Below, one piece after another: positions 1 to 55,213 of a stretch of DNA of 55,213 nt. The notes beneath the pieces are model-generated. The model was not told where the DNA came from. It was given only the letters and a program-made list of their open reading frames with translations, and did no database searches. Each line of letters begins with the position of its first letter. Position 1 is the stretch's first letter. The stretch comes from Methanomassiliicoccales archaeon (GTDB lineage: Archaea > Thermoplasmatota > Thermoplasmata > Methanomassiliicoccales > UBA472), in NCBI GenBank assembly GCA_035527755.1, contig DATKZX010000012.1, positions 1 to 55,213 of the forward strand, read 5' to 3'. The position numbers and the translations under genes are program-made.

Positions 1-383
1 GTCGTCTTGTTCCATACGTTCTCATCCACCATCTCTAGCATTGTCTGGATGATCGCGTCCTTGTTGCTGCTGCTTACCATTATGAACTTGTCAGCTGACA
101 TGTTCATCATCTCTGGGATGGCGCTCTTGTTATACTCGGAACCAGCATCGAAAATGACCGCGCTGTCAAGGAAACCGATATCGACCAACGTGTTCGTGGC
201 GAATGCGCCGAACGATGCCACGTGGGTGGCTGGTCGGGACAGGTTCGTTATAACGCCGCGGGAGTCCGTGATGCTGATCCCCCCGGTGTCGTTCACCGCA
301 CTGTCGCCACTTGCAATAACTGGTATGGCCATGGTCAATAGGGCGATGACCGCCATCAACGTGATCACTTTCTTGTATTGCAT
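1..383 (-). CDS. Secreted ABC-transporter-type substrate-binding protein, 5' part only
   Basis: The reverse strand is open from an ATG at 383 to the window edge (127 codons), so the C-terminal part is missing. It begins MQYKKVITLMAVIALL, a signal peptide, followed by about 25 linker residues and then ITDSRGVITNLSRPATHVAS. That pattern resembles the opening of iron-siderophore/cobalamin (BtuF/FecB-like, TroA-fold) binding proteins, in which a D-x-x-G strand and a conserved Pro precede the first ligand-side helix. Later, VDIGFLDSAVIFD fits the usual 'lG..d.vvg' strand. An AGGTG ribosome site lies about 6 nt before the ATG. The protein probably captures a metal chelate outside the membrane; the ligand cannot be told, and the rest of the transporter lies beyond the edge. 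Confidence 0.75.
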   Translation of the reverse strand, partial: MQYKKVITLMAVIALLTMAIPVIASGDSAVNDTGGISITDSRGVITNLSRPATHVASFGAFATNTLVDIGFLDSAVIFDAGSEYNKSAIPEMMNMSADKFIMVSSSNKDAIIQTMLEMVDENVWNKT

Positions 384-605
384 AATAACACCTGTAATTG
401 GAACAATACTCGTAATATTATTAGACTATAAAGTATTATGCCAAAATAATGATTTCGTGTTACTATATGTTGTCACTCAAATAATTAAAAAATGATGCCA
501 CATCCAAATTATTATCTCAACGGTCTAGACACAGATCATTTTAAAAAATCCAATTCTTAACATCCGAAGCAAAGAAAGGAAATTATACCAGTATCTGAGT
601 TCGAT

Positions 606-941
606 ATGTTCATGGCATCCCGGGTAAAGGTCGTCACCCCTATCTGCTCCCATGAAACCTGGATCACGGCGGAGATGGATGGGGAGGACCGAATCAAAGT
701 TAGCATAGAGACGGACTGCTCCAATGTGAAAAATTATGGTGAGAGGCTGACCAGTGTGAGCATGGACGACATAAGCGAGTTGCGCGATTCCCGTATCATG
801 ACCGAGGCCCAGGATGGCATTCTTACGCCCACCTGCCTGGTTCCAGTTGCAGTGTTCAACGTCTGCTGGATGGAATCTGGGATGATATCCAAGCATCTAG
901 CCACCAAGGAAGGGTCGATCGCCATTCACTTCGTCGATTGA
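606..941 (+). CDS. Small cysteine-containing protein, DUF6951-like
   Basis: This is a 111-residue protein without a signal peptide or membrane segment. Its N-terminal half has beta-strand character and contains KVSIETDCSNVKNYGERL; the C-terminal part has CLVPVAVFNVCWMESGM. The layout (a Cys near the N-terminus, 'sDC.N', then 'C.VP.a...a.e...gm' and a terminal strand) resembles the small DUF6951 proteins of anaerobic archaea and clostridia, whose function is unknown; this assignment is from memory. The conserved cysteines could bind a metal or cluster. The stop overlaps the TTG proposed as the start of the next gene by two bases, so the two are probably cotranscribed. Confidence 0.6.
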   Translation: MFMASRVKVVTPICSHETWITAEMDGEDRIKVSIETDCSNVKNYGERLTSVSMDDISELRDSRIMTEAQDGILTPTCLVPVAVFNVCWMESGMISKHLATKEGSIAIHFVD

Positions 942-2086
942 GGAAGGAAAAGATATATGGTCTCTACCACGTCTCAACTCCGGAGGCCAATGGACGGATC
1001 ATCCTGATGTGTGGTAATACCGCTTTTATCTACAATGATGAACTGCTCAAATATCAGTTCGGTTCTGAGCACCCCTATCAGCCCATCCGTTTCCAGCTGG
1101 TAATGGATACGCTGATGGAGATGGGGGTGTTCGATCACCTCCTTAGGTCCATGACATCGGAGCTGGCCACCGAAGAGGACCTGAGGGAGGTCCACACCGA
1201 ACAGCTCATCAACATCGTAAAGGAAATGAGCCAGATCGGCACCGGATGCCTGGATATGGGAGACACCCCCGTATGCGAAGGACTGTTCGAAGGCGCTTTG
1301 GCTGCGGTGGGGGCTACGGTGACGGGGGCTGAATGTATCGCCCGAGGGGAGTTCGACCATGCCATGACCCCCGGGGGCGGGTTGCACCATGCCCACTCGG
1401 ACAAAGCGGCCGGATTCAATATCTTCAACGATCTGGCCATCGCCGCTCGAAGGCTGCAACGTAAATACGGTTACGAACGCATAGCCATAATCGATATCGA
1501 TGGTCATCACGGGGACGGCACGCAATCCATCTTCTACAATGAAAAGGTCCTGACCATATCCCTTCATCGTTACGGGCCAGGTTTCTATCCGGAGACCGGG
1601 GCGGTCACCGAGATGGGTGAAGGTGAAGGGAGGGGCTACTCCATCAATGTGCCCTTGCCCCGGTGCACCCCGGACGAGGTCTATGTTCCAACATACGAAA
1701 AGGTAGTCTCCGCGGCCTTGGATGCTTACCGGCCCGAGATCATCATCCACCAGTTCGGTACCGACGCTCATTACACCGACCACATGGTGGGCATGGGGCT
1801 GACCACCAGGGCGTATGAGAAGGTGGCGGAGATCACTCATCGCCTGGCCCATGACCATTGTGACGGTCGTTACCTGGTGACCGGCGGCGGAGGTTACTCA
1901 GCGGACGCGAGCCGAAGGATATGGAGCCTGGTGGTCTGCACAGTTTCCGGCTCGTTCCCTCTCAATCCCGAGGGGATGCACCTGTTGAGGGACTCCGGCC
2001 TCAACCGAAAATGGAAGGTTCAGCAGGAGGAGTTCCACAAACGTTTGGACTACCTCTTCGACGAGGTCATACCGCTGATCAAGTGA
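938..2086 (+). CDS. Histone deacetylase family (AcuC/HDAC-like) deacetylase
   Basis: A zinc-dependent deacetylase of the arginase/HDAC fold, 382 residues, close to the usual length for archaeal AcuC-type proteins. Visible hallmarks are YQFGSEHPYQPIR near the N-terminus, the charge-relay His pair region GGGLHHA, the metal-binding DIDGHHGDGTQ, the second ligand region QFGTDAHYTDH, and the C-terminal GGGGYS carrying the transition-state Tyr. Substrates may be acetyl-lysine in proteins or small acetylated amines; the sequence does not decide. The TTG at 938 gives four-base coupling with the upstream gene. An ATG at 1007, which removes 23 residues and leaves the N-terminus close to that of AcuC, is a good alternative start. 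Confidence 0.88.
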   Translation: MRKEKIYGLYHVSTPEANGRIILMCGNTAFIYNDELLKYQFGSEHPYQPIRFQLVMDTLMEMGVFDHLLRSMTSELATEEDLREVHTEQLINIVKEMSQIGTGCLDMGDTPVCEGLFEGALAAVGATVTGAECIARGEFDHAMTPGGGLHHAHSDKAAGFNIFNDLAIAARRLQRKYGYERIAIIDIDGHHGDGTQSIFYNEKVLTISLHRYGPGFYPETGAVTEMGEGEGRGYSINVPLPRCTPDEVYVPTYEKVVSAALDAYRPEIIIHQFGTDAHYTDHMVGMGLTTRAYEKVAEITHRLAHDHCDGRYLVTGGGGYSADASRRIWSLVVCTVSGSFPLNPEGMHLLRDSGLNRKWKVQQEEFHKRLDYLFDEVIPLIK

Positions 2087-2242
2087 CAGCATGTTCCGAT
2101 CGATCCAAGCAGGCACGCCCCTGATTGGAAAGGCACAACGCCGTTCCATCATCCGTGCTCCGGACAGCGACCGGGGCGATCTAGAACATTAGGAAATGAA
2201 ATTATAGGATATCGACCCTTAAGAAAATGACTGGGTTTGTAC

Positions 2243-5200
2243 ATGAACGCGCCATCGAACATTCAAAAGGCGGTCATCATTCTTTTGACCCTTTCATTGC
2301 TCGTCCCTTTGTTCTCCGTACAGACCACTGGAGACGATGGGCGAACGATCATCTACGAATTCCATTTCTCCTCCCCGGACGTAGATATTGGCAGACAAGA
2401 CCGACTTTTCACCGTGAACGGACTCGACCTCGACCCGAGCGCCGGAGCCCCAACATTGCCGGTAGAGACCGTGCTGCTGGCATTGCAGCCCGGCCGACAT
2501 CTGAAGAATGTGGAGGTGGATCATGCTCGCCCATCATCGTTGGAGATCATAGAGAACTATGCTCAGAATCCATGCGAGGCCCCACTGGGCGTCGAGACCC
2601 CGGAGAAGGACATCGTCGACCGGGGTGCCTGGGACCTTGCAGGCACATATGTGCTCGAAGGGGTGGAGGTAATATGTCTTAACCTTCGACCATTGGTCTG
2701 GGACCGGAGTACCGGGGTTCTGACGTTCATTCCTGATTATTCCGTCACCATCGTCACCGAGGCTGACGATATCGAATCGATCGGCGACCTGGACCGCGTT
2801 AGGGACCTGGTCGACAATCCTGAGGTCCTGCCGTACGTTCCGCGCACCACGACCTCCAACATACTTCCGGACGGGAGCTATGATCATCTTATCATCACCG
2901 ATTCGTTCCTGAGCGTCCCATTCCAGGCCTTGGCCACATGGAAGGGGGTGAGGAACGAGCTCGGTTCCGTTCATCAGAACGTGGACAGTATCGTGGTCAC
3001 CCTGCAGCAGATCAGGTCCTACAGTTCCTTGTGGGCCAACCCGACATCGCACAATGGCCAGGGCAACGACACCCAGACACTGGTCCGTAATTTCATCAAC
3101 GCCGCCCACCAGGAATGGGGCGTGAGCTACGTGCTCATTGGCGGTGACGAGGAGATCATCCCCTCCAGGAAGGTCTCTGTGTCCACCGGTGGATACAACG
3201 ATCAGCTGCCCGCGGACATTTACTTCACCGGCTTGGACGGAGATTGGGACAATGACAATGACGGCGTGTATGGCGAGCCATTAGGTACGGGGACCGCCGG
3301 GGAAGAGGCCGATTTGCTGGCAGAGGTGTTCGTTGGCCGAGCGACAGTTTCAAACACCCAGGAGGCATGGAACTTCGTCAATAAGACCATCAGTTACGAG
3401 AAGGGATACGTCAAACAGTACGACAAAGACCTTCTTTTCGTGGGGGAACTGCTTAGCTCAAACCCAGAGACCTGGGGGGGTGATTACAAGGATGAGGTAT
3501 ACAACGATGTATTGGCCGACAAGAACCTCACCCGGACCACCATCTACGAACGGGATGGAACGTTCTCCAATGTAATCTTACTGAACCAACTGGAATCGGG
3601 GGCGCATCTGGTCAACCACATGGGCCATGGCAATTACCTGGGGTTCGCCGATATCAACATCTTTGATGTGATGGGGCTGCAGAACGACCTGCCGTTCATC
3701 CTCTATACCCAGGCATGCATGGTCGGAGGTTTCGATCAAGGGCCAGACACCTCTGACGACTGCATCGGCGAGGAGTTCATCAAGGGAGAGCACGGGGCTG
3801 TGGCCTTCATTGGCAACTCCCGTTACGGATGGTATGCACCAGGCAGCACCGACGGCTCCTCTCAGAAGTTCGACCTCTCGTTCTTCAGCAAGGTGTTCGA
3901 CGATAACGTGACGCAACTGGGAAGGGCGCTTTCCCTATCCAAGGAGGAATTGATCGGTCAGGCGGGATATGCCAATACCATCCGCTGGGTCTATATGGAA
4001 CTGAACCTGCTGGGTGACCCGGAGACCATGGTCCTCAAGGCGGGTCTGGGGACCCACGACCTGGGGGTCGTAGAGATGTCCGTAGGTCAATTCGTCCAGG
4101 GTGTGGAGGGCGAAGTGACGGCGCGGGTGCAGAACATGGGGCAATACCTCGGGAATGCCACTGTGGAGCTCTACGCCGATGATGCGGTGGTAGACACCGG
4201 ACCGGTGAGCCTGGTCCCCGGAGAGAGCGCCTGGGTGGACCTGACATGGACTCCTTCAGAAAGCCGGCAGTACGAACTCACGGTCCGGGTGGAAGGTCTG
4301 ATCGATGATTTCCCTGCCAACGATGAGAAGAGCGTCTTTGTAGTGGTGGACCGCTCGATCTCAGGATACACCATATGGGAAGATATGCACGTGGAACTGA
4401 CCACTGGCCTGTTCATAGGGACCGGGGCCACATTGGACATACGTAACTGCACTGTGGAGTTCTTGTCATCAGGCAACGATTCCCGGGTGATGGTACAAGG
4501 TACGTTGAAGGCCGACAGCTCAACGCTGTACGGTTCCTCATACCACATATTGAGCGACGCTGGTGAGGTGGAACTTACCGGATGCGACCTGAACGGGCTG
4601 TCCACCACCACGCCATCTTTGATCGAGGGAGGGACCCTGATGGCGCTGGATACCACGATATCTGGTGGAATGGGGTGGCAGTTGAACGGCACCCTCGTGG
4701 AAATGACCACCTCGGAGCTGATAGGCCAGATGTCCGAATGGGCGTTCACAAGTTCCGTGGTCGCATTGGACGGTGTCGATGGACAGGGCGGATACGGCCT
4801 TCTACTGAAAAAATCCAGCGGCGCCCTGCTCAACCTCACTTGGTCTGGGGGAGAGAGGGGATTGACCATCGAACGGTGTAGCGGCCTGGTCATGCATGAT
4901 GTTGAACTGATGGGCAACGCAGCCGACCTGTCGATCATCGGGGACATCGAAGCCCATTTCATACATGACGTGGAAAGGGTGAACCTTACCTACGGACCTC
5001 TGGTCATCCTGCATGACCAGGACAACTTGACCGTTGAGGGCGGGACCGGCAGCCTATACCTGGTAAGCTGCCACGACATGGTCGTCAGCGGTCTCCATCT
5101 CCGGAACGGCGGTCAGGGATTGACACTGGTCGGCTCCACCGGTGTGGAGGTGGTGGGGAACGCCATCGAGAACTGCACCGTGGGCGTAATGGCCGTCGAT

Positions 5201-7345
5201 TCCAGCGGTCTGCTGTGGAGCAACGACCTGATCGACAACGTATGCCATGTGCAACAGTTACGTTCACAGTTGGTGGTCGGTAAGGACTACCCTATCGGAG
5301 GGAACCACTGGTCCGATCAATCTGACACGGATGTAAGCAGCGGTCCGGGACAGGACCTGCCCGGACCGGACGGCATCTCGGACGAAGCGTACGAGGGACA
5401 GGACGTTCTTGACCAATATCCCAAAGTGGGCAGATGCAGCTATGTTCATGACATTCCAGTCGCTGATTTCGTCATGGGGAGCGAGGTCATCGATATCATT
5501 AGCCAGGTCAACTTCACCGACGCCAGCGCAAGCGGCTCGGGCATCGCCAACTGGACCTGGGATCTCGGAGACGGTGATGAGGCATACGGGAAGGTCGTCA
5601 GTCACCATTACACGGTCAAAAGCGTTTTCACCGTCACACTTACGGTGACCGATCATAAGGGTTCAAGTGACTCTGTCTCGATGGAACTGCAGGTCATAAA
5701 CCACTTGCCCGTGAGCTATTTCTCCTACACACCCTCTCAGCCCATTCCCGGGGGGATCATCGAGTTCCAAGACCTGTCATCGGACATCGATGGCGATTTG
5801 GTCAGCTGGTCGTGGGACATGGGTGACGGAAACCATTCCAACCTCAGCGACCCTATCCATTCCTACGCGCTGCTGGGCGATTACAATGTCACCTTGACGG
5901 TCATGGACACGGATGGAGAAAACAACAGCTGGACCAAGATCGTATCGGTGGGGAACATCGCCCCCAAGGCCGACTTCTTCTGGTCACCCAGCTACGTGGC
6001 CAGTCTGCAGACGGTGAACTTCTTCGACAATAGTTCGGACGTCGACGGACAGGTACGGTCCTGGACATGGGACTTCGGTGACGGATCGACATTGAGCGGT
6101 AGGGAGGTAGGGCATCGGTATTCCACGCCCGGCACCTATCTCATCACCCTAACGGTCCTGGATGATGATCAAGCCCAGAACGTGACCACCCGCAGCCTGA
6201 CGGTGTACAACGCTCCACCGACCGCCGCCTTCGGATGCGTTCAAGAGGTGCTGAGCATGGTCGAGGTGCAGTTCAAGGACCGTTCCTTCGACCCCGACGG
6301 GAGGATAACATCCTGGACCTGGGACTTCGGCGACGGGAACGGTTCCACCATCAGCTCTCCAAAGCACACCTACCAGCGGGCGGGGGATCACACGGTCACC
6401 CTCACCTTGCGCGATGACCGTGGAGCCACTGGGTTCTCTACCAAGGTGATCGTGGTGATCAACCGGTTACCGGAAGCATCGTTCGAAACCCCGGAAGGGG
6501 AGTTTTGGTCCCTGGAGCCGGTGGAGTTCATCGGTCAGGGTTGGGACGCTGACGGAGAGGTGACCTCCTACCTCTGGAACATGGGGGACGGTGGTGTTGA
6601 GGAAGGAAGGGTCATCGAGCATGTCTATCAAGCGCCAGGCAACTATACTGTGACCCTCACCTGCGTGGATGACGCAGAAGGGGAGACCTCGGCCAGCATC
6701 GTGTTTAAGGTAAACGATCTGCTCCCAGAGGTGGGAATATCGGCGGTCCTGGGGCCGGTCCATCCGCTGGAGATGTCCTTCACGGCCGAAGCATTGGACC
6801 GCGACGGTGAGGTGGTCGGATATAACTGGAGCTTCGGAGATGGTTCGTTCGCGGAGATCGCGACCCCGGTCCATCGCTATGCTCAGAGAGGCGATTATCA
6901 GGTCACGCTCACCGTGGTCGACGACTTCGGAGAGCGAAATGCGACCTCGATCGCGATCGTGGTGTGGATCGGGGACGTGTCCATGGAGAACGCATCCTGT
7001 TACCTGGATGATGATGGATGGGTGTTCCGGGCGGAGCTGGTGAACGAAGGTCCTCTCACCATCTATGTTCTGCTGAACGTGACCACCGAGAACATGATGA
7101 TGGAGCAAGGATACCAGCTTGAAGCGGGAGAGAGGAAGACCGTCCTGGTGCCCCTAGAAGATTTAAATGGCGGTCGGATCAACGCCGCATTGATATTCGA
7201 TGAGGACCAGGACTCCGATCCCGGTGACACCTTCTGGACCAGTTCGATCAGCGCCTCCGGAAAGATATCCCCCTGGCTGATGGTGCTGGCGATCTGTACG
7301 ATCGTCGTGGCGGTGATGGTGGCGGTCTTGATAAGAAGAAGATAA
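2243..7345 (+). CDS. Giant secreted C25 (gingipain-like) cysteine protease with beta-helix and six PKD domains
   Basis: About 1700 residues. A signal peptide (VIILLTLSLLVPLFSV) is followed by a pro-region and a caspase-like C25 domain near residues 200-640, with the His of NHMGHGNYLG (about 462) and the Cys of YTQACMVGGFD (about 492), the spacing expected for the gingipain dyad. Next come a CARDB-like domain (about 640-735) and a parallel beta-helix ending in GGNHWSDQ, the NosD-type closing motif. Six PKD domains follow (about 1075-1575), each with a W-x-[WF/MG]-GDG core such as WTWDFGDG. A single membrane segment ending in IRRR closes the protein. The ATG at 2243 is preferred over a TTG two codons upstream. 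It is likely an anchored extracellular protease acting on proteins or peptides; the PKD and helix parts would serve as stalk and binding surface. Confidence 0.88.
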   Translation: MNAPSNIQKAVIILLTLSLLVPLFSVQTTGDDGRTIIYEFHFSSPDVDIGRQDRLFTVNGLDLDPSAGAPTLPVETVLLALQPGRHLKNVEVDHARPSSLEIIENYAQNPCEAPLGVETPEKDIVDRGAWDLAGTYVLEGVEVICLNLRPLVWDRSTGVLTFIPDYSVTIVTEADDIESIGDLDRVRDLVDNPEVLPYVPRTTTSNILPDGSYDHLIITDSFLSVPFQALATWKGVRNELGSVHQNVDSIVVTLQQIRSYSSLWANPTSHNGQGNDTQTLVRNFINAAHQEWGVSYVLIGGDEEIIPSRKVSVSTGGYNDQLPADIYFTGLDGDWDNDNDGVYGEPLGTGTAGEEADLLAEVFVGRATVSNTQEAWNFVNKTISYEKGYVKQYDKDLLFVGELLSSNPETWGGDYKDEVYNDVLADKNLTRTTIYERDGTFSNVILLNQLESGAHLVNHMGHGNYLGFADINIFDVMGLQNDLPFILYTQACMVGGFDQGPDTSDDCIGEEFIKGEHGAVAFIGNSRYGWYAPGSTDGSSQKFDLSFFSKVFDDNVTQLGRALSLSKEELIGQAGYANTIRWVYMELNLLGDPETMVLKAGLGTHDLGVVEMSVGQFVQGVEGEVTARVQNMGQYLGNATVELYADDAVVDTGPVSLVPGESAWVDLTWTPSESRQYELTVRVEGLIDDFPANDEKSVFVVVDRSISGYTIWEDMHVELTTGLFIGTGATLDIRNCTVEFLSSGNDSRVMVQGTLKADSSTLYGSSYHILSDAGEVELTGCDLNGLSTTTPSLIEGGTLMALDTTISGGMGWQLNGTLVEMTTSELIGQMSEWAFTSSVVALDGVDGQGGYGLLLKKSSGALLNLTWSGGERGLTIERCSGLVMHDVELMGNAADLSIIGDIEAHFIHDVERVNLTYGPLVILHDQDNLTVEGGTGSLYLVSCHDMVVSGLHLRNGGQGLTLVGSTGVEVVGNAIENCTVGVMAVDSSGLLWSNDLIDNVCHVQQLRSQLVVGKDYPIGGNHWSDQSDTDVSSGPGQDLPGPDGISDEAYEGQDVLDQYPKVGRCSYVHDIPVADFVMGSEVIDIISQVNFTDASASGSGIANWTWDLGDGDEAYGKVVSHHYTVKSVFTVTLTVTDHKGSSDSVSMELQVINHLPVSYFSYTPSQPIPGGIIEFQDLSSDIDGDLVSWSWDMGDGNHSNLSDPIHSYALLGDYNVTLTVMDTDGENNSWTKIVSVGNIAPKADFFWSPSYVASLQTVNFFDNSSDVDGQVRSWTWDFGDGSTLSGREVGHRYSTPGTYLITLTVLDDDQAQNVTTRSLTVYNAPPTAAFGCVQEVLSMVEVQFKDRSFDPDGRITSWTWDFGDGNGSTISSPKHTYQRAGDHTVTLTLRDDRGATGFSTKVIVVINRLPEASFETPEGEFWSLEPVEFIGQGWDADGEVTSYLWNMGDGGVEEGRVIEHVYQAPGNYTVTLTCVDDAEGETSASIVFKVNDLLPEVGISAVLGPVHPLEMSFTAEALDRDGEVVGYNWSFGDGSFAEIATPVHRYAQRGDYQVTLTVVDDFGERNATSIAIVVWIGDVSMENASCYLDDDGWVFRAELVNEGPLTIYVLLNVTTENMMMEQGYQLEAGERKTVLVPLEDLNGGRINAALIFDEDQDSDPGDTFWTSSISASGKISPWLMVLAICTIVVAVMVAVLIRRR

Positions 7346-7350
7346 AATAG

Positions 7351-7423
7351 CGCCCCGGTCGGGATTTGAACCCGAGTCGAAGCCTCGACAGGGCTTCATG
7401 ATAGGCCACTACACTACCGGGGC
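7351..7423 (-). tRNA. tRNA-Asp (GTC)
   Basis: The reverse strand folds into a full 73-nt cloverleaf: acceptor GCCCCGG pairing with CCGGGGC, discriminator G, anticodon stem AAGCC/GGCTT around the loop CTGTCGA (anticodon GTC), and T arm CTCGG-GTTCAAAT-CCCGA type. No intron is present and the 3' CCA is not encoded. A TATA-like ATTAAATATT about 28-30 bases upstream (7450-7460) is the likely promoter. It ends only 5 bases beyond the stop of the giant protease gene, convergently. Confidence 0.95.
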
Positions 7424-7447
7424 ATGCGGCCTTTCCCCTTATCGAAT

Positions 7448-7460
7448 GGTAATATTTAAT
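7448..7460 (-). promoter_or_regulatory. TATA box of tRNA-Asp
   Basis: The sequence TAATATTTAAT (plus strand) is close to palindromic and sits about 30 bases upstream of the tRNA-Asp 5' end on the reverse strand. It is also about 26 bases before the start of the structured element at 7477 on the forward strand, so it could fire both ways; the direction is an inference from spacing. Confidence 0.5.
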
Positions 7461-7476
7461 CCTTAAGGTGACAACT

Positions 7477-7540
7477 GGTTGCTGGCACCTGTCGTCGGAG
7501 GGGTGTGCCAGGCGCACTGCGGAACCTAGTGAGGTTTTGT
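7477..7540 (+). ncRNA. GC-rich structured intergenic element with terminator-like end (candidate small RNA or leader)
   Basis: In an otherwise AT-rich gap, 7477-7526 can close into a branched fold: GGTT (7477-7480) pairs with AACC (7523-7526), enclosing CTGGCAC/GTGCCAG (7482-7488 with 7505-7511) and CGC/GCG (7513-7515 with 7519-7521). The same AACC, with the next T, can instead pair with AGGTT (7532-7536) across a 4-nt loop, followed by TTGTT, which resembles a weak terminator. These two pairings exclude each other. The downstream membrane-protein gene has its own TATA-like TTATATAAT near 7544, so this may be an independent short RNA rather than a leader. No known RNA family was recognised. 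Confidence 0.35.
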
Positions 7541-7606
7541 TGATTATATAATTTGTTAGAAATAGATATTAATATTGAAGTTGATTAATGGGAAGGTGGG
7601 GTTTTG

Positions 7607-8740
7607 GTGGACGATTCTTCGATAAATAAAGGCGGGCTGGTTAGAACGTTGACGGTCAACGACCCGTCGATCAAAAGAAAGAAGATCGTGCTCAATGCCA
7701 ACCTTCTCTACATCCCCATAGTTGACGGTATGCTGCTATACACCGGACTTTACCTGGTGCCAGAGATGTGGTGGATATTCCTAGCCATCGTTCCGATACT
7801 GACCGTAGCCATACTTGTTAGCTACATGTTCCTTAAGCGAGTGTTGGGAAGTAGCTTCTACCCAGTTTCCGTATATTCGAACGGAGTGGATTTCCCCCAG
7901 TTCCTGTTCAACAAATTGATAGGACGTCCATCCTTCATGAGGAAGGAGGATATTGTTTCTATATGGACCAATGATCTCTCGAACGCCCCGCAGGTCGAGG
8001 AAACCAGAGGGTACATGACGCTGTCCTTCAAGACGAGCACCGCAAGGGTCTATGAAACCGGGATCAGAAGCAGGCCAGAGATCGAATCCGTAGTAGAGTG
8101 GATCGAGAGGAATTGGGAACTACCCGTCGAGAGCGGGAACCCATCACGATCCGTTCCCAGCCATCAGACCCCGCGATCGAGGCAAAATATCTTGACGGTT
8201 CAAAAATTCTGCTCCCGATGTGGAAAGGCCAGCGATGGAACGTTGTCCTTCTGTCCACATTGCGGGACCAACTTCGATCAGGCACCAAAAGGATCTCCGG
8301 CCGATCATCGTTGGCAATCCACTAACGAAGCCGCGAACAACCCCCATCAAAGGCCACCCGCTGATACTTATCCAACAGGCCCGGTCGAATATCCGTCCCA
8401 ATATTCCCAGGTCGGATACGGCCAGATGACCTATCCGAACGATAAGGATCCCCGGTTCGCCTTCATTCTTGGTCTGGCACTGGGGTTCCTGGGGTTCATG
8501 GGCATCGGTCACATTTACATGGGAAAGGTCGTCAAAGGTCTGATCCTACTGATCGTCGGAGGATTTCTGGCCATGTTCTCCCTGGTGGCGATCAGCATGC
8601 TCTTCGGGCCTTCGGAATTTGAACTGAGCGTACGAATGGTCACGACCGCCATCATGTCCGTTCCATATCTGCTGCTTCAGCTCTGGCAGGCCTTCGATGC
8701 CCCCAAGCCAGAAAAAAGGGGACCAGGAAGGAGATACTGA
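7607..8740 (+). CDS. Zinc-ribbon and TM2-domain membrane protein
   Basis: 377 residues. Two hydrophobic helices lie near residues 30-70, then a soluble domain of about 120 residues that I do not recognise. A zinc ribbon (CSRCGK...CPHCG) near 200-222 and a Pro/Gln/Tyr-rich linker follow. The C-terminal TM2 domain has GIGHIYMGKVVKGLILLI and a further helix pair. Such proteins are frequent in Thermoplasmatota and are of unknown function; the layout suggests a membrane sensor or scaffold with a cytoplasmic zinc-ribbon segment. A GGTGGGG ribosome site lies 5-10 bases ahead of adjacent TTG (7604) and GTG (7607) codons; GTG is preferred. Confidence 0.82.
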   Translation: MDDSSINKGGLVRTLTVNDPSIKRKKIVLNANLLYIPIVDGMLLYTGLYLVPEMWWIFLAIVPILTVAILVSYMFLKRVLGSSFYPVSVYSNGVDFPQFLFNKLIGRPSFMRKEDIVSIWTNDLSNAPQVEETRGYMTLSFKTSTARVYETGIRSRPEIESVVEWIERNWELPVESGNPSRSVPSHQTPRSRQNILTVQKFCSRCGKASDGTLSFCPHCGTNFDQAPKGSPADHRWQSTNEAANNPHQRPPADTYPTGPVEYPSQYSQVGYGQMTYPNDKDPRFAFILGLALGFLGFMGIGHIYMGKVVKGLILLIVGGFLAMFSLVAISMLFGPSEFELSVRMVTTAIMSVPYLLLQLWQAFDAPKPEKRGPGRRY

Positions 8741-8811
8741 TACGATTGTATCGCAAAGCGCCGTTCCCAGCAAAGTATTAAACGCAGGGCGCGCTTTGAT
8801 TGACGAATCAT

Positions 8812-9630
8812 ATGGCCGAACGGAAACCTAAAGTGGAAGACTACATGATCAGGGAAGTGGTCCAGATCCCCCTGAACTACACGGTCAAGCAGGCGGTCGG
8901 TCTTTTAATATCCAGTGAATTCCACGGTATGCCAGTTACCGAGAACGGGCGGCTTGTAGGTTTCATCACCGCCAAAGAGCTTCTACGCACATACCAAACC
9001 CCTGACAACCCTATCAAGGATATCATCCGCCAGGGGACGGTGACGGTAAACCCGAAGATGGACCTTGACGACGCGGCCCGCATACTTTTCCGTTACGGGC
9101 TGCGAAACGTACCGGTCATCAATGACGACGGTATGCTATTGGGCATAATCTCCAATCTGGACATAGTCCGTTCCCATATTGAAAGGGCCACACCGAACAA
9201 GGTGGCCATGATCAAAGGCTTCCTGGAGACCAAGCATGGGGTGTCCATCATCGTACGGAGGAAGATCGTTCCCGTGGAATCCTTGCGTCCAACTCAGAAA
9301 GAGGTCTACGCTGACGAACTGCTAGGGCGGAAGGAGGAGATCAAACGAGGTCTCGTGGAGCCGATAATCGTCATCCAGAAGAACGATCACTTCATTCTGG
9401 TAGATGGACACCATCGTGCACTGGCATCTAAGCAGATGGGGGTGCGACAGTTCTCCGCTTTCGTATTGGAACCCAGCCGTGAAGTGGAGCTGGGGTTGGA
9501 GCGCAGCGCCGAAGAACAGGGTCTGCACTCACTGAACGACGTGACGATCATCGATGGTTCCCACCATCCTCTGGTGGAGATCACTACCCGTTTGCTCAAG
9601 GACGTGCAGTTAGACATCAAGAACGAATAG
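8812..9630 (+). CDS. CBS-domain pair fused to ParB-like domain
   Basis: 272 residues. Two CBS motifs fill residues 5-130 (VEDYMIREVVQIPLNYTVKQ, then IKDIIRQGTVTVNPKMDLDD), a module that usually binds adenosyl nucleotides. The C-terminal half has LRPTQKEVY, GLVEPIIVIQKND and DGHHRALASKQMG, the box I/II pattern of ParB/Srx-fold domains. Single-chain CBS-ParB proteins occur in methanogens and relatives and are thought to be nucleotide-responsive, without a proven role. The ATG at 8812 is chosen over an in-frame TTG at 8800: a TATA-like AGTATTAAA (8774-8782) places transcription start close to the ATG, so the mRNA is probably nearly leaderless. The stop is TAG. Confidence 0.85.
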   Translation: MAERKPKVEDYMIREVVQIPLNYTVKQAVGLLISSEFHGMPVTENGRLVGFITAKELLRTYQTPDNPIKDIIRQGTVTVNPKMDLDDAARILFRYGLRNVPVINDDGMLLGIISNLDIVRSHIERATPNKVAMIKGFLETKHGVSIIVRRKIVPVESLRPTQKEVYADELLGRKEEIKRGLVEPIIVIQKNDHFILVDGHHRALASKQMGVRQFSAFVLEPSREVELGLERSAEEQGLHSLNDVTIIDGSHHPLVEITTRLLKDVQLDIKNE

Positions 9631-9654
9631 GATTATAAAAAAAAGGAAGAGGTT

Positions 9655-11967
9655 TTACTGGAAGTTCTTTCTGGCAGCTTCCAGTAATATTCTCTGTTCC
9701 GCCGAGGCGATGACGTTCAGGGTGTTCACCACGGTGTCCGGGTTCAAACTGATGCTGTCGATGCCCGCCTTGACCAGGAACTCAGTGAACTCCGGGTAGA
9801 CCGACGGGGCCTGTCCGCAGATGGAGACGGTGCGTCCCTTGCGGTGCGCGGCGTCTATGAGGAACTTGATGGCACGCTTTATCGCATCGTTCCTCTCGTC
9901 GAAGTAACCCATCTTCCCCAGAACTTCGGAGTCGCGGTCCGCGCCCATGGTCAGCTGGGTCAGGTCGTTAGAACCGATGCTGAAGCCGTCGCACCATTCG
10001 GCGAACTCCTCGGCCATGAATATGTTGCATGGGATCTCCGCCATCAGGTATAGCTTGAAATCGCGGTTGCGTTCCAATCCCACATCGGTCATCATGACAC
10101 TGATCTTCTTCAGCTCATCTATGGTGCGGACGAAGGGCAACATGACGTGCAGGTTCTTCAGCCCCATCTCCTCACGCACCTTCTTGATGGCCTTCAGCTC
10201 CAATTTGAAAGCTTCGCGATAGGAATCAGAGACATATCGGGAGCATCCGCGCCAACCGATCATGGGATTCTCCTCATGCGGCTCGTACTTATCGCCGCCC
10301 TTCATGCCGCGGTACTCGTTGGTCTTGAAATCTGAGGTCCGCAGGATGACCGGGCGGGGATAGAACGCCCTCGCCACCATGGCTATGCCATCGGCCAGCT
10401 TGTCCACCAGAAAGTCGGATTCTCCCCTCTCTATCAGGGCACAGGGGTGCTCCTGGATATAGGAGGTGAACAGGAATTCGATCCGCATCAGACCGACTCC
10501 CTGGACCGGGAGCTTGGACACCTCCTCGGCCTTCTGAGGAATGGCCAGGTTGACCAGCACCTTGGTGCCGGTGATCGGGGCGGCGTAACCGACCGCCAAT
10601 GTTGATGCTGGCTTGCTTTCCTTCTTCTCCGCGACGCCATCATACACCACGCCCATGGTGCCATCAACAGTGACCATCGTATCTTCCTTGAGCAGTTCGG
10701 ATGCGCCGCTCGCGCCTACTATGCACGGGATGCCCAATTCCCGGGCCACAATGGCCGCGTGACAGGTCATGCCCCCCTCGTCGGTGACAATGGCCGCCGC
10801 TCTGGTCATTGCCGGGACCATGTCGGGCGAGGTCATGGTGGTGACCATGATATCCCCGCTCTTGACCACCTCCAGGTTCATTTCATCGGAGACATGACGG
10901 ACCGGACCGCCAGCTGCACCAGGTGATGCTCCCATTCCCTTGACCATCACCTTGGCGCTTTTGGTCAACCCGTGGTCCTGCGCGGTCTTATTGCTGGGCT
11001 TGACGCCGTTGGGCGAGAGCGTTGTGACCGGACGCGCCTGCACCACGTAGATGATCTTCTCTTCGATGCACCATTCGATGTCCATCGGCCTGTTGTAATG
11101 GGCCTCGATGTTGCGGCCTATCTCTCCCAGGGCGAGGATCTGCTCGTCACCCATCTTCTGTACGCTGCGCATCTCATCGGGGACATCGGCCTTATCACAG
11201 TCTCCGTGCGCTCCGCGGATAAGCTTCCAGCTCTGTTTGGAGATCCTCTTGTTCAAGATCTTGTCGTGGAATTTGTCCACCACGTAGGTGTCCGGGGTAA
11301 CCTTCCCTCCGACCAAGGCCTCCCCCAGCCCATATCCGGCCTCGATGATGATGTGAGGCATCTCGGAGTTAGGGTCGACCGTGAACATGATGCCGGAGAT
11401 CTCGGAGTTGATCATCTTTTGAACGACCACGGCGAGCTTGACCTTGGAATGCTCGAAACCTTTGGTCACTCGATAGGAGATCGCTCTGGGGGTGTACAAT
11501 GAGGACCAGCACTTACGCACCTTCTCCAGGAGTTCCTCCGGGGTATCCACGTTGAGGTAGGTGTCCTGTTGACCGGCGAAGCTCGCCGTGGGCAGGTCTT
11601 CCGCCGTGGCACTGGACCTTACGGCTACCAGCCCTTGCTTCTTGCCCTTGAACATCGCTTTGAAGGAGACCAATATCTGGTCCTTTAGATCGTTTGGTAT
11701 TTCGCACTGATTAAAAAACTCCCTTATGCGAGCGGAGGCATCTTGTAATGAGGATTCAGAATTGGCATCTACTTCAGCCAAAACGTCCTTGATGCGTTCC
11801 GCTATCTTACTGGTATCCAAGAAATAATCGTAGGCCGCTGTGGTAAGAACGAATCCGGGGGGGACGTTGAACCCTGCGGACACCAATTCACCGAGGTTGG
11901 CTCCTTTGCCACCGGCGATGTCGATATCGTTCTTGCCTAGGTCAGATATGCTCATTATCCTTTTCAT
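9655..11967 (-). CDS. ppsA: Phosphoenolpyruvate synthase (pyruvate, water dikinase)
   Basis: Converts pyruvate, ATP and water to PEP, AMP and phosphate, the entry to gluconeogenesis. The 770-residue chain has the ATP-grasp N-terminal domain (GGKGANLGEL, AVRSSATAEDLPTASFAGQQ), the phosphohistidine domain with the catalytic His in GGMTCHAAIVARELGIP, and the C-terminal PEP-binding barrel with MAEIP, GSNDLTQ and the catalytic Cys in SICGQAPS. The ATG at 11967 is supported by an ideal GGTGA ribosome site about 8 bases upstream and by alignment of MKRIMSISDLG with family N-termini; the upstream in-frame GTG (12012) would add 15 unlikely residues. It is divergent from porGDAB, whose product pyruvate it would use. 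Confidence 0.96.
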   Translation of the reverse strand: MKRIMSISDLGKNDIDIAGGKGANLGELVSAGFNVPPGFVLTTAAYDYFLDTSKIAERIKDVLAEVDANSESSLQDASARIREFFNQCEIPNDLKDQILVSFKAMFKGKKQGLVAVRSSATAEDLPTASFAGQQDTYLNVDTPEELLEKVRKCWSSLYTPRAISYRVTKGFEHSKVKLAVVVQKMINSEISGIMFTVDPNSEMPHIIIEAGYGLGEALVGGKVTPDTYVVDKFHDKILNKRISKQSWKLIRGAHGDCDKADVPDEMRSVQKMGDEQILALGEIGRNIEAHYNRPMDIEWCIEEKIIYVVQARPVTTLSPNGVKPSNKTAQDHGLTKSAKVMVKGMGASPGAAGGPVRHVSDEMNLEVVKSGDIMVTTMTSPDMVPAMTRAAAIVTDEGGMTCHAAIVARELGIPCIVGASGASELLKEDTMVTVDGTMGVVYDGVAEKKESKPASTLAVGYAAPITGTKVLVNLAIPQKAEEVSKLPVQGVGLMRIEFLFTSYIQEHPCALIERGESDFLVDKLADGIAMVARAFYPRPVILRTSDFKTNEYRGMKGGDKYEPHEENPMIGWRGCSRYVSDSYREAFKLELKAIKKVREEMGLKNLHVMLPFVRTIDELKKISVMMTDVGLERNRDFKLYLMAEIPCNIFMAEEFAEWCDGFSIGSNDLTQLTMGADRDSEVLGKMGYFDERNDAIKRAIKFLIDAAHRKGRTVSICGQAPSVYPEFTEFLVKAGIDSISLNPDTVVNTLNVIASAEQRILLEAARKNFQ

Positions 11968-12012
11968 GGGGTCTTTCACCACTCTAAGAACTTTTGATGC
12001 AGGCAAGTTCAC

Positions 12013-12451
12013 CGGGGCCGACGGCCCTTCAATGTCCTAACCCGTATGGAAAATAGGCGGGAGGTCTATTAATTTTTCTAAATACTGAATGAGTCCGATT
12101 GTATCTATTTATCGAGCGTTTACTTACCTCGAAGATGAAAAAATGACATGTCCAGTCACTCAGTGGGTCCCCGATCGTGATGTTTTGCCGATGAACCACG
12201 CATCGAAAGGCCACTTACGTCAGGGGATCGATGATTCCTTTAGGAATATGTCCCCGGAAGGGTGAAGCATCTAAAGATTGGAAGATATAGGTCTGTAAAT
12301 AATTCTGAATGGACTAAATGATTCCGTAAATACTATGTGTTTTTCGTATTTTCGAAGGTTTTTCACTGTTTAACTGTGTCATTCGTAAACAATTTTTTGA
12401 AATGGTTATATATGATTACTAATTAGAGAAAATACCGTATGAGGAGTTGAT
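12013..12451. other. Long ppsA-porG divergent intergenic region
   Basis: About 440-480 bases without a credible gene. It carries promoters for both sides: a TATA-like GTTATATATG at 12405-12413, about 40 bases before porG, and AT-rich boxes near 12070-12090 for ppsA. Between them are two adjacent inverted repeats, CATCGA/TCGATG (12201-12206 with 12228-12233) and ATTCC-TTTA-GGAAT (12234-12247). Their role is unknown; they could be operator-like or part of a short RNA. Confidence 0.5.
12405..12413 (+). promoter_or_regulatory. TATA box of the porGDAB operon
   Basis: GTTATATATG lies about 28 bases before the expected transcription start near 12435. It is followed by the ribosome site GAGGAG (12441-12446), five bases before the GTG start of porG. 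Both elements agree on a GTG start at 12452. Confidence 0.6.
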
Positions 12452-13012
12452 GTGAGCACCATTGAAATTAGGTGGCATGGAAGGGGCGGTCAAGGGGCCG
12501 TCACCGCGAATGAGATCTTGGCTGCTGCTGCTCTTGCAGAGGGTAAGTACATCAAGGCCTTCCCCGAGTTCGGACCGGAAAGGATGGGAGCGCCCATCAG
12601 AGCTTTCGCCCGTATCTCGGATCAGCCTATAACCGTACATAGCCAGGTCTATTATCCCGATGTCGTTCTGATCATCGACCCGACCTTGTTGAAGGCGGGC
12701 AAAGTGGTGGAGGGCCTGAAGGAAGGTGGAGCGGTGATCGCCAATTTCCCGGAAGATAACGCTAAGCTTGAGGGGATCGTCGGCCGGACGGAAAACGTAC
12801 ACGCGGTCAACGCCACCAAGATAGCTTTGGAAGAGATCGGTAGACCAATGGCCAACACCGCCATGTTGGGGGCGCTGGTCAAGGTCACCAACGTGGTCGG
12901 TATCGACACCATCATCGATGAGATGAGGAACAAGATGTCCGGAAAACTAAGCGATGCCGTGGTGGAAAAGAACTTGAAGGCTATCAAAAGGGCATACGAG
13001 GAGGTGCAATAA
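12452..13012 (+). CDS. porG: Pyruvate:ferredoxin oxidoreductase, gamma subunit
   Basis: 186 residues, the usual size. The start TIEIRWHGRGGQGAVTANEI is the gamma-subunit signature with the GRGGQG loop, followed by FPEFGPERMGAPIRAF. The gamma subunit forms part of the heterotetrameric enzyme that interconverts pyruvate plus CoA with acetyl-CoA, CO2 and reduced ferredoxin. It is the first gene of a tight operon; its TAA overlaps the ATG of porD by one base. The GTG start is fixed by the GAGGAG ribosome site. Confidence 0.95.
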   Translation: MSTIEIRWHGRGGQGAVTANEILAAAALAEGKYIKAFPEFGPERMGAPIRAFARISDQPITVHSQVYYPDVVLIIDPTLLKAGKVVEGLKEGGAVIANFPEDNAKLEGIVGRTENVHAVNATKIALEEIGRPMANTAMLGALVKVTNVVGIDTIIDEMRNKMSGKLSDAVVEKNLKAIKRAYEEVQ

Positions 13013-13293
13013 TGGCCAATGAGAGATCGAGCGAACTACCGGCCGGAGGGATGATCACCGAGCGGGGAAGCTCCAAGAGATACCTGACCGGTGAATGGCG
13101 TTCCAAGAGGCCGGAAGTGGACAAGGACAAATGCACCAATTGTCTGACATGCTGGATATACTGCCCGGACAACAGCGTCCTAGTGGTGGACGAGAAGATG
13201 GTCGGTTTCAAATATTCACATTGCAAGGGCTGCGGCATCTGCGCTAACCAGTGCCCGGCCAAAGCCATCACCATGATTGAGGAGGGAGTGTAA
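13012..13293 (+). CDS. porD: Pyruvate:ferredoxin oxidoreductase, delta subunit (2x[4Fe-4S] ferredoxin)
   Basis: 93 residues with two complete 4Fe-4S motifs: CTNCLTCWIYCPD and CKGCGICANQCPAKAI. Electrons from the TPP-bound intermediate leave through these clusters to ferredoxin. The separate delta gene between gamma and alpha is the archaeal arrangement; in many bacteria these parts are fused. The start and stop each overlap the neighbouring gene by one base (TAATG junctions), so translation is probably coupled. Confidence 0.95.
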   Translation: MANERSSELPAGGMITERGSSKRYLTGEWRSKRPEVDKDKCTNCLTCWIYCPDNSVLVVDEKMVGFKYSHCKGCGICANQCPAKAITMIEEGV

Positions 13294-14456
13294 TGAGCAA
13301 ACCTATAGCGGTCAACGGGGACACGGCCATAGCTATGGCCTGGAGGCAGATCAACCCGGACGTGGTGGCAGCCTATCCCATCACCCCACAGACCATCATC
13401 GTGGAGTCATTCTCCGATTTCGTTCACGACGGGATCGTGGACACCGAGTACGTATGCGCGGAGTCCGAGCACAGCGCCTTGAGCATTTGCATCGGAGCAT
13501 CGGCCGCTGGGGCCAGGGTGGCCACTGCCACCGCCTCGGCTGGACTGGCGTTCATGTGGGAAGTACTGTACATCGCTTCCTCCATGAGAACACCTATCGT
13601 CATGGCCATCGCCAACCGTACCTTGAGCGGACCTATCAACATCCATTGCGATCACAGCGATGCCATGGGCGCCAGGGACTCTGGTTGGGTGCAGATATTC
13701 GGGGAGAACGTGCAGGAGGCCTACGACAACACTCTGATCGCTTTCCGTGTCGCTGAGCACATGAAGGTAAGGCTGCCGACCATAACCTGCATCGACGGTT
13801 TCATCATCACCCACGCTCTGGAGAGATTCGAGCCCTTGGAAGATGAAGAGGTGAAAAAGTTCGTTGGGCCATACCATGCCATAAGGCCATTGTTGGACCT
13901 GAAGAACCCCACTACCTACGGGCCGATCGCCATGCCCGATTACTATTACGAGATAAAATACCAGTTAGCGGTGGCCATGGAGAACGTGTTCGACGTTACC
14001 AGGGAGATCATGGCGGAGTACGCCAAGCTTTCTGGACGCCAATACGACCTGGTGGAAGGTTACCGGACGGAGGATGCCGAATATGTGGTGGTGGCCATGG
14101 GCTCCACCTCCGGCACCCTGCGCTACGTGGTGGACCAGATGCGGGAGCAGGGTCACAAGGTGGGAACGGTCAAGATACGTTTGTTCCGTCCATTCCCCGC
14201 TGATGACCTCGCCGCGATGTTGAAGGGCAAAAAGGCCGTGGCGGTCATGGACCGGGCCATGAGCCCAGGAACTGGGGGGGCGCTCTACTCCGACATCGTG
14301 CAGTCCCTCTATTCCACGGAGGATGCCCCCAAGATCACCAACTACATTTACGGACTGGGCGGAAGGGATGTAATGCCCGAGCAGCTCGTAGGGGTGTTCG
14401 AGGAGATCATGGCAGGCAAAGGAGAACGCATCAACTACATGGGGGTGAGGAAATGA
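13293..14456 (+). CDS. porA: Pyruvate:ferredoxin oxidoreductase, alpha subunit
   Basis: 387 residues. AWRQINPDVVAAYPITPQT is the PP-domain opening of alpha subunits, and YVCAESEHSALSICIGASAAGARVATATAS includes the Glu-bearing segment that activates the thiamine ring. The C-terminal transketolase-like domain contains GSTSGTLRYVVDQMREQG and the late DRAMSPGTGG. It pairs with porB to form the TPP site. It overlaps porD by one base and porB by four (ATGA). Confidence 0.95.
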   Translation: MSKPIAVNGDTAIAMAWRQINPDVVAAYPITPQTIIVESFSDFVHDGIVDTEYVCAESEHSALSICIGASAAGARVATATASAGLAFMWEVLYIASSMRTPIVMAIANRTLSGPINIHCDHSDAMGARDSGWVQIFGENVQEAYDNTLIAFRVAEHMKVRLPTITCIDGFIITHALERFEPLEDEEVKKFVGPYHAIRPLLDLKNPTTYGPIAMPDYYYEIKYQLAVAMENVFDVTREIMAEYAKLSGRQYDLVEGYRTEDAEYVVVAMGSTSGTLRYVVDQMREQGHKVGTVKIRLFRPFPADDLAAMLKGKKAVAVMDRAMSPGTGGALYSDIVQSLYSTEDAPKITNYIYGLGGRDVMPEQLVGVFEEIMAGKGERINYMGVRK

Positions 14457-15391
14457 ACATCAAAGAGCTGACCCACCGCGAGGTACGCATGTGCGAGGGG
14501 CATCGCCTCTGCGCCGGATGTGCTGAACCGATAATAGCAAGGCAGGTACTGATGGCCACGGACAAGCCAGTAGTAGTGGCCAACGCCACTGGCTGCTTCG
14601 AGGTGTCCACTTCCATCTATCCGTTCTCCTCTTGGGAGGTTCCGTGGATACACACGGCCTTCGAGAACGCGCCAGCCACCATGAGCGGGGTCGAGGCGGC
14701 CTATAACTCCCTGCGCCGACAGGGCAAGCTGGACCAGGAGATCAAGTTTCTGGCGTTCGGCGGGGATGGTGCCACCTACGATATCGGCTTCCAGTCATTA
14801 TCGGGAGCGATCGAGAGGGGACATGACTTCCTCTACGTGTGCTTCAACAACGAGGCATACATGAACACCGGGATCCAGAGGAGCGGGGCCACCCAGAAGG
14901 GCGCCTCCACCACCACATGTCCAGCGGGCAGCTGCATCCCGGGAAAGAGGGAGTTCCCCAAGGACCTGACCAAGATCATCATCGCCCACGACCTGCCCTA
15001 CGCCGCACAGGCCTCACCACACAACTGGAAGGACCTGGTGGGGAAGTCGCGCAAGGGTTTTGACATTCCGGGACCGGCGTTCATAAATGTCATCTCCCCA
15101 TGCCCCCGCGGTTGGAGGCATGATGGTTCGAAGACCATCGAATTGTCCCGCCTGGCCGTGGAAACATGCATCTGGCCGTTGTACGAGTGCGAAGCTGGCA
15201 CCTGGAGACTGACCGGAGAGAGCCTGCGCATCGCCGAAGGTTCCAAGGAAAAGAAACCAGTGGCCGACTGGCTGAACTCCCAGGGACGGTTCAAGCATCT
15301 CATGAAGGGCAAGTTCACCTCGGTGGCCGATGAGATCCAGCAGAACGTGGACCAGAAATGGGAGCAGTTGATCAAGCTCTGCGAGATGTAA
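14453..15391 (+). CDS. porB: Pyruvate:ferredoxin oxidoreductase, beta subunit
   Basis: 312 residues, carrying the TPP-pyrophosphate and Mg-binding motif GGDGATYDIGFQSLSGA followed by NNEAYMNTGIQ, and proximal cluster cysteines in CEGHRLCAGCAEP plus later Cys residues (TTTCPAGSCIPG). It binds thiamine diphosphate and one 4Fe-4S cluster. It ends the operon, with a T-rich tract just after the stop that also faces the convergent radical SAM gene. The specificity for pyruvate over other 2-oxoacids is inferred from overall resemblance and gene order. Confidence 0.95.
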   Translation: MNIKELTHREVRMCEGHRLCAGCAEPIIARQVLMATDKPVVVANATGCFEVSTSIYPFSSWEVPWIHTAFENAPATMSGVEAAYNSLRRQGKLDQEIKFLAFGGDGATYDIGFQSLSGAIERGHDFLYVCFNNEAYMNTGIQRSGATQKGASTTTCPAGSCIPGKREFPKDLTKIIIAHDLPYAAQASPHNWKDLVGKSRKGFDIPGPAFINVISPCPRGWRHDGSKTIELSRLAVETCIWPLYECEAGTWRLTGESLRIAEGSKEKKPVADWLNSQGRFKHLMKGKFTSVADEIQQNVDQKWEQLIKLCEM

Positions 15392-15399
15392 GAAACCCC

Positions 15400-15424
15400 T
15401 TCCCTTCCTTTTTTTATTTTTTAT
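15400..15424 (+). terminator. T-rich termination tract after porB
   Basis: CCTTTTTTTATTTTTTATC follows the porB stop without a hairpin. Poly-T alone terminates archaeal RNA polymerase, so this is a plausible end for the por transcript, although it runs a few codons into the 3' end of the convergent radical SAM gene. Confidence 0.5.
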
Positions 15425-16121
15425 CTTGTGCGCAAGCGCAGTGAACACCGACGAACTTGTCCAAGGCTGACTGCATCTCTCGTTTCGTTACCTGATGCGG
15501 TGGGTCGCAATTCTCAGGGGTGTTGAGGTAGACAAGGTCGACGCAGATATCTCTGCATATCTGGGCAATGCCTTCCAGTCCATTCAGGTTCTCTCGTACC
15601 AGGGTCACCTGCACCCGGAAGGACCCCTCGAACAGGCGTCTCGCTTCCTTCAGACCTTCCAACATCTCGGAGAACTTTATCGAAGGATGCGGTCGGTTGA
15701 CCCGCTGGAAGGTATCCTCGTCGGCCGCGTCCAGCTTAGCCACGATGATATCGAACGCTCCCAGGCCGCTCAACACTTCCGGATCTCGCAACAAAGAGCA
15801 GTTCGTCAATAACGCCACTTTCTTGGGAGCGGTCTCCTTCAATTTCCTCACCATGCTGAAAATATTACTGGCCAGCAAAGGTTCTCCGGTTCCTTTGAAC
15901 ATGATCATGTCGCATTCATCGCGAAAGAGGCACTCTCCCGCCTGTTCAATGATCGATCTCTCGTCGAGAAACTTCGTTCGCTCCAGGATCAAAATACCAC
16001 GCTGTCCAAGACGACAGTACACGCAATTGAAGTTGCACACCTTCGGGTGCCTGCATATCGGATCTACGACCATGGCTTTTCCAAAGCCCAGAGATCTAAT
16101 CGGCCCGTAGACGATCTTCAT
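15414..16121 (-). CDS. Radical SAM protein (COG0731-like)
   Basis: 235 residues with the radical SAM cluster motif CNFNCVYC (CxxxCxxC) after VYGPIRSLGFGKAMVVDP. The glycine-rich SAM region is FKGTGEPLLA, and LTNCSLL plus KLDAADEDTFQRVNRP follow the usual barrel order. The opening 'YGPi.SlgfGkamvvDp' resembles the COG0731 group, related to wyosine-type enzymes, but the chain is shorter and its reaction is unknown. The ATG at 16121 is preferred: GGAG lies about 8 bases ahead, and a longer reading would overlap hypC. Confidence 0.85.
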   Translation of the reverse strand: MKIVYGPIRSLGFGKAMVVDPICRHPKVCNFNCVYCRLGQRGILILERTKFLDERSIIEQAGECLFRDECDMIMFKGTGEPLLASNIFSMVRKLKETAPKKVALLTNCSLLRDPEVLSGLGAFDIIVAKLDAADEDTFQRVNRPHPSIKFSEMLEGLKEARRLFEGSFRVQVTLVRENLNGLEGIAQICRDICVDLVYLNTPENCDPPHQVTKREMQSALDKFVGVHCACAQDKK

Positions 16122-16180
16122 GTGTGCTCCTTCCGCTCTGGTCCTCTTAGGGCAGGGGCTAGCACATAAAGGTTTCCTGT

Positions 16181-16405
16181 TCAGGCCAACTCGGATTGTT
16201 CCAAGAACTCGGACCACAGCTTCAGGGTTTCCCGGGCCTCATCCTCGTCCACCTTCTGAATGGCAAAACCGGCGTGGATGATGACGTATTCGCCTACCTT
16301 GGCGTCGACCATGGACAGGTTGGCCTTACGTATCGCTCCGCCGAAATCGACCTCCGCTTCCGCACCTACGACGGAAATTATCTTTGCTGGCATTGCTAAA
16401 CACAT
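16181..16405 (-). CDS. hypC: Hydrogenase maturation chaperone HypC
   Basis: 74 residues beginning MCLAMPAKIISV, the invariant HypC/HybG start in which Cys2, exposed after Met removal, binds the hydrogenase large subunit precursor and the HypD iron centre. The OB-like core EAEVDFGGAIRKANLSMV and GEYVIIHAGFAIQKVDEDEA are typical. A GGTGAT ribosome site precedes the ATG by a few bases. No other hyp or hydrogenase gene is in the window, so the organism should have a [NiFe]-hydrogenase elsewhere. It follows the NAC gene by four bases on the same strand, an unusual pairing. Confidence 0.95.
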   Translation of the reverse strand: MCLAMPAKIISVVGAEAEVDFGGAIRKANLSMVDAKVGEYVIIHAGFAIQKVDEDEARETLKLWSEFLEQSELA

Positions 16406-16409
16406 TTTA

Positions 16410-16778
16410 TCACCCCGACATGATCTTCAAAATGGCCTCGGCGGGCTGTCCTTCGCAGTCCTTCAAGGCTTGAACGGCCTTCTCCTTGGAGGCACCGGTC
16501 TGCGACATGACCAGTTCGATGTCTTGGTCCGGAATGTCGGCCTCCCCCTGTTCGACCGCCTGGCGAAGGTGCTCTTCGGCCTCGCCTACCACCTGATAGG
16601 TCTTCTGTCCCTGCATGACGATGCATGATACTGTCGCGCCTTTGATGACGTATTCCTTATCAGCGGTCCTGATGATGACCTCCTCTACGCCCTGCATCTC
16701 TTCCTGAGATATGCCCATGCGCTTCATGGCCTGCTTCATCTGGCGCGGGTTCACCCCTCTTCCCATTCCTGGCATCAT
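16410..16778 (-). CDS. nac: Nascent polypeptide-associated complex protein (archaeal alphaNAC)
   Basis: 122 residues. The NAC beta-barrel is seen in GVEEVIIRTADKEYVIKGATVS and TYQVVGEAEE, and a C-terminal UBA domain in DIELVMSQTGASKEKAVQAL. In archaea it forms a homodimer that binds ribosomes and shields emerging chains. The N-terminus MMPGMGRGVNPRQMKQAMKR is the usual Met/Gly-rich arm. It is upstream of hypC in the same transcription direction. Confidence 0.95.
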   Translation of the reverse strand: MMPGMGRGVNPRQMKQAMKRMGISQEEMQGVEEVIIRTADKEYVIKGATVSCIVMQGQKTYQVVGEAEEHLRQAVEQGEADIPDQDIELVMSQTGASKEKAVQALKDCEGQPAEAILKIMSG

Positions 16779-16843
16779 GCGATCGTCGACGGATTATTGC
16801 TACACATATAAATATGGTTGGGAAATCGGAACCGCCGTCGCAG

Positions 16844-17521
16844 TCAGAACAACGTGGATTGATGCTTTTTGTAGGGATCGACCATCCGGGGGTCGTCCTT
16901 CCGGGGATCGTTGACCAGGTCCGATACCTGGTAGATGTCCATATATCCTGCCGGATAGGGGGTGAACAGACCATGCAGTTCATCTTCGGAAAGCACCTCT
17001 TTGTTCAACCATGCCTCTTCCCCTTGTCCGTTTAGGATGACCGGCATTCGGTCGTGAACCGCTTTCACCGCCTCGTTGGCCTGGGTGGTAAGGATGCTGA
17101 AGGTGATCAGGTCCTTCCCTCCTTTCGTCCAATGATCATAAATGCCGGCCATGGCGAAATACTCCTGCTCCCGCAGACGAATGTGAAAAGGTTGTCTCCG
17201 GCCGCCCTGCCTCTGCCATTCGTAGAACCCTGTGGCAGGGACCAAGCACCGTTGGTGGTTCAGAAGGGGCTTGAACATGGGCTTCTCCAAAGCGGATTCG
17301 GATCGGACGTTGATCAGCTTGAGACCGTACTCCTCCCCCTTGGCCCAGTGAGGTATCAGTCCCCAGCGCATCCATCTGAGTGAATTGGGACTTTCGCGGA
17401 CTATGATGGGCACATGTTGAAATGGGGCGATGTTGTAACGAGGAACGATCTTCGGATCCTCTGGCACCCCGAACCTGGTCGAGAAACCGTATACCAGGCC
17501 GAGGGAGAAACGGCCGCACAC
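16844..17521 (-). CDS. SRAP (YedK/HMCES) abasic-site DNA-protein crosslink protein
   Basis: 225 residues. The family uses Cys2, freed by Met removal, to form a thiazolidine with abasic sites in single-stranded DNA. Here the GTG at 17521 gives M-C-G-R-F, whereas a longer reading would bury the Cys at position 9; the GTG start is therefore well supported. Other conserved parts are RYNIAP, RWGLIPHWA, INVRSE, GFYEW and HDRMPVIL, including the catalytic Glu/His environment. A TATA-like CTTTTATC at 17546-17553 sits about 28 bases ahead of the GTG, indicating a leaderless message. Confidence 0.94.
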   Translation of the reverse strand: MCGRFSLGLVYGFSTRFGVPEDPKIVPRYNIAPFQHVPIIVRESPNSLRWMRWGLIPHWAKGEEYGLKLINVRSESALEKPMFKPLLNHQRCLVPATGFYEWQRQGGRRQPFHIRLREQEYFAMAGIYDHWTKGGKDLITFSILTTQANEAVKAVHDRMPVILNGQGEEAWLNKEVLSEDELHGLFTPYPAGYMDIYQVSDLVNDPRKDDPRMVDPYKKHQSTLF

Positions 17522-17569
17522 ATAGTATATATTGGGATTCAAAAGGATAAAAGGTTTGAGGAAAGGGGT

Positions 17570-18919
17570 TTAAAGGACCCTGAGGTACCTTTCGATCTCC
17601 CAGTTCGTGACGTACTTACGATAGTCGTCCCACTCCATGCGTTTGAGGTGCAGGTAATGGTTGAAGATGTGCTCACCTAGAGCCTCCTTCATCACCTTGC
17701 TTTGGGACATGACCTCGATCGCATCGCCCAGGTTCATCGGTAGGTCGGTGATCTTGTTCTTGATCCTCTCTTCCTTGGACATGTGATAGATGTCCTTCTC
17801 CACCGGCTCCGTGGGGGCGGTCCTGTTCTTTATACCGTCTAGACCGGAAGCGAGCATGACCGCGAACTGCAGGTATGGGTTACCCGCCGGGTCAGGGTTC
17901 CTCAGCTCCACCCTGGTCCTCATGCCGCGACCGGCAGGGACACGTATCAGGGCGCTTCGGTTCATGTTGGCCCAGGAAATGTAGCAAGGCGCTTCGAATC
18001 CAGGCACCAGGCGCTTGTACGAGTTAACGTATGAGGCCAGTACTGCACAGTTCTCCCTGGCGTGGTTCAATAGGCCGCCCATGTAGTGCATGGCCATCTG
18101 GCTCAATCCCCATTTGCCGTCCGGGTCGTAGAAGGCGTTGGTGTCCTTGGAGCACAGGGACTGGTGAACGTGCATCCCTGAGCCGTTGCATCCGAACAAC
18201 GGTTTGGGCATGAAGCTGGCGAACAGGTCGTACTTCATGGCTATGCATTTGACACCGTACTTCAACGTCAGCATGCGGTCGGCCATGGTCAAGGCGTCCT
18301 GATAGCGCAGATCTATCTCGACCTGCCCTGGGGCGACCTCGTGATGCGAAGCTTCCATATCGTACTGCAGTTCGTCAAAGGCCAGTACCATCTCCTTGCG
18401 GGCGATCTCGCCTTTGTCCAAGGGCATGAGGTCGAAGTAACCGCCGGCGTCGGCCGGTACAGGGACCGGTATCCCGTCCTTCAGAGGGAACAGGAAGAAC
18501 TCGAACTCAGGGCCGACGTTGAAATCGTAGCCCATCTCCTTGACCTTGGTCACCATCTTTTCCAGGGCCCAGCGGGGATCGCCCTTGAAACGGTTGCCGT
18601 TGTGATCGGATATGGTGCACATGAACCGGGCGGTCTTTATCGCGTCATCTATCCAGGGGTATATCTGGAAAGAATCCAATATGGGGTTGGCCCTCATGTC
18701 CGATTCTTCGATGGTGGCATAACCCAGGATAGAAGAACCGTCCAGGAAGACACCGTCATCGATCATGCTCTCCAATCTGGAAGTAGGGATCGATATGCTC
18801 TTTACCGTTCCCAGGATATCGGAGAACTGCATTTCGATGAACTTCACTCCCTCTTTCTTCACCTTCTTCAAGATGGCCTCTTTCATCTCACAGAAGTCCT
18901 TTTCAGTCGCCATTGACAT
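17570..18919 (-). CDS. glnA: Glutamine synthetase, type I
   Basis: 449 residues; makes glutamine from glutamate, ammonia and ATP. The beta-grasp domain has FSDILGTVKSISIP and the D-loop region DGSSILGYATIEESDM. The catalytic part shows NVGPEFEFFLF, HHEVAPGQVEID, GCNGSGMHVHQSL and the Arg-rich RVPAGRGMRTRVELRNPDPAGNPY... segment. The usual bacterial adenylylation Tyr loop is not apparent, consistent with the archaeal GSI-alpha type controlled by feedback or PII. The ATG at 18919 is used; a TATA-like ATTTAATATA near 18940 gives a near-leaderless start. MATEKDF, two codons later, is possible. Confidence 0.96.
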   Translation of the reverse strand: MSMATEKDFCEMKEAILKKVKKEGVKFIEMQFSDILGTVKSISIPTSRLESMIDDGVFLDGSSILGYATIEESDMRANPILDSFQIYPWIDDAIKTARFMCTISDHNGNRFKGDPRWALEKMVTKVKEMGYDFNVGPEFEFFLFPLKDGIPVPVPADAGGYFDLMPLDKGEIARKEMVLAFDELQYDMEASHHEVAPGQVEIDLRYQDALTMADRMLTLKYGVKCIAMKYDLFASFMPKPLFGCNGSGMHVHQSLCSKDTNAFYDPDGKWGLSQMAMHYMGGLLNHARENCAVLASYVNSYKRLVPGFEAPCYISWANMNRSALIRVPAGRGMRTRVELRNPDPAGNPYLQFAVMLASGLDGIKNRTAPTEPVEKDIYHMSKEERIKNKITDLPMNLGDAIEVMSQSKVMKEALGEHIFNHYLHLKRMEWDDYRKYVTNWEIERYLRVL

Positions 18920-19041
18920 ATGGTTAAACAAATGTATATTAAATAATTTGCTTTGCAACAAATGAGTAATATATAGCTGTTTATTAGTTCAAATGTATAA
19001 TGTTGATTTAAAACAATGAACAAATGATGTATTAAAGGTGT

Positions 19042-20283
19042 TTAATTAATATTTTTGACGGTATTCAATACATTCTGCAGCAGTCTTTCCGCATCCACTT
19101 GGTCGTTGGTACCGCCGCTGGCGAAGCCGGACCTGCCCCCCCCGCGACCACCATGCGCGCCTAGCACCTTATTGAGCAGTGAGACGCAGTCCAAACGAAC
19201 GTCCGATGAACAGGCCAAAACCAAAAAGGTCTTGTCATCATGAGAGACCAGTGCCACGAATGAATTGTTCCCGGAGGCGATCTCAGAGGCCTTCTCCATC
19301 AGCAACTTCCTATCCAGACCGGTAAAGACGCCGGAGAAGACCTTCATGCCACCGACCTCCGATGGTTCCAGCTTGGAAAGGGTCTCTCGAGCATAATGCT
19401 TCAGGGATTCTCGGCACTTGATCATCTCCCGTTCTCGGTTGTCGAAAGCGGTCAGGCTGTCCTGGGGAAGGGCGCCCATCCTCTCAGCCAACATTAGCGC
19501 TCTGACCGAATGGACCAAGGCGGCGCTGACGGCCGTCGGCCCCACGAGGAACTCTATCTCCCAATCTCCGGCCGGTTTGGCCGATGTAAGTTTGTCCACC
19601 ATCAGCATACCTATCTCATTGGCGTCCTTCAGATGCACCCCGGCGCAGGCCGCCTGGTCATGCTTTCCGATGAATACCACACGGACCTTTTGGTCATGGA
19701 TACGTTCCAGTTTGACCCTGGGACCTCCCTCGGTCAGCTCCTCCTTGTTCATCAGGCGGCAGATCACCGGTGCTCCCTTAGCAATGATGGTATTGACCTC
19801 CCGCGTCGCCTCCAGGATGATCTCCCAGGTGACATGGCCCTTGACGATGAGAACCTTCCTCTCACTGGTCAAAGATATCTTTACCAATTCCAGTTCGGTA
19901 AGGTGGGAAAGAGCAGCGAATAGCAGATGTTCACCGGTGTGTGCCCGCATCAGTGAAAGGCGGTTCTCCCAATCGATCCTACCGGTCACCTCCTGCCCTA
20001 TTTCGAAGAGATGCCCAGGGATCAGGTGTGCTATTTCCCCTTTGCCCTTTAGTTCAGTGACCTCCAGACCTTCGATCGTTCCCCTGTCCCTCTCCTGCCC
20101 CCCGCCGCCAGGATAGAAAGCAGTACGGTCCAAGAAAATCCGATCCCCATCTATCTTCTGCACCCTCGCGGTGAACTCGCTAAGATATGGATCGTCCTCG
20201 TAGAGCCTCAGGGTCATGCTCCGGGAATGGTCAAAGGCGGGTAAATAATCCACGCCTACCAGGGACAAAAAATAATTAGACAT
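19042..20283 (-). CDS. alaX: AlaX-type alanyl-tRNA editing protein (long form with DHHA1 domain)
   Basis: 413 residues. The editing domain resembles that of AlaRS, with the zinc ligands in RAHTGEHLL (HxxxH) and CAGVHLKDANEIG (CxxxH), and the FYPGGGGQERDRGTI loop. The C-terminal DHHA1-like part ends in the glycine-rich GGRGGGRSGFASGG. Such proteins hydrolyse Ser- or Gly-tRNA-Ala made in error. The start at 20283 is chosen from an AT-rich box upstream; an ATG at 20217 (MTLRLYEDDPYL) matches the usual family start and is equally likely. Transcription is divergent from the adjacent Lrp regulator. Confidence 0.9.
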   Translation of the reverse strand: MSNYFLSLVGVDYLPAFDHSRSMTLRLYEDDPYLSEFTARVQKIDGDRIFLDRTAFYPGGGGQERDRGTIEGLEVTELKGKGEIAHLIPGHLFEIGQEVTGRIDWENRLSLMRAHTGEHLLFAALSHLTELELVKISLTSERKVLIVKGHVTWEIILEATREVNTIIAKGAPVICRLMNKEELTEGGPRVKLERIHDQKVRVVFIGKHDQAACAGVHLKDANEIGMLMVDKLTSAKPAGDWEIEFLVGPTAVSAALVHSVRALMLAERMGALPQDSLTAFDNREREMIKCRESLKHYARETLSKLEPSEVGGMKVFSGVFTGLDRKLLMEKASEIASGNNSFVALVSHDDKTFLVLACSSDVRLDCVSLLNKVLGAHGGRGGGRSGFASGGTNDQVDAERLLQNVLNTVKNIN

Positions 20284-20364
20284 ATGAGCACTTATTTAAC
20301 TATCTTAAAAGACATGTATCTAAGGGAACATACCCAATCAAGTTCCAGTTAAAAGGGTCATAAT

Positions 20365-20829
20365 ATGTTGGATGATTTGGATAAAAGGATCGTTGAGGAA
20401 TTGTGCAAGTCCAGTCAGGGATCGTCCCGAGCGATCGCAAAGCGTTTGGGCATACATCCTACGACACTTATGCAGCGTGTGCGTAACATGGAGCAGAACG
20501 ACGTTATCCGGGGTTATCGGGCCAACGTCGACTACATGAAGCTGGGCTACGAGTTCATGGCCATAGTGCACATTTACGTTGAAGGGGACCTCATAGAGAT
20601 CCAACGGCGCATAAAGGAGCTGAAGAACATCGTGGCCATTCTGGACGTGACCGGGGAATGCGATTCCATCGCCTGGGTCGCCTGCCGATCCCGTGAAGAG
20701 TTCAGTCAGGTGGTCAAGTCCATGCTCATCATACCCGGGGTGAAGAAGACCAACACCTATGTCATACTCAATGTTATCAAGGACCCGTTCAACTTCATGC
20801 CCGATTTCAGCCCAACTGAAGGAAAATGA
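20365..20829 (+). CDS. Lrp/AsnC-family transcriptional regulator
   Basis: 154 residues. An N-terminal winged helix-turn-helix (LDKRIVEELCKSSQGSSRAIAKRLGIHPTTL region, residues 4-55) is followed by the RAM ligand-binding domain (GYEFMAIVHIYVEG...VTGECDSIAWVACRSREEF). Lrp regulators sense amino acids and act as dimers or octamers. Its location next to alaX and near glnA suggests control of nitrogen or amino-acid genes, possibly its divergent neighbour, but no binding site is proven. The gap to alaX is only 81 bases. Confidence 0.92.
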   Translation: MLDDLDKRIVEELCKSSQGSSRAIAKRLGIHPTTLMQRVRNMEQNDVIRGYRANVDYMKLGYEFMAIVHIYVEGDLIEIQRRIKELKNIVAILDVTGECDSIAWVACRSREEFSQVVKSMLIIPGVKKTNTYVILNVIKDPFNFMPDFSPTEGK

Positions 20830-20872
20830 TGGGTTTTCAAACGCATTCCGTCCATCATATTTTTATTACGTT

Positions 20873-20906
20873 GGCAGTATGATGGAAAAATCAGTTTAAT
20901 ACTGCC
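20873..20906. promoter_or_regulatory. Inverted repeat between lrp gene and aspS
   Basis: GGCAGTAT (20873-20880) and ATACTGCC (20899-20906) are exact inverse complements with an 18-base spacer. It lies 44 bases after the regulator stop and about 35 bases ahead of the aspS TATA-like GATTTAATAG (20943-20952). It may be an operator, for example for the adjacent Lrp protein, or a transcript-end hairpin. Confidence 0.4.
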
Positions 20907-21003
20907 ATTTGTAATCATAATGCTCAAATACATTGAGATAAGGATTTAATAGGGCGTCCACGTTACTCCGGCTTACCGACCATATCCGACCAGAGGAATG
21001 GAA

Positions 21004-22821
21004 ATGTTGAGGACACACCATTGCGGAAAACTAACTAAAGATGACCTTGGCAAGCGAGTGACCCTCGCCGGTTGGGTAAGGTTCTTCAGGGATCACGGAG
21101 GCGTGCTTTTCTATGATATCGCCGACTCCCACGGCAGCACCCAAGCGGTGTTCGATCCCGAGGCCACCAACGACGAGGATTTGGCGCGTTTGAAGCCAAT
21201 ATTGAATAGCGTCGGTCGGGAGTTCGTGATCACGGTCACCGGCGTCGTCCGTGACCGTGTGGAAGGCACTGAGGACCAGCGAAACCTCACTGGACAGATC
21301 GAGGTACTGATCGAACAGGCCAAAGTGTTCAGTCGATCCAAGCCGATACCTTTCGAGATAGCTGAGCAGAAGAACTTTATGCTTCCCGGAGAGGACCTGC
21401 GGCTGAAGTACCGCTACCTGGACCTGAGGAGGAAGGAGATGAACGCCAACCTCCAGTTCCGGTCCAAGCTCATCTCCCACGCCCGCCGCTTCCTGGATAT
21501 GGAAGGGTTCATGGACGTTGAGACACCCATGCTGACCCGCAGCAGCCGTGAAGGAGCCAGAGATTTCCTGGTGCCTTCGCGCAACATGCCCGGGCAGTTC
21601 TACGCCCTGCCGCAATCACCGCAGCTGTACAAGCAGATGCTCATGGTGGGCGGAGTGGAACGCTACTTCCAGATTGCCCGATGCTTCCGTGACGAGGACA
21701 GCCGGGCCGACCGTCAACCTGAGTTCACCCAACTGGACCTGGAGATGTCGTTCGTGGAGATGGACGACATACTGTCCTTGGTCGAGAGGATGTACTCCTA
21801 TGTGTGGAAGCAGATGTTCGATCAGGAACTGCCTGTTCCTTTCCCCCGCATCGATCTGAAGGACGCCATGTCCAAGTTTGGCACCGATGCTCCGGACGTG
21901 CGCTTCGGCCTGGAGATGGAAGAGGTCACCGATATCGTTCGCAACGCTCCTTACGAGATATTCCAGAAGGTCCTGGCCAAGGGAGGGATGGTAACCTGTA
22001 TAAACCTCAAGGCCTCCCTGATGAAGGAACAGGATGAGGACGGCTCCGTCGGGCGTAAACAGGTGGACCGGCTCATCGAGTGGGCCAAATCCCAAGGTAT
22101 GGGGGGGATCACCTGGATGCGCATGACCCTTGAGGGGCTCAACTCCAATATCGTCAAGTACTTCCCCGACGAGGTGCGAACTTCTTTGGCCGAGAGAATG
22201 AAGGCCGAACAGGGCGACCTACTGCTATACCTGGCAGGCTCCAAGGAAAACGTCCTCAAGGCCGGCGGACAGCTCCGTCTCAAACTGGCGAGGGACCTGG
22301 GTCTGCTGGAGGGCAAAGGTCATCAGTTCGTATGGGTCGTTTCGTGCCCCCTGTTCCAGAGGGACGCGGCCACTGGCGGACTGACAAGTTTCCATCACCC
22401 CTTCGTACGGCCGGTGGGCGACAGGATCCCCGACGGCAAGGAACGTGAGAACGTGAAGGGCCACTCCTATGATCTGGTCCTAGACGGAAGCGAGATCGGT
22501 TCGGGATCGCTAAGAAACCACGACGCCGATATCCAACGCCAGATATTCTCTATCCTGGGAATGGACAAGGAGGCCATGCAGAGGGAGTTCGACTTCTTCC
22601 TGGAAGCCTTGGAGTATGGCGCCCCGCCCCACGGCGGCATCGGTATGGGGATAGACCGTCTGTGCTCCATGCTGCTAGGCTGCGAGAGCATCCGTGATGT
22701 GATAGCGTTCCCGAAGAACAAGAAGTTCCAGTCGCTGGTCGACGGCGCTCCCACGAAGGTGGAGGAGGCCAAGCTCAACGAGCTGCAGCTGCTTTGCCTG
22801 GCCGATGAGGACGAGGACTAA
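21004..22821 (+). CDS. aspS: Aspartyl-tRNA synthetase, bacterial type, probably non-discriminating
   Basis: 605 residues, the length of bacterial AspRS (archaeal forms are about 430). It has the N-terminal OB-fold, class II motifs 2 and 3 (CFRDEDSRADRQPEFTQ; GIGMGIDRLCSMLLG) and the GAD insertion between (FGTDAPDVRFGLEMEEV). Residue 31 is His in FRDHGG, followed by Gly-Gly, and VEG occurs in the next loop; in Pseudomonas aeruginosa AspRS, His31 and Gly83 mark a non-discriminating enzyme that also charges tRNA-Asn. The ATG at 21004 is preferred over 20998 because AGAGGA sits 7 bases upstream. It converges on gatBAC, which would amidate Asp-tRNA-Asn. Probably acquired from bacteria. Confidence 0.95.
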   Translation: MLRTHHCGKLTKDDLGKRVTLAGWVRFFRDHGGVLFYDIADSHGSTQAVFDPEATNDEDLARLKPILNSVGREFVITVTGVVRDRVEGTEDQRNLTGQIEVLIEQAKVFSRSKPIPFEIAEQKNFMLPGEDLRLKYRYLDLRRKEMNANLQFRSKLISHARRFLDMEGFMDVETPMLTRSSREGARDFLVPSRNMPGQFYALPQSPQLYKQMLMVGGVERYFQIARCFRDEDSRADRQPEFTQLDLEMSFVEMDDILSLVERMYSYVWKQMFDQELPVPFPRIDLKDAMSKFGTDAPDVRFGLEMEEVTDIVRNAPYEIFQKVLAKGGMVTCINLKASLMKEQDEDGSVGRKQVDRLIEWAKSQGMGGITWMRMTLEGLNSNIVKYFPDEVRTSLAERMKAEQGDLLLYLAGSKENVLKAGGQLRLKLARDLGLLEGKGHQFVWVVSCPLFQRDAATGGLTSFHHPFVRPVGDRIPDGKERENVKGHSYDLVLDGSEIGSGSLRNHDADIQRQIFSILGMDKEAMQREFDFFLEALEYGAPPHGGIGMGIDRLCSMLLGCESIRDVIAFPKNKKFQSLVDGAPTKVEEAKLNELQLLCLADEDED

Positions 22822-24155
22822 ACCCTTTTCTCCAATTCCTTTCTTACTTCTTCCACCACATCTTTCGAGGAATATCGTCCCCGGCTCTCTTTCATGACGT
22901 GACCGATGACCGTGTTGGCGGCCTTGGCGTTCTTGCGGTAGTCGGCCAGGACCTCGGGGTGGGCATCAATGAAATCGGATATCATGTGGTCCAGATCGGC
23001 ATCTCCGGCCTCGGCGTTCTCCTGCTTCACCCCGGCCAGCGACAGTATCCTGCGTTTCGCCTCGTTATCCGTTATCTCGCCGTCCGAATCCGCTTTCACC
23101 GCGGCCACCACATCTGACCATAGTTCGTGGCGGTCCTGCAGAGCGGACCAGTTGCTGGAGATCGGCCCCATGGTCCATGTGACCGCCTTCTCCGAAGATA
23201 CGCTCCGGCACAACAGCTCGAACATGTCGGTCAGCGATGAGGAGGTCAGCACCAGCTGCTTGGCGGTGGCATCATTGATCCCGTGGTCGGTCACCAAACG
23301 TCTGGCGCGGACCAGGGGTGTCTCCTTGAGGTCCAGCTCCTCGGCCATCTGGCCGATGTGGAACTCGCCCAGGTCCGGTTCCCCGATGTAACCGTAGTCC
23401 TCCTCCGTTTCCTTATCACGGGCGGACATGGTGACCCTGCGTTCCTCGTCGTAACGCCTGGTCTCCAGTATCACCTTCTTTCCAGCGGCCAAAAGCTTCG
23501 TTTGACGGACAGCCTCGAACTTCAAGGCCCGTTCAACATTGCGCAGCCCCTGGACGTTCTTGATCTCCACCCGTTCTTCGCCCACGGATATATTGGCGTC
23601 CACTCTGACCTTCTGCTCGTCCTGGGCATCCAGGTCGCAGAGCGACCTCAGCTCGATGATCAGTTGGTCGATGAAGACCCGGGCCTCGGCCGGCGACTGC
23701 ATGTCCGGGGCGGTGACTATCTCGACCAAGGGGATGCCGCTGCGGTTGTAATCGACGAATGATATCTCCTCCCCCGAGCGCCCCACCCTCTTGATGCGTC
23801 CCGGGTCCTCTTCCAGATGAACACGCCAGATACCGATCCTGCGTCCGTTCAGATCGAAATGGCCATCAGTGCCCAGCGGTGATTCGTACTGGGTGATCTG
23901 AAAGTTCTTCACCAGATCGGGATAGAAGTAGGTCTTGCGAGAGAACCACACCCTATCCTCGATCCGGCAGTCCAGGAAGCGGGCGATGGTCAATCCCACT
24001 TCCAACGCCTTACGGTTCAGCGAAGGGCGGGAACCTGGATATCCCAGACAGACCGGGCAGATGTTGTGGTTCGGATCGGCCGCGCTCGTCGGGCAGGAAC
24101 AGAAAAGCTTGGACCGTGTCGGTAATTGGAAATGCATCTCCAGCCCGATCTTCAT
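22818..24155 (-). CDS. gatB: Asp/Glu-tRNA amidotransferase subunit B
   Basis: 445 residues. The kinase/amidotransferase core shows IGLEMHFQL, a CxC...CxxC zinc site in CSCPTSAADPNHNICPVCLG, and YFYPDLVKNFQITQYESPLG; the C-terminal YqeY-like tail ends in DVVEEVRKELEKRV. GatB activates the acyl group of misacylated tRNA with ATP and receives ammonia from GatA. The ATG at 24155 follows a strong GGAGGTGG ribosome site and overlaps the gatA stop by four bases (ATGA). Its 3' end overlaps the convergent aspS stop by four bases. Confidence 0.96.
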   Translation of the reverse strand: MKIGLEMHFQLPTRSKLFCSCPTSAADPNHNICPVCLGYPGSRPSLNRKALEVGLTIARFLDCRIEDRVWFSRKTYFYPDLVKNFQITQYESPLGTDGHFDLNGRRIGIWRVHLEEDPGRIKRVGRSGEEISFVDYNRSGIPLVEIVTAPDMQSPAEARVFIDQLIIELRSLCDLDAQDEQKVRVDANISVGEERVEIKNVQGLRNVERALKFEAVRQTKLLAAGKKVILETRRYDEERRVTMSARDKETEEDYGYIGEPDLGEFHIGQMAEELDLKETPLVRARRLVTDHGINDATAKQLVLTSSSLTDMFELLCRSVSSEKAVTWTMGPISSNWSALQDRHELWSDVVAAVKADSDGEITDNEAKRRILSLAGVKQENAEAGDADLDHMISDFIDAHPEVLADYRKNAKAANTVIGHVMKESRGRYSSKDVVEEVRKELEKRV

Positions 24156-25471
24156 GGTCCCACCTCCGGGAATCGGTAAGGGAAGTGTGCCTCCCACTCG
24201 GAGGACATCTCCAGCAGGTCCATCTCATGCCAATGGTCGGAGACCAGCTGCATTCCCACTGGCAGCCCCTGCTGGTAAGCGCATGGTAAGGATACATGAG
24301 GCATCCCAGTGAGGTTCGGTGGGATGGTCAGGAAGTCCGCTCCATATATCTCCAACGGCGTCATCTTGCTAATGTCCTCGAAGCGCGGAGGCAAGAAGGG
24401 CATGGTAGGTGTGAGCACCATCTGATGGTCCTGGAACACCTTGCGGTATTCCTCGATGAGCATCTGCCGTACGGCCAAGGACTTCAGGTAGTAGCGGCTG
24501 CGGAACCCGACCATGCGGCAGAACGTGCCCAGAAGGATGCGGCGTTTCGCCTCATCACCGAAGCTCTGCGAGCGAACGCCGGAGAAGAAATCGTTGAAGT
24601 GCTGATTGAGCTCTTCCTCCCGGCGGCCGAAACGCATACCGCAGTAACGAGCCAGGTTGGTGGAGGCCTCCGAGGTCGCCAGAATGTAATAGGCGGGCAT
24701 CGCGTAGCGCAGGGAGGGCATGGAGATCTCCTCGACCTTCACCCCCATTTCCCGTATTCTACCGACGGCCTCCTGAAATCCCTTGCTCACTGCCGGGTCC
24801 AAGTTGGCCAGGGCCTCCTTGGGCACGGCCAAGGAATCGGGCATCCCGCCCTTGGTCGGAAGTTGAGGCTGGGCGCAGGAGGTAGGGTCCTTGGGGTCCG
24901 GTCCGGCGATCGTCCGGAAATGCTTTCGCACCAATGTTGCCGAACGGGACAGCAGACCGACCTTGTCCAGGGAGTTACCGTAGTCGATGAGGCCGTAGCG
25001 GGAGACCCGGCCATAGGTAGGCGACAGTCCGACCACCCCGCAGAAGGATGCGGGACCGGATATGGAGCCTCCGGTGGAAACGCCCAAGGCGATATGCCCG
25101 GGGATCAGGCATGCCGCTGCTCCAGCACCGCCTGACGATCCTCCGCAGCTGCGCTGGATATCGAAGGGGTTAAGCGGTATCCCGTGCGCAGAATTGACGC
25201 TGAAGGTACCGAAGCCGAACTCGTCCATGGTGGTCTTGCCTACCAGCTGTCCGCCGGCGGTCTTGAGCCTTTGGATCGGTGCGGCGTCGAACGGTGGAAC
25301 ATAACCTTCCAGAATGGCCGAGCCGGCCCGGGCCTGAAATCCATTGGCGCACAGATTGTCCTTGGCCGAGAAATGGAACTCAGCGTCGACAAAGGTCTCC
25401 GCTATCTCGGTGAAGGCATGATATCGTTCCTTGGCGAAACGTATCAGGTCATGAGGAGCGGGGACGCTCAC
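24152..25471 (-). CDS. gatA: Asp/Glu-tRNA amidotransferase subunit A
   Basis: 439 residues, an amidase-signature glutaminase that supplies ammonia to GatB. The catalytic Lys is in FSAKDNLC; the Ser-cisSer pair lies in CGGSSGGAGAA and STGGSISGPASFCG, followed by VGLSPTYGRVSRYGL. The N-terminus is about 40 residues shorter than typical bacterial GatA, missing part of the first helices, although the catalytic segment is complete. It overlaps both gatC and gatB by four bases, so the three subunits are coupled. Confidence 0.95.
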   Translation of the reverse strand: MSVPAPHDLIRFAKERYHAFTEIAETFVDAEFHFSAKDNLCANGFQARAGSAILEGYVPPFDAAPIQRLKTAGGQLVGKTTMDEFGFGTFSVNSAHGIPLNPFDIQRSCGGSSGGAGAAACLIPGHIALGVSTGGSISGPASFCGVVGLSPTYGRVSRYGLIDYGNSLDKVGLLSRSATLVRKHFRTIAGPDPKDPTSCAQPQLPTKGGMPDSLAVPKEALANLDPAVSKGFQEAVGRIREMGVKVEEISMPSLRYAMPAYYILATSEASTNLARYCGMRFGRREEELNQHFNDFFSGVRSQSFGDEAKRRILLGTFCRMVGFRSRYYLKSLAVRQMLIEEYRKVFQDHQMVLTPTMPFLPPRFEDISKMTPLEIYGADFLTIPPNLTGMPHVSLPCAYQQGLPVGMQLVSDHWHEMDLLEMSSEWEAHFPYRFPEVGP

Positions 25472-25740
25472 GATAATCGAGGCCCCCTGACATAATCCTC
25501 GTAGGTCCTCATCTGCTTACGCAGCAGCTGGGGGTCGATGTCCTGGCCAGGCTGGTCCTCCCTCAGAACGTCCACGACCGCTATGGGGTTGAAGGTGAAG
25601 TTATCGCACATGGGAGCCTCGTCCAGGATCGAGAAGCTATTGAGGATGTCGTCCAGGTCCTGGGCGTAGCGTTCCATCTCCTCCTCGGTCAGTTCGAGCC
25701 TGGCCACTTTGGCCACCCGGGCTATTATCTCTCGGTCCAT
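25468..25740 (-). CDS. gatC: Asp/Glu-tRNA amidotransferase subunit C
   Basis: 90 residues with the family opening IARVAKVARLELTEEEMERYAQDLDDIL and the later P-I/V-x-D-V-L-R-x-D segment that wraps around GatA. GatC stabilises the GatA-GatB complex. The ATG at 25740 is chosen to fit family length; a TTG at 25800 would add 20 residues without homologous character. A TATA-like box near 25780-25790 serves as promoter, and gatC starts the gatCAB operon. Confidence 0.92.
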   Translation of the reverse strand: MDREIIARVAKVARLELTEEEMERYAQDLDDILNSFSILDEAPMCDNFTFNPIAVVDVLREDQPGQDIDPQLLRKQMRTYEDYVRGPRLS

Positions 25741-25847
25741 GCTATCGACGTCCGTGCCGTCCTTAGGCGGCTGTGATGGTATATGATAGCCTATTGTCAA
25801 AGTTTCGGATACCAGGAGGAATTAATACCCAAAACCATTCTCCGGCG

Positions 25848-26276
25848 ATGAAATTGCGCTTGTACAGCGATGGAGGTTCGCGGGGCAATCCCGGACGCTC
25901 GGCCTACGCTTTCATAATCTGCGACGAGAAAGGCAAGGAGATCGGTTCCGGGTCCAACTTCATAGGGACGATGACGAACAACGAAGCGGAGTACCATGGA
26001 CTATTGGCCGGTCTCAAGGAGGTCAAGAGCCGCGGCGCCGCCGAGGTGGAGGTGTTCATGGACTCCGAGCTGGTCATAAAGCAATTGAAAGGACAGTACC
26101 GGGTCAAGGCGCCGAATCTCATACCGCTGTTCGCCGAGGCGATAAAATTGCTTGAGGGCTTCACCTCCGCCAAGGCGAACCACGTATACCGGGAGAACCC
26201 CATCATAACCAAGGCGGATTCCATGGTCAACTGGGTACTGGACCAGCACGTCCTTGCCCAACAACTTCGTAAATGA
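25848..26276 (+). CDS. rnhA: Ribonuclease HI
   Basis: 142 residues with RNase H-fold motifs: LYSDGGSRGNPG (first Asp), TNNEAEYHGLLAGL (Glu), FMDSELVIKQLKGQY (Asp) and the late NPIITKADSMVN (Asp). It cleaves RNA in RNA-DNA hybrids. This form, lacking the basic protrusion, resembles archaeal and Sulfolobus-type RNase HI. The ATG at 25848 is about 24 bases after a TATA-like GAATTAATA (25820-25828), so the mRNA is probably leaderless. Divergent from gatC. Confidence 0.93.
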   Translation: MKLRLYSDGGSRGNPGRSAYAFIICDEKGKEIGSGSNFIGTMTNNEAEYHGLLAGLKEVKSRGAAEVEVFMDSELVIKQLKGQYRVKAPNLIPLFAEAIKLLEGFTSAKANHVYRENPIITKADSMVNWVLDQHVLAQQLRK

Positions 26277-26426
26277 CGAAGGTTCGGACAAGCCTAGTTG
26301 CAGCAACAGAGCTATTATATACTAGATGGAATTTGCAGGGTAATAAGCGCTAGGGGCCGGGGGCGTTTTTCCTCCTATTTAATTCACTCCCTTGTGATCC
26401 CCCCTCCTCCGGTCCCAACGCGCCCA

Positions 26427-27704
26427 TCACTTCAATTTTGCTACGATGTCCGACATGCTCACCAGGGACTGCTCTCCGCTGGAAAGGTCCCGTAAAGTGA
26501 CAGAAGCGCTCTCCAGCTCCTTATCCCCCACGATTATGGCATACTTGGCCTTCATAGCGGCGGCGAACTTCAGGTTCTTGCCCATGTTCCGTCGCATAAG
26601 GTCGATGTCAGCGGAGATACCGGCGCGTCTCAGTTCCGATACCAGTTTGAAAGCGTGCCCTCGCATCAGGTCGTTCACCGGAACCACAAAGGCGGTCAAC
26701 CGTTCCTGCGGTAGAGCCGCTCCCTCGGTCTGCAACGCCAACAGCGTACGGTCGAAACCGATGGCGAATCCGGTGGAAAAGACCTTCTCCCCGCCGAAAA
26801 GCTCTGCCAGTGAATAGGAGCCGCCGCCGCATATCTGCTTCTCAGCCCCCAACTTGGGGGCATCCACCTCGAAGACCATGCCGGTGTAGTAGGCCAGACC
26901 GCGAACGACGCCTAGGTCCACGCTCACGTTGCCGAACCCCATGGCCAGAAGGATGTCGCAGACCTCCCTGATGTAATCCCGGGCCGGTCCCTCGAACGAA
27001 TCCAGCACGGAGATGGGGCCGGTGAGCTTGGTGGTCTCGACGATCTCGGCCATGATCTCAGGGGCGATCCCCGCTTGGGTCATGAGGTCCTCCGCCTCCG
27101 GATACATCTTCTTGTCCAGCTTCTGCAATATCGGCAGGGCCCTGTCCCCCTCGACCCCGGCCCGGGAGAGCAGCTCCCTCAAAATGCCGATGTGCCCTAT
27201 GCGGATGCGGTAATCCCGCAGGCCGCTGCGTTCCACAATGGCCGCGGCCAGTCCGATCACTTCCGCATCCGTCTCAGGCGTTGGGTTGCCGATGATCTCC
27301 GACCCGAACTGGAAGAACTCCCGGTAACGACCCGCCTGCGGACGTTCGTACCTGAAGCATTGGCCGAAGTAGAACATCTTCAGCGGCCTTGGAAAGTTCG
27401 TCAGATCGTTAAGGAAGAACCTCACCACCGAGGCGGTAAGCTCGGGACGCAGGCATATCTCCCGGCCGCCTTTGTCCTGGAAGGCGTATATCTCCTCGAC
27501 CACTCCCGGTCCAGACTTGAGGGTGAATAGCTCGGTGTGCTCGAAAATAGGTGTGGAGACCTCACGAAAACCGTGCAATACGGCTTCCTGGCGCATCATG
27601 TCCTCGAAGAACCGGCGTATCTCCATCTCCTCCGGGCCGAAATCCCTGGTCCCCCGGGGCCTTTGGATCATGGGGCGTGAGATAGTATGGTCGATAATAA
27701 ACAT
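26427..27704 (-). CDS. hisS: Histidyl-tRNA synthetase
   Basis: 425 residues. RPRGTRDFGPEEM opens the chain; class II motif 2 is FGQCFRYERPQAGRYREFFQFG; the histidine-A loop appears as RGLAYYTGMVFEV; motif 3 is STGFAIGFDRTLLAL; and the C-terminal anticodon-binding domain is present. The start ATG at 27704 lies 24 bases from a palindromic TATA box (AAATATTT, 27728-27735), indicating a leaderless message. An ATG at 27671 (MIQRPRGTRDF) fits the usual family N-terminus and is a fair alternative. Confidence 0.95.
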   Translation of the reverse strand: MFIIDHTISRPMIQRPRGTRDFGPEEMEIRRFFEDMMRQEAVLHGFREVSTPIFEHTELFTLKSGPGVVEEIYAFQDKGGREICLRPELTASVVRFFLNDLTNFPRPLKMFYFGQCFRYERPQAGRYREFFQFGSEIIGNPTPETDAEVIGLAAAIVERSGLRDYRIRIGHIGILRELLSRAGVEGDRALPILQKLDKKMYPEAEDLMTQAGIAPEIMAEIVETTKLTGPISVLDSFEGPARDYIREVCDILLAMGFGNVSVDLGVVRGLAYYTGMVFEVDAPKLGAEKQICGGGSYSLAELFGGEKVFSTGFAIGFDRTLLALQTEGAALPQERLTAFVVPVNDLMRGHAFKLVSELRRAGISADIDLMRRNMGKNLKFAAAMKAKYAIIVGDKELESASVTLRDLSSGEQSLVSMSDIVAKLK

Positions 27705-27727
27705 TGCGTGAATGAGAAGAACGCAAG

Positions 27728-27735
27728 AAATATTT
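27728..27735. promoter_or_regulatory. Shared palindromic TATA box for hisS and its divergent neighbour
   Basis: AAATATTT reads the same on both strands. It is 24 bases from the hisS ATG at 27704 on one side and 25 bases from the ATG at 27760 on the other, the distance expected for two leaderless transcripts. Orientation would then have to come from flanking BRE elements. Confidence 0.55.
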
Positions 27736-27759
27736 ACCTCCTGGCACCATCGAACGGAT

Positions 27760-28131
27760 ATGATCCTCGAGGGCGAGCCAAAGGAAAGGAGGGACCGTCT
27801 GCTCCGGGCCTGGGCCGACGATCTGGACCATAAAGGTTTCACGGAGCTTCAGATCAATCTGGAGATGTTTCCCATAAAACCGGAAGGCTTCGGCGATATG
27901 GTGCCGGACATCGTCGCCCGCCGTCAGGACGGCCGGCGTTTGGTCGGGGAGATATGGATGTGCGAATCCGTGGACAGGGACCACGGCATGTTCTCCCGGG
28001 CCATGAACTATGCTTACCACGGCGATGTGGTCATGCTTCTGGTGCCGTTCGATTGCCTGGAGGAGGCCGAGGAACTGGTGCGGCAATGGGGGCTCGAAGA
28101 GGAGGTGTTCGTCCAGGGCATATTCGAGTGA
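27760..28131 (+). CDS. Uncharacterised small protein, possible nuclease-like fold
   Basis: 123 residues, no signal peptide or membrane segment. It begins ILEGEPKERRDRLLRAWADD and contains PDIVARRQDGRRLVGEIWMCES, then a hydrophobic strand VVMLLVPFD and an acidic end. The spacing PD-x(14)-E-x-W faintly recalls PD-(D/E)xK nucleases, but the Lys is absent, so this is only a guess. The ATG at 27760 is preferred over one at 27712 because it sits at leaderless distance from the AAATATTT box. It ends two bases before the convergent PLP-enzyme gene. Confidence 0.7.
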   Translation: MILEGEPKERRDRLLRAWADDLDHKGFTELQINLEMFPIKPEGFGDMVPDIVARRQDGRRLVGEIWMCESVDRDHGMFSRAMNYAYHGDVVMLLVPFDCLEEAEELVRQWGLEEEVFVQGIFE

Positions 28132-28133
28132 AC

Positions 28134-29297
28134 CTAGCGCATGGCCTGTTCCAGGTCTTCGCAGAGGTCCTCAGGATCTTCGATGCCTACGGAGAGCCGG
28201 ATCATCCCGTCCCCAATGCCCAGTCTCTTTCGTGCTTCCTTGCCGAACGATACGTGCGAGGTGTTGACCGGCATGCTGGCCAGGGATTCCACCCCTCCCA
28301 GGCTGGCGGCCTTGGCGATTATCTGGAAACGTTTGAGCGCGTTCTCTGCGGCCTCTCGACCCCCCTTCATTTCAAAGGTGACCATTCCACCGTAACCGTC
28401 CATCTGTCTCTGAGCCAGGACGTGGTCCGGATGGGACGGTAATCCGGGGTAGATGCACTTTTCCACCCGGGGGTGGGATTCCAGGAACTCGGCCACCTTC
28501 CGGGCGTTGGAATCATGACGCCTCATCCTCAGTTCCAATGTTCGCATCCCCCTGCCCATCAGATACGCCGGCAAAGGGTCCAGCACCGCTCCCAACAGTT
28601 TGCGCTTCTGGTGGACCAATGCCATGTCCTCCTTGGAACCGACGGCCAGACCGGCGATCACGTCCGAGTGCCCGTTCAGGTATTTGGTGGCGCTGTGCAG
28701 GACCACGTCCACGCCCATGGAGATGGGCCGCTGGAATATCGGAGTGGCGAAGGTGTTGTCTATCAGGACCTTGCAGCCCCTCTCCTTCGCCATTGAACAG
28801 GTCTCCCGAACATCGATAAGCTTCAACAATGGATTGGTCGGGCTTTCTAGATACACCACCTTGGTCCTTCCATCGATAGCCTGACAGAGCTTCTCGGCGG
28901 AGGTGGTCGGTACGAACTCCACATCGATGCCCATCCGTGGCAGTTCGTTCTTCAGCAGGGCGTAGGTCCCGCCGTACAGGTCCTCCATGGCGACGATCCT
29001 ATCGCCTTTTTTCAGGAATGCCAGCAACGTGGTGGATATGGCCCCCATACCCGATGAGAAGGCCAGGGCGGACTCTCCGCCTTCCAGGGATGCCAACTTG
29101 TTCTCCACCGCATTTACGGTGGGATTGCCGTAGCGACTGTAGATGTAGGCGCCCTCTGGCACCTCTCCTTCCCAAGAGCGCGGGTCATCGGTGGGAAATG
29201 CGAAAGTGCTGCTCTGGAAGATGGGTGTGTTGATGGCGCCCTCAAACCTCATCGACAGGTCGCCGTCATGCACGGAGCGAGTGGACAATCCTTTCAT
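28134..29297 (-). CDS. Cys/Met-metabolism PLP enzyme (cystathionine gamma-synthase/lyase type)
   Basis: 387 residues, full length for the family. TRSVHDGD and TPIFQSSTFAF open the chain; Y-x-R appears in YIYSRYGNPT (phosphate binding from the neighbouring subunit); the PLP lysine is in HSATKYLNGHSDV; and SLGGVESLASMP is the C-terminal substrate loop. It catalyses a transsulfuration step (cystathionine synthesis or cleavage) or methionine gamma-lysis; sequence alone does not separate these. An 'HVSF..EARKRLGIGDGMIRLSVGIED' ending is typical. Confidence 0.93.
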   Translation of the reverse strand: MKGLSTRSVHDGDLSMRFEGAINTPIFQSSTFAFPTDDPRSWEGEVPEGAYIYSRYGNPTVNAVENKLASLEGGESALAFSSGMGAISTTLLAFLKKGDRIVAMEDLYGGTYALLKNELPRMGIDVEFVPTTSAEKLCQAIDGRTKVVYLESPTNPLLKLIDVRETCSMAKERGCKVLIDNTFATPIFQRPISMGVDVVLHSATKYLNGHSDVIAGLAVGSKEDMALVHQKRKLLGAVLDPLPAYLMGRGMRTLELRMRRHDSNARKVAEFLESHPRVEKCIYPGLPSHPDHVLAQRQMDGYGGMVTFEMKGGREAAENALKRFQIIAKAASLGGVESLASMPVNTSHVSFGKEARKRLGIGDGMIRLSVGIEDPEDLCEDLEQAMR

Positions 29298-29341
29298 TTA
29301 GATCGCTAGGGAATTCACCGTGAGCGGTATAATCATTCTCC

Positions 29342-30457
29342 CTACTCGCCGGTACGTTTGTAGATGACCGAAAGGACGTCGCCGTCGGCCAACTTATGCT
29401 CCAATCCCACCATCTGACCTGGGAAGCGGGCGCTCTTCCCCCATATCAGGGCGTAACGGAAGTTCAGCCTGAAGATACGATGCAGGGAATCACAGACATC
29501 GCCCACGGTGCTTCCGTGCTTGGCGATGAGCGGTTCATCCAGATCAGCATCCTCTCCCTGCTTCTTCATGTAGACCCGAATGAGCTCCAGCCTTTGAAAG
29601 ATCTTGGCCTTCAGATCGTCGATGCCTATGTCCTTGACCGCGGAGATGAAGACCGGGTCCCAGTCCTTGAACTTTATACGTATCTCCTTCAGGTAGGTCG
29701 CGTCGGAGATATCGATCTTGTTGATGGCCAGGACGGCGCTGATGTAGATGCGGTTCCCGGAAAGAACGTCCACCAGTTGGTCCTGGTCGACATCCTCCCG
29801 AATGACAACGTCTGCGTTCACCAGCCCATATTCCACGACCATGGCTCTGGCCAGTTCCATGTCGATCTTCGTCAGCTTGACCGTCGACTTAACGTCAACG
29901 CCGCCGATCTCCCTGCGGGTTATGACCACGTCCGGAGGGTGGGTGTTGATGCGCATCCCAGCATTCTCCAGCTCCCGTACCAGCACCTGCAGGTTGGTAT
30001 CGTAGAAGTCCAAAACGAACAGTACCAGGTCTGAGGCGCGCACCACCGAGATGACCTCCCTGCCTCGGCCCTTGCCCTTGGCGGCATCCCGGATCAGCCC
30101 GGGCATGTCCAGGACCTGGATCTTAGCTCCCTGGTACTCGTAAGCGCCAGGGACCACGTCGAGCGTGGTGAAATCATAGGACCCCACCTCGGACTTGGCG
30201 CCGGTCAGTATGTTCAACAAAGTGGACTTACCGACGCTGGGAAATCCCACGAGGGCCACAGTGGCGTTTCCGCTCTTTTTGACGGAATACCCTTTGGCAG
30301 GGCCTCCGCTGGAAGTCCTTCTTTTCTCCACCTCATCGCGAAGCTTGGCCATCTTGGCCTTGAGCTTACCGATGTGGTACTCGGTGGCCTTGTTCTTCTG
30401 GGTCTTGTCGATCTCATCTTGGATCGCTTTGACCTGCTCTTCTATTGTCAGGGCCAT
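29342..30457 (-). CDS. DRG-family (Obg-like) GTPase with TGS domain
   Basis: 371 residues, collinear with eukaryotic and archaeal developmentally regulated GTP-binding proteins. It has an N-terminal helical arm (EIDKTQKNKATEYHIGKLKA), G1 GFPSVGKSTLL, G2 around FTTLD, G3 DMPGLI, G4 NKID, and a C-terminal TGS domain. The S5D2L-like insertion between G3 and G4 is present. It is thought to act on ribosomes during elongation. It follows carbamate kinase by 12 bases on the same strand, with GAGG ahead of the ATG. Confidence 0.95.
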   Translation of the reverse strand: MALTIEEQVKAIQDEIDKTQKNKATEYHIGKLKAKMAKLRDEVEKRRTSSGGPAKGYSVKKSGNATVALVGFPSVGKSTLLNILTGAKSEVGSYDFTTLDVVPGAYEYQGAKIQVLDMPGLIRDAAKGKGRGREVISVVRASDLVLFVLDFYDTNLQVLVRELENAGMRINTHPPDVVITRREIGGVDVKSTVKLTKIDMELARAMVVEYGLVNADVVIREDVDQDQLVDVLSGNRIYISAVLAINKIDISDATYLKEIRIKFKDWDPVFISAVKDIGIDDLKAKIFQRLELIRVYMKKQGEDADLDEPLIAKHGSTVGDVCDSLHRIFRLNFRYALIWGKSARFPGQMVGLEHKLADGDVLSVIYKRTGE

Positions 30458-30469
30458 TGTGTTTTTTCC

Positions 30470-31423
30470 TCATTCCACTGTGGTGCCCGCCCTTCCTTCC
30501 AGGGCGTCCATCAACCTTTCGGCCGATGTTATCACAGTCCTTCGGCCAGTGGACTCTACGAAGCGAACGGCCGCCTCCACCTTGGGTCCCATGGACCCGG
30601 ATGGGAAATGCCCTTCCTCGGAGTGGCGACGCATGTCGGCGGCGGTCACAATCCTCAATGGTCGCGGGCTATCGCTCATGAAATCCAGATAGACGGCCTC
30701 AACATCGGTCACCATTATTAAAATATCGGCATGCAACACCTGAGCCAATCTAGCCGAGGCCAGGTCCTTGTCCACCACCGCCTCCACGCCTTCATAGCCT
30801 TCGGCGGTGGATATCACCGGGACCCCGCCTCCACCGTTGCAGAGCAGGACGAAAGGCCGTTCCATGCGATCGCAAAGGGCGCTCAATTGCTCCTCTTCCG
30901 CCAACCTCAGCACGTCCGGGGAGGGCACCACCCGACGGAAGCCCCCCCGCTTGACGTCTTCGATGAACTTCCAACCATTGGAGCGTTCCAGCTCCTTGGC
31001 CTTCTCTTCGGGATAGAACGACCCCACCGGCTTGGTCGGGTCGGAGAAGCTGGAATCGTTCTTGGACACTACCGTACGGGTTATCACGGATAGCATAGGA
31101 ACGACCGTCCCTGATCGCCGGCACACGCGGTCCCAGGCCTGCATGGCCAGGTAGGCGATCTGTCCCTGAGACTCGGCCACGCAGACGTCCAACGGCAGGG
31201 GTGGGGTCTCCAGGTGGCACACCTGGTTGCGCAGCAGGATGTTGCCCACCTGCGGACCGTTCCCGTGGGTCAGGACCAATCGCGGGTAATAGGATAGCAA
31301 CGGCAGAATGTGATTGAAGGCCCTTTCGAGGTTTCTCATCTGGGTCTCAACGGTGGCCTCCTCTCCTGCCTCCAGGATGGCATTGCCGCCCAGGGCTAGA
31401 ACGGCTAGCCTATCTTCTTTCAT
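30470..31423 (-). CDS. arcC: Carbamate kinase
   Basis: 317 residues of the amino-acid kinase fold. Key segments are LALGGNAIL, LTHGNGPQVGNILLR, the CVAESQGQIAYL helix, LCNGGGGVPVI, and a late FPSGSMGPKVEAAVRF. It transfers phosphate between carbamoyl phosphate and ADP, yielding ATP in arginine or citrulline degradation, or carbamoyl phosphate in reverse. No arginine deiminase or ornithine carbamoyltransferase is nearby. The ATG at 31423 with upstream AGAGG is preferred over the preceding TTG. Divergent from the zinc-ribbon membrane protein. Confidence 0.93.
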   Translation of the reverse strand: MKEDRLAVLALGGNAILEAGEEATVETQMRNLERAFNHILPLLSYYPRLVLTHGNGPQVGNILLRNQVCHLETPPLPLDVCVAESQGQIAYLAMQAWDRVCRRSGTVVPMLSVITRTVVSKNDSSFSDPTKPVGSFYPEEKAKELERSNGWKFIEDVKRGGFRRVVPSPDVLRLAEEEQLSALCDRMERPFVLLCNGGGGVPVISTAEGYEGVEAVVDKDLASARLAQVLHADILIMVTDVEAVYLDFMSDSPRPLRIVTAADMRRHSEEGHFPSGSMGPKVEAAVRFVESTGRRTVITSAERLMDALEGRAGTTVE

Positions 31424-31486
31424 CAAGCGCCTCTTCCCTCCTGTTTAAACAAAAGGATTTAAACATACTATAATTATGGCCGGTTG

Positions 31487-32455
31487 ATGTCAGCCCTTGA
31501 CAAGTTCAACGAGCGAATGAAGGGGGTGCGCCAATCAAAGTTGGCCATTCCCCTGGGTTTAATTCTCGCCCTCATCGTTACGGTGTCCCTGACCCTGATA
31601 TCGTACCTCTGGGTGTCACAGATACTCTGCTTTCTGCCCATGGTGGTGGCATTGCTGGCCTATGGGATCCCGACCTATTTCGGTCTGAAGGACCGGAAAA
31701 AGTTGGCCATATTCGGATTAGGGCTGTTCCTGGTCATCGGGTTATCTCTGGGGGCAGCGCTATACGCCACCATCGACAACTTCGAACCAACACCGCTGAG
31801 CTCGGATGACAACTCTCTGATAGCTGGGTCCGTCACTCCAGTGAAAGGGATTCCAGGTGATGCATTCAACTTCACCGTCACCCTGACCTCAACGTCTGGC
31901 GATCCGGACGTAAGGGTGATTCTCATCAACAATTGGGGAGATGGCACCAGTGATCGTAATCTCAGCATGTCCCTCCTGTCCAACACAAGTGCAGGTTCGG
32001 TCTATTACCTAACCTTGAACGACATGGAAGAGGGCGTCTACTACTACAACTTCATTCTGGAGAACGATACTGCCAGCGTCACCACTACACAATCGTTCGG
32101 ACCGGTGAACGCCGATATGGGCAAGGTGTTCAGCAACTCCATGATTTCCGGGGTCATGGTCTCCTTCCTCAACATCGCGGTGCTGTTCTACATCCTGGTG
32201 CTGCTGACCTGGTGGATGGACCGCTCCAAGAAGAAGATCTTCGAGATGGAGCAGAAGCGCGGCAAGCCCAAGGAGAAGAAGGCCGTGGATGAGAAGTTCG
32301 TCTGCTCCGACTGCGGCGCGGACGTTCCGGCCGATTCGGACAAGTGTCCCGGCTGCGGGGCCAAGTTCGATGATGATGAGATCATCTGTCCGCAGTGTTC
32401 CTCGAAGCTCCTGAAGACCGATACCAAGTGCTGGAACTGCGGTCGCAAGCTCTGA
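31487..32455 (+). CDS. Membrane protein with extracellular beta domain and double zinc ribbon
   Basis: 322 residues. Three hydrophobic helices occupy residues about 20-90, then a soluble domain rich in Thr, Asn and beta strands (about 95-210, NNWGDGTSD suggests a PKD-like or Ig-like fold), a further helix (about 222-242), a basic linker, and a C-terminal pair of zinc ribbons (CSDCGADVPADSDKCPGCG; CPQCSSKLLKTDTKCWNCG). The function is unknown; the layout suggests an outside-sensing domain joined to a cytoplasmic zinc-binding tail. A TATA-like GATTTAAA (31456-31463) is at leaderless distance from the ATG. Confidence 0.82.
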   Translation: MSALDKFNERMKGVRQSKLAIPLGLILALIVTVSLTLISYLWVSQILCFLPMVVALLAYGIPTYFGLKDRKKLAIFGLGLFLVIGLSLGAALYATIDNFEPTPLSSDDNSLIAGSVTPVKGIPGDAFNFTVTLTSTSGDPDVRVILINNWGDGTSDRNLSMSLLSNTSAGSVYYLTLNDMEEGVYYYNFILENDTASVTTTQSFGPVNADMGKVFSNSMISGVMVSFLNIAVLFYILVLLTWWMDRSKKKIFEMEQKRGKPKEKKAVDEKFVCSDCGADVPADSDKCPGCGAKFDDDEIICPQCSSKLLKTDTKCWNCGRKL

Positions 32456-32479
32456 AGCGCAAAAACCTTTTTTACTGCG

Positions 32480-32520
32480 CCCGGGGATATGCACCCCGGG
32501 ATGCAACTCACTTTTTCTTT
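32480..32520 (+). terminator. GC hairpin after the zinc-ribbon gene
   Basis: CCCGGGG (32480-32486) and CCCCGGG (32494-32500) form a perfect 7-bp stem around ATATGCA, followed by a T-rich stretch. It lies between the zinc-ribbon gene and top6B, so it may terminate the first transcript or form part of the top6B leader. Confidence 0.45.
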
Positions 32521-32535
32521 GCATAGGATGATCCA

Positions 32536-34521
32536 ATGAGTTCGATAGCTGATGAACTGGCCAAAAAACAGAAGGAGATATCAGTTTCCGAGTTCTTCGA
32601 GAGGAACCGACACATCCTGGGCTTCGACTCCCAGGTGAAATCGTTGATAATGGGAATCAAGGAGGCGGTGGACAACTCCCTGGACGCTTGCGAGGAAGCG
32701 AACATCTCCCCGGAAGTACTGGTCGCCATTGAAAAAGTGGATGCGAACGAGTTCCGGGTGACCGTGGAGGACAACGGACCGGGCATTGTCAAGAAGATGA
32801 TCCCCAACGTCTTCGGTAGGCTGCTCTACGGTTCCCGTTTCCACGCGGTGCGGCAGTCCAGGGGGCAGCAGGGTATCGGCATTTCCGCCACCGTGATGTA
32901 TGGGCAGATCACCACCGGGAAACCGGCAACGGTGGTGTCCAAGACCGGAGCGGACGATGTCGCCTGGCGTATGGACATCATGGTCAACACCAAGAAGAAC
33001 ACACCTGACGTTCTGAAGGAGGACCCGTTCATATGGGACGGGAAGGAGCATGGAACGCGCATCGTCTACAACATCAACGGACGGTACGTGAGCGGCAAGC
33101 AGTCCGTGTTGGAGTATCTTCGGCAGACGGCCATCGTGAACCCGCACTCGCGCATCACTTTCACAGATCCAGATGGAAAGAGGACCACGTTCGAAAGGGC
33201 CACGGACAAGATGCCTCCGGCCACCAAGGAGATCAAACCTCACCCGCAGGGCCTGGAACTGGGCACCCTGATGAACATGGCCAAGGACACCAGGAACAAG
33301 AACCTGTCCAAGTTCCTGCAGCTGGACTTTTCCCGTATAAGCGATCGGCTGGCCAAGGAGATATGTGAGAAGGCCGGTCTGGACCAAATGGTCAACCCAG
33401 GCAAATTGAACCTGGATGATCAGAAGCGGTTGTTGACGGCCATCGGGGCGGTCAAGATCATGGCCCCGCCCACCGACTGCCTGTCGCCCATAGGCGCCCA
33501 GCTGATCAAGAAAGGACTGCGCAACGTGCTGGTGGATGTCCGTCCAGAATTCTACGCCCCTCCAGTGACCAGAGACCCCAAGGTCCACTCCGGCAACCCG
33601 TTCCTGGTGGAGGTGGGCATCGTGTACGGCGGAGGACTGACCAAGGATTCGCAGGTTCAGATACTGCGTTTCGCCAACCGCGTGCCCCTGTTGTATCAAC
33701 AGGGGGCCTGCGTCATAACGAAATCGATCGAGAACACCGATTGGAGGCGCTACGGGCTGGAACAGCGCGGCGGCTCAGGCATACCGTACGGACCGGCCAT
33801 CATACTGGTGCATGTGGCTTCCACCAAGGTCCCTTTCACATCCGAGGCTAAAGAGGCGATAGCGAACCTGCCGGAGATACAGGCCGAGGTGGAACTGGCG
33901 CTGAAACTGTGCGGACGAAGTTTGAAGACGCATCTGAACAAGAAGGAGACCAAGAGCAAGACCCGGGTCAAGTTCGAGATAGTGCAGGAGATACTGCCTA
34001 TGATCGCCCAGAAATGCGCCAAGATCGTCGGCAAACCCGTCCCGAAGCTGGGCGGGACCATCACCAAGATCATGAACGTGGTGTGGATCGACGATGCGGT
34101 AGCGTTCGAGAAGGGGAGACATAAGATCCGTGTTTCCATTTACAACTACACCCCCCAAAACCAGAAGTTCAACCTTCATATGGTGCTCCCACCGGGGTCT
34201 TTCGATTACAAGGGTCTGCAGTTCTTCCCCACCGAGGTGAGGGATGACGGTAAGGCATCTTGGGAACTGCAGAAGATCGCTTCCACCGACCGCCTGGACG
34301 TTAATTTTGCCTTGGCCGGTCTGAACAAGGACGACTACGAGGAGAACGAGATCTATTCATCGGGGATCAATCCGGTCATGATCATCGGGGCCGAACCGTT
34401 GCCTGGTGATTGGGACGTGAAAGGATTGGAGATCACTGAGAGCGTGGAAACGCCACCGACGGAAGATGAGGAAGAAGAGGTCGACTACGACGAGTCCACG
34501 GAGGCGCTTAACGATGACTGA
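32536..34521 (+). CDS. top6B: DNA topoisomerase VI subunit B
   Basis: 661 residues. The GHKL ATPase domain shows [13 protein letters not shown] (Mg-binding Asn), VEDNGPGI and [15 protein letters not shown], followed by the helix-two-turn-helix region and the transducer domain with [17 protein letters not shown] binding dimerises the subunit and drives strand passage with Top6A. A C-terminal acidic extension (about residues 620-661, rich in Glu/Asp) follows. The ATG at 32536 follows AGGATGA. The 3' end overlaps top6A by eight bases. Confidence 0.97.
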
Positions 34522-35608
34522 GAAAGAGAACAAAGCGGTGAGCTCCCTAAAGGACATCGCCCAATCAATTTACGACCAGATCGATTCCGGCAAGATACCG
34601 AAGATGACCTTGCCCCTGAGGACCAAGAGCAACATCCGTTTCAATCCCAAGCACGGGGTCTGGAAGTACGGCAATGCCACCGGTGCTCGTTCCGCCAAGA
34701 AGGTTAACGGGGCCTTGATGCTCCTGCGCACCATGTACGTGCTTGAGTTCATCGAGGACATGATCGCCAACAGCAAGTCCTCCACGCTAAGGGAGATGTA
34801 CTACATCTCCGAAAGCTGGGAGAAGGCCAAGTTCAACTCCCAGGACGAGAGCAACATGCTGGCCGAGGACCTGGAGATAGTCACCACCTGCATGCGCGAG
34901 GATTTCAAGCTGCGACCGGAAGAGGACGGGGCCAGGGTCATAGGGGATCTGACCATCAGCGAGATGGACCGCAAAGGCCGTTTGAAGAAGATCAACTGCC
35001 GGGACGACGTGGGCGACTCGGGATATGGCATACCGTACAACGTGGAAAAGGAAAAGTTGCAGTTCCTCAGCACCAACGCCAAGTTCGTTATCGCGGTGGA
35101 GACCGGTGGTATGTTCGATCGTCTGGTGGAGAACGGCTTCGACGAGAACTTCAACGCCGTGCTGGTGCATCTGAAGGGTCAACCGGCCCGTTCCACCAGA
35201 AGGTTCATCAAGCGGCTGAACGAGGAGATGAAGCTGCCGGTGGTGGTGTTCACCGATGGCGATCCCTGGAGCTTCCGCATATTCGCATCCATAGCATACG
35301 GCGCCATCAAGACCGCGCATATCTCCGAGTACCTGGCCACGCCGACGGCGGAGTTCGTTGGCATCACCGCCTCCGACATCACCAACTACAAGCTGCCGAC
35401 GGACAAGCTGACGGAAATGGACGTAAAGGCGTTGAACGCCGAGCTGAAGGACCCCCGTTTCGCCGACGAGTATTGGAGGGGGGAGATCGAGACCATGCTC
35501 AAGCTGAACAAGAAGGCCGAACAGCAGGCCTTGGCGAAATACGGTCTGGACTTCGTCACCGACAAGTACCTTCCGGAGAAGCTGACCAACATGAGCATAC
35601 TGCGCTGA
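34514..35608 (+). CDS. top6A: DNA topoisomerase VI subunit A (Spo11-like)
   Basis: 364 residues. The catalytic Tyr lies in [11 protein letters not shown] within the winged-helix CAP domain, and the Toprim domain shows [13 protein letters not shown] (Glu) and [14 protein letters not shown] (DxD). It cuts both strands with 2-base overhangs during strand passage and is the archaeal relative of meiotic Spo11. The ATG at 34514, overlapping the end of top6B, gives family length; a longer reading from 34466 would add 16 basic residues encoded inside top6B and is rejected. Confidence 0.97.
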
Positions 35609-35674
35609 GGGGTCAGGCGACCAGATGAAAGGGTAAGTTAGATAAGTTCAGCATTCCTATTGCACTTGAAATAA

Positions 35675-36040
35675 ATGAACGACCGTGCCTCGGTTACCCT
35701 GACCAGCCTGGCAGTTTCGTATCTTATCATGGCGTTCGCCGCCTCGATCCTGATAGCCTGGATAACGGAGGATTGGACCCTTTTCTTCCCCGCGATCTTC
35801 TTCTTGAGCGGGATGTTCGCTCTGTTCATCGGTTTCAGGCAGCGCTTCGGAGCTTTAACCAGACGTGAGGGTGACGATGGCAACTACCTCATGTTCTGGG
35901 GAACACTGCTCATGGCCTTCGGCACCATCTGGTCAGTGAACCACGTTTACCCTGGTAATCTGCTGTTCCTGTTCATCGCCTTCCTGGTATGGTTGGCGCT
36001 GGCGGTGTTGCTGTTCACCTTGAACAAGGTACGGCGTTGA
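35675..36040 (+). CDS. Small four-helix membrane protein
   Basis: 121 residues with four hydrophobic segments near 9-30, 36-54, 73-90 and 95-115; loops contain FRQRFGALTRREGDDGN, which is charged and probably cytoplasmic. No family recognised. It follows top6A by 66 bases on the same strand and converges with the DsrE gene 18 bases downstream. Confidence 0.7.
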   Translation: MNDRASVTLTSLAVSYLIMAFAASILIAWITEDWTLFFPAIFFLSGMFALFIGFRQRFGALTRREGDDGNYLMFWGTLLMAFGTIWSVNHVYPGNLLFLFIAFLVWLALAVLLFTLNKVRR

Positions 36041-36058
36041 TGGGCAAGGTTCCGGCCA

Positions 36059-36379
36059 TCATAGCGTGATGACCCTGTCGCTCTCGGCTATTATGCGATA
36101 GAGGTCCGCCATCTTTGACATCGGGCAGGCCTGGCTCTCCCCCTTGGCTCGCAACTTCATGCACGAGGTGCAACTGTAGGTCTTGCCTCCTGCATCCAGG
36201 AAGGCTTTGATCTCCTTGGTTATATTGAACGTCTCATTGTCCAGGTCCTCGCACTCAACTCCCTTTGCCAGCAGGAACATGTTGACATGGTCCCCCTGGG
36301 ACAAGGAATATAAGCTAAGCCTGAAGGCTTGGTAGACGGTCTCGGGATCGTTGGAATATAGAATAATCCCTAGCTTCAT
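36059..36379 (-). CDS. DsrE/DsrF-family sulfur-relay-like protein
   Basis: 106 residues. The start MKLGIILYSNDPETVYQAFRL and VNMFLLAKGVECEDL match the DsrE fold, and CTSCMKLRAKGESQACPMSKM holds three cysteines that could carry or bind sulfur. DsrE proteins move sulfane sulfur or act in related redox steps; the partner here is unknown. The ATG at 36379 is supported by a TATA-like TCATATATG at 36401-36409, leaderless distance; the longer reading overlaps lysS. Confidence 0.85.
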   Translation of the reverse strand: MKLGIILYSNDPETVYQAFRLSLYSLSQGDHVNMFLLAKGVECEDLDNETFNITKEIKAFLDAGGKTYSCTSCMKLRAKGESQACPMSKMADLYRIIAESDRVITL

Positions 36380-36446
36380 GGAAGATAGGTGGGAGTTGAA
36401 CATATATGATGATATGGAAAAATGTTTGAACGGCCGGTCCTGGAGC

Positions 36447-37979
36447 TCACGCCTCGGACAATCGTTTGAGGACGAAATCCTTGTCCATGGTGGACAGGAA
36501 GAATCCAAGTTTGGGCCCGGAACGTCGAGAGATGAACAAACGATACAGGACCTGGAAGCACACCTTGGGCTGAAGGCCGCGTTTTTTGGCCGTCTCGTAG
36601 ATGGCGTTGTGGATCAGGTCACCGATCCATTCAGTGGTCCTCAGGCGCTCTAGGAGCTCGACGATATAGTTCCGTTCGTCATCGTTGATCTCCATGTCCG
36701 GCCGCTCCGGACTGATGATATAGAGAACCTCCTCCGGGGCGAAGGCGTTCAACCAGTGGCGTACGCATTCGATCCTCTGCTTCAGGACGCCCATATCCTC
36801 CTCCGAGATGTCGTCGATGTTCATCGAGCGCTTCAAAACCTTGACCACGCCTTCGTATGAATCGGCTATCTGGGCTATACTTACCAGATGACGATATGGG
36901 ACCTGGAGCGGCAGTTTGGGCCGGACGCCCGTGGGCTGGGCGATCTCGTAGGCCCGCAGCAGATCTATCTCTTTATCATCGGCTCCGCCGTTGAAATAAA
37001 GGGACTCGACCTTGTCATATTCGTCGACGATGTCAATTATCCCCAGGCCAGGATCATAGTCGATGTGTCTCTCCGGATTGTAGCGCAGAACGCCGAAGGC
37101 CAAGACCGGAGCGGGGGTGATCAACAACGCGTCGCTCCCGGTGACCACATTGCCAGTGGACTTATGCATCTGACCCTTGCCTTTGAACTGAATGAACTCG
37201 TAGGGGATCGGATGTGGAGGCTCAATCCCAAATATCTCCCTGGCCAGGCGTACTCCGCTGTCGTAGGACCCGCCCGAGGCCGCATGGTCCTTGCCGAACG
37301 GTTCGCAGGTCACACCGAACAGCTTCCACTTCGCCGCCCATTCCACCCGCCAAGGCATCTTGCCCTGACCCTTGCGTATGTCCGCATCGCCTTCGTGACC
37401 GCAACCACACTTGTAATGCACGTAGGGGAACTCGTAGCCCAGGACCTTATCGGTGAACAATCCGCATTTCGGACATTCCGGGGTGAAGGGCCAGAAGTTC
37501 TCGGGCATCTTTCTGCCTGTGACCTCGCCCAGAATACTGGCTATGGTCGTCCTTTCCTTCAGTACCAGGTCGACGATCTCAGTGAACTTCCCCTCCTCGT
37601 AGAGCTTGTGCGTCCATATGATGCGGGGGTTGATGCCTAGTTCACCCAATGCTTCCAGGAAGGGGGTGATGAAATGTTCGGCATAATTGCCATGGCAATT
37701 ATCCGGACAGGGAATGTAACAGATGGGCTTGCCGACCTCCTTCTCGAAGCTTTCCGGAAGGAAGGGATAGCGCTTGCGCAGCGGATCGTAGGAATCGACC
37801 AGGTAGATGAAGTCGACATCAGCCGATCTATCCTTCAATGCCTTGAACACCGCGTTGGCGGTTATCGATTCCCTCAGGCTTCCCACGTGAATATATCCAG
37901 AGGGTGTGATGCCAGTGGAGATCAGGTGTTTATCGCCCCTTGCCATCAAGGTGTTTGCTATCACATCGGCCCAATGCAT
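36447..37979 (-). CDS. lysS: Lysyl-tRNA synthetase, class I
   Basis: 510 residues. The class I signatures are SGYIHVGSL (HIGH-like) and MHKSTGN (KMSKS-like), with a zinc-binding insertion CPKCGLFT...YKCGCG. The C-terminal helical anticodon domain completes the chain. Class I LysRS is the form in many archaea, replacing the class II enzyme used by most bacteria and eukaryotes. The ATG at 37979 (MHWADVIANTLM) matches the family start. Confidence 0.96.
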   Translation of the reverse strand: MHWADVIANTLMARGDKHLISTGITPSGYIHVGSLRESITANAVFKALKDRSADVDFIYLVDSYDPLRKRYPFLPESFEKEVGKPICYIPCPDNCHGNYAEHFITPFLEALGELGINPRIIWTHKLYEEGKFTEIVDLVLKERTTIASILGEVTGRKMPENFWPFTPECPKCGLFTDKVLGYEFPYVHYKCGCGHEGDADIRKGQGKMPWRVEWAAKWKLFGVTCEPFGKDHAASGGSYDSGVRLAREIFGIEPPHPIPYEFIQFKGKGQMHKSTGNVVTGSDALLITPAPVLAFGVLRYNPERHIDYDPGLGIIDIVDEYDKVESLYFNGGADDKEIDLLRAYEIAQPTGVRPKLPLQVPYRHLVSIAQIADSYEGVVKVLKRSMNIDDISEEDMGVLKQRIECVRHWLNAFAPEEVLYIISPERPDMEINDDERNYIVELLERLRTTEWIGDLIHNAIYETAKKRGLQPKVCFQVLYRLFISRRSGPKLGFFLSTMDKDFVLKRLSEA

Positions 37980-38102
37980 GCTATCAGGTCGTGAAAACCG
38001 CCCCGCATTAAAAGGTTATCGTAAACTGGATGCAGTGTTGCTTTCTAAGCGGGGTTTACTAAATATTTTTATATCCCGTTGAAGGTAGGAGGTTCGATTC
38101 AA

Positions 38103-38270
38103 ATGGCGAAGGATAAGAAGACCGGGGGTTTCCAGTCCGCTGCAGGCCTGATAAGGTACTTTGACAATGAGGACGAAAAGGCCCTGAAGATCAGTCCCGT
38201 TGTGGTCATCGCCTTGTGCGCCATCACAATAGCCATTGTGGTCGTGGCTACGGCCTTGTTCCCGACCTGA
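38103..38270 (+). CDS. Preprotein translocase subunit Sec61-beta
   Basis: 55 residues: a polar N-terminal stretch (AKDKKTGGFQSAAGLIRYFDNEDE), then one membrane helix (VVVIALCAITIAIVVVATAL) and a short end. The pattern 'sa.GLiRyfdeed...kisP..vi' is the archaeal Sec61-beta signature. It is an accessory part of the SecYE-beta channel. The ATG at 38103 follows GGAGGT at 11 bases; an upstream non-ATG start at 38079 is unlikely. Confidence 0.92.
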   Translation: MAKDKKTGGFQSAAGLIRYFDNEDEKALKISPVVVIALCAITIAIVVVATALFPT

Positions 38271-38296
38271 AAAATAAAAAAAATTATTTTGGGCCC

Positions 38297-39529
38297 TCAC
38301 TCATCTGGTGGGGCCAATTCACATTTCTTGCCTAGCTTCCTCTGGAAGGTGTAAGTCAATAACGGCGGAGCTACCAATGTTGTCGCCAGGGACATGAACA
38401 CGATGGTGTTATAGACCCCCAGCTCCACGATTGACATGCTCAGTCCGATGCTGGCAACGATAAGACCCACCTCACCCCTGGGGACCATGCCCACACCGAT
38501 GATGGCAGCCGACTTTCCTCCCAGCTTCTTGGCCCCTATTCCACAGCCGACGAACTTGGTGACTATGGCTAGCAGTGTGATGATGATCGCCAGTATCAAC
38601 ACGTCACCGAACGCCGCCAGGGACACGCTGATTCCTACGAACACGAAGAAGAACGGGGTCAGGAACTCGGTGATGGGCCCTATCTTCTCCTCACAGGGCC
38701 AGGTATCCTTGAACTCCGCGAAGGCCATACCGGCCAGGAAAGCGCCTATGATGGCTGCCAGCCCGAGGAACGAGGATACTGATGAGAGGGCGAAGCAGAT
38801 GATGAGCGCCAGGGGCAAGGGGCTGATGCCTCTCGTCCTTCTCTCGGCGGTACATACTTGGGTGGCCTTCTTTTCGTTCCTTTTCTTCATCACTTTTGGC
38901 AGTAACAAGGAGCCTATGAATATGACCGCCAGGACGAACAGCACCGCCTCGAAGGAGACCACACCCACCTGGACTATGTCCAGGGCTCCACCGCCAGCGA
39001 TGCCTACCACTACGGCAAGGACGATCATGCCCAGTATGTCATCGATGACCGCTGCCCCGATGATCACCCGGGACTCGATGGCGTGCATGAGGTTCATGTC
39101 CTTGATGACCCGGGCGGTGATGCCTACGCTGGTGGCCACCATTGCCGCTCCGACGAACAGGGCCTCGACGGTCCCGTATCCGAGACCGACCATCAGAACA
39201 TATCCGACGAAGAACGGGAGGATCACACCGAACACTGCCACCAATATTGCCGTTTTACCGACCTTGCGAATGGTGCTGAACGGTGTTTCCAAGCCCACAG
39301 TGAACAAAAGGAATATGACACCCAGTTCTTTCAATACCTCGAAGACCTCGGTATCCGAACCCAGGTTGATGAATTCATACAGGAACGTATTGGCGATCAC
39401 GATACCCACCATGATCTCCCCGATGACGGTAGGGACCTTGACCCTGTTACAAATCATCTTGGCCACTTCGACCAAGACGATGATCATAAAAAGCTGGAAC
39501 AGAACCGTCTGTATGAAGTCTTGTGCCAT
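38297..39529 (-). CDS. CPA2-family Na+(K+)/H+ antiporter
   Basis: 410 residues with about 12-13 membrane helices. GEIMVGIVIANTF, FLLFTVGLETPFSTIRKVG, and the VIIGAAVIDDILGMIVLA segment (the paired Asp of the transport site) place it in the KefB/NapA-like CPA2 group; GMVPRGEVGLIVASIGL is the conserved late helix. It lacks a C-terminal TrkA/RCK domain. Probable role: pH or sodium homeostasis. Ion specificity cannot be read with certainty. Confidence 0.93.
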   Translation of the reverse strand: MAQDFIQTVLFQLFMIIVLVEVAKMICNRVKVPTVIGEIMVGIVIANTFLYEFINLGSDTEVFEVLKELGVIFLLFTVGLETPFSTIRKVGKTAILVAVFGVILPFFVGYVLMVGLGYGTVEALFVGAAMVATSVGITARVIKDMNLMHAIESRVIIGAAVIDDILGMIVLAVVVGIAGGGALDIVQVGVVSFEAVLFVLAVIFIGSLLLPKVMKKRNEKKATQVCTAERRTRGISPLPLALIICFALSSVSSFLGLAAIIGAFLAGMAFAEFKDTWPCEEKIGPITEFLTPFFFVFVGISVSLAAFGDVLILAIIITLLAIVTKFVGCGIGAKKLGGKSAAIIGVGMVPRGEVGLIVASIGLSMSIVELGVYNTIVFMSLATTLVAPPLLTYTFQRKLGKKCELAPPDE

Positions 39530-39709
39530 TGCGTTTACGGGTATGCGTTATTCATATATTAAGTCCTAATGAACCTCCCTGGCAATTAATTTAAATTGTG
39601 ATATAGTAATTTAATAGCAACATTCATCGAATTCAAAATACCAGGCGAACGGTGAATGGAAAAAACATAAGTAAGGTAATATAATCGAAGCGCTCAGAGA
39701 GGAAATACA

Positions 39710-40246
39710 ATGTCACTATGGAAGAAGGTCCCCTCGGGACGCAATCCACCCGAGATCATCAATGTCATCATCGAGACCCCTAAGGACAGCAAGAACAAGT
39801 ACGAGGTGTCCAAGGAGTTCGACTGCATGTTGCTGGACCGCGTACTGCATTCTAGCGTAGTTTTCCCGTTGGCCTACGGGCTCATCCCCCGCACCTTCTA
39901 CGACGACGGGGATCCACTGGACGCCATGGTGCTCATCAGTGAGCCGACCTTCCCCGGCTGCGTGGTCGAGGCTCGCCCCATCGGTGTGCTGGAGATGAGC
40001 GACGAGAAGGGACAGGACGACAAGATCCTAACGGTGGCTTGCGGTGACCCCAAGAACAACCAATATTTCGAGCTGGAGGACATTCCTCAGCATTATCTGG
40101 ATGAGATATCCGAGTTCTTCAAGACCTATAAAAGGCTGGAGGAGAAGAAGAGCACCAACGTCATCGGTTGGCAGGGCCGTGCCCGCGCCACCGAGATCAT
40201 CTCCGATTCCCTGACCCTTTTCCGCAATAAGTTCGGTTACAAATAG
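39710..40246 (+). CDS. ppa: Inorganic pyrophosphatase (family I)
   Basis: 178 residues. The active site is seen in KNKYEVSKEFDC, FPLAYGLIPRTFYDDGDPLDAMVL (metal-binding Asps) and CGDPKNNQYFELEDIP, then IGWQGRARATEII. It hydrolyses PPi from tRNA charging and nucleic-acid synthesis. An AGAGGA site precedes the ATG. The stop is TAG, and the gene ends one base before the convergent DUF2117-like gene. Confidence 0.96.
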   Translation: MSLWKKVPSGRNPPEIINVIIETPKDSKNKYEVSKEFDCMLLDRVLHSSVVFPLAYGLIPRTFYDDGDPLDAMVLISEPTFPGCVVEARPIGVLEMSDEKGQDDKILTVACGDPKNNQYFELEDIPQHYLDEISEFFKTYKRLEEKKSTNVIGWQGRARATEIISDSLTLFRNKFGYK

Positions 40247-40247
40247 G

Positions 40248-41312
40248 TCAGAAAACCCTTTCCCACAACAACCTCTTTCCGCTCACTGTACGCACCAGGG
40301 CGGCCATCTCCTCAATTTTCATCGAAAGCGGGATGCGATCCGCATGTGCGAAACAGCGTTCTTTGATCTCGGCGCCTACTAGATCATCATTTCCAGGTTC
40401 CAGGCGGAAGAGGAACGACCCTGGATAGAATATCTCCTCCTTCGATATGCCGTCCTCGTCGCCGTCGGTGATGGCGATGACCGGTATCCCCAATCGGAAC
40501 AGCAGGGCCGAAGCGATCTTGCTGGTATCGTCGCCTACCGTGACCACATAGGAGGCGTCCCGGCATCGGAAGACCGATTCCTCGGCGCAATGGTCGATGA
40601 TGCAGACCGCGTTCCCGAGAGAACGAAGACTGCGCGGCCGACCACTGGTCCGACGGACCTGACCGCTGCGGACGATCGCCGTGCGGATATCGAAATCGCC
40701 CAGACGCTCCACCCCCGTAGGTTTGATGGTCAATCCCTCGGCCCTCAATTCCCCGGAAGGGGTTTGGGACAGTACCACCTCATCTCTCAAGGCCCGACCG
40801 ATCACGTGACCGTTGATCCAGACGAACTCACCGTTCCTGACGCCGCTCAACCGCCTGACAGTAAGGTCGGCGGTCTCTACGGACCCTCGGAGGTCCAGGA
40901 CCTCACCTATCGTCAAGGGGAGGATGCGGTGCAGCAAGGGGTCGTCAGCAGACCAGATAATGCTCAGACCATTGTCCACCTGGACCACCGCGGCGGATAT
41001 CGGCAGGACCTTGGTCATCACCAAACGGCCGAAGCCGAGCGCGGAGTCACGGTCCTTGCCGTAATTGACCAGCACCACGACGTCCGCCTCCGCGGCCATC
41101 TGCCTGATGGCCGTCGAGGGCAGTTCGCGGGAATCATGGGCGATCACGTCCTCCAGACCGGAATCTATGACCGCCGCCACCGCCGTAGCTCCACCGACCC
41201 GGGCTCTGACCTCACCTATCATTGCGGCGCGCCGAATGACCTCCAAGGCCAGCCCGCTGTCCACCGCCTCAGGTCCATGGACCACCACGGCCGTTCTCAT
41301 GCCAGTATCCAT
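40248..41312 (-). CDS. DUF2117-like conserved archaeal protein
   Basis: 354 residues, soluble. It opens RTAVVVHGPEAVDSGLALEVI, then has alternating strands and Gly-rich loops (VRARVGGATAVAAVIDSG, VVVLVNYGKDRDSALGFG) and a C-terminal VVTVGDDTSKIASALLFRLG...IPVIAITDGDEDGI. This layout matches the methanogen family I remember as DUF2117, function unknown; the alpha/beta pattern with TDGDxDG could bind a nucleotide or metal. The ATG at 41312 is at leaderless distance from a TATA-like AAATATGTAA (41334-41343). Confidence 0.72.
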   Translation of the reverse strand: MDTGMRTAVVVHGPEAVDSGLALEVIRRAAMIGEVRARVGGATAVAAVIDSGLEDVIAHDSRELPSTAIRQMAAEADVVVLVNYGKDRDSALGFGRLVMTKVLPISAAVVQVDNGLSIIWSADDPLLHRILPLTIGEVLDLRGSVETADLTVRRLSGVRNGEFVWINGHVIGRALRDEVVLSQTPSGELRAEGLTIKPTGVERLGDFDIRTAIVRSGQVRRTSGRPRSLRSLGNAVCIIDHCAEESVFRCRDASYVVTVGDDTSKIASALLFRLGIPVIAITDGDEDGISKEEIFYPGSFLFRLEPGNDDLVGAEIKERCFAHADRIPLSMKIEEMAALVRTVSGKRLLWERVF

Positions 41313-41370
41313 TCGGACCGGTCAACTCGCCAGAAATATGTAATTCTTGGGTTGGAACGCCGATCCGGTA

Positions 41371-41652
41371 TCAGCTCAGCTCCTTCTCCACCTCTTTCCT
41401 TCCCTCTTCCATCTCCTCGCTCTGTTCATGGTCGATGAGCAGCAGCAATGTTTGGAACTCGCCCACGTGGGTCTTCTCCTCCTTGGCCACGTCCAAAAGG
41501 ATCCGCTTGATCTTGTGATCGTTGGTCATGGCCGCCATCTGCTCGTACAGGCTCACCGCGTCCAGCTCGGCGATGATCGCCGCCCGCAATATCTCCCGGT
41601 CCAGATGGTCTTCTTTGACGTTCGTCAGATCAATAGGCAGTTTTGACATCAT
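41371..41652 (-). CDS. Small ferritin-like diiron protein (encapsulated-ferritin type)
   Basis: 93 residues forming two predicted helices with the motif AELDAVSLYEQ and AKEEKTHVGEFQTLLLLID, that is, Glu...E..H as in the half-ferritins (EncFtn/rubrerythrin-like), which assemble a diiron site from two chains. Related proteins oxidise Fe(II), often inside encapsulin shells; no encapsulin gene is visible here. The acidic tail EEMEEGRKEVEKELS could be a targeting peptide or solubility tail. Start may be the first or second of two adjacent ATG codons. Confidence 0.78.
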   Translation of the reverse strand: MMSKLPIDLTNVKEDHLDREILRAAIIAELDAVSLYEQMAAMTNDHKIKRILLDVAKEEKTHVGEFQTLLLLIDHEQSEEMEEGRKEVEKELS

Positions 41653-41882
41653 GGTATCAACGGATGTTATTACGATCCATGGCAGATATAATTAGTGAAA
41701 GTTCCCTCGCGTTCATATCGCCATCGCGGCAGCAATCGATAAATGCGGACGATCCCATTTCCGAGGAAGGTGTGTGATCCGCCTTTACCGACGATGGAAA
41801 ATTTGACCGGAAGGATGAAGTCCTTTTCTCCCACGAGGCTGTCAAGCACCAACCAGGGAGCGATAGGACAGCTCCGGAACCA
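41653..41882 (+). other. Open stretch interrupted by TGA upstream of the small zinc-ribbon gene
   Basis: In the frame of the gene at 41883, an ATG at 41681 opens 31 codons (MADIISESSLAFISPSRQQS...), ends in TGA at 41775-41777, and continues without further stops into the GTG at 41883 (for example FDRKDEVLFSHEAVKHQ). It may be a broken N-terminal region, a sequencing error, or chance. Confidence 0.3.
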
Positions 41883-42176
41883 GTGCATGTTTCGGTACTC
41901 GTGCTGGCGAGCGTAGGCGGGATGATATTCTTTCTGGGATCGTTCTTCGGCCTGATCGCCCTTCTGGGGGTAGCGGGGTTCTTGATCCCTGCCCTGGTCA
42001 TCTGCTCCATTGGTGCGTTGATGATGGTGGCGGGGTGGCTATCGTGGCGCAAGGACCAGCATCACCATGGTGCGGCGATCGAGAAAGAGAAGGAACGATT
42101 GCTTTGCGACTATTGTGGAGGAATGAACGCCGAAGGTGAACTGCAATGCCGTTTCTGTGGCGCTCCCCTACGTTAA
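41883..42176 (+). CDS. Small membrane protein with C-terminal zinc ribbon
   Basis: 97 residues in the shortest reading. Two hydrophobic helices (VLVLASVGGMIFFLGSFFGL and a second near 33-52) precede a His-rich turn (DQHHHGAAIEKEKE) and a zinc ribbon, CDYCGGMNAEGELQCRFCG. It belongs to the class of tiny membrane-zinc-ribbon proteins common in Thermoplasmatota, without a known role. The GTG start is uncertain because the frame stays open upstream to a TGA at 41775. It converges on the NifX-like gene two bases later. Confidence 0.7.
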   Translation: MHVSVLVLASVGGMIFFLGSFFGLIALLGVAGFLIPALVICSIGALMMVAGWLSWRKDQHHHGAAIEKEKERLLCDYCGGMNAEGELQCRFCGAPLR

Positions 42177-42178
42177 GC

Positions 42179-42577
42179 TCAGATGCCTAGATATCCACCA
42201 TAGGTGGCCTTTTTACACACTGGCAGTTTACCTTTCAGGCATTTTTCCAGTATGTCACCGACCTTGCCTTCGCAACCAGCGTGCACTTTCACCCCTGCGG
42301 ACTCCAACTGCTTGTACGCCCGGGGTCCGATGGTTCCAGTGATCACTACGTCCACCTTTTGATCGGTAAGCTCCTTCGCTACCCGGACACCCGATTCGCT
42401 TCCCGCCCTCTTTACCAGGTTCTCCATGACCAGATGGTTCTTGGGGTCCCCTTCGAAAATTATGAAGAAAGAGCTCCTGGCTATGGAAGCGATCTCTCCT
42501 TGAAGACTATCGGTCTTGGAGGTCACCGCTAAGCGGCAAGGCCTCTCATCGCCGATCTTCTTACTCTTTCCTGCCAT
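42179..42577 (-). CDS. NifX/NifB-type dinitrogenase cofactor-binding family protein
   Basis: 132 residues. RLAVTSKTDSLQGEIASIARSSFF opens a ribonuclease H-like NifX fold; VVITGTIGPRAYKQLESAGVKVHAG is its signature loop, and the end has CLKGKLPVC with two cysteines. Stand-alone homologues occur in many methanogens and non-diazotrophs (MTH1175-like), so nitrogen fixation should not be assumed; they may bind Fe-S or Fe-Mo clusters. Confidence 0.9.
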   Translation of the reverse strand: MAGKSKKIGDERPCRLAVTSKTDSLQGEIASIARSSFFIIFEGDPKNHLVMENLVKRAGSESGVRVAKELTDQKVDVVITGTIGPRAYKQLESAGVKVHAGCEGKVGDILEKCLKGKLPVCKKATYGGYLGI

Positions 42578-42811
42578 ATTTTACACCGTTAATACATTGG
42601 GTATCTGACCTTATCTTTCTTTCTATTGCCCTAAAGAAGTTTACAAATGTGTCCGGTTAGGCACGATCGCCCGATGACCGCGTTCCAAACCGGTAAATGG
42701 ACATCTTCAAGGCAGACCATAAAAATGGACACATATACTGGACGAATCTATTTTCAACCTCTTCCAGTAAACATTTATTAGCTTATAGGGAATGGTGAGG
42801 GCGGGAATTCA

Positions 42812-43798
42812 ATGGCCGACACGGGGGAAGTGGTCATCGACGTCAAGGGTCTGGTGCGTAAGTACCAAAGCAGTTCTGGCATCTTTCATCAGAAGAAGAA
42901 GGAGACCCTGGCCGTGGACCACATAGATCTGGAAGTGAGGCGTGGCGAGCTGTTCGGGCTGCTCGGCCCCAATGGCGCCGGGAAGACCACCACCATCAAG
43001 GTCCTGACCACCCTGCTGCTCCCAACAGAAGGCAGCGTGAAGATACTGGGCTACGATGTTGTCAAACAATCCATGGAAGTACGAAAACGCATCGGGCTGA
43101 TATTGGGTGGTGAGCGGGGGCTCTACTACCGCATAACGGCGCGTCAGAACCTGAGGTACTTCGCGGACATCTATGGTGTTCCAATAGGGATCAGGGACAA
43201 GAGGATAGCGGAGGTTCTGGAAAAGGTCGACCTGACCGATAAGGCCGACACCCGGGTGGAGGACTACTCCCGGGGCATGAAGCAGCGCCTGCACATCGCC
43301 AAAGGCATCGTTCACGATCCAGAGCTCATTTTCATGGACGAACTGACCATTGGTCTGGACCCGCAGGCGGCCCGCGACGCCAGGGATATGGCGAAGGCCC
43401 TTGTGACCGAGGGCAAGACCATACTCTTGACGACGCACTATATGTACGAGGCCGATGAGCTGTGCGATCGCATCGGGGTCATCACCAAGGGGAAGATCGT
43501 GGCCATGAACACTCCTGAGGCCCTCAAGTCCCTGGTGCGGGACACCTCGGTCATAGAGGTGGAGGGGTTCGGCATCACCAATGACGACCTGGAATCCCTG
43601 AAGGGACTGGACGGTGTGCGCACCGTTTCGGCCAACATGTGCGAGGACAAGCAGACCATGAGGGTTCAGGTAAGCGACCCATCGGGCATGCTTCCCAAGG
43701 TCACCCATCTGCTGGAGGATCGGAAGGTCATCGGCATGAGGGTCAAGGAACCGACGTTGGAGGACGCCTACCTCTGGTTGGTGAGGGAAGATGCCTAG
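42812..43798 (+). CDS. ABC-2 exporter ATP-binding protein
   Basis: 328 residues. Walker A LGPNGAGKTTTIKVL, signature YSRGMKQRLHIAKG, Walker B LIFMDELTIGLDP (Leu replaces the usual Pro after Glu), and the H-loop LLTTHYMYEADELCDRIG. The C-terminal 70 residues form the DrrA/NatA-type extension. It powers the two permeases that follow. An insertion after the first strand (SSGIFHQKKKE) is basic. GGTGAGGG precedes the ATG. The stop TAG overlaps the ATG of the next gene. Confidence 0.95.
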   Translation: MADTGEVVIDVKGLVRKYQSSSGIFHQKKKETLAVDHIDLEVRRGELFGLLGPNGAGKTTTIKVLTTLLLPTEGSVKILGYDVVKQSMEVRKRIGLILGGERGLYYRITARQNLRYFADIYGVPIGIRDKRIAEVLEKVDLTDKADTRVEDYSRGMKQRLHIAKGIVHDPELIFMDELTIGLDPQAARDARDMAKALVTEGKTILLTTHYMYEADELCDRIGVITKGKIVAMNTPEALKSLVRDTSVIEVEGFGITNDDLESLKGLDGVRTVSANMCEDKQTMRVQVSDPSGMLPKVTHLLEDRKVIGMRVKEPTLEDAYLWLVREDA

Positions 43799-44579
43799 AT
43801 TGCGAGCGCTGACCGCCTCCTTCCGCCATCAGGCCGCGATCTTCTGGGCCGAACCGCAGTGGATTGTACCTAACATCATCGCCCCTTTCGTACTGGCCAT
43901 GGTGGTCTTGATGTTGTTCAGGGAACCAAGCCCAGAAGCCCTCCTCTACGCCGTTCTGGGGGGAGGGATGATGGGGATGTGGGGGAACACGCTGTACGCT
44001 TCCGGGTTCTCCATCCAGTCGGACCGCTGGTGGGGCACGGTGGATGCCATATTCGCGGCGCCCAGCTCTCTGATATGGATAATCGGCGGCCGGACCATCT
44101 GGCACGCCCTCATCGGCATCATCAACGGATTGTTCGTGCTGGTGGTGGCGGTGTTGATATTTCAGATGCCTTTCGTGGTGGCAGATATGCCACAGTTCCT
44201 GCTGGCCTTCATGCTCACGCTGCTTTCCCTGGCCGCCCTGGGCATGCTTTTCAGCGCTGCCTTCGTGCTGACCCGCTCAGCCCAGGTGCTGACCAACGGC
44301 CTGGAGTACCCGATATACGTGGGGACGGGAAGCATGTTCCCCATCGCGCTATTGCCATTCTGGACCAACCCGCTCTCCTTGAGCCTGGCGCCCACCTGGG
44401 GGATAGATGCCATAAGATACGCCGCGCTCGATGGTTACCCTCATGGTTTTTCCGCTGGCTACTGGGGAGACCTGCTGGCATTGGCACTGCTATCGCTATT
44501 CTATCTGACCGTGTCGATCTGGCTCTATAAGGCGGTGGACAAGAGGGCCAGGAAGACCGCCAACCTCATGAGGTATTGA
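43791..44579 (+). CDS. ABC-2 type permease, first subunit
   Basis: 262 residues with six predicted membrane helices. ASFRHQAAIFWAEPQWIVPNII opens with an amphipathic stretch, followed by helices around 30-48, 60-80, 105-135, 140-160, 175-195 and 225-250. It resembles ABC2_membrane permeases of multidrug or polysaccharide exporters. It overlaps the ATPase gene by eight bases. Confidence 0.9.
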   Translation: MPRLRALTASFRHQAAIFWAEPQWIVPNIIAPFVLAMVVLMLFREPSPEALLYAVLGGGMMGMWGNTLYASGFSIQSDRWWGTVDAIFAAPSSLIWIIGGRTIWHALIGIINGLFVLVVAVLIFQMPFVVADMPQFLLAFMLTLLSLAALGMLFSAAFVLTRSAQVLTNGLEYPIYVGTGSMFPIALLPFWTNPLSLSLAPTWGIDAIRYAALDGYPHGFSAGYWGDLLALALLSLFYLTVSIWLYKAVDKRARKTANLMRY

Positions 44580-44580
44580 C

Positions 44581-45387
44581 TTGACCGATTATGTGAGCAA
44601 TCCTTTTAGGGTGTTCTGGAGCTCGGCGGTATTGGCCAAGCGTGCGTTGTTCGCCTGGTTGAACCCTGCTATGTGGGCCACACAGCTCTTCGGCATGTCC
44701 CTCTTCCAGATCGCCTTCTTCGTCTATGTCGCTACCTTCGTCAATAACGCCGAGGTCACCGTGGAGTTCGTGGCCATCGGCAACGCCCTGCAATCTTTGG
44801 CCATAGTGAGCATCTTCGCCGTGTGCAACATCACCGGGGAGGAGAAGAACCAGGGGACGATCGAGAACTTGTTGGTCTCCCCGGCGAACCGTTTCTCCGT
44901 TTTCGTTGGCAGAGCTATGTTCCAGATCGTGAACGGCATAGCCACGGTGGTCATCGCCTTCTTCTATGCGGCGTTCATCTTCAACGTGGACTTCTCCCAC
45001 GCCAACCTGGTCGGGTTAGCCCTGGTCATCCTGATAACCACTTTCGCCATGACCGGTTTCGGATTGATGCTCAGCTCGCTGGGATTGTTTCTGCGCACCT
45101 CCATGATCATCGCCAATGTGTTCCTGTTCATCGGCCTGCTGGTATGCGGGGTCAATTTCCCCGTTTCGTACCTGCCGGCATACATCCAACCGATATCCTA
45201 CGCCATTCCCATGACCTATGGCACGGAGGCCGCCAGGATGGCGGTGTCGGGAGCATCGTTAGGAGAGATGTCAGGGGTGCTGGGAATGGAAGCTCTAGTC
45301 GGCTTCCTGGTCATGATAGCGGGTTACCTGATGTTCCGCGGGTTCGAGCACCTCGCCCGGAGCAAAGGTACATTGGACCGGTTCTAG
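44581..45387 (+). CDS. ABC-2 type permease, second subunit
   Basis: 268 residues, again with about six helices, including the conserved central NITGEEKNQGTIENLLVSP segment characteristic of ABC2 permeases and a late PAYIQPISYAIPMTYGTEAARMA. The TTG at 44581 starts directly after the preceding stop, with no spacer; coupling is likely. With the first permease it probably forms a heterodimeric channel. Substrate unknown. Confidence 0.9.
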   Translation: MTDYVSNPFRVFWSSAVLAKRALFAWLNPAMWATQLFGMSLFQIAFFVYVATFVNNAEVTVEFVAIGNALQSLAIVSIFAVCNITGEEKNQGTIENLLVSPANRFSVFVGRAMFQIVNGIATVVIAFFYAAFIFNVDFSHANLVGLALVILITTFAMTGFGLMLSSLGLFLRTSMIIANVFLFIGLLVCGVNFPVSYLPAYIQPISYAIPMTYGTEAARMAVSGASLGEMSGVLGMEALVGFLVMIAGYLMFRGFEHLARSKGTLDRF

Positions 45388-45546
45388 GGTCGTGACCCCT
45401 CTTGCTTCAAGACCACTTAGACGACCTTATTCTCTCTAGTTCAGATAACACTTGACAGCTCATTGGTGGGAGATCATACCAGCAACCGGGGTGTTCACGC
45501 CTTTCGGTCGGTCTCTATGCACCGGATGACATATCGTGCAAATGGT

Positions 45547-45563
45547 GACCGGACATTCCGGTC
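45547..45563. promoter_or_regulatory. Perfect inverted repeat ahead of the formyltransferase promoter
   Basis: GACCGGA-CAT-TCCGGTC is a perfect 7-bp inverted repeat with a 3-base centre, ending 8 bases before the TATA-like GTTAAAATA (45571-45579). The position fits an operator that would affect transcription factor access, or a short RNA hairpin. Confidence 0.45.
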
Positions 45564-45578
45564 CGACGCGGTTAAAAT

Positions 45579-46358
45579 ATGAAGGTGATGCCCATTACCT
45601 GGTCTGATATGACGAAGAGCATTGGTTGGTTCACCACCGGTAGGGGTCCAGGCTCCCTGAGCTTGTTCTCGATGATGATGTCCAAGATAAAAAGCGGGGA
45701 GATCGATGCTAATCTGTCATTTGTTTTCGTTAATCGTGAGGTCAAGGGGAACCATTGCCGTGCTAAGCTCATATCCATGGCCGAAGAGGATGGTATTCCG
45801 GTTATCATTCTGCCATCGGACGGTTTTCGATCCGATCTTAGACAGAATAACATGAGCGCTTGGAGAGACGCATATGGTACGGCGATGAGAGACCAGCTCT
45901 CCCGATATGATATGGACTTCGGTGTTTTGGCCGGTTATATGCTCATTTTGGACCCCAAGACCTGCCAGCAGTACGACATCATCAATCTCCACCCGGCGCT
46001 CCCGAACACCTATCAGGGGACGTGGGAGGAGATCGTTCGCCGTGTGGCCTTGGGTGAGGATAAGACATACGGAGCCATGGTCCACATATGCACCCCGGAG
46101 CTGGACCGCGGTGAGACCGTGGCCTATGACGAGTTCGATATCAGCGACATGCGGAAGACATATCGTTCTCCGGACGAGCTATCGAAGGCCATCCGGGCCA
46201 TGGGGGTCCGCAGGGAGGCTCCGCTCCTGATGGAGACGATCCGGTCGATCGTCGATGGCGATGTGATCATCAGGGATGGTGAGGTCCTCGATCGCAATGG
46301 CACTAAAGGCAAAAGGCACCGTTGCTTATCTCGGACCATCGATGAACAGTTGAACTGA
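45579..46358 (+). CDS. PurN-like formyltransferase family protein
   Basis: 259 residues. The N-terminal SIGWFTTGRGPGSLSL and the catalytic triad-like residues (Asn and His in IINLHPALPNTYQGTW; Asp in ELDRGETVAYDEF) match the formyltransferase fold of PurN and Fmt. True GAR transformylase is about 200 residues; the extra length and divergent N-terminus suggest another formyl acceptor. ATGs at 45579, 45588 and 45609 are possible starts; the last removes ten residues before the first strand. Confidence 0.82.
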   Translation: MKVMPITWSDMTKSIGWFTTGRGPGSLSLFSMMMSKIKSGEIDANLSFVFVNREVKGNHCRAKLISMAEEDGIPVIILPSDGFRSDLRQNNMSAWRDAYGTAMRDQLSRYDMDFGVLAGYMLILDPKTCQQYDIINLHPALPNTYQGTWEEIVRRVALGEDKTYGAMVHICTPELDRGETVAYDEFDISDMRKTYRSPDELSKAIRAMGVRREAPLLMETIRSIVDGDVIIRDGEVLDRNGTKGKRHRCLSRTIDEQLN

Positions 46359-46367
46359 TCCTTTCCA

Positions 46368-46389
46368 ATGAACGAAAGGTACCGTTCAT
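46368..46389 (+). terminator. Hairpin after the formyltransferase gene
   Basis: ATGAACG (46368-46374) and CGTTCAT (46383-46389) form a perfect 7-bp stem around 8 loop bases, nine bases after the stop. The region that follows is T/A-rich but has no long T run, so a terminator function is only possible. Confidence 0.35.
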
Positions 46390-46565
46390 GTGGCCATTTT
46401 CATATTAATTACTAGTAAGTAAACATACGATATCATGAACAATAAGCCTCGTCTCTCCGATCCAAATAGCTGTATCCAGATGATCGATCGTTCGAGATGG
46501 TTTACCATTCCACGAACGAATGCCCTTTCATATACTCAAAGGGAGCTGTGAACCCAGCCTATCGA

Positions 46566-47303
46566 TCATTCTTCCTTTACTATGGCCGAGGCCTCCGGAT
46601 CCATGGGGTTGGTACGAATGGCCAATGAATACAGGTATGGATGATCGACCCTCAAATGGTCCAAGTATCTTAACCACTCCCTGACCAGAAGTGGGTATGT
46701 CCTTTCCAGATCTTTGATCAGGTGATCGATATCAGACTGAGGTAATTCATCGAATTCGGTACGATAGTTCAATTCATCGCTAACATGGAAAACAGCAAGC
46801 AATAGTTGTGTGAACTCTTGATGTTCTACGAGATTTTGGTTCTCTAAAAGCCCCATTATAAAATCTCGCTTCCCTGCCAGGGCAGATTTAATATCGATGA
46901 GGTCCTCGGTCGTTATTTGGATATCGAGACCCTTTTCTCTCAATTTTGCTATAGCAAACCGGTAATCCTTACCACCCCATTCATAACTTGGTTTTAGGTA
47001 TTGCATCAATTCCATTCGTCTGTCCAAGGAGGATATCTTCCAAACCAACCAAGTACCCAGCTCGGTGAAGAATATGCCGATCAACGTATCGAGCTTCAAT
47101 AACTTGTTGGCCCTATCGCTTCTAACGAGAAGGGATTGGATGATGAGCGTTACCAGAAGTACATTTATGAAAACGAAGGCGAGATTACCGATCAAGTAGA
47201 AGAAGATGCCTCGGATGTCCTGGAATATGATAAAATGGATCAGGTATACGCATACCGATAATGAGATCAGCACGATCCCCAATCTAAATTGCCAACTCCT
47301 CAT
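46566..47303 (-). CDS. Uncharacterised membrane-anchored protein
   Basis: 245 residues. Two membrane helices lie at residues 7-27 and 32-58, then a charged cytoplasmic domain rich in helices (TEDLIDIKSALAGKRDFIMGLL, EFTQLLLAVFHVSDELNYRTE) up to the end. I remember similar proteins in many anaerobic archaea and clostridia that carry no name. A TATA-like AGTATAATG is about 32 bases before the ATG. It is transcribed away from the giant surface protein. Confidence 0.75.
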   Translation of the reverse strand: MRSWQFRLGIVLISLSVCVYLIHFIIFQDIRGIFFYLIGNLAFVFINVLLVTLIIQSLLVRSDRANKLLKLDTLIGIFFTELGTWLVWKISSLDRRMELMQYLKPSYEWGGKDYRFAIAKLREKGLDIQITTEDLIDIKSALAGKRDFIMGLLENQNLVEHQEFTQLLLAVFHVSDELNYRTEFDELPQSDIDHLIKDLERTYPLLVREWLRYLDHLRVDHPYLYSLAIRTNPMDPEASAIVKEE

Positions 47304-47699
47304 TTGAACGTATTAACATGTATTGAACCGCATTATACTTTTTTGGCACGACGCCGGGGAGGTCATGGAGCTGCTTGGGCAATGGACGACTGAAAGAGCG
47401 ATCAACAGTGGATCGAGGTCGATGGCTTAAGCCAAAAAACATTTATTTTATTGTAAATAATATAATATTTCAGCAGGCAATACGATCGCGATAGAAATCA
47501 ATCCGGTCATCTTAATGAACGATCGATATTATATTATATAAAAATAATATATATAACAAAATATTAATATTCTAAATTCTAAAAATTAACTTTCAGAAAG
47601 AAAGATAAATAAAGGTAAGTTGTATAACTGGTTAAAATCTTTGATTCGAAATTCGATTTCTTTTCTGGGTCGGATCATCAAAATCAAGGGGGTATTTCA
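47304..47699. promoter_or_regulatory. Very AT-rich regulatory gap before the giant surface-protein gene
   Basis: About 400 bases without a gene. The stretch 47440-47600 is almost wholly A/T, with repeated ATAATATATA-like boxes, giving several possible TATA elements for the gene at 47700. The ribosome site AAGGGGGT (47686-47693) ends six bases before the TTG start and decides it. A long untranslated leader is likely. Confidence 0.5.
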
Positions 47700-50600
47700 T
47701 TGAAATTTAAATTTGGAAAATGTGTTAGGTCCACGGTTTTCGTGTTAATATTACTGTTATGTGCATCATTAATGATGGTCGTCGCTACGGATAATGCATC
47801 TGCAGCACCAGGCGTCGTCGATCATTATAATGTCACTGTCGGAGGATATCAGACAGCTGGCATAGGGTTCGAAGCTTTGGTGGAGGCGGTGTCCTCCGAA
47901 GGAGACCTCGTCACCAGTGCGACAACCACCGTTCATATTGAATTGTACATCGCCTCGACCTTAATTGATTCCAATGCTGAATTATTACAGAGCGACTACG
48001 CCACTCCAGCGTCAGATAACCAACCGCTCGTCGGCGGTCAGTTGACGCTCTACATTAACGATACTGTGACCGAACCCATATACATCTCCATATCAAGTGG
48101 AGGTGTGTCTGGCGCTAGCGAAATCAATATCATCAACCCTGCGGCGATCCATCACTACATTGTCCTTTCCTCTACCCCGCAAATAGCAGGCGTTGGCTGG
48201 AGCGGCACCGCGACCGCCTATGACGAGTTCGACAACATCGTCACCACCGACAGCACGACCATCGTCACCATGACCGAAAATGGTGATGCGTTGTTCTACG
48301 CAAGTGACTATACAACACCAGATGACACCTACCAGATGTCCGCAGGCGTTGCCACCTTCTACGTGAAGGACACCGTTGCCCAGACGATCACACTTACTGT
48401 AACTGATGATAATTCAATTTCTGCTTTCATCGCCGGCATCGTAGTCAATCCAGCACCGATCGATCATTTTGATGTGACCGTCGGCGGAGCGCCTATGAGC
48501 AAGATGGCCGGAGTATCTTGGATGGAACCCACCAACAATGTCGTGGTCACTGCCCACGATGAATTCAATAATGTCGTGACCATTTACACAGGTAGCCCGG
48601 CGTGGTCTGCCTCATGTGCCGGTACCTTGCCGACCGCACAAGCATTCGTATTGGGCACCCACACCTTCGGTGGAAGCGGATTCAGGCTCAACATCGCCGG
48701 TGCACAGACTATCACCATGACTGATGGTTCGATCAATGGCACCAGTGCCATCATCACCATCACTCCAGCGGCGATCGATCATTACATTGTCCGTTCCTCT
48801 ACCCCGCAAATAGCTGGAGTAGGCTGGAGCGGCAACGCGACCGCCTATGACGATTTCGACAACATCGTCACCACCGACAGCACGACCGTCGTCACCATGA
48901 CCGAAAATGGTGATGCGTTGTTCTACGCAAGTGACTATACAACACCAGATGACACCTACCAGATGTCCGCAGGCGTTGCCACCTTCTACGTGAAGGACAC
49001 CGTCGCCCAGACCTTAACGCTGACCGCGACGGACGTAAATAGCAGGACCGGCAACATCGCCGGCATCGTCGTCCTTCCAGCGGAGATCGACCACTTCACC
49101 ATGAGTGGCTACCCAGCTTCCACTATAGCCGGGGAGGTTTTCGCTAATGGCGTCATCGTGACAGCCTATGACGAGTTCGACAACTTGAAGACCAACTACA
49201 ACGGCACCGTCAACTGGACATCCAGTGATGGAGCTCCGTACCTGGCAGCACTGCCTGATGACTATACCTTCACGAGCGGTGACGCAGGCGTACACACCTT
49301 CGCCGGTGCAGGTTTCGTTCTCTACACCACTGCGTCACAGACGATCACCGTAAGTGATACCAACAATTCGGTGACCCTGACAAGTATCAGCATAACCGTC
49401 AACCCCACGGCGATCGACCACTACATCGTCGCTTCCTCTTCCCCGCAGGTAGCTGGAGTGGGCTGGAGCGACATCGCGACCGCCTATGACCAGTTCGACA
49501 ACATCGTCACCACCGACAGCACGACCGTCGTTACCATGACCGAAAATGGTGATGCGGTGTTCTACACCAGCAGCTCATACGCTGTTGAAGGCAATACATA
49601 CACGCTGTCAGCAGGCGTTGCCACCTTCTTTGTGAAGGACAACGTCGCTCAAACATTAGGACTGAGGGCGATGGACGGAAATGACAAGACCGGCAACATC
49701 ACCGGCATTGTCGTCCTTCCAGCGAATATCTCTGAATACGAGATCGTTTCCTCTACCCCGCAAATAGCTGGAGTAGGCTGGAGCGGCACCGTGACCGCCT
49801 ATGATTTTTTTGGTAACTTGGTCTACACTGATAACACATCAGTGTTCCGTATGACAATAACAGCACCCCAAAATCTTATGTTCTACTCCGACGACAACTA
49901 TACTGGTGGGTCCAATACCGGCCAATATACGCTGTCTGAAGGCATAGCTACATACTATGTGAGGGACACCGTCGCTGAGACAATATATCTGTATGGAATT
50001 GATCTGAGCAACTCTATATCGGATACATCTGACGACATCGTCGTCAACCCCGCGGCGATTGAATATTATATGGTCGGCCCTTCTACCTCGCAGGTAGCTG
50101 GAGTGGGCTGGAGCGGCACTGCGACCGCCTATGACTTTTTCGGTAACATGGTCACCACCGACAGCTTAACCTATGTCAACATGACCGCCACCGGTTCAGC
50201 GGTGTTCTACGAAGGTGACTATGCAACAGAAAATAATACCTACCAGCTGTCCGCTGGTGTTGCCACCTTCTACGTGAGGGACACCGTCGCTCAAACAATA
50301 ACGCTGACCGCGACGGACGGAAATAACAAGACTGGTTACATCTCCGGCATCGTCATCAACCCCGCGGCGATCGACCACTACCATGTCGTTTCCTCCTCCC
50401 CGCAGATAGCCGGAGTGGGCTGGAGCGGCACTGCGACCGCTCATGACGTGTTCCATAACGTGGTCACCATTGACAGCACAACCGTCGTCACCATGACCGC
50501 CACCGGTTCAGCGGTGTTCTACACCAGCATCACATACGCAACCCCTGGTGACACATACACGCTGTCCGCAGGCGTCGCCACCTTCTACGTGAAGGACAAC

Positions 50601-53414
50601 GTCACCCAGACCTTAACGCTGACCGCGACGGACGGAAATAGCAAGACCGGCAACATCGCTGGCATCGTAGTTCTTCCAGCGGAGATCGATCACTTCACCA
50701 TGATCAACTACCCGGCCTCTACTACGGCTGGAGTTGCCTTTGTGGCCGGTGTCACCGTGACCGCCTACGACGAGTTCGACAACGTGAAGACCAACTACAA
50801 CGGCACCGTCAACTGGACATCCAGTGATGGTGCTCCGTACCCGGCATCATTGCCTGTGGACTATACCTTCACGAGCAGTGACGCAGGCGTACATACGTTC
50901 GCCGGTGCAGGTTTCACACTCTACACCACTGCGTCACAGACGATCACCGTCAGTGACACGGTCTTATCGGCGACAAATACCAGTACCAGCATCACCGTCC
51001 TTCCGGCGGTGATCGATCACTTCAGCATTGAAGGCTGCCCAATATTTACTATCGCTGGAGATGGCTTCGATGCTGGCGTCACTGTGACCGCCTACGACGA
51101 GTTCGACAACGTGAAGACCAACTATGAAGGCACCATCAACTGGACATCCAGTGATGGTGCTCCGTACCCGGCAACACTGCCTGGGGACTATACCTTCACG
51201 AGCGGTGACGCAGGCGTACATGTATTCGCCGGTGCAGGTTTCATACTCTACACCACTGTGGTACAGACGATCAGCGTAAGTGACACGGTCGACTCGTCGA
51301 CCATCTCGGAAAGCGATGATATCGTCGTCGGTCCGGCCGCGATCCATCACTTCAGCATGATCAACTACCCGGCACAAACCTATGCTGGCGTTGCCTTTGT
51401 GGCTGATGTAACTGTGACCGCCTATGACGAGTTCGACAACGTGAAGACCAACTACGTAGGCACCGTCACCTGGACATCCAGTGACCCGTACCCGGCATCA
51501 CTGCCTGGGGACTACACCTTCGTGCTCGGTGACGCAGGCGTACGCACCTTCGCCGGTGCAGATTTCATACTCTACACCCTCCCGTCACAGACGATAACTG
51601 TCAGTGACACGGTCGACTCGGCGACACTGACGAGCGCCAGCATCACCATGTTGGTCAACGACCGCCCCATCGACATCGTGATGGATGTCGGAGCGATCCA
51701 ATTCCCAGGCGAATTCGTCACCTGGTGGATGATGATGACCGTGAACGGACAACCGTTCGACCCATCGGGAATGATCGCCACCCTGTACACGCCTGAATTA
51801 AGTTCGATCGACCTGTCCGGGGAAATGTACGGGATCAACCCAGGCTTATGGATCGTTAACTGGACCGTCCCGGGAGACGCTCTGGCTGGCCAGTACACTC
51901 TGGTGTTGACAGTTAACGATGGCTTCAGCTACGGTGGCTCGCTTAGTACCTTTGTGGTCTCCGATAATCTGGTCGATATGGGTGCCAGGGTCGTGAGCAT
52001 GGACGGCAACGTCACCTTGGTCCAGACCGACATCGGTCTGATCAAGCTGAACCTCACTGCCATCAACGCCTATATCGCGTCGATCAACGGAACACTGGTG
52101 ACCATACAGACCGACATCGGCAGCATACAGGCCGACATAACCGCCATCAATGGAAATTTGACAACCATCGAGGGTGACATCGCCACCATACAGACCGACA
52201 TCGGTACCATACAGGCCAGTGTCACCAGTATCAACGCCTATATCGCGTCGATCAACGGAACACTGGTAACCATACAGACCGACATCGGCAGCATTCAGGA
52301 GAACGCCTCCGCAATGAATGCAAGGTTGACAGCCATCGAAGGTGACATCGCCACCATACAGACCGACATCGGCAACATCCAGGTAGATATCGCTGACATC
52401 AACGCTCTACTGGTATCGATAAACGGTACCATAGCGACGATTCAAACCGACATCGGTACCATACAGGAGAACATAACCGCCATCAATGGAAGGCTAACCT
52501 CCATCGAAGGTAATGTTGCCACCATACAGACCGACATCGGTACAATCCAGGTAGATATCGCTGACATCAACGTTCTACTGGTATCGATCAACGGAACACT
52601 GGTAACTATACAGACCGACATCGGCAGCATACAGGAGAACGCCTCCGCAATGAATGCTAGGCTAACCATGATCGAGGGTGACATCGCCACCATACAGACC
52701 GACATCGGTACCATACTGGCCAATGTCACCAGTATCAACGCCTATATCGCGTCGATCAACAGCACCCTGGCGACGATACAGACCGACATCGGTACCATTC
52801 AGGTAGATGTCTCCAGTATCAACACCTATATCGCGTCGATCAACAGCACCCTGGTAACCATACAGACCGACATCGGTACCATACAGGAGAACATAACCGC
52901 CATCAATGGAAGGCTAACCTCCATCGAAGGTAATGTTGCCACCATAAGAACTGATATAGGCACTATCCGGGTCGATATAGCTAACATCAGAGCAAGTGTA
53001 GTATCGATCGAAGGCACCCTGGTGACGATACAGACCGACATCGGCACCATCCAGGAGAACATAACCGCCATAAATGCAAGGCTGACCGCCATCGAAGGTA
53101 CTGTTGCCACCGTACAGACCGACATCGGCACCATCCAGGTACAACTTGCCGCACTGAACACCACGGTTACTAGTATAGAGGGCAATGTGGCCACTATACA
53201 GACTTCACTGGGGACATTGACCGGAACCGTGTACAGCATCGAAGGCAACGTGGCGACCATACACACTGAGCTGGGAACCATGCAGGCGGACGTCTCCGGA
53301 TTAGAGACCGAGACTCAGAACAACAACATCTACACTCTGGTCGCCATCGTGCTATTGGTGATCACCCTGCTGGTCTGCATATATGGTCTGGTAAGGCGGA
53401 GGAACTTCTTCTGA
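47700..53414 (+). CDS. Giant repetitive surface protein: Ig-like repeats, coiled-coil stalk, membrane anchor
   Basis: 1904 residues. A signal peptide (STVFVLILLLCASLMMVVAT) is followed by about eleven tandem domains of 90-110 residues in two alternating types: A, with SSTPQIAGVGWSGTATAYD, and B, with WTSSDGAPYPASLPGDYTF. Both resemble bacterial Ig-like/invasin-type repeats. A different Ig-like domain (about 1320-1425) leads into a stalk of about 440 residues in which IQTDIGTIQ recurs every 28 residues, four exact heptads with Ile/Val at positions a and e. A membrane helix (YTLVAIVLLVITLLVCIYGL) and RRRNFF close the chain. It is probably a rod-like cell-surface adhesin or S-layer-associated stalk. 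The TTG start is set by AAGGGGGT six bases upstream. Confidence 0.9.
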   Translation: MKFKFGKCVRSTVFVLILLLCASLMMVVATDNASAAPGVVDHYNVTVGGYQTAGIGFEALVEAVSSEGDLVTSATTTVHIELYIASTLIDSNAELLQSDYATPASDNQPLVGGQLTLYINDTVTEPIYISISSGGVSGASEINIINPAAIHHYIVLSSTPQIAGVGWSGTATAYDEFDNIVTTDSTTIVTMTENGDALFYASDYTTPDDTYQMSAGVATFYVKDTVAQTITLTVTDDNSISAFIAGIVVNPAPIDHFDVTVGGAPMSKMAGVSWMEPTNNVVVTAHDEFNNVVTIYTGSPAWSASCAGTLPTAQAFVLGTHTFGGSGFRLNIAGAQTITMTDGSINGTSAIITITPAAIDHYIVRSSTPQIAGVGWSGNATAYDDFDNIVTTDSTTVVTMTENGDALFYASDYTTPDDTYQMSAGVATFYVKDTVAQTLTLTATDVNSRTGNIAGIVVLPAEIDHFTMSGYPASTIAGEVFANGVIVTAYDEFDNLKTNYNGTVNWTSSDGAPYLAALPDDYTFTSGDAGVHTFAGAGFVLYTTASQTITVSDTNNSVTLTSISITVNPTAIDHYIVASSSPQVAGVGWSDIATAYDQFDNIVTTDSTTVVTMTENGDAVFYTSSSYAVEGNTYTLSAGVATFFVKDNVAQTLGLRAMDGNDKTGNITGIVVLPANISEYEIVSSTPQIAGVGWSGTVTAYDFFGNLVYTDNTSVFRMTITAPQNLMFYSDDNYTGGSNTGQYTLSEGIATYYVRDTVAETIYLYGIDLSNSISDTSDDIVVNPAAIEYYMVGPSTSQVAGVGWSGTATAYDFFGNMVTTDSLTYVNMTATGSAVFYEGDYATENNTYQLSAGVATFYVRDTVAQTITLTATDGNNKTGYISGIVINPAAIDHYHVVSSSPQIAGVGWSGTATAHDVFHNVVTIDSTTVVTMTATGSAVFYTSITYATPGDTYTLSAGVATFYVKDNVTQTLTLTATDGNSKTGNIAGIVVLPAEIDHFTMINYPASTTAGVAFVAGVTVTAYDEFDNVKTNYNGTVNWTSSDGAPYPASLPVDYTFTSSDAGVHTFAGAGFTLYTTASQTITVSDTVLSATNTSTSITVLPAVIDHFSIEGCPIFTIAGDGFDAGVTVTAYDEFDNVKTNYEGTINWTSSDGAPYPATLPGDYTFTSGDAGVHVFAGAGFILYTTVVQTISVSDTVDSSTISESDDIVVGPAAIHHFSMINYPAQTYAGVAFVADVTVTAYDEFDNVKTNYVGTVTWTSSDPYPASLPGDYTFVLGDAGVRTFAGADFILYTLPSQTITVSDTVDSATLTSASITMLVNDRPIDIVMDVGAIQFPGEFVTWWMMMTVNGQPFDPSGMIATLYTPELSSIDLSGEMYGINPGLWIVNWTVPGDALAGQYTLVLTVNDGFSYGGSLSTFVVSDNLVDMGARVVSMDGNVTLVQTDIGLIKLNLTAINAYIASINGTLVTIQTDIGSIQADITAINGNLTTIEGDIATIQTDIGTIQASVTSINAYIASINGTLVTIQTDIGSIQENASAMNARLTAIEGDIATIQTDIGNIQVDIADINALLVSINGTIATIQTDIGTIQENITAINGRLTSIEGNVATIQTDIGTIQVDIADINVLLVSINGTLVTIQTDIGSIQENASAMNARLTMIEGDIATIQTDIGTILANVTSINAYIASINSTLATIQTDIGTIQVDVSSINTYIASINSTLVTIQTDIGTIQENITAINGRLTSIEGNVATIRTDIGTIRVDIANIRASVVSIEGTLVTIQTDIGTIQENITAINARLTAIEGTVATVQTDIGTIQVQLAALNTTVTSIEGNVATIQTSLGTLTGTVYSIEGNVATIHTELGTMQADVSGLETETQNNNIYTLVAIVLLVITLLVCIYGLVRRRNFF
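48263..48376 (+). repeat. 114-base exact repeat, copy 1
   Basis: Identical over 114 bases to 48890-49003, inside two type-A domains. Exact identity in coding DNA points to recent duplication or gene conversion. Confidence 0.9.
48890..49003 (+). repeat. 114-base exact repeat, copy 2
   Basis: Exact copy of 48263-48376, 627 bases downstream; the interval spans one A plus one B-like domain, so the pair may have been duplicated together. Confidence 0.9.
51985..53316 (+). repeat. 84-base (28-residue) coiled-coil coding repeats
   Basis: Sixteen or so units each include ACAGACCGACATCGG or a close variant. Two blocks alternate, one ending in INAYIASINGTL and another in INGRLTSIEGNV; later units (from about 53150) diverge. 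The period is 84 bases, four heptads. Confidence 0.9.
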
Positions 53415-53435
53415 GATCAGAAAACGCGTGCTAAA

Positions 53436-53463
53436 AGTGGCCTAACCAGCCACTCCCTTTTTT
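53436..53463 (+). terminator. Hairpin plus T-run after the surface-protein gene
   Basis: AGTGGC (53436-53441) pairs with GCCACT (53449-53454) around CTAACCA, followed by a run of seven Ts. It lies 22 bases after the stop and is a good terminator candidate. Confidence 0.7.
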
Positions 53464-53613
53464 CTTTTTATTTTTATACGTTTACTGCCTGATCGACACT
53501 GATGGGGACATGGTTCGAGGATGATCGTCGAACCGAGCCAAAACTAAATGAAAAGAGATGATTTAGAAAAGATTTTGATAAAACAGGTAATTTTTGTTCC
53601 TGAAGTTGTGTTA

Positions 53614-53650
53614 TGGTGCTTCCGTCGGGATTTGAACTCGGGTAGGGGCC
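53614..53650 (-). pseudogene. Decayed tRNA 3' end with encoded CCA (copy 1)
   Basis: The reverse strand reads CCCGAGTTCAAATCCCGACGG then AAGCACCA: a T loop (TTCAAAT), an acceptor 3' strand, discriminator A and encoded CCA. The T stem no longer pairs well, and no 5' half follows. Its first 19 bases match copy 2 at 54930 with one mismatch, making a direct repeat that brackets the EamA gene. Confidence 0.65.
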
Positions 53651-53810
53651 AGGTATTCCATTCTTAAATTACAATATAATAATATTTCTCATATTAATTG
53701 AAATCCGAACCTGTAAATGTTAATGACCACTTTATATTTGTTTAAGAAATAATTTTTCTATGGGCTTTGGGATTGGAAAAGAACATAAATGCCATCTATA
53801 TTGACACGCC

Positions 53811-54686
53811 ATGAAACGGGGCCCCATATTGCTCGTTCTTATCGCGGGTACGCTTTTCGGTCTTTGCGTGCCTTTCTCAAAGGCGCTGATCGGTGAAATG
53901 GAACCGATAATGTTAGCCGGGTTCCTATATGCTGGAGCGACGGTTGGTACGGGAACTTGGTTCTTATTAAGACGCGGGATGGCTCCGCCACCACCATCGG
54001 CTCCGATGGGCCGCTCCGGCGTGCTTTACCTGACCGGCAGCACATTTATCGGGGCCATCGTCGCCCCCATCCTACTGCTGGTAGGATTGGCATGGACCGC
54101 GGGGTCCGATGCATCCCTGCTGCTCAATCTGGAAGGGGTGATGACCGCGATCGTCGCGGTGGCATTTTTCCGCGACAAGGGCGGATATCGACTTTGGATC
54201 GCCCTCGCAGCGATGACGGTCGCGAGCGCCATTTTGTCATATACTCCGGGTGGGGGGTTCGGTGGCAACGGGGCTGTGCTGATCATCTTAGCCATGGTGT
54301 GTTGGGGCATCGATAATAACTTCATGCAGAAGATCTCGCACCACGACCCTGTCAAGCTATCGACGATCAGAAGCGCGGCGGCAGCGACCGTCTCGCTGAC
54401 ATTGGCTGTCATTCTTTATGGTGGGCCGGAGCTGACCTTGGTGATAATTTATGCGATGCTCATCGGATCCATAAGCTACGGACTAAGCAATGTCATGTTC
54501 TTCATCGGGTTGAAGTATCTGGGATCAAGCCGTACCGGAACTTTTTTCTCCATCGGTCCGTACGCCGCGGCCATGGCGGCTATTCCACTGTTGGGGGAAT
54601 CGGTCACGGGAAAGCTTGTCTTAGCCGGTGTATTGATGCTCGCGGGCACCTTATTTCTGACCAGCGAAAAGCATGCCCGTACGTGA
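53811..54686 (+). CDS. EamA (DMT-family) transporter
   Basis: 291 residues with ten predicted membrane helices in two EamA halves. LVLIAGTLFGLCVPFSKALIG opens the first half, and ILAMVCWGIDNNFMQKIS the second; SRTGTFFSIGPYAAAMAAIPLLGES is the conserved late region. It probably moves a small metabolite or amino acid across the membrane. A TATA-like ACATAAAT (53783-53790) places transcription start near the ATG. The gene sits between two tRNA-end repeats in AT-rich DNA. Confidence 0.93.
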   Translation: MKRGPILLVLIAGTLFGLCVPFSKALIGEMEPIMLAGFLYAGATVGTGTWFLLRRGMAPPPPSAPMGRSGVLYLTGSTFIGAIVAPILLLVGLAWTAGSDASLLLNLEGVMTAIVAVAFFRDKGGYRLWIALAAMTVASAILSYTPGGGFGGNGAVLIILAMVCWGIDNNFMQKISHHDPVKLSTIRSAAAATVSLTLAVILYGGPELTLVIIYAMLIGSISYGLSNVMFFIGLKYLGSSRTGTFFSIGPYAAAMAAIPLLGESVTGKLVLAGVLMLAGTLFLTSEKHART

Positions 54687-54929
54687 TGGAAAGACCTTAT
54701 GGTGCGACCCAAACTGACATGATATGTGCAAGACCACCACGGCCGGGGAATTGGAACGAACAAAGTCCGACGAATAAGATAATTACATTTCCCGGAAGCG
54801 CTTGGTATGGCGTTCGGTCAGGACCATTTCATTCGTATCCTTATTTCCGTCGAAGGGACCCTGCTCAGTCAGATTGGTTATGGAACGAACAGTAAAGAAG
54901 AAAAGAACGCATGTTCAGAATTGTTTGAA

Positions 54930-54954
54930 TGGTGCTCCCGTCGGGATTCTAACC
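54930..54954 (-). pseudogene. Decayed tRNA 3' end with encoded CCA (copy 2)
   Basis: The reverse strand reads GGTTAGAATCCCGACGGGAGC followed by ACCA: a T-arm end, acceptor 3' strand CGGGAGC, discriminator A and CCA. The rest of the tRNA is absent and replaced by A/T-rich DNA. Confidence 0.65.
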
Positions 54955-54961
54955 ATTTTTT

Positions 54962-54988
54962 TACTGGTAAAATTACCGGTATTTTTTT
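54962..54988 (+). terminator. Strong hairpin-T-run structure
   Basis: TACTGGTAA (54962-54970) pairs with TTACCGGTA (54973-54981) with one G-T pair and a 2-base gap, followed by seven Ts. It looks like an intrinsic terminator of the bacterial kind for forward transcripts, directly beside the tRNA-end remnant. Confidence 0.55.
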
Positions 54989-55213
54989 ATGCCAGTATTT
55001 TATTAACGGTGTTTACTAAATTAAGAACATTCTAATACTATAATCATAGATATTTCCATATATAATATTTATATTTTGCTTAAATGTGGAAGGTCATATC
55101 GGAATTTTTCAGTCTTTACGAATCTAGCAAAAGAGAATGAACTGCATTGCGTCATTGAATGAAATAGAATGGAATCTGCGTTATCGTTGTATAAGTCTTT
55201 CAGAGTCTATTGA

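Follow-up and report, generated by a model that had tools for sequence, protein, structure and literature searches.

Near the right end of the window, i.e., the whole 55,213-nucleotide stretch of Methanomassiliicoccales DNA analyzed here (contig C12), two short direct repeats enclose the gene of an EamA-family transporter, raising the question of what these repeats are and whether the gene between them arrived with them. On the best reading of the arrangement, a tyrosine-integrase island entered the 3' end of tRNA-Glu(CTC); the right-hand repeat (R2) would then be attL, and the left-hand repeat (R1) most likely the scar of an earlier island. We assign this reading a probability of about 0.85. 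Two puzzling repeats are thereby turned into a mapped island insertion, with a named integration module, in a Methanomassiliicoccales species known from its genome.

Identity of the repeats

The two copies, TGGTGCTTCCGTCGGGATT (R1, 53614-53632) and TGGTGCTCCCGTCGGGATT (R2, 54930-54948), both given on the + strand of the window, are identical at 18 of 19 positions; the coordinates, the direct orientation, and the single mismatch first reported for them are correct. Matches to the 19-mer with three or fewer mismatches number two in the window, R1 and R2 themselves, against 0.06 expected from shuffles. Genome-wide (26 contigs, 1.68 Mb), the same threshold returns five, including (i) R1, (ii) R2, (iii) a third copy, R3 (C7:2250, - strand), (iv) tRNA-Glu(CTC) at C17:722-797, and (v) tRNA-Glu(TTC) at C9:291-391. 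Each close match is a tRNA-Glu gene or a fragment of one, and the full-length matches to the fragments are tRNA-Glu genes only. The earlier observation that the reverse strand of both repeats reads as a tRNA 3' end with CCA can now be made specific, the tRNA being tRNA-Glu(CTC), and the genome search for an intact tRNA with this 3' end, suggested at the same time, leads to C17:722-797.

All three fragments begin at the same tRNA base. R1 agrees with the intact tRNA-Glu gene at 27 of 30 positions over ca. 30 nt, with three differences, whereas R2 is identical (19/19) to the tRNA-Glu(CTC) that relatives in the same genus encode with CCA, the identity ending at 19 nt, and shares a core (17/17) with the tRNA-Glu(CTC) of its own genome. 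ARAGORN calls neither R1 nor R2 as a complete tRNA, and an Rfam search of the region was empty. The features of this part of the window are as follows:

47700 to 53414, + strand: repetitive adhesin-like surface protein, the left neighbor of R1; the start of an orthologue is found in G001, contig C14
53614 to 53643, - strand: R1, an older, decayed tRNA-Glu 3' end with CCA, probably the attL scar of an earlier island
53811 to 54686, + strand: EamA-family transporter gene (PF00892, E=2e-25), an accessory gene of the tRNA-Glu(CTC) site
54930 to 54948, - strand: R2, the displaced tRNA-Glu(CTC) 3' end with its native encoded CCA, read as attL from its match to the relatives' gene and the regenerated gene at C17:722-797
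54932 to 54948: crossover core of 17 bp, common to R2 and the C17 gene

R3 lies on another contig of the same genome (C7, 1-2268) and is a tRNA-Glu 3' fragment of ca. 40 nt, of the CTC type and with CCA, beside an adhesin-like gene; the 3' end of this gene is matched at 96% in G001, a few hundred bp from the G001 tRNA-Glu(CTC), and represents a different place. A match on contig 27 of G003, with two mismatches, was rejected as a scar: its tRNA identity stops at the 19-mer, and it is probably due to chance.

A probable split tRNA-Glu(CTC) locus

The intact tRNA-Glu(CTC) gene is located at the left end of C17, another contig of the same genome. Comparison with the sister species G001 discloses 94% identity of the C17 right flank over 10.2 kb, the match beginning precisely with the 17-bp core, whose first base is 722, and C17:1-721 displays no counterpart in G001. 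The DNA 5' of tRNA-Glu(CTC) in relatives matches C17, and the DNA 3' of it in G003, G005, and G008 comprises the genes found at 45-46 kb in the window. G003 and G005 each carry, on one contig, tRNA-Glu(CTC) with the left-flank genes of the window on one side and the C17 right flank on the other, a flank order with which C12 and C17 agree; on this comparison, C12 and C17 appear to be the halves of a single tRNA-Glu(CTC) locus interrupted by inserted DNA. We infer the physical link between the two contigs, which are unjoined in the assembly, a gap standing where Islander calls for a continuous island of 2-200 kb on one replicon. Two of the features by which Islander recognizes such insertions are present, namely a displaced fragment of a tRNA gene of the same genome (R2) and an intact regenerated tRNA gene at the other end (C17:722-797). 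R2 is the displaced 3' end (attL) of tRNA-Glu(CTC) and marks one junction of the island. The original prediction of integration footprints at a tRNA gene is supported by the matching intact gene and by the homology breakpoint at the core.

Proposed island ends and the integrase module

Two further features lie beyond R2:

54949 to 55213, no strand: left end of the integrated island, which ends with the contig; 54929-54987 is 76% identical over 59 bp to the attL core and arm of G011
54960 to 54972, + strand: TTTACTGGTAAAA, a putative integrase arm site, a 13-bp repeat unique in the window and repeated beside the core on the C17 left arm

The element TTTACTGGTAAAA is found beside the core at both proposed island ends, and none of 3000 dinucleotide shuffles reaches such a 13-bp repeat. 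On C17, positions 79-675 code for a 198-aa protein, followed at the contig edge by ca. 29 codons; these align to the beginning of a recombinase of 331 aa that comprises PF00589 and a phage-integrase N-terminal domain. The suspicion that a larger element extends to the right is thus borne out, the element running beyond 54.95 kb, with an integrase gene start at its other end on C17. These first ca. 29 codons represent the integrase gene in its own genome, the full gene standing beside tRNA-Glu in relatives; the rest of it was not found in the assembled genome. The single PF00589 match of the genome (C13, 402 aa) was rejected as the missing integrase, being a different recombinase.

In all other genomes found to carry it, the 198-aa gene immediately follows the 3' end of tRNA-Glu; these cases comprise eight public-collection loci, labeled Methanomassiliicoccales, Methanomethylophilaceae, or Euryarchaeota, and G014. 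The recombinase gene comes next wherever the contig extends far enough; in two of these contigs (L132 and L134), it is truncated at the contig end or falls outside the contig. The predicted structure of the 198-aa protein comprises a long helix and a winged-helix-like C-terminus, with a low pTM (0.38), and Foldseek returned no significant match to it; our guess is that the protein may serve as an accessory factor. Viral contigs scanned for attP-like cores, the 198-aa protein, and the integrase gave no match, and phage records contributed, among the matches listed, distant recombinases only, with less than 30% identity.

Proposed course of insertion

From this arrangement we infer the enzymatic steps of integration. 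The target would have been the 3' end of tRNA-Glu(CTC), which a tyrosine-integrase island entered through a crossover inside the 17-bp core GTGCTCCCGTCGGGATT (+ orientation of the window). The last 19 bases of the gene itself, CCA included, would have been displaced to the far end of the island, where they form R2 (54930-54948), the gene being rebuilt at the near end (C17:722-797) with a 3' flank supplied by the island. The island itself would run from 54949 off the contig end, through an unassembled stretch, and into C17:1-721 with the 198-aa and integrase genes. An earlier island at the same tRNA may have left R1, its remains being the EamA gene and AT-rich DNA.

History of R1 and the EamA gene

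Among 31 genomes, an EamA orthologue passes the applied threshold in G002, G003, and G009 only, with nothing beyond 42-43% relatives elsewhere; each time, the gene adjoins tRNA-Glu(CTC) or its displaced end as the left neighbor. Its divergence (73-76%) is in step with that of the neighboring NadE (78-81%). R1 was not seen in other genomes and is absent upstream of EamA in G002, G003, and G009. The interval between R1 and R2 holds neither a partner att nor an integrase among its ORFs, the latter as originally noted, and so neither the partner end nor the integrase remnant that would mark R1 as an older scar is present there; the right arm of R1 displays no clear match to that of R2.

With each further integration at one tRNA, the older scars come to lie farther from it. 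R1 is both more decayed than R2 (27/30 versus 19/19) and further out, as such a series predicts, and is most likely an older scar, the displaced 3' end from an earlier island at the same tRNA. The EamA gene could be the remaining cargo of that older island or could be a resident gene, its divergence being roughly that expected under vertical inheritance; the island beginning at 54949 does not include it as cargo.

We consider it unlikely, if far from negligible, that only R2 records an insertion, as attL, with R1 an unrelated tRNA-Glu pseudogene fragment or product of rearrangement and EamA a long-standing resident beside tRNA-Glu. The position of EamA directly to the left of the tRNA-Glu(CTC) site in G002, G003, and G009, without R1, and the parallel with NadE would suit such a history; nevertheless, the first base common to R1, R2, and R3, together with the CCA carried by R1, is more easily explained by displaced 3' ends than by random pseudogenes, and three remnants in one genome point to repeated integration.

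Considerably less probable is the arrangement first proposed, in which a single small element carries EamA and is bounded by R1 and R2. It draws on the two direct repeats, with a spacing of 1.3 kb, and on the patchy distribution of EamA in the genus. However, both repeats are of the attL type, in the same orientation, and R2 has a partner of its own in the regenerated tRNA and integrase module on C17; with R1 most likely an older scar, the reading of the two as ends of a single element is therefore not supported. In addition, a tRNA-targeted island needs an intact tRNA at one end and neither R1 nor R2 is one, the repeats differ in the length of their tRNA identity and in their right arms, and the interval is devoid of an integrase.

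Encoded CCA

The fragments were originally contrasted with the tRNA-Asp of the window, which has no encoded CCA, and were suspected to contain foreign tRNA sequence. The tRNA-Asp does lack an encoded CCA; the contrast is nonetheless uninformative, about half of the ca. 30 tRNA genes examined in this genome (loci L006-L035) encoding CCA, including Val-CAC, Gln-TTG, Leu-GAG, and Phe. According to a passage of one study, a considerable proportion of archaeal pre-tRNAs encode CCA (PMC7479834). At the same locus, tRNA-Glu(CTC) carries an encoded CCA in the same-genus genomes G001, G002, G003, G006, G007, and G008; both intact tRNA-Glu genes of the genome under study (CTC and TTC) are without a full encoded CCA. 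Because many tRNAs of the genome and the tRNA-Glu of its relatives encode CCA, that of the fragments is native, and integration took it from the regenerated gene. The direction is opposite to the one first suggested, the fragment bearing the native end and the intact gene that of the island. The core ends inside CCA, and therefore the restored tRNA-Glu(CTC) gene ends in GAGCAC-TTTTTT, with no CCA encoded, and the displaced end retains it. An island is thus able to change whether a tRNA gene encodes CCA, although other routes of loss are possible, since G005 displays a tRNA-Glu(CTC) without CCA and without sign of an island.

Relation to known systems

A displaced tRNA end is a standard mark of an island junction (PMC4383910; PMC9897764), and the type of event is already well known; less usual are two points, namely that integration removes the encoded CCA and that the integrase has a 198-aa partner. 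The locus resembles the tRNA-integrated islands collected by Islander (Hudson et al. 2014, PMC4383910) in showing a displaced fragment at one end and, at the other, a regenerated tRNA with the start of a tyrosine integrase gene beside it; it differs from them in that the two ends lie on separate contigs, with the body unassembled, and in that the core stops inside CCA, so that the regenerated gene loses its encoded CCA. Compared to the partial tRNA genes that integrative elements have left in Thermococcaceae, such as those of island PYG1 in tRNA-Gln of Pyrococcus yayanosii, whose repeats are 44 bp long (PMC9897764), the core is 17 bp here, and the tRNA has multiple scars on the same side. The recombinase belongs to the same fold family (PF00589) as the XerA-kind archaeal tyrosine recombinases (sequence match to structure 5hxy, E=3e-14), but its gene stands beside tRNA-Glu with a 198-aa partner, which suggests the behavior of an island integrase and not of a chromosome-dimer resolvase. 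Elements of the SSV type have the att site inside the integrase gene, whereas here the core is separated from the integrase gene by the 198-aa gene.

tRNA-Glu as a landing site in other genomes

G011, from another genus of the same family, displays the complete island layout on a single contig (47), comprising a displaced end (22091) that bears CCA and is accompanied by a homologous arm, ca. 13.6 kb of DNA, and an intact tRNA-Glu(TTC) without CCA (35718-35819). The interval contains a corrinoid methyltransferase set, a transposase, and a metal-transporting ATPase, and a search of it for an integrase recognized none; by the searches made, this is an island that has kept its cargo and has no integration gene. 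G009 carries a truncated, CCA-bearing tRNA-Glu end right after EamA, and the homology between C7 and G001 also stops at the tRNA core, the sequence beyond being different. The G011 island, the G009 end, and the C7 breakpoint thus make tRNA-Glu a repeated landing site in this group. Tentatively, and at somewhat less than even odds, this may extend to both tRNA-Glu genes of the order as repeated landing sites for islands with the two-gene module (198-aa protein and tyrosine recombinase) and an attP that ends inside CCA, each integration stripping CCA and swapping the native trailer for a T-rich one from the island. If so, the 3'-end maturation of an essential tRNA would depend on island DNA and on CCA addition.

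The contigs of several relatives break at tRNA-Glu, and repeated insertion may account for how frequent such breaks are in these genomes. These breaks and the position of the repeat near a contig end could also speak for an assembly artefact, a short repeat having joined unrelated sequences at 54930; this is very improbable, given that the contig runs 265 bp past R2, that the stretch after R2 is homologous to the attL arm in the independent assembly of G011, and that R2 is below the usual assembly overlap size. That the fragments are functional tRNA-like RNA elements (e.g., processing or termination signals), for which the conserved 3' end with CCA and its recurrence in the family might speak, can be practically set aside, given the lack of a covariance-model match, the missing partner half of the acceptor stem, positions that differ between relatives, with R1 absent at the same place in close ones, and the homology break exactly at the core.

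Further observations

On contig 2 of G046 (L188, ca. 3865-3965), an intact tRNA-Glu(CTC) is accompanied, 100 bp from its 3' end, by a 3' fragment of tRNA-Glu, which is another possible scar. On contig 6 of G003 (L147, 18000-37900), the tRNA-Glu(TTC) module is adjoined by Hma-like genes (helicase, methylase, and ATPase, by PADLOC), and the same stretch comprises genes for an ankyrin-PIN-HTH protein and a viperin-like radical SAM protein; no outer boundary of this island was located. With a defense-like cluster of Hma-like and viperin-like genes adjoining the module, such sites are worth scanning for cargo.

In the left flank of the window, a low-GC segment of ca. 1 kb (46383-47412) is absent from the sister genome G001 (contig 14), and the adhesin-like gene displays 84-bp tandem coding repeats in its coiled-coil part (52500-53298).
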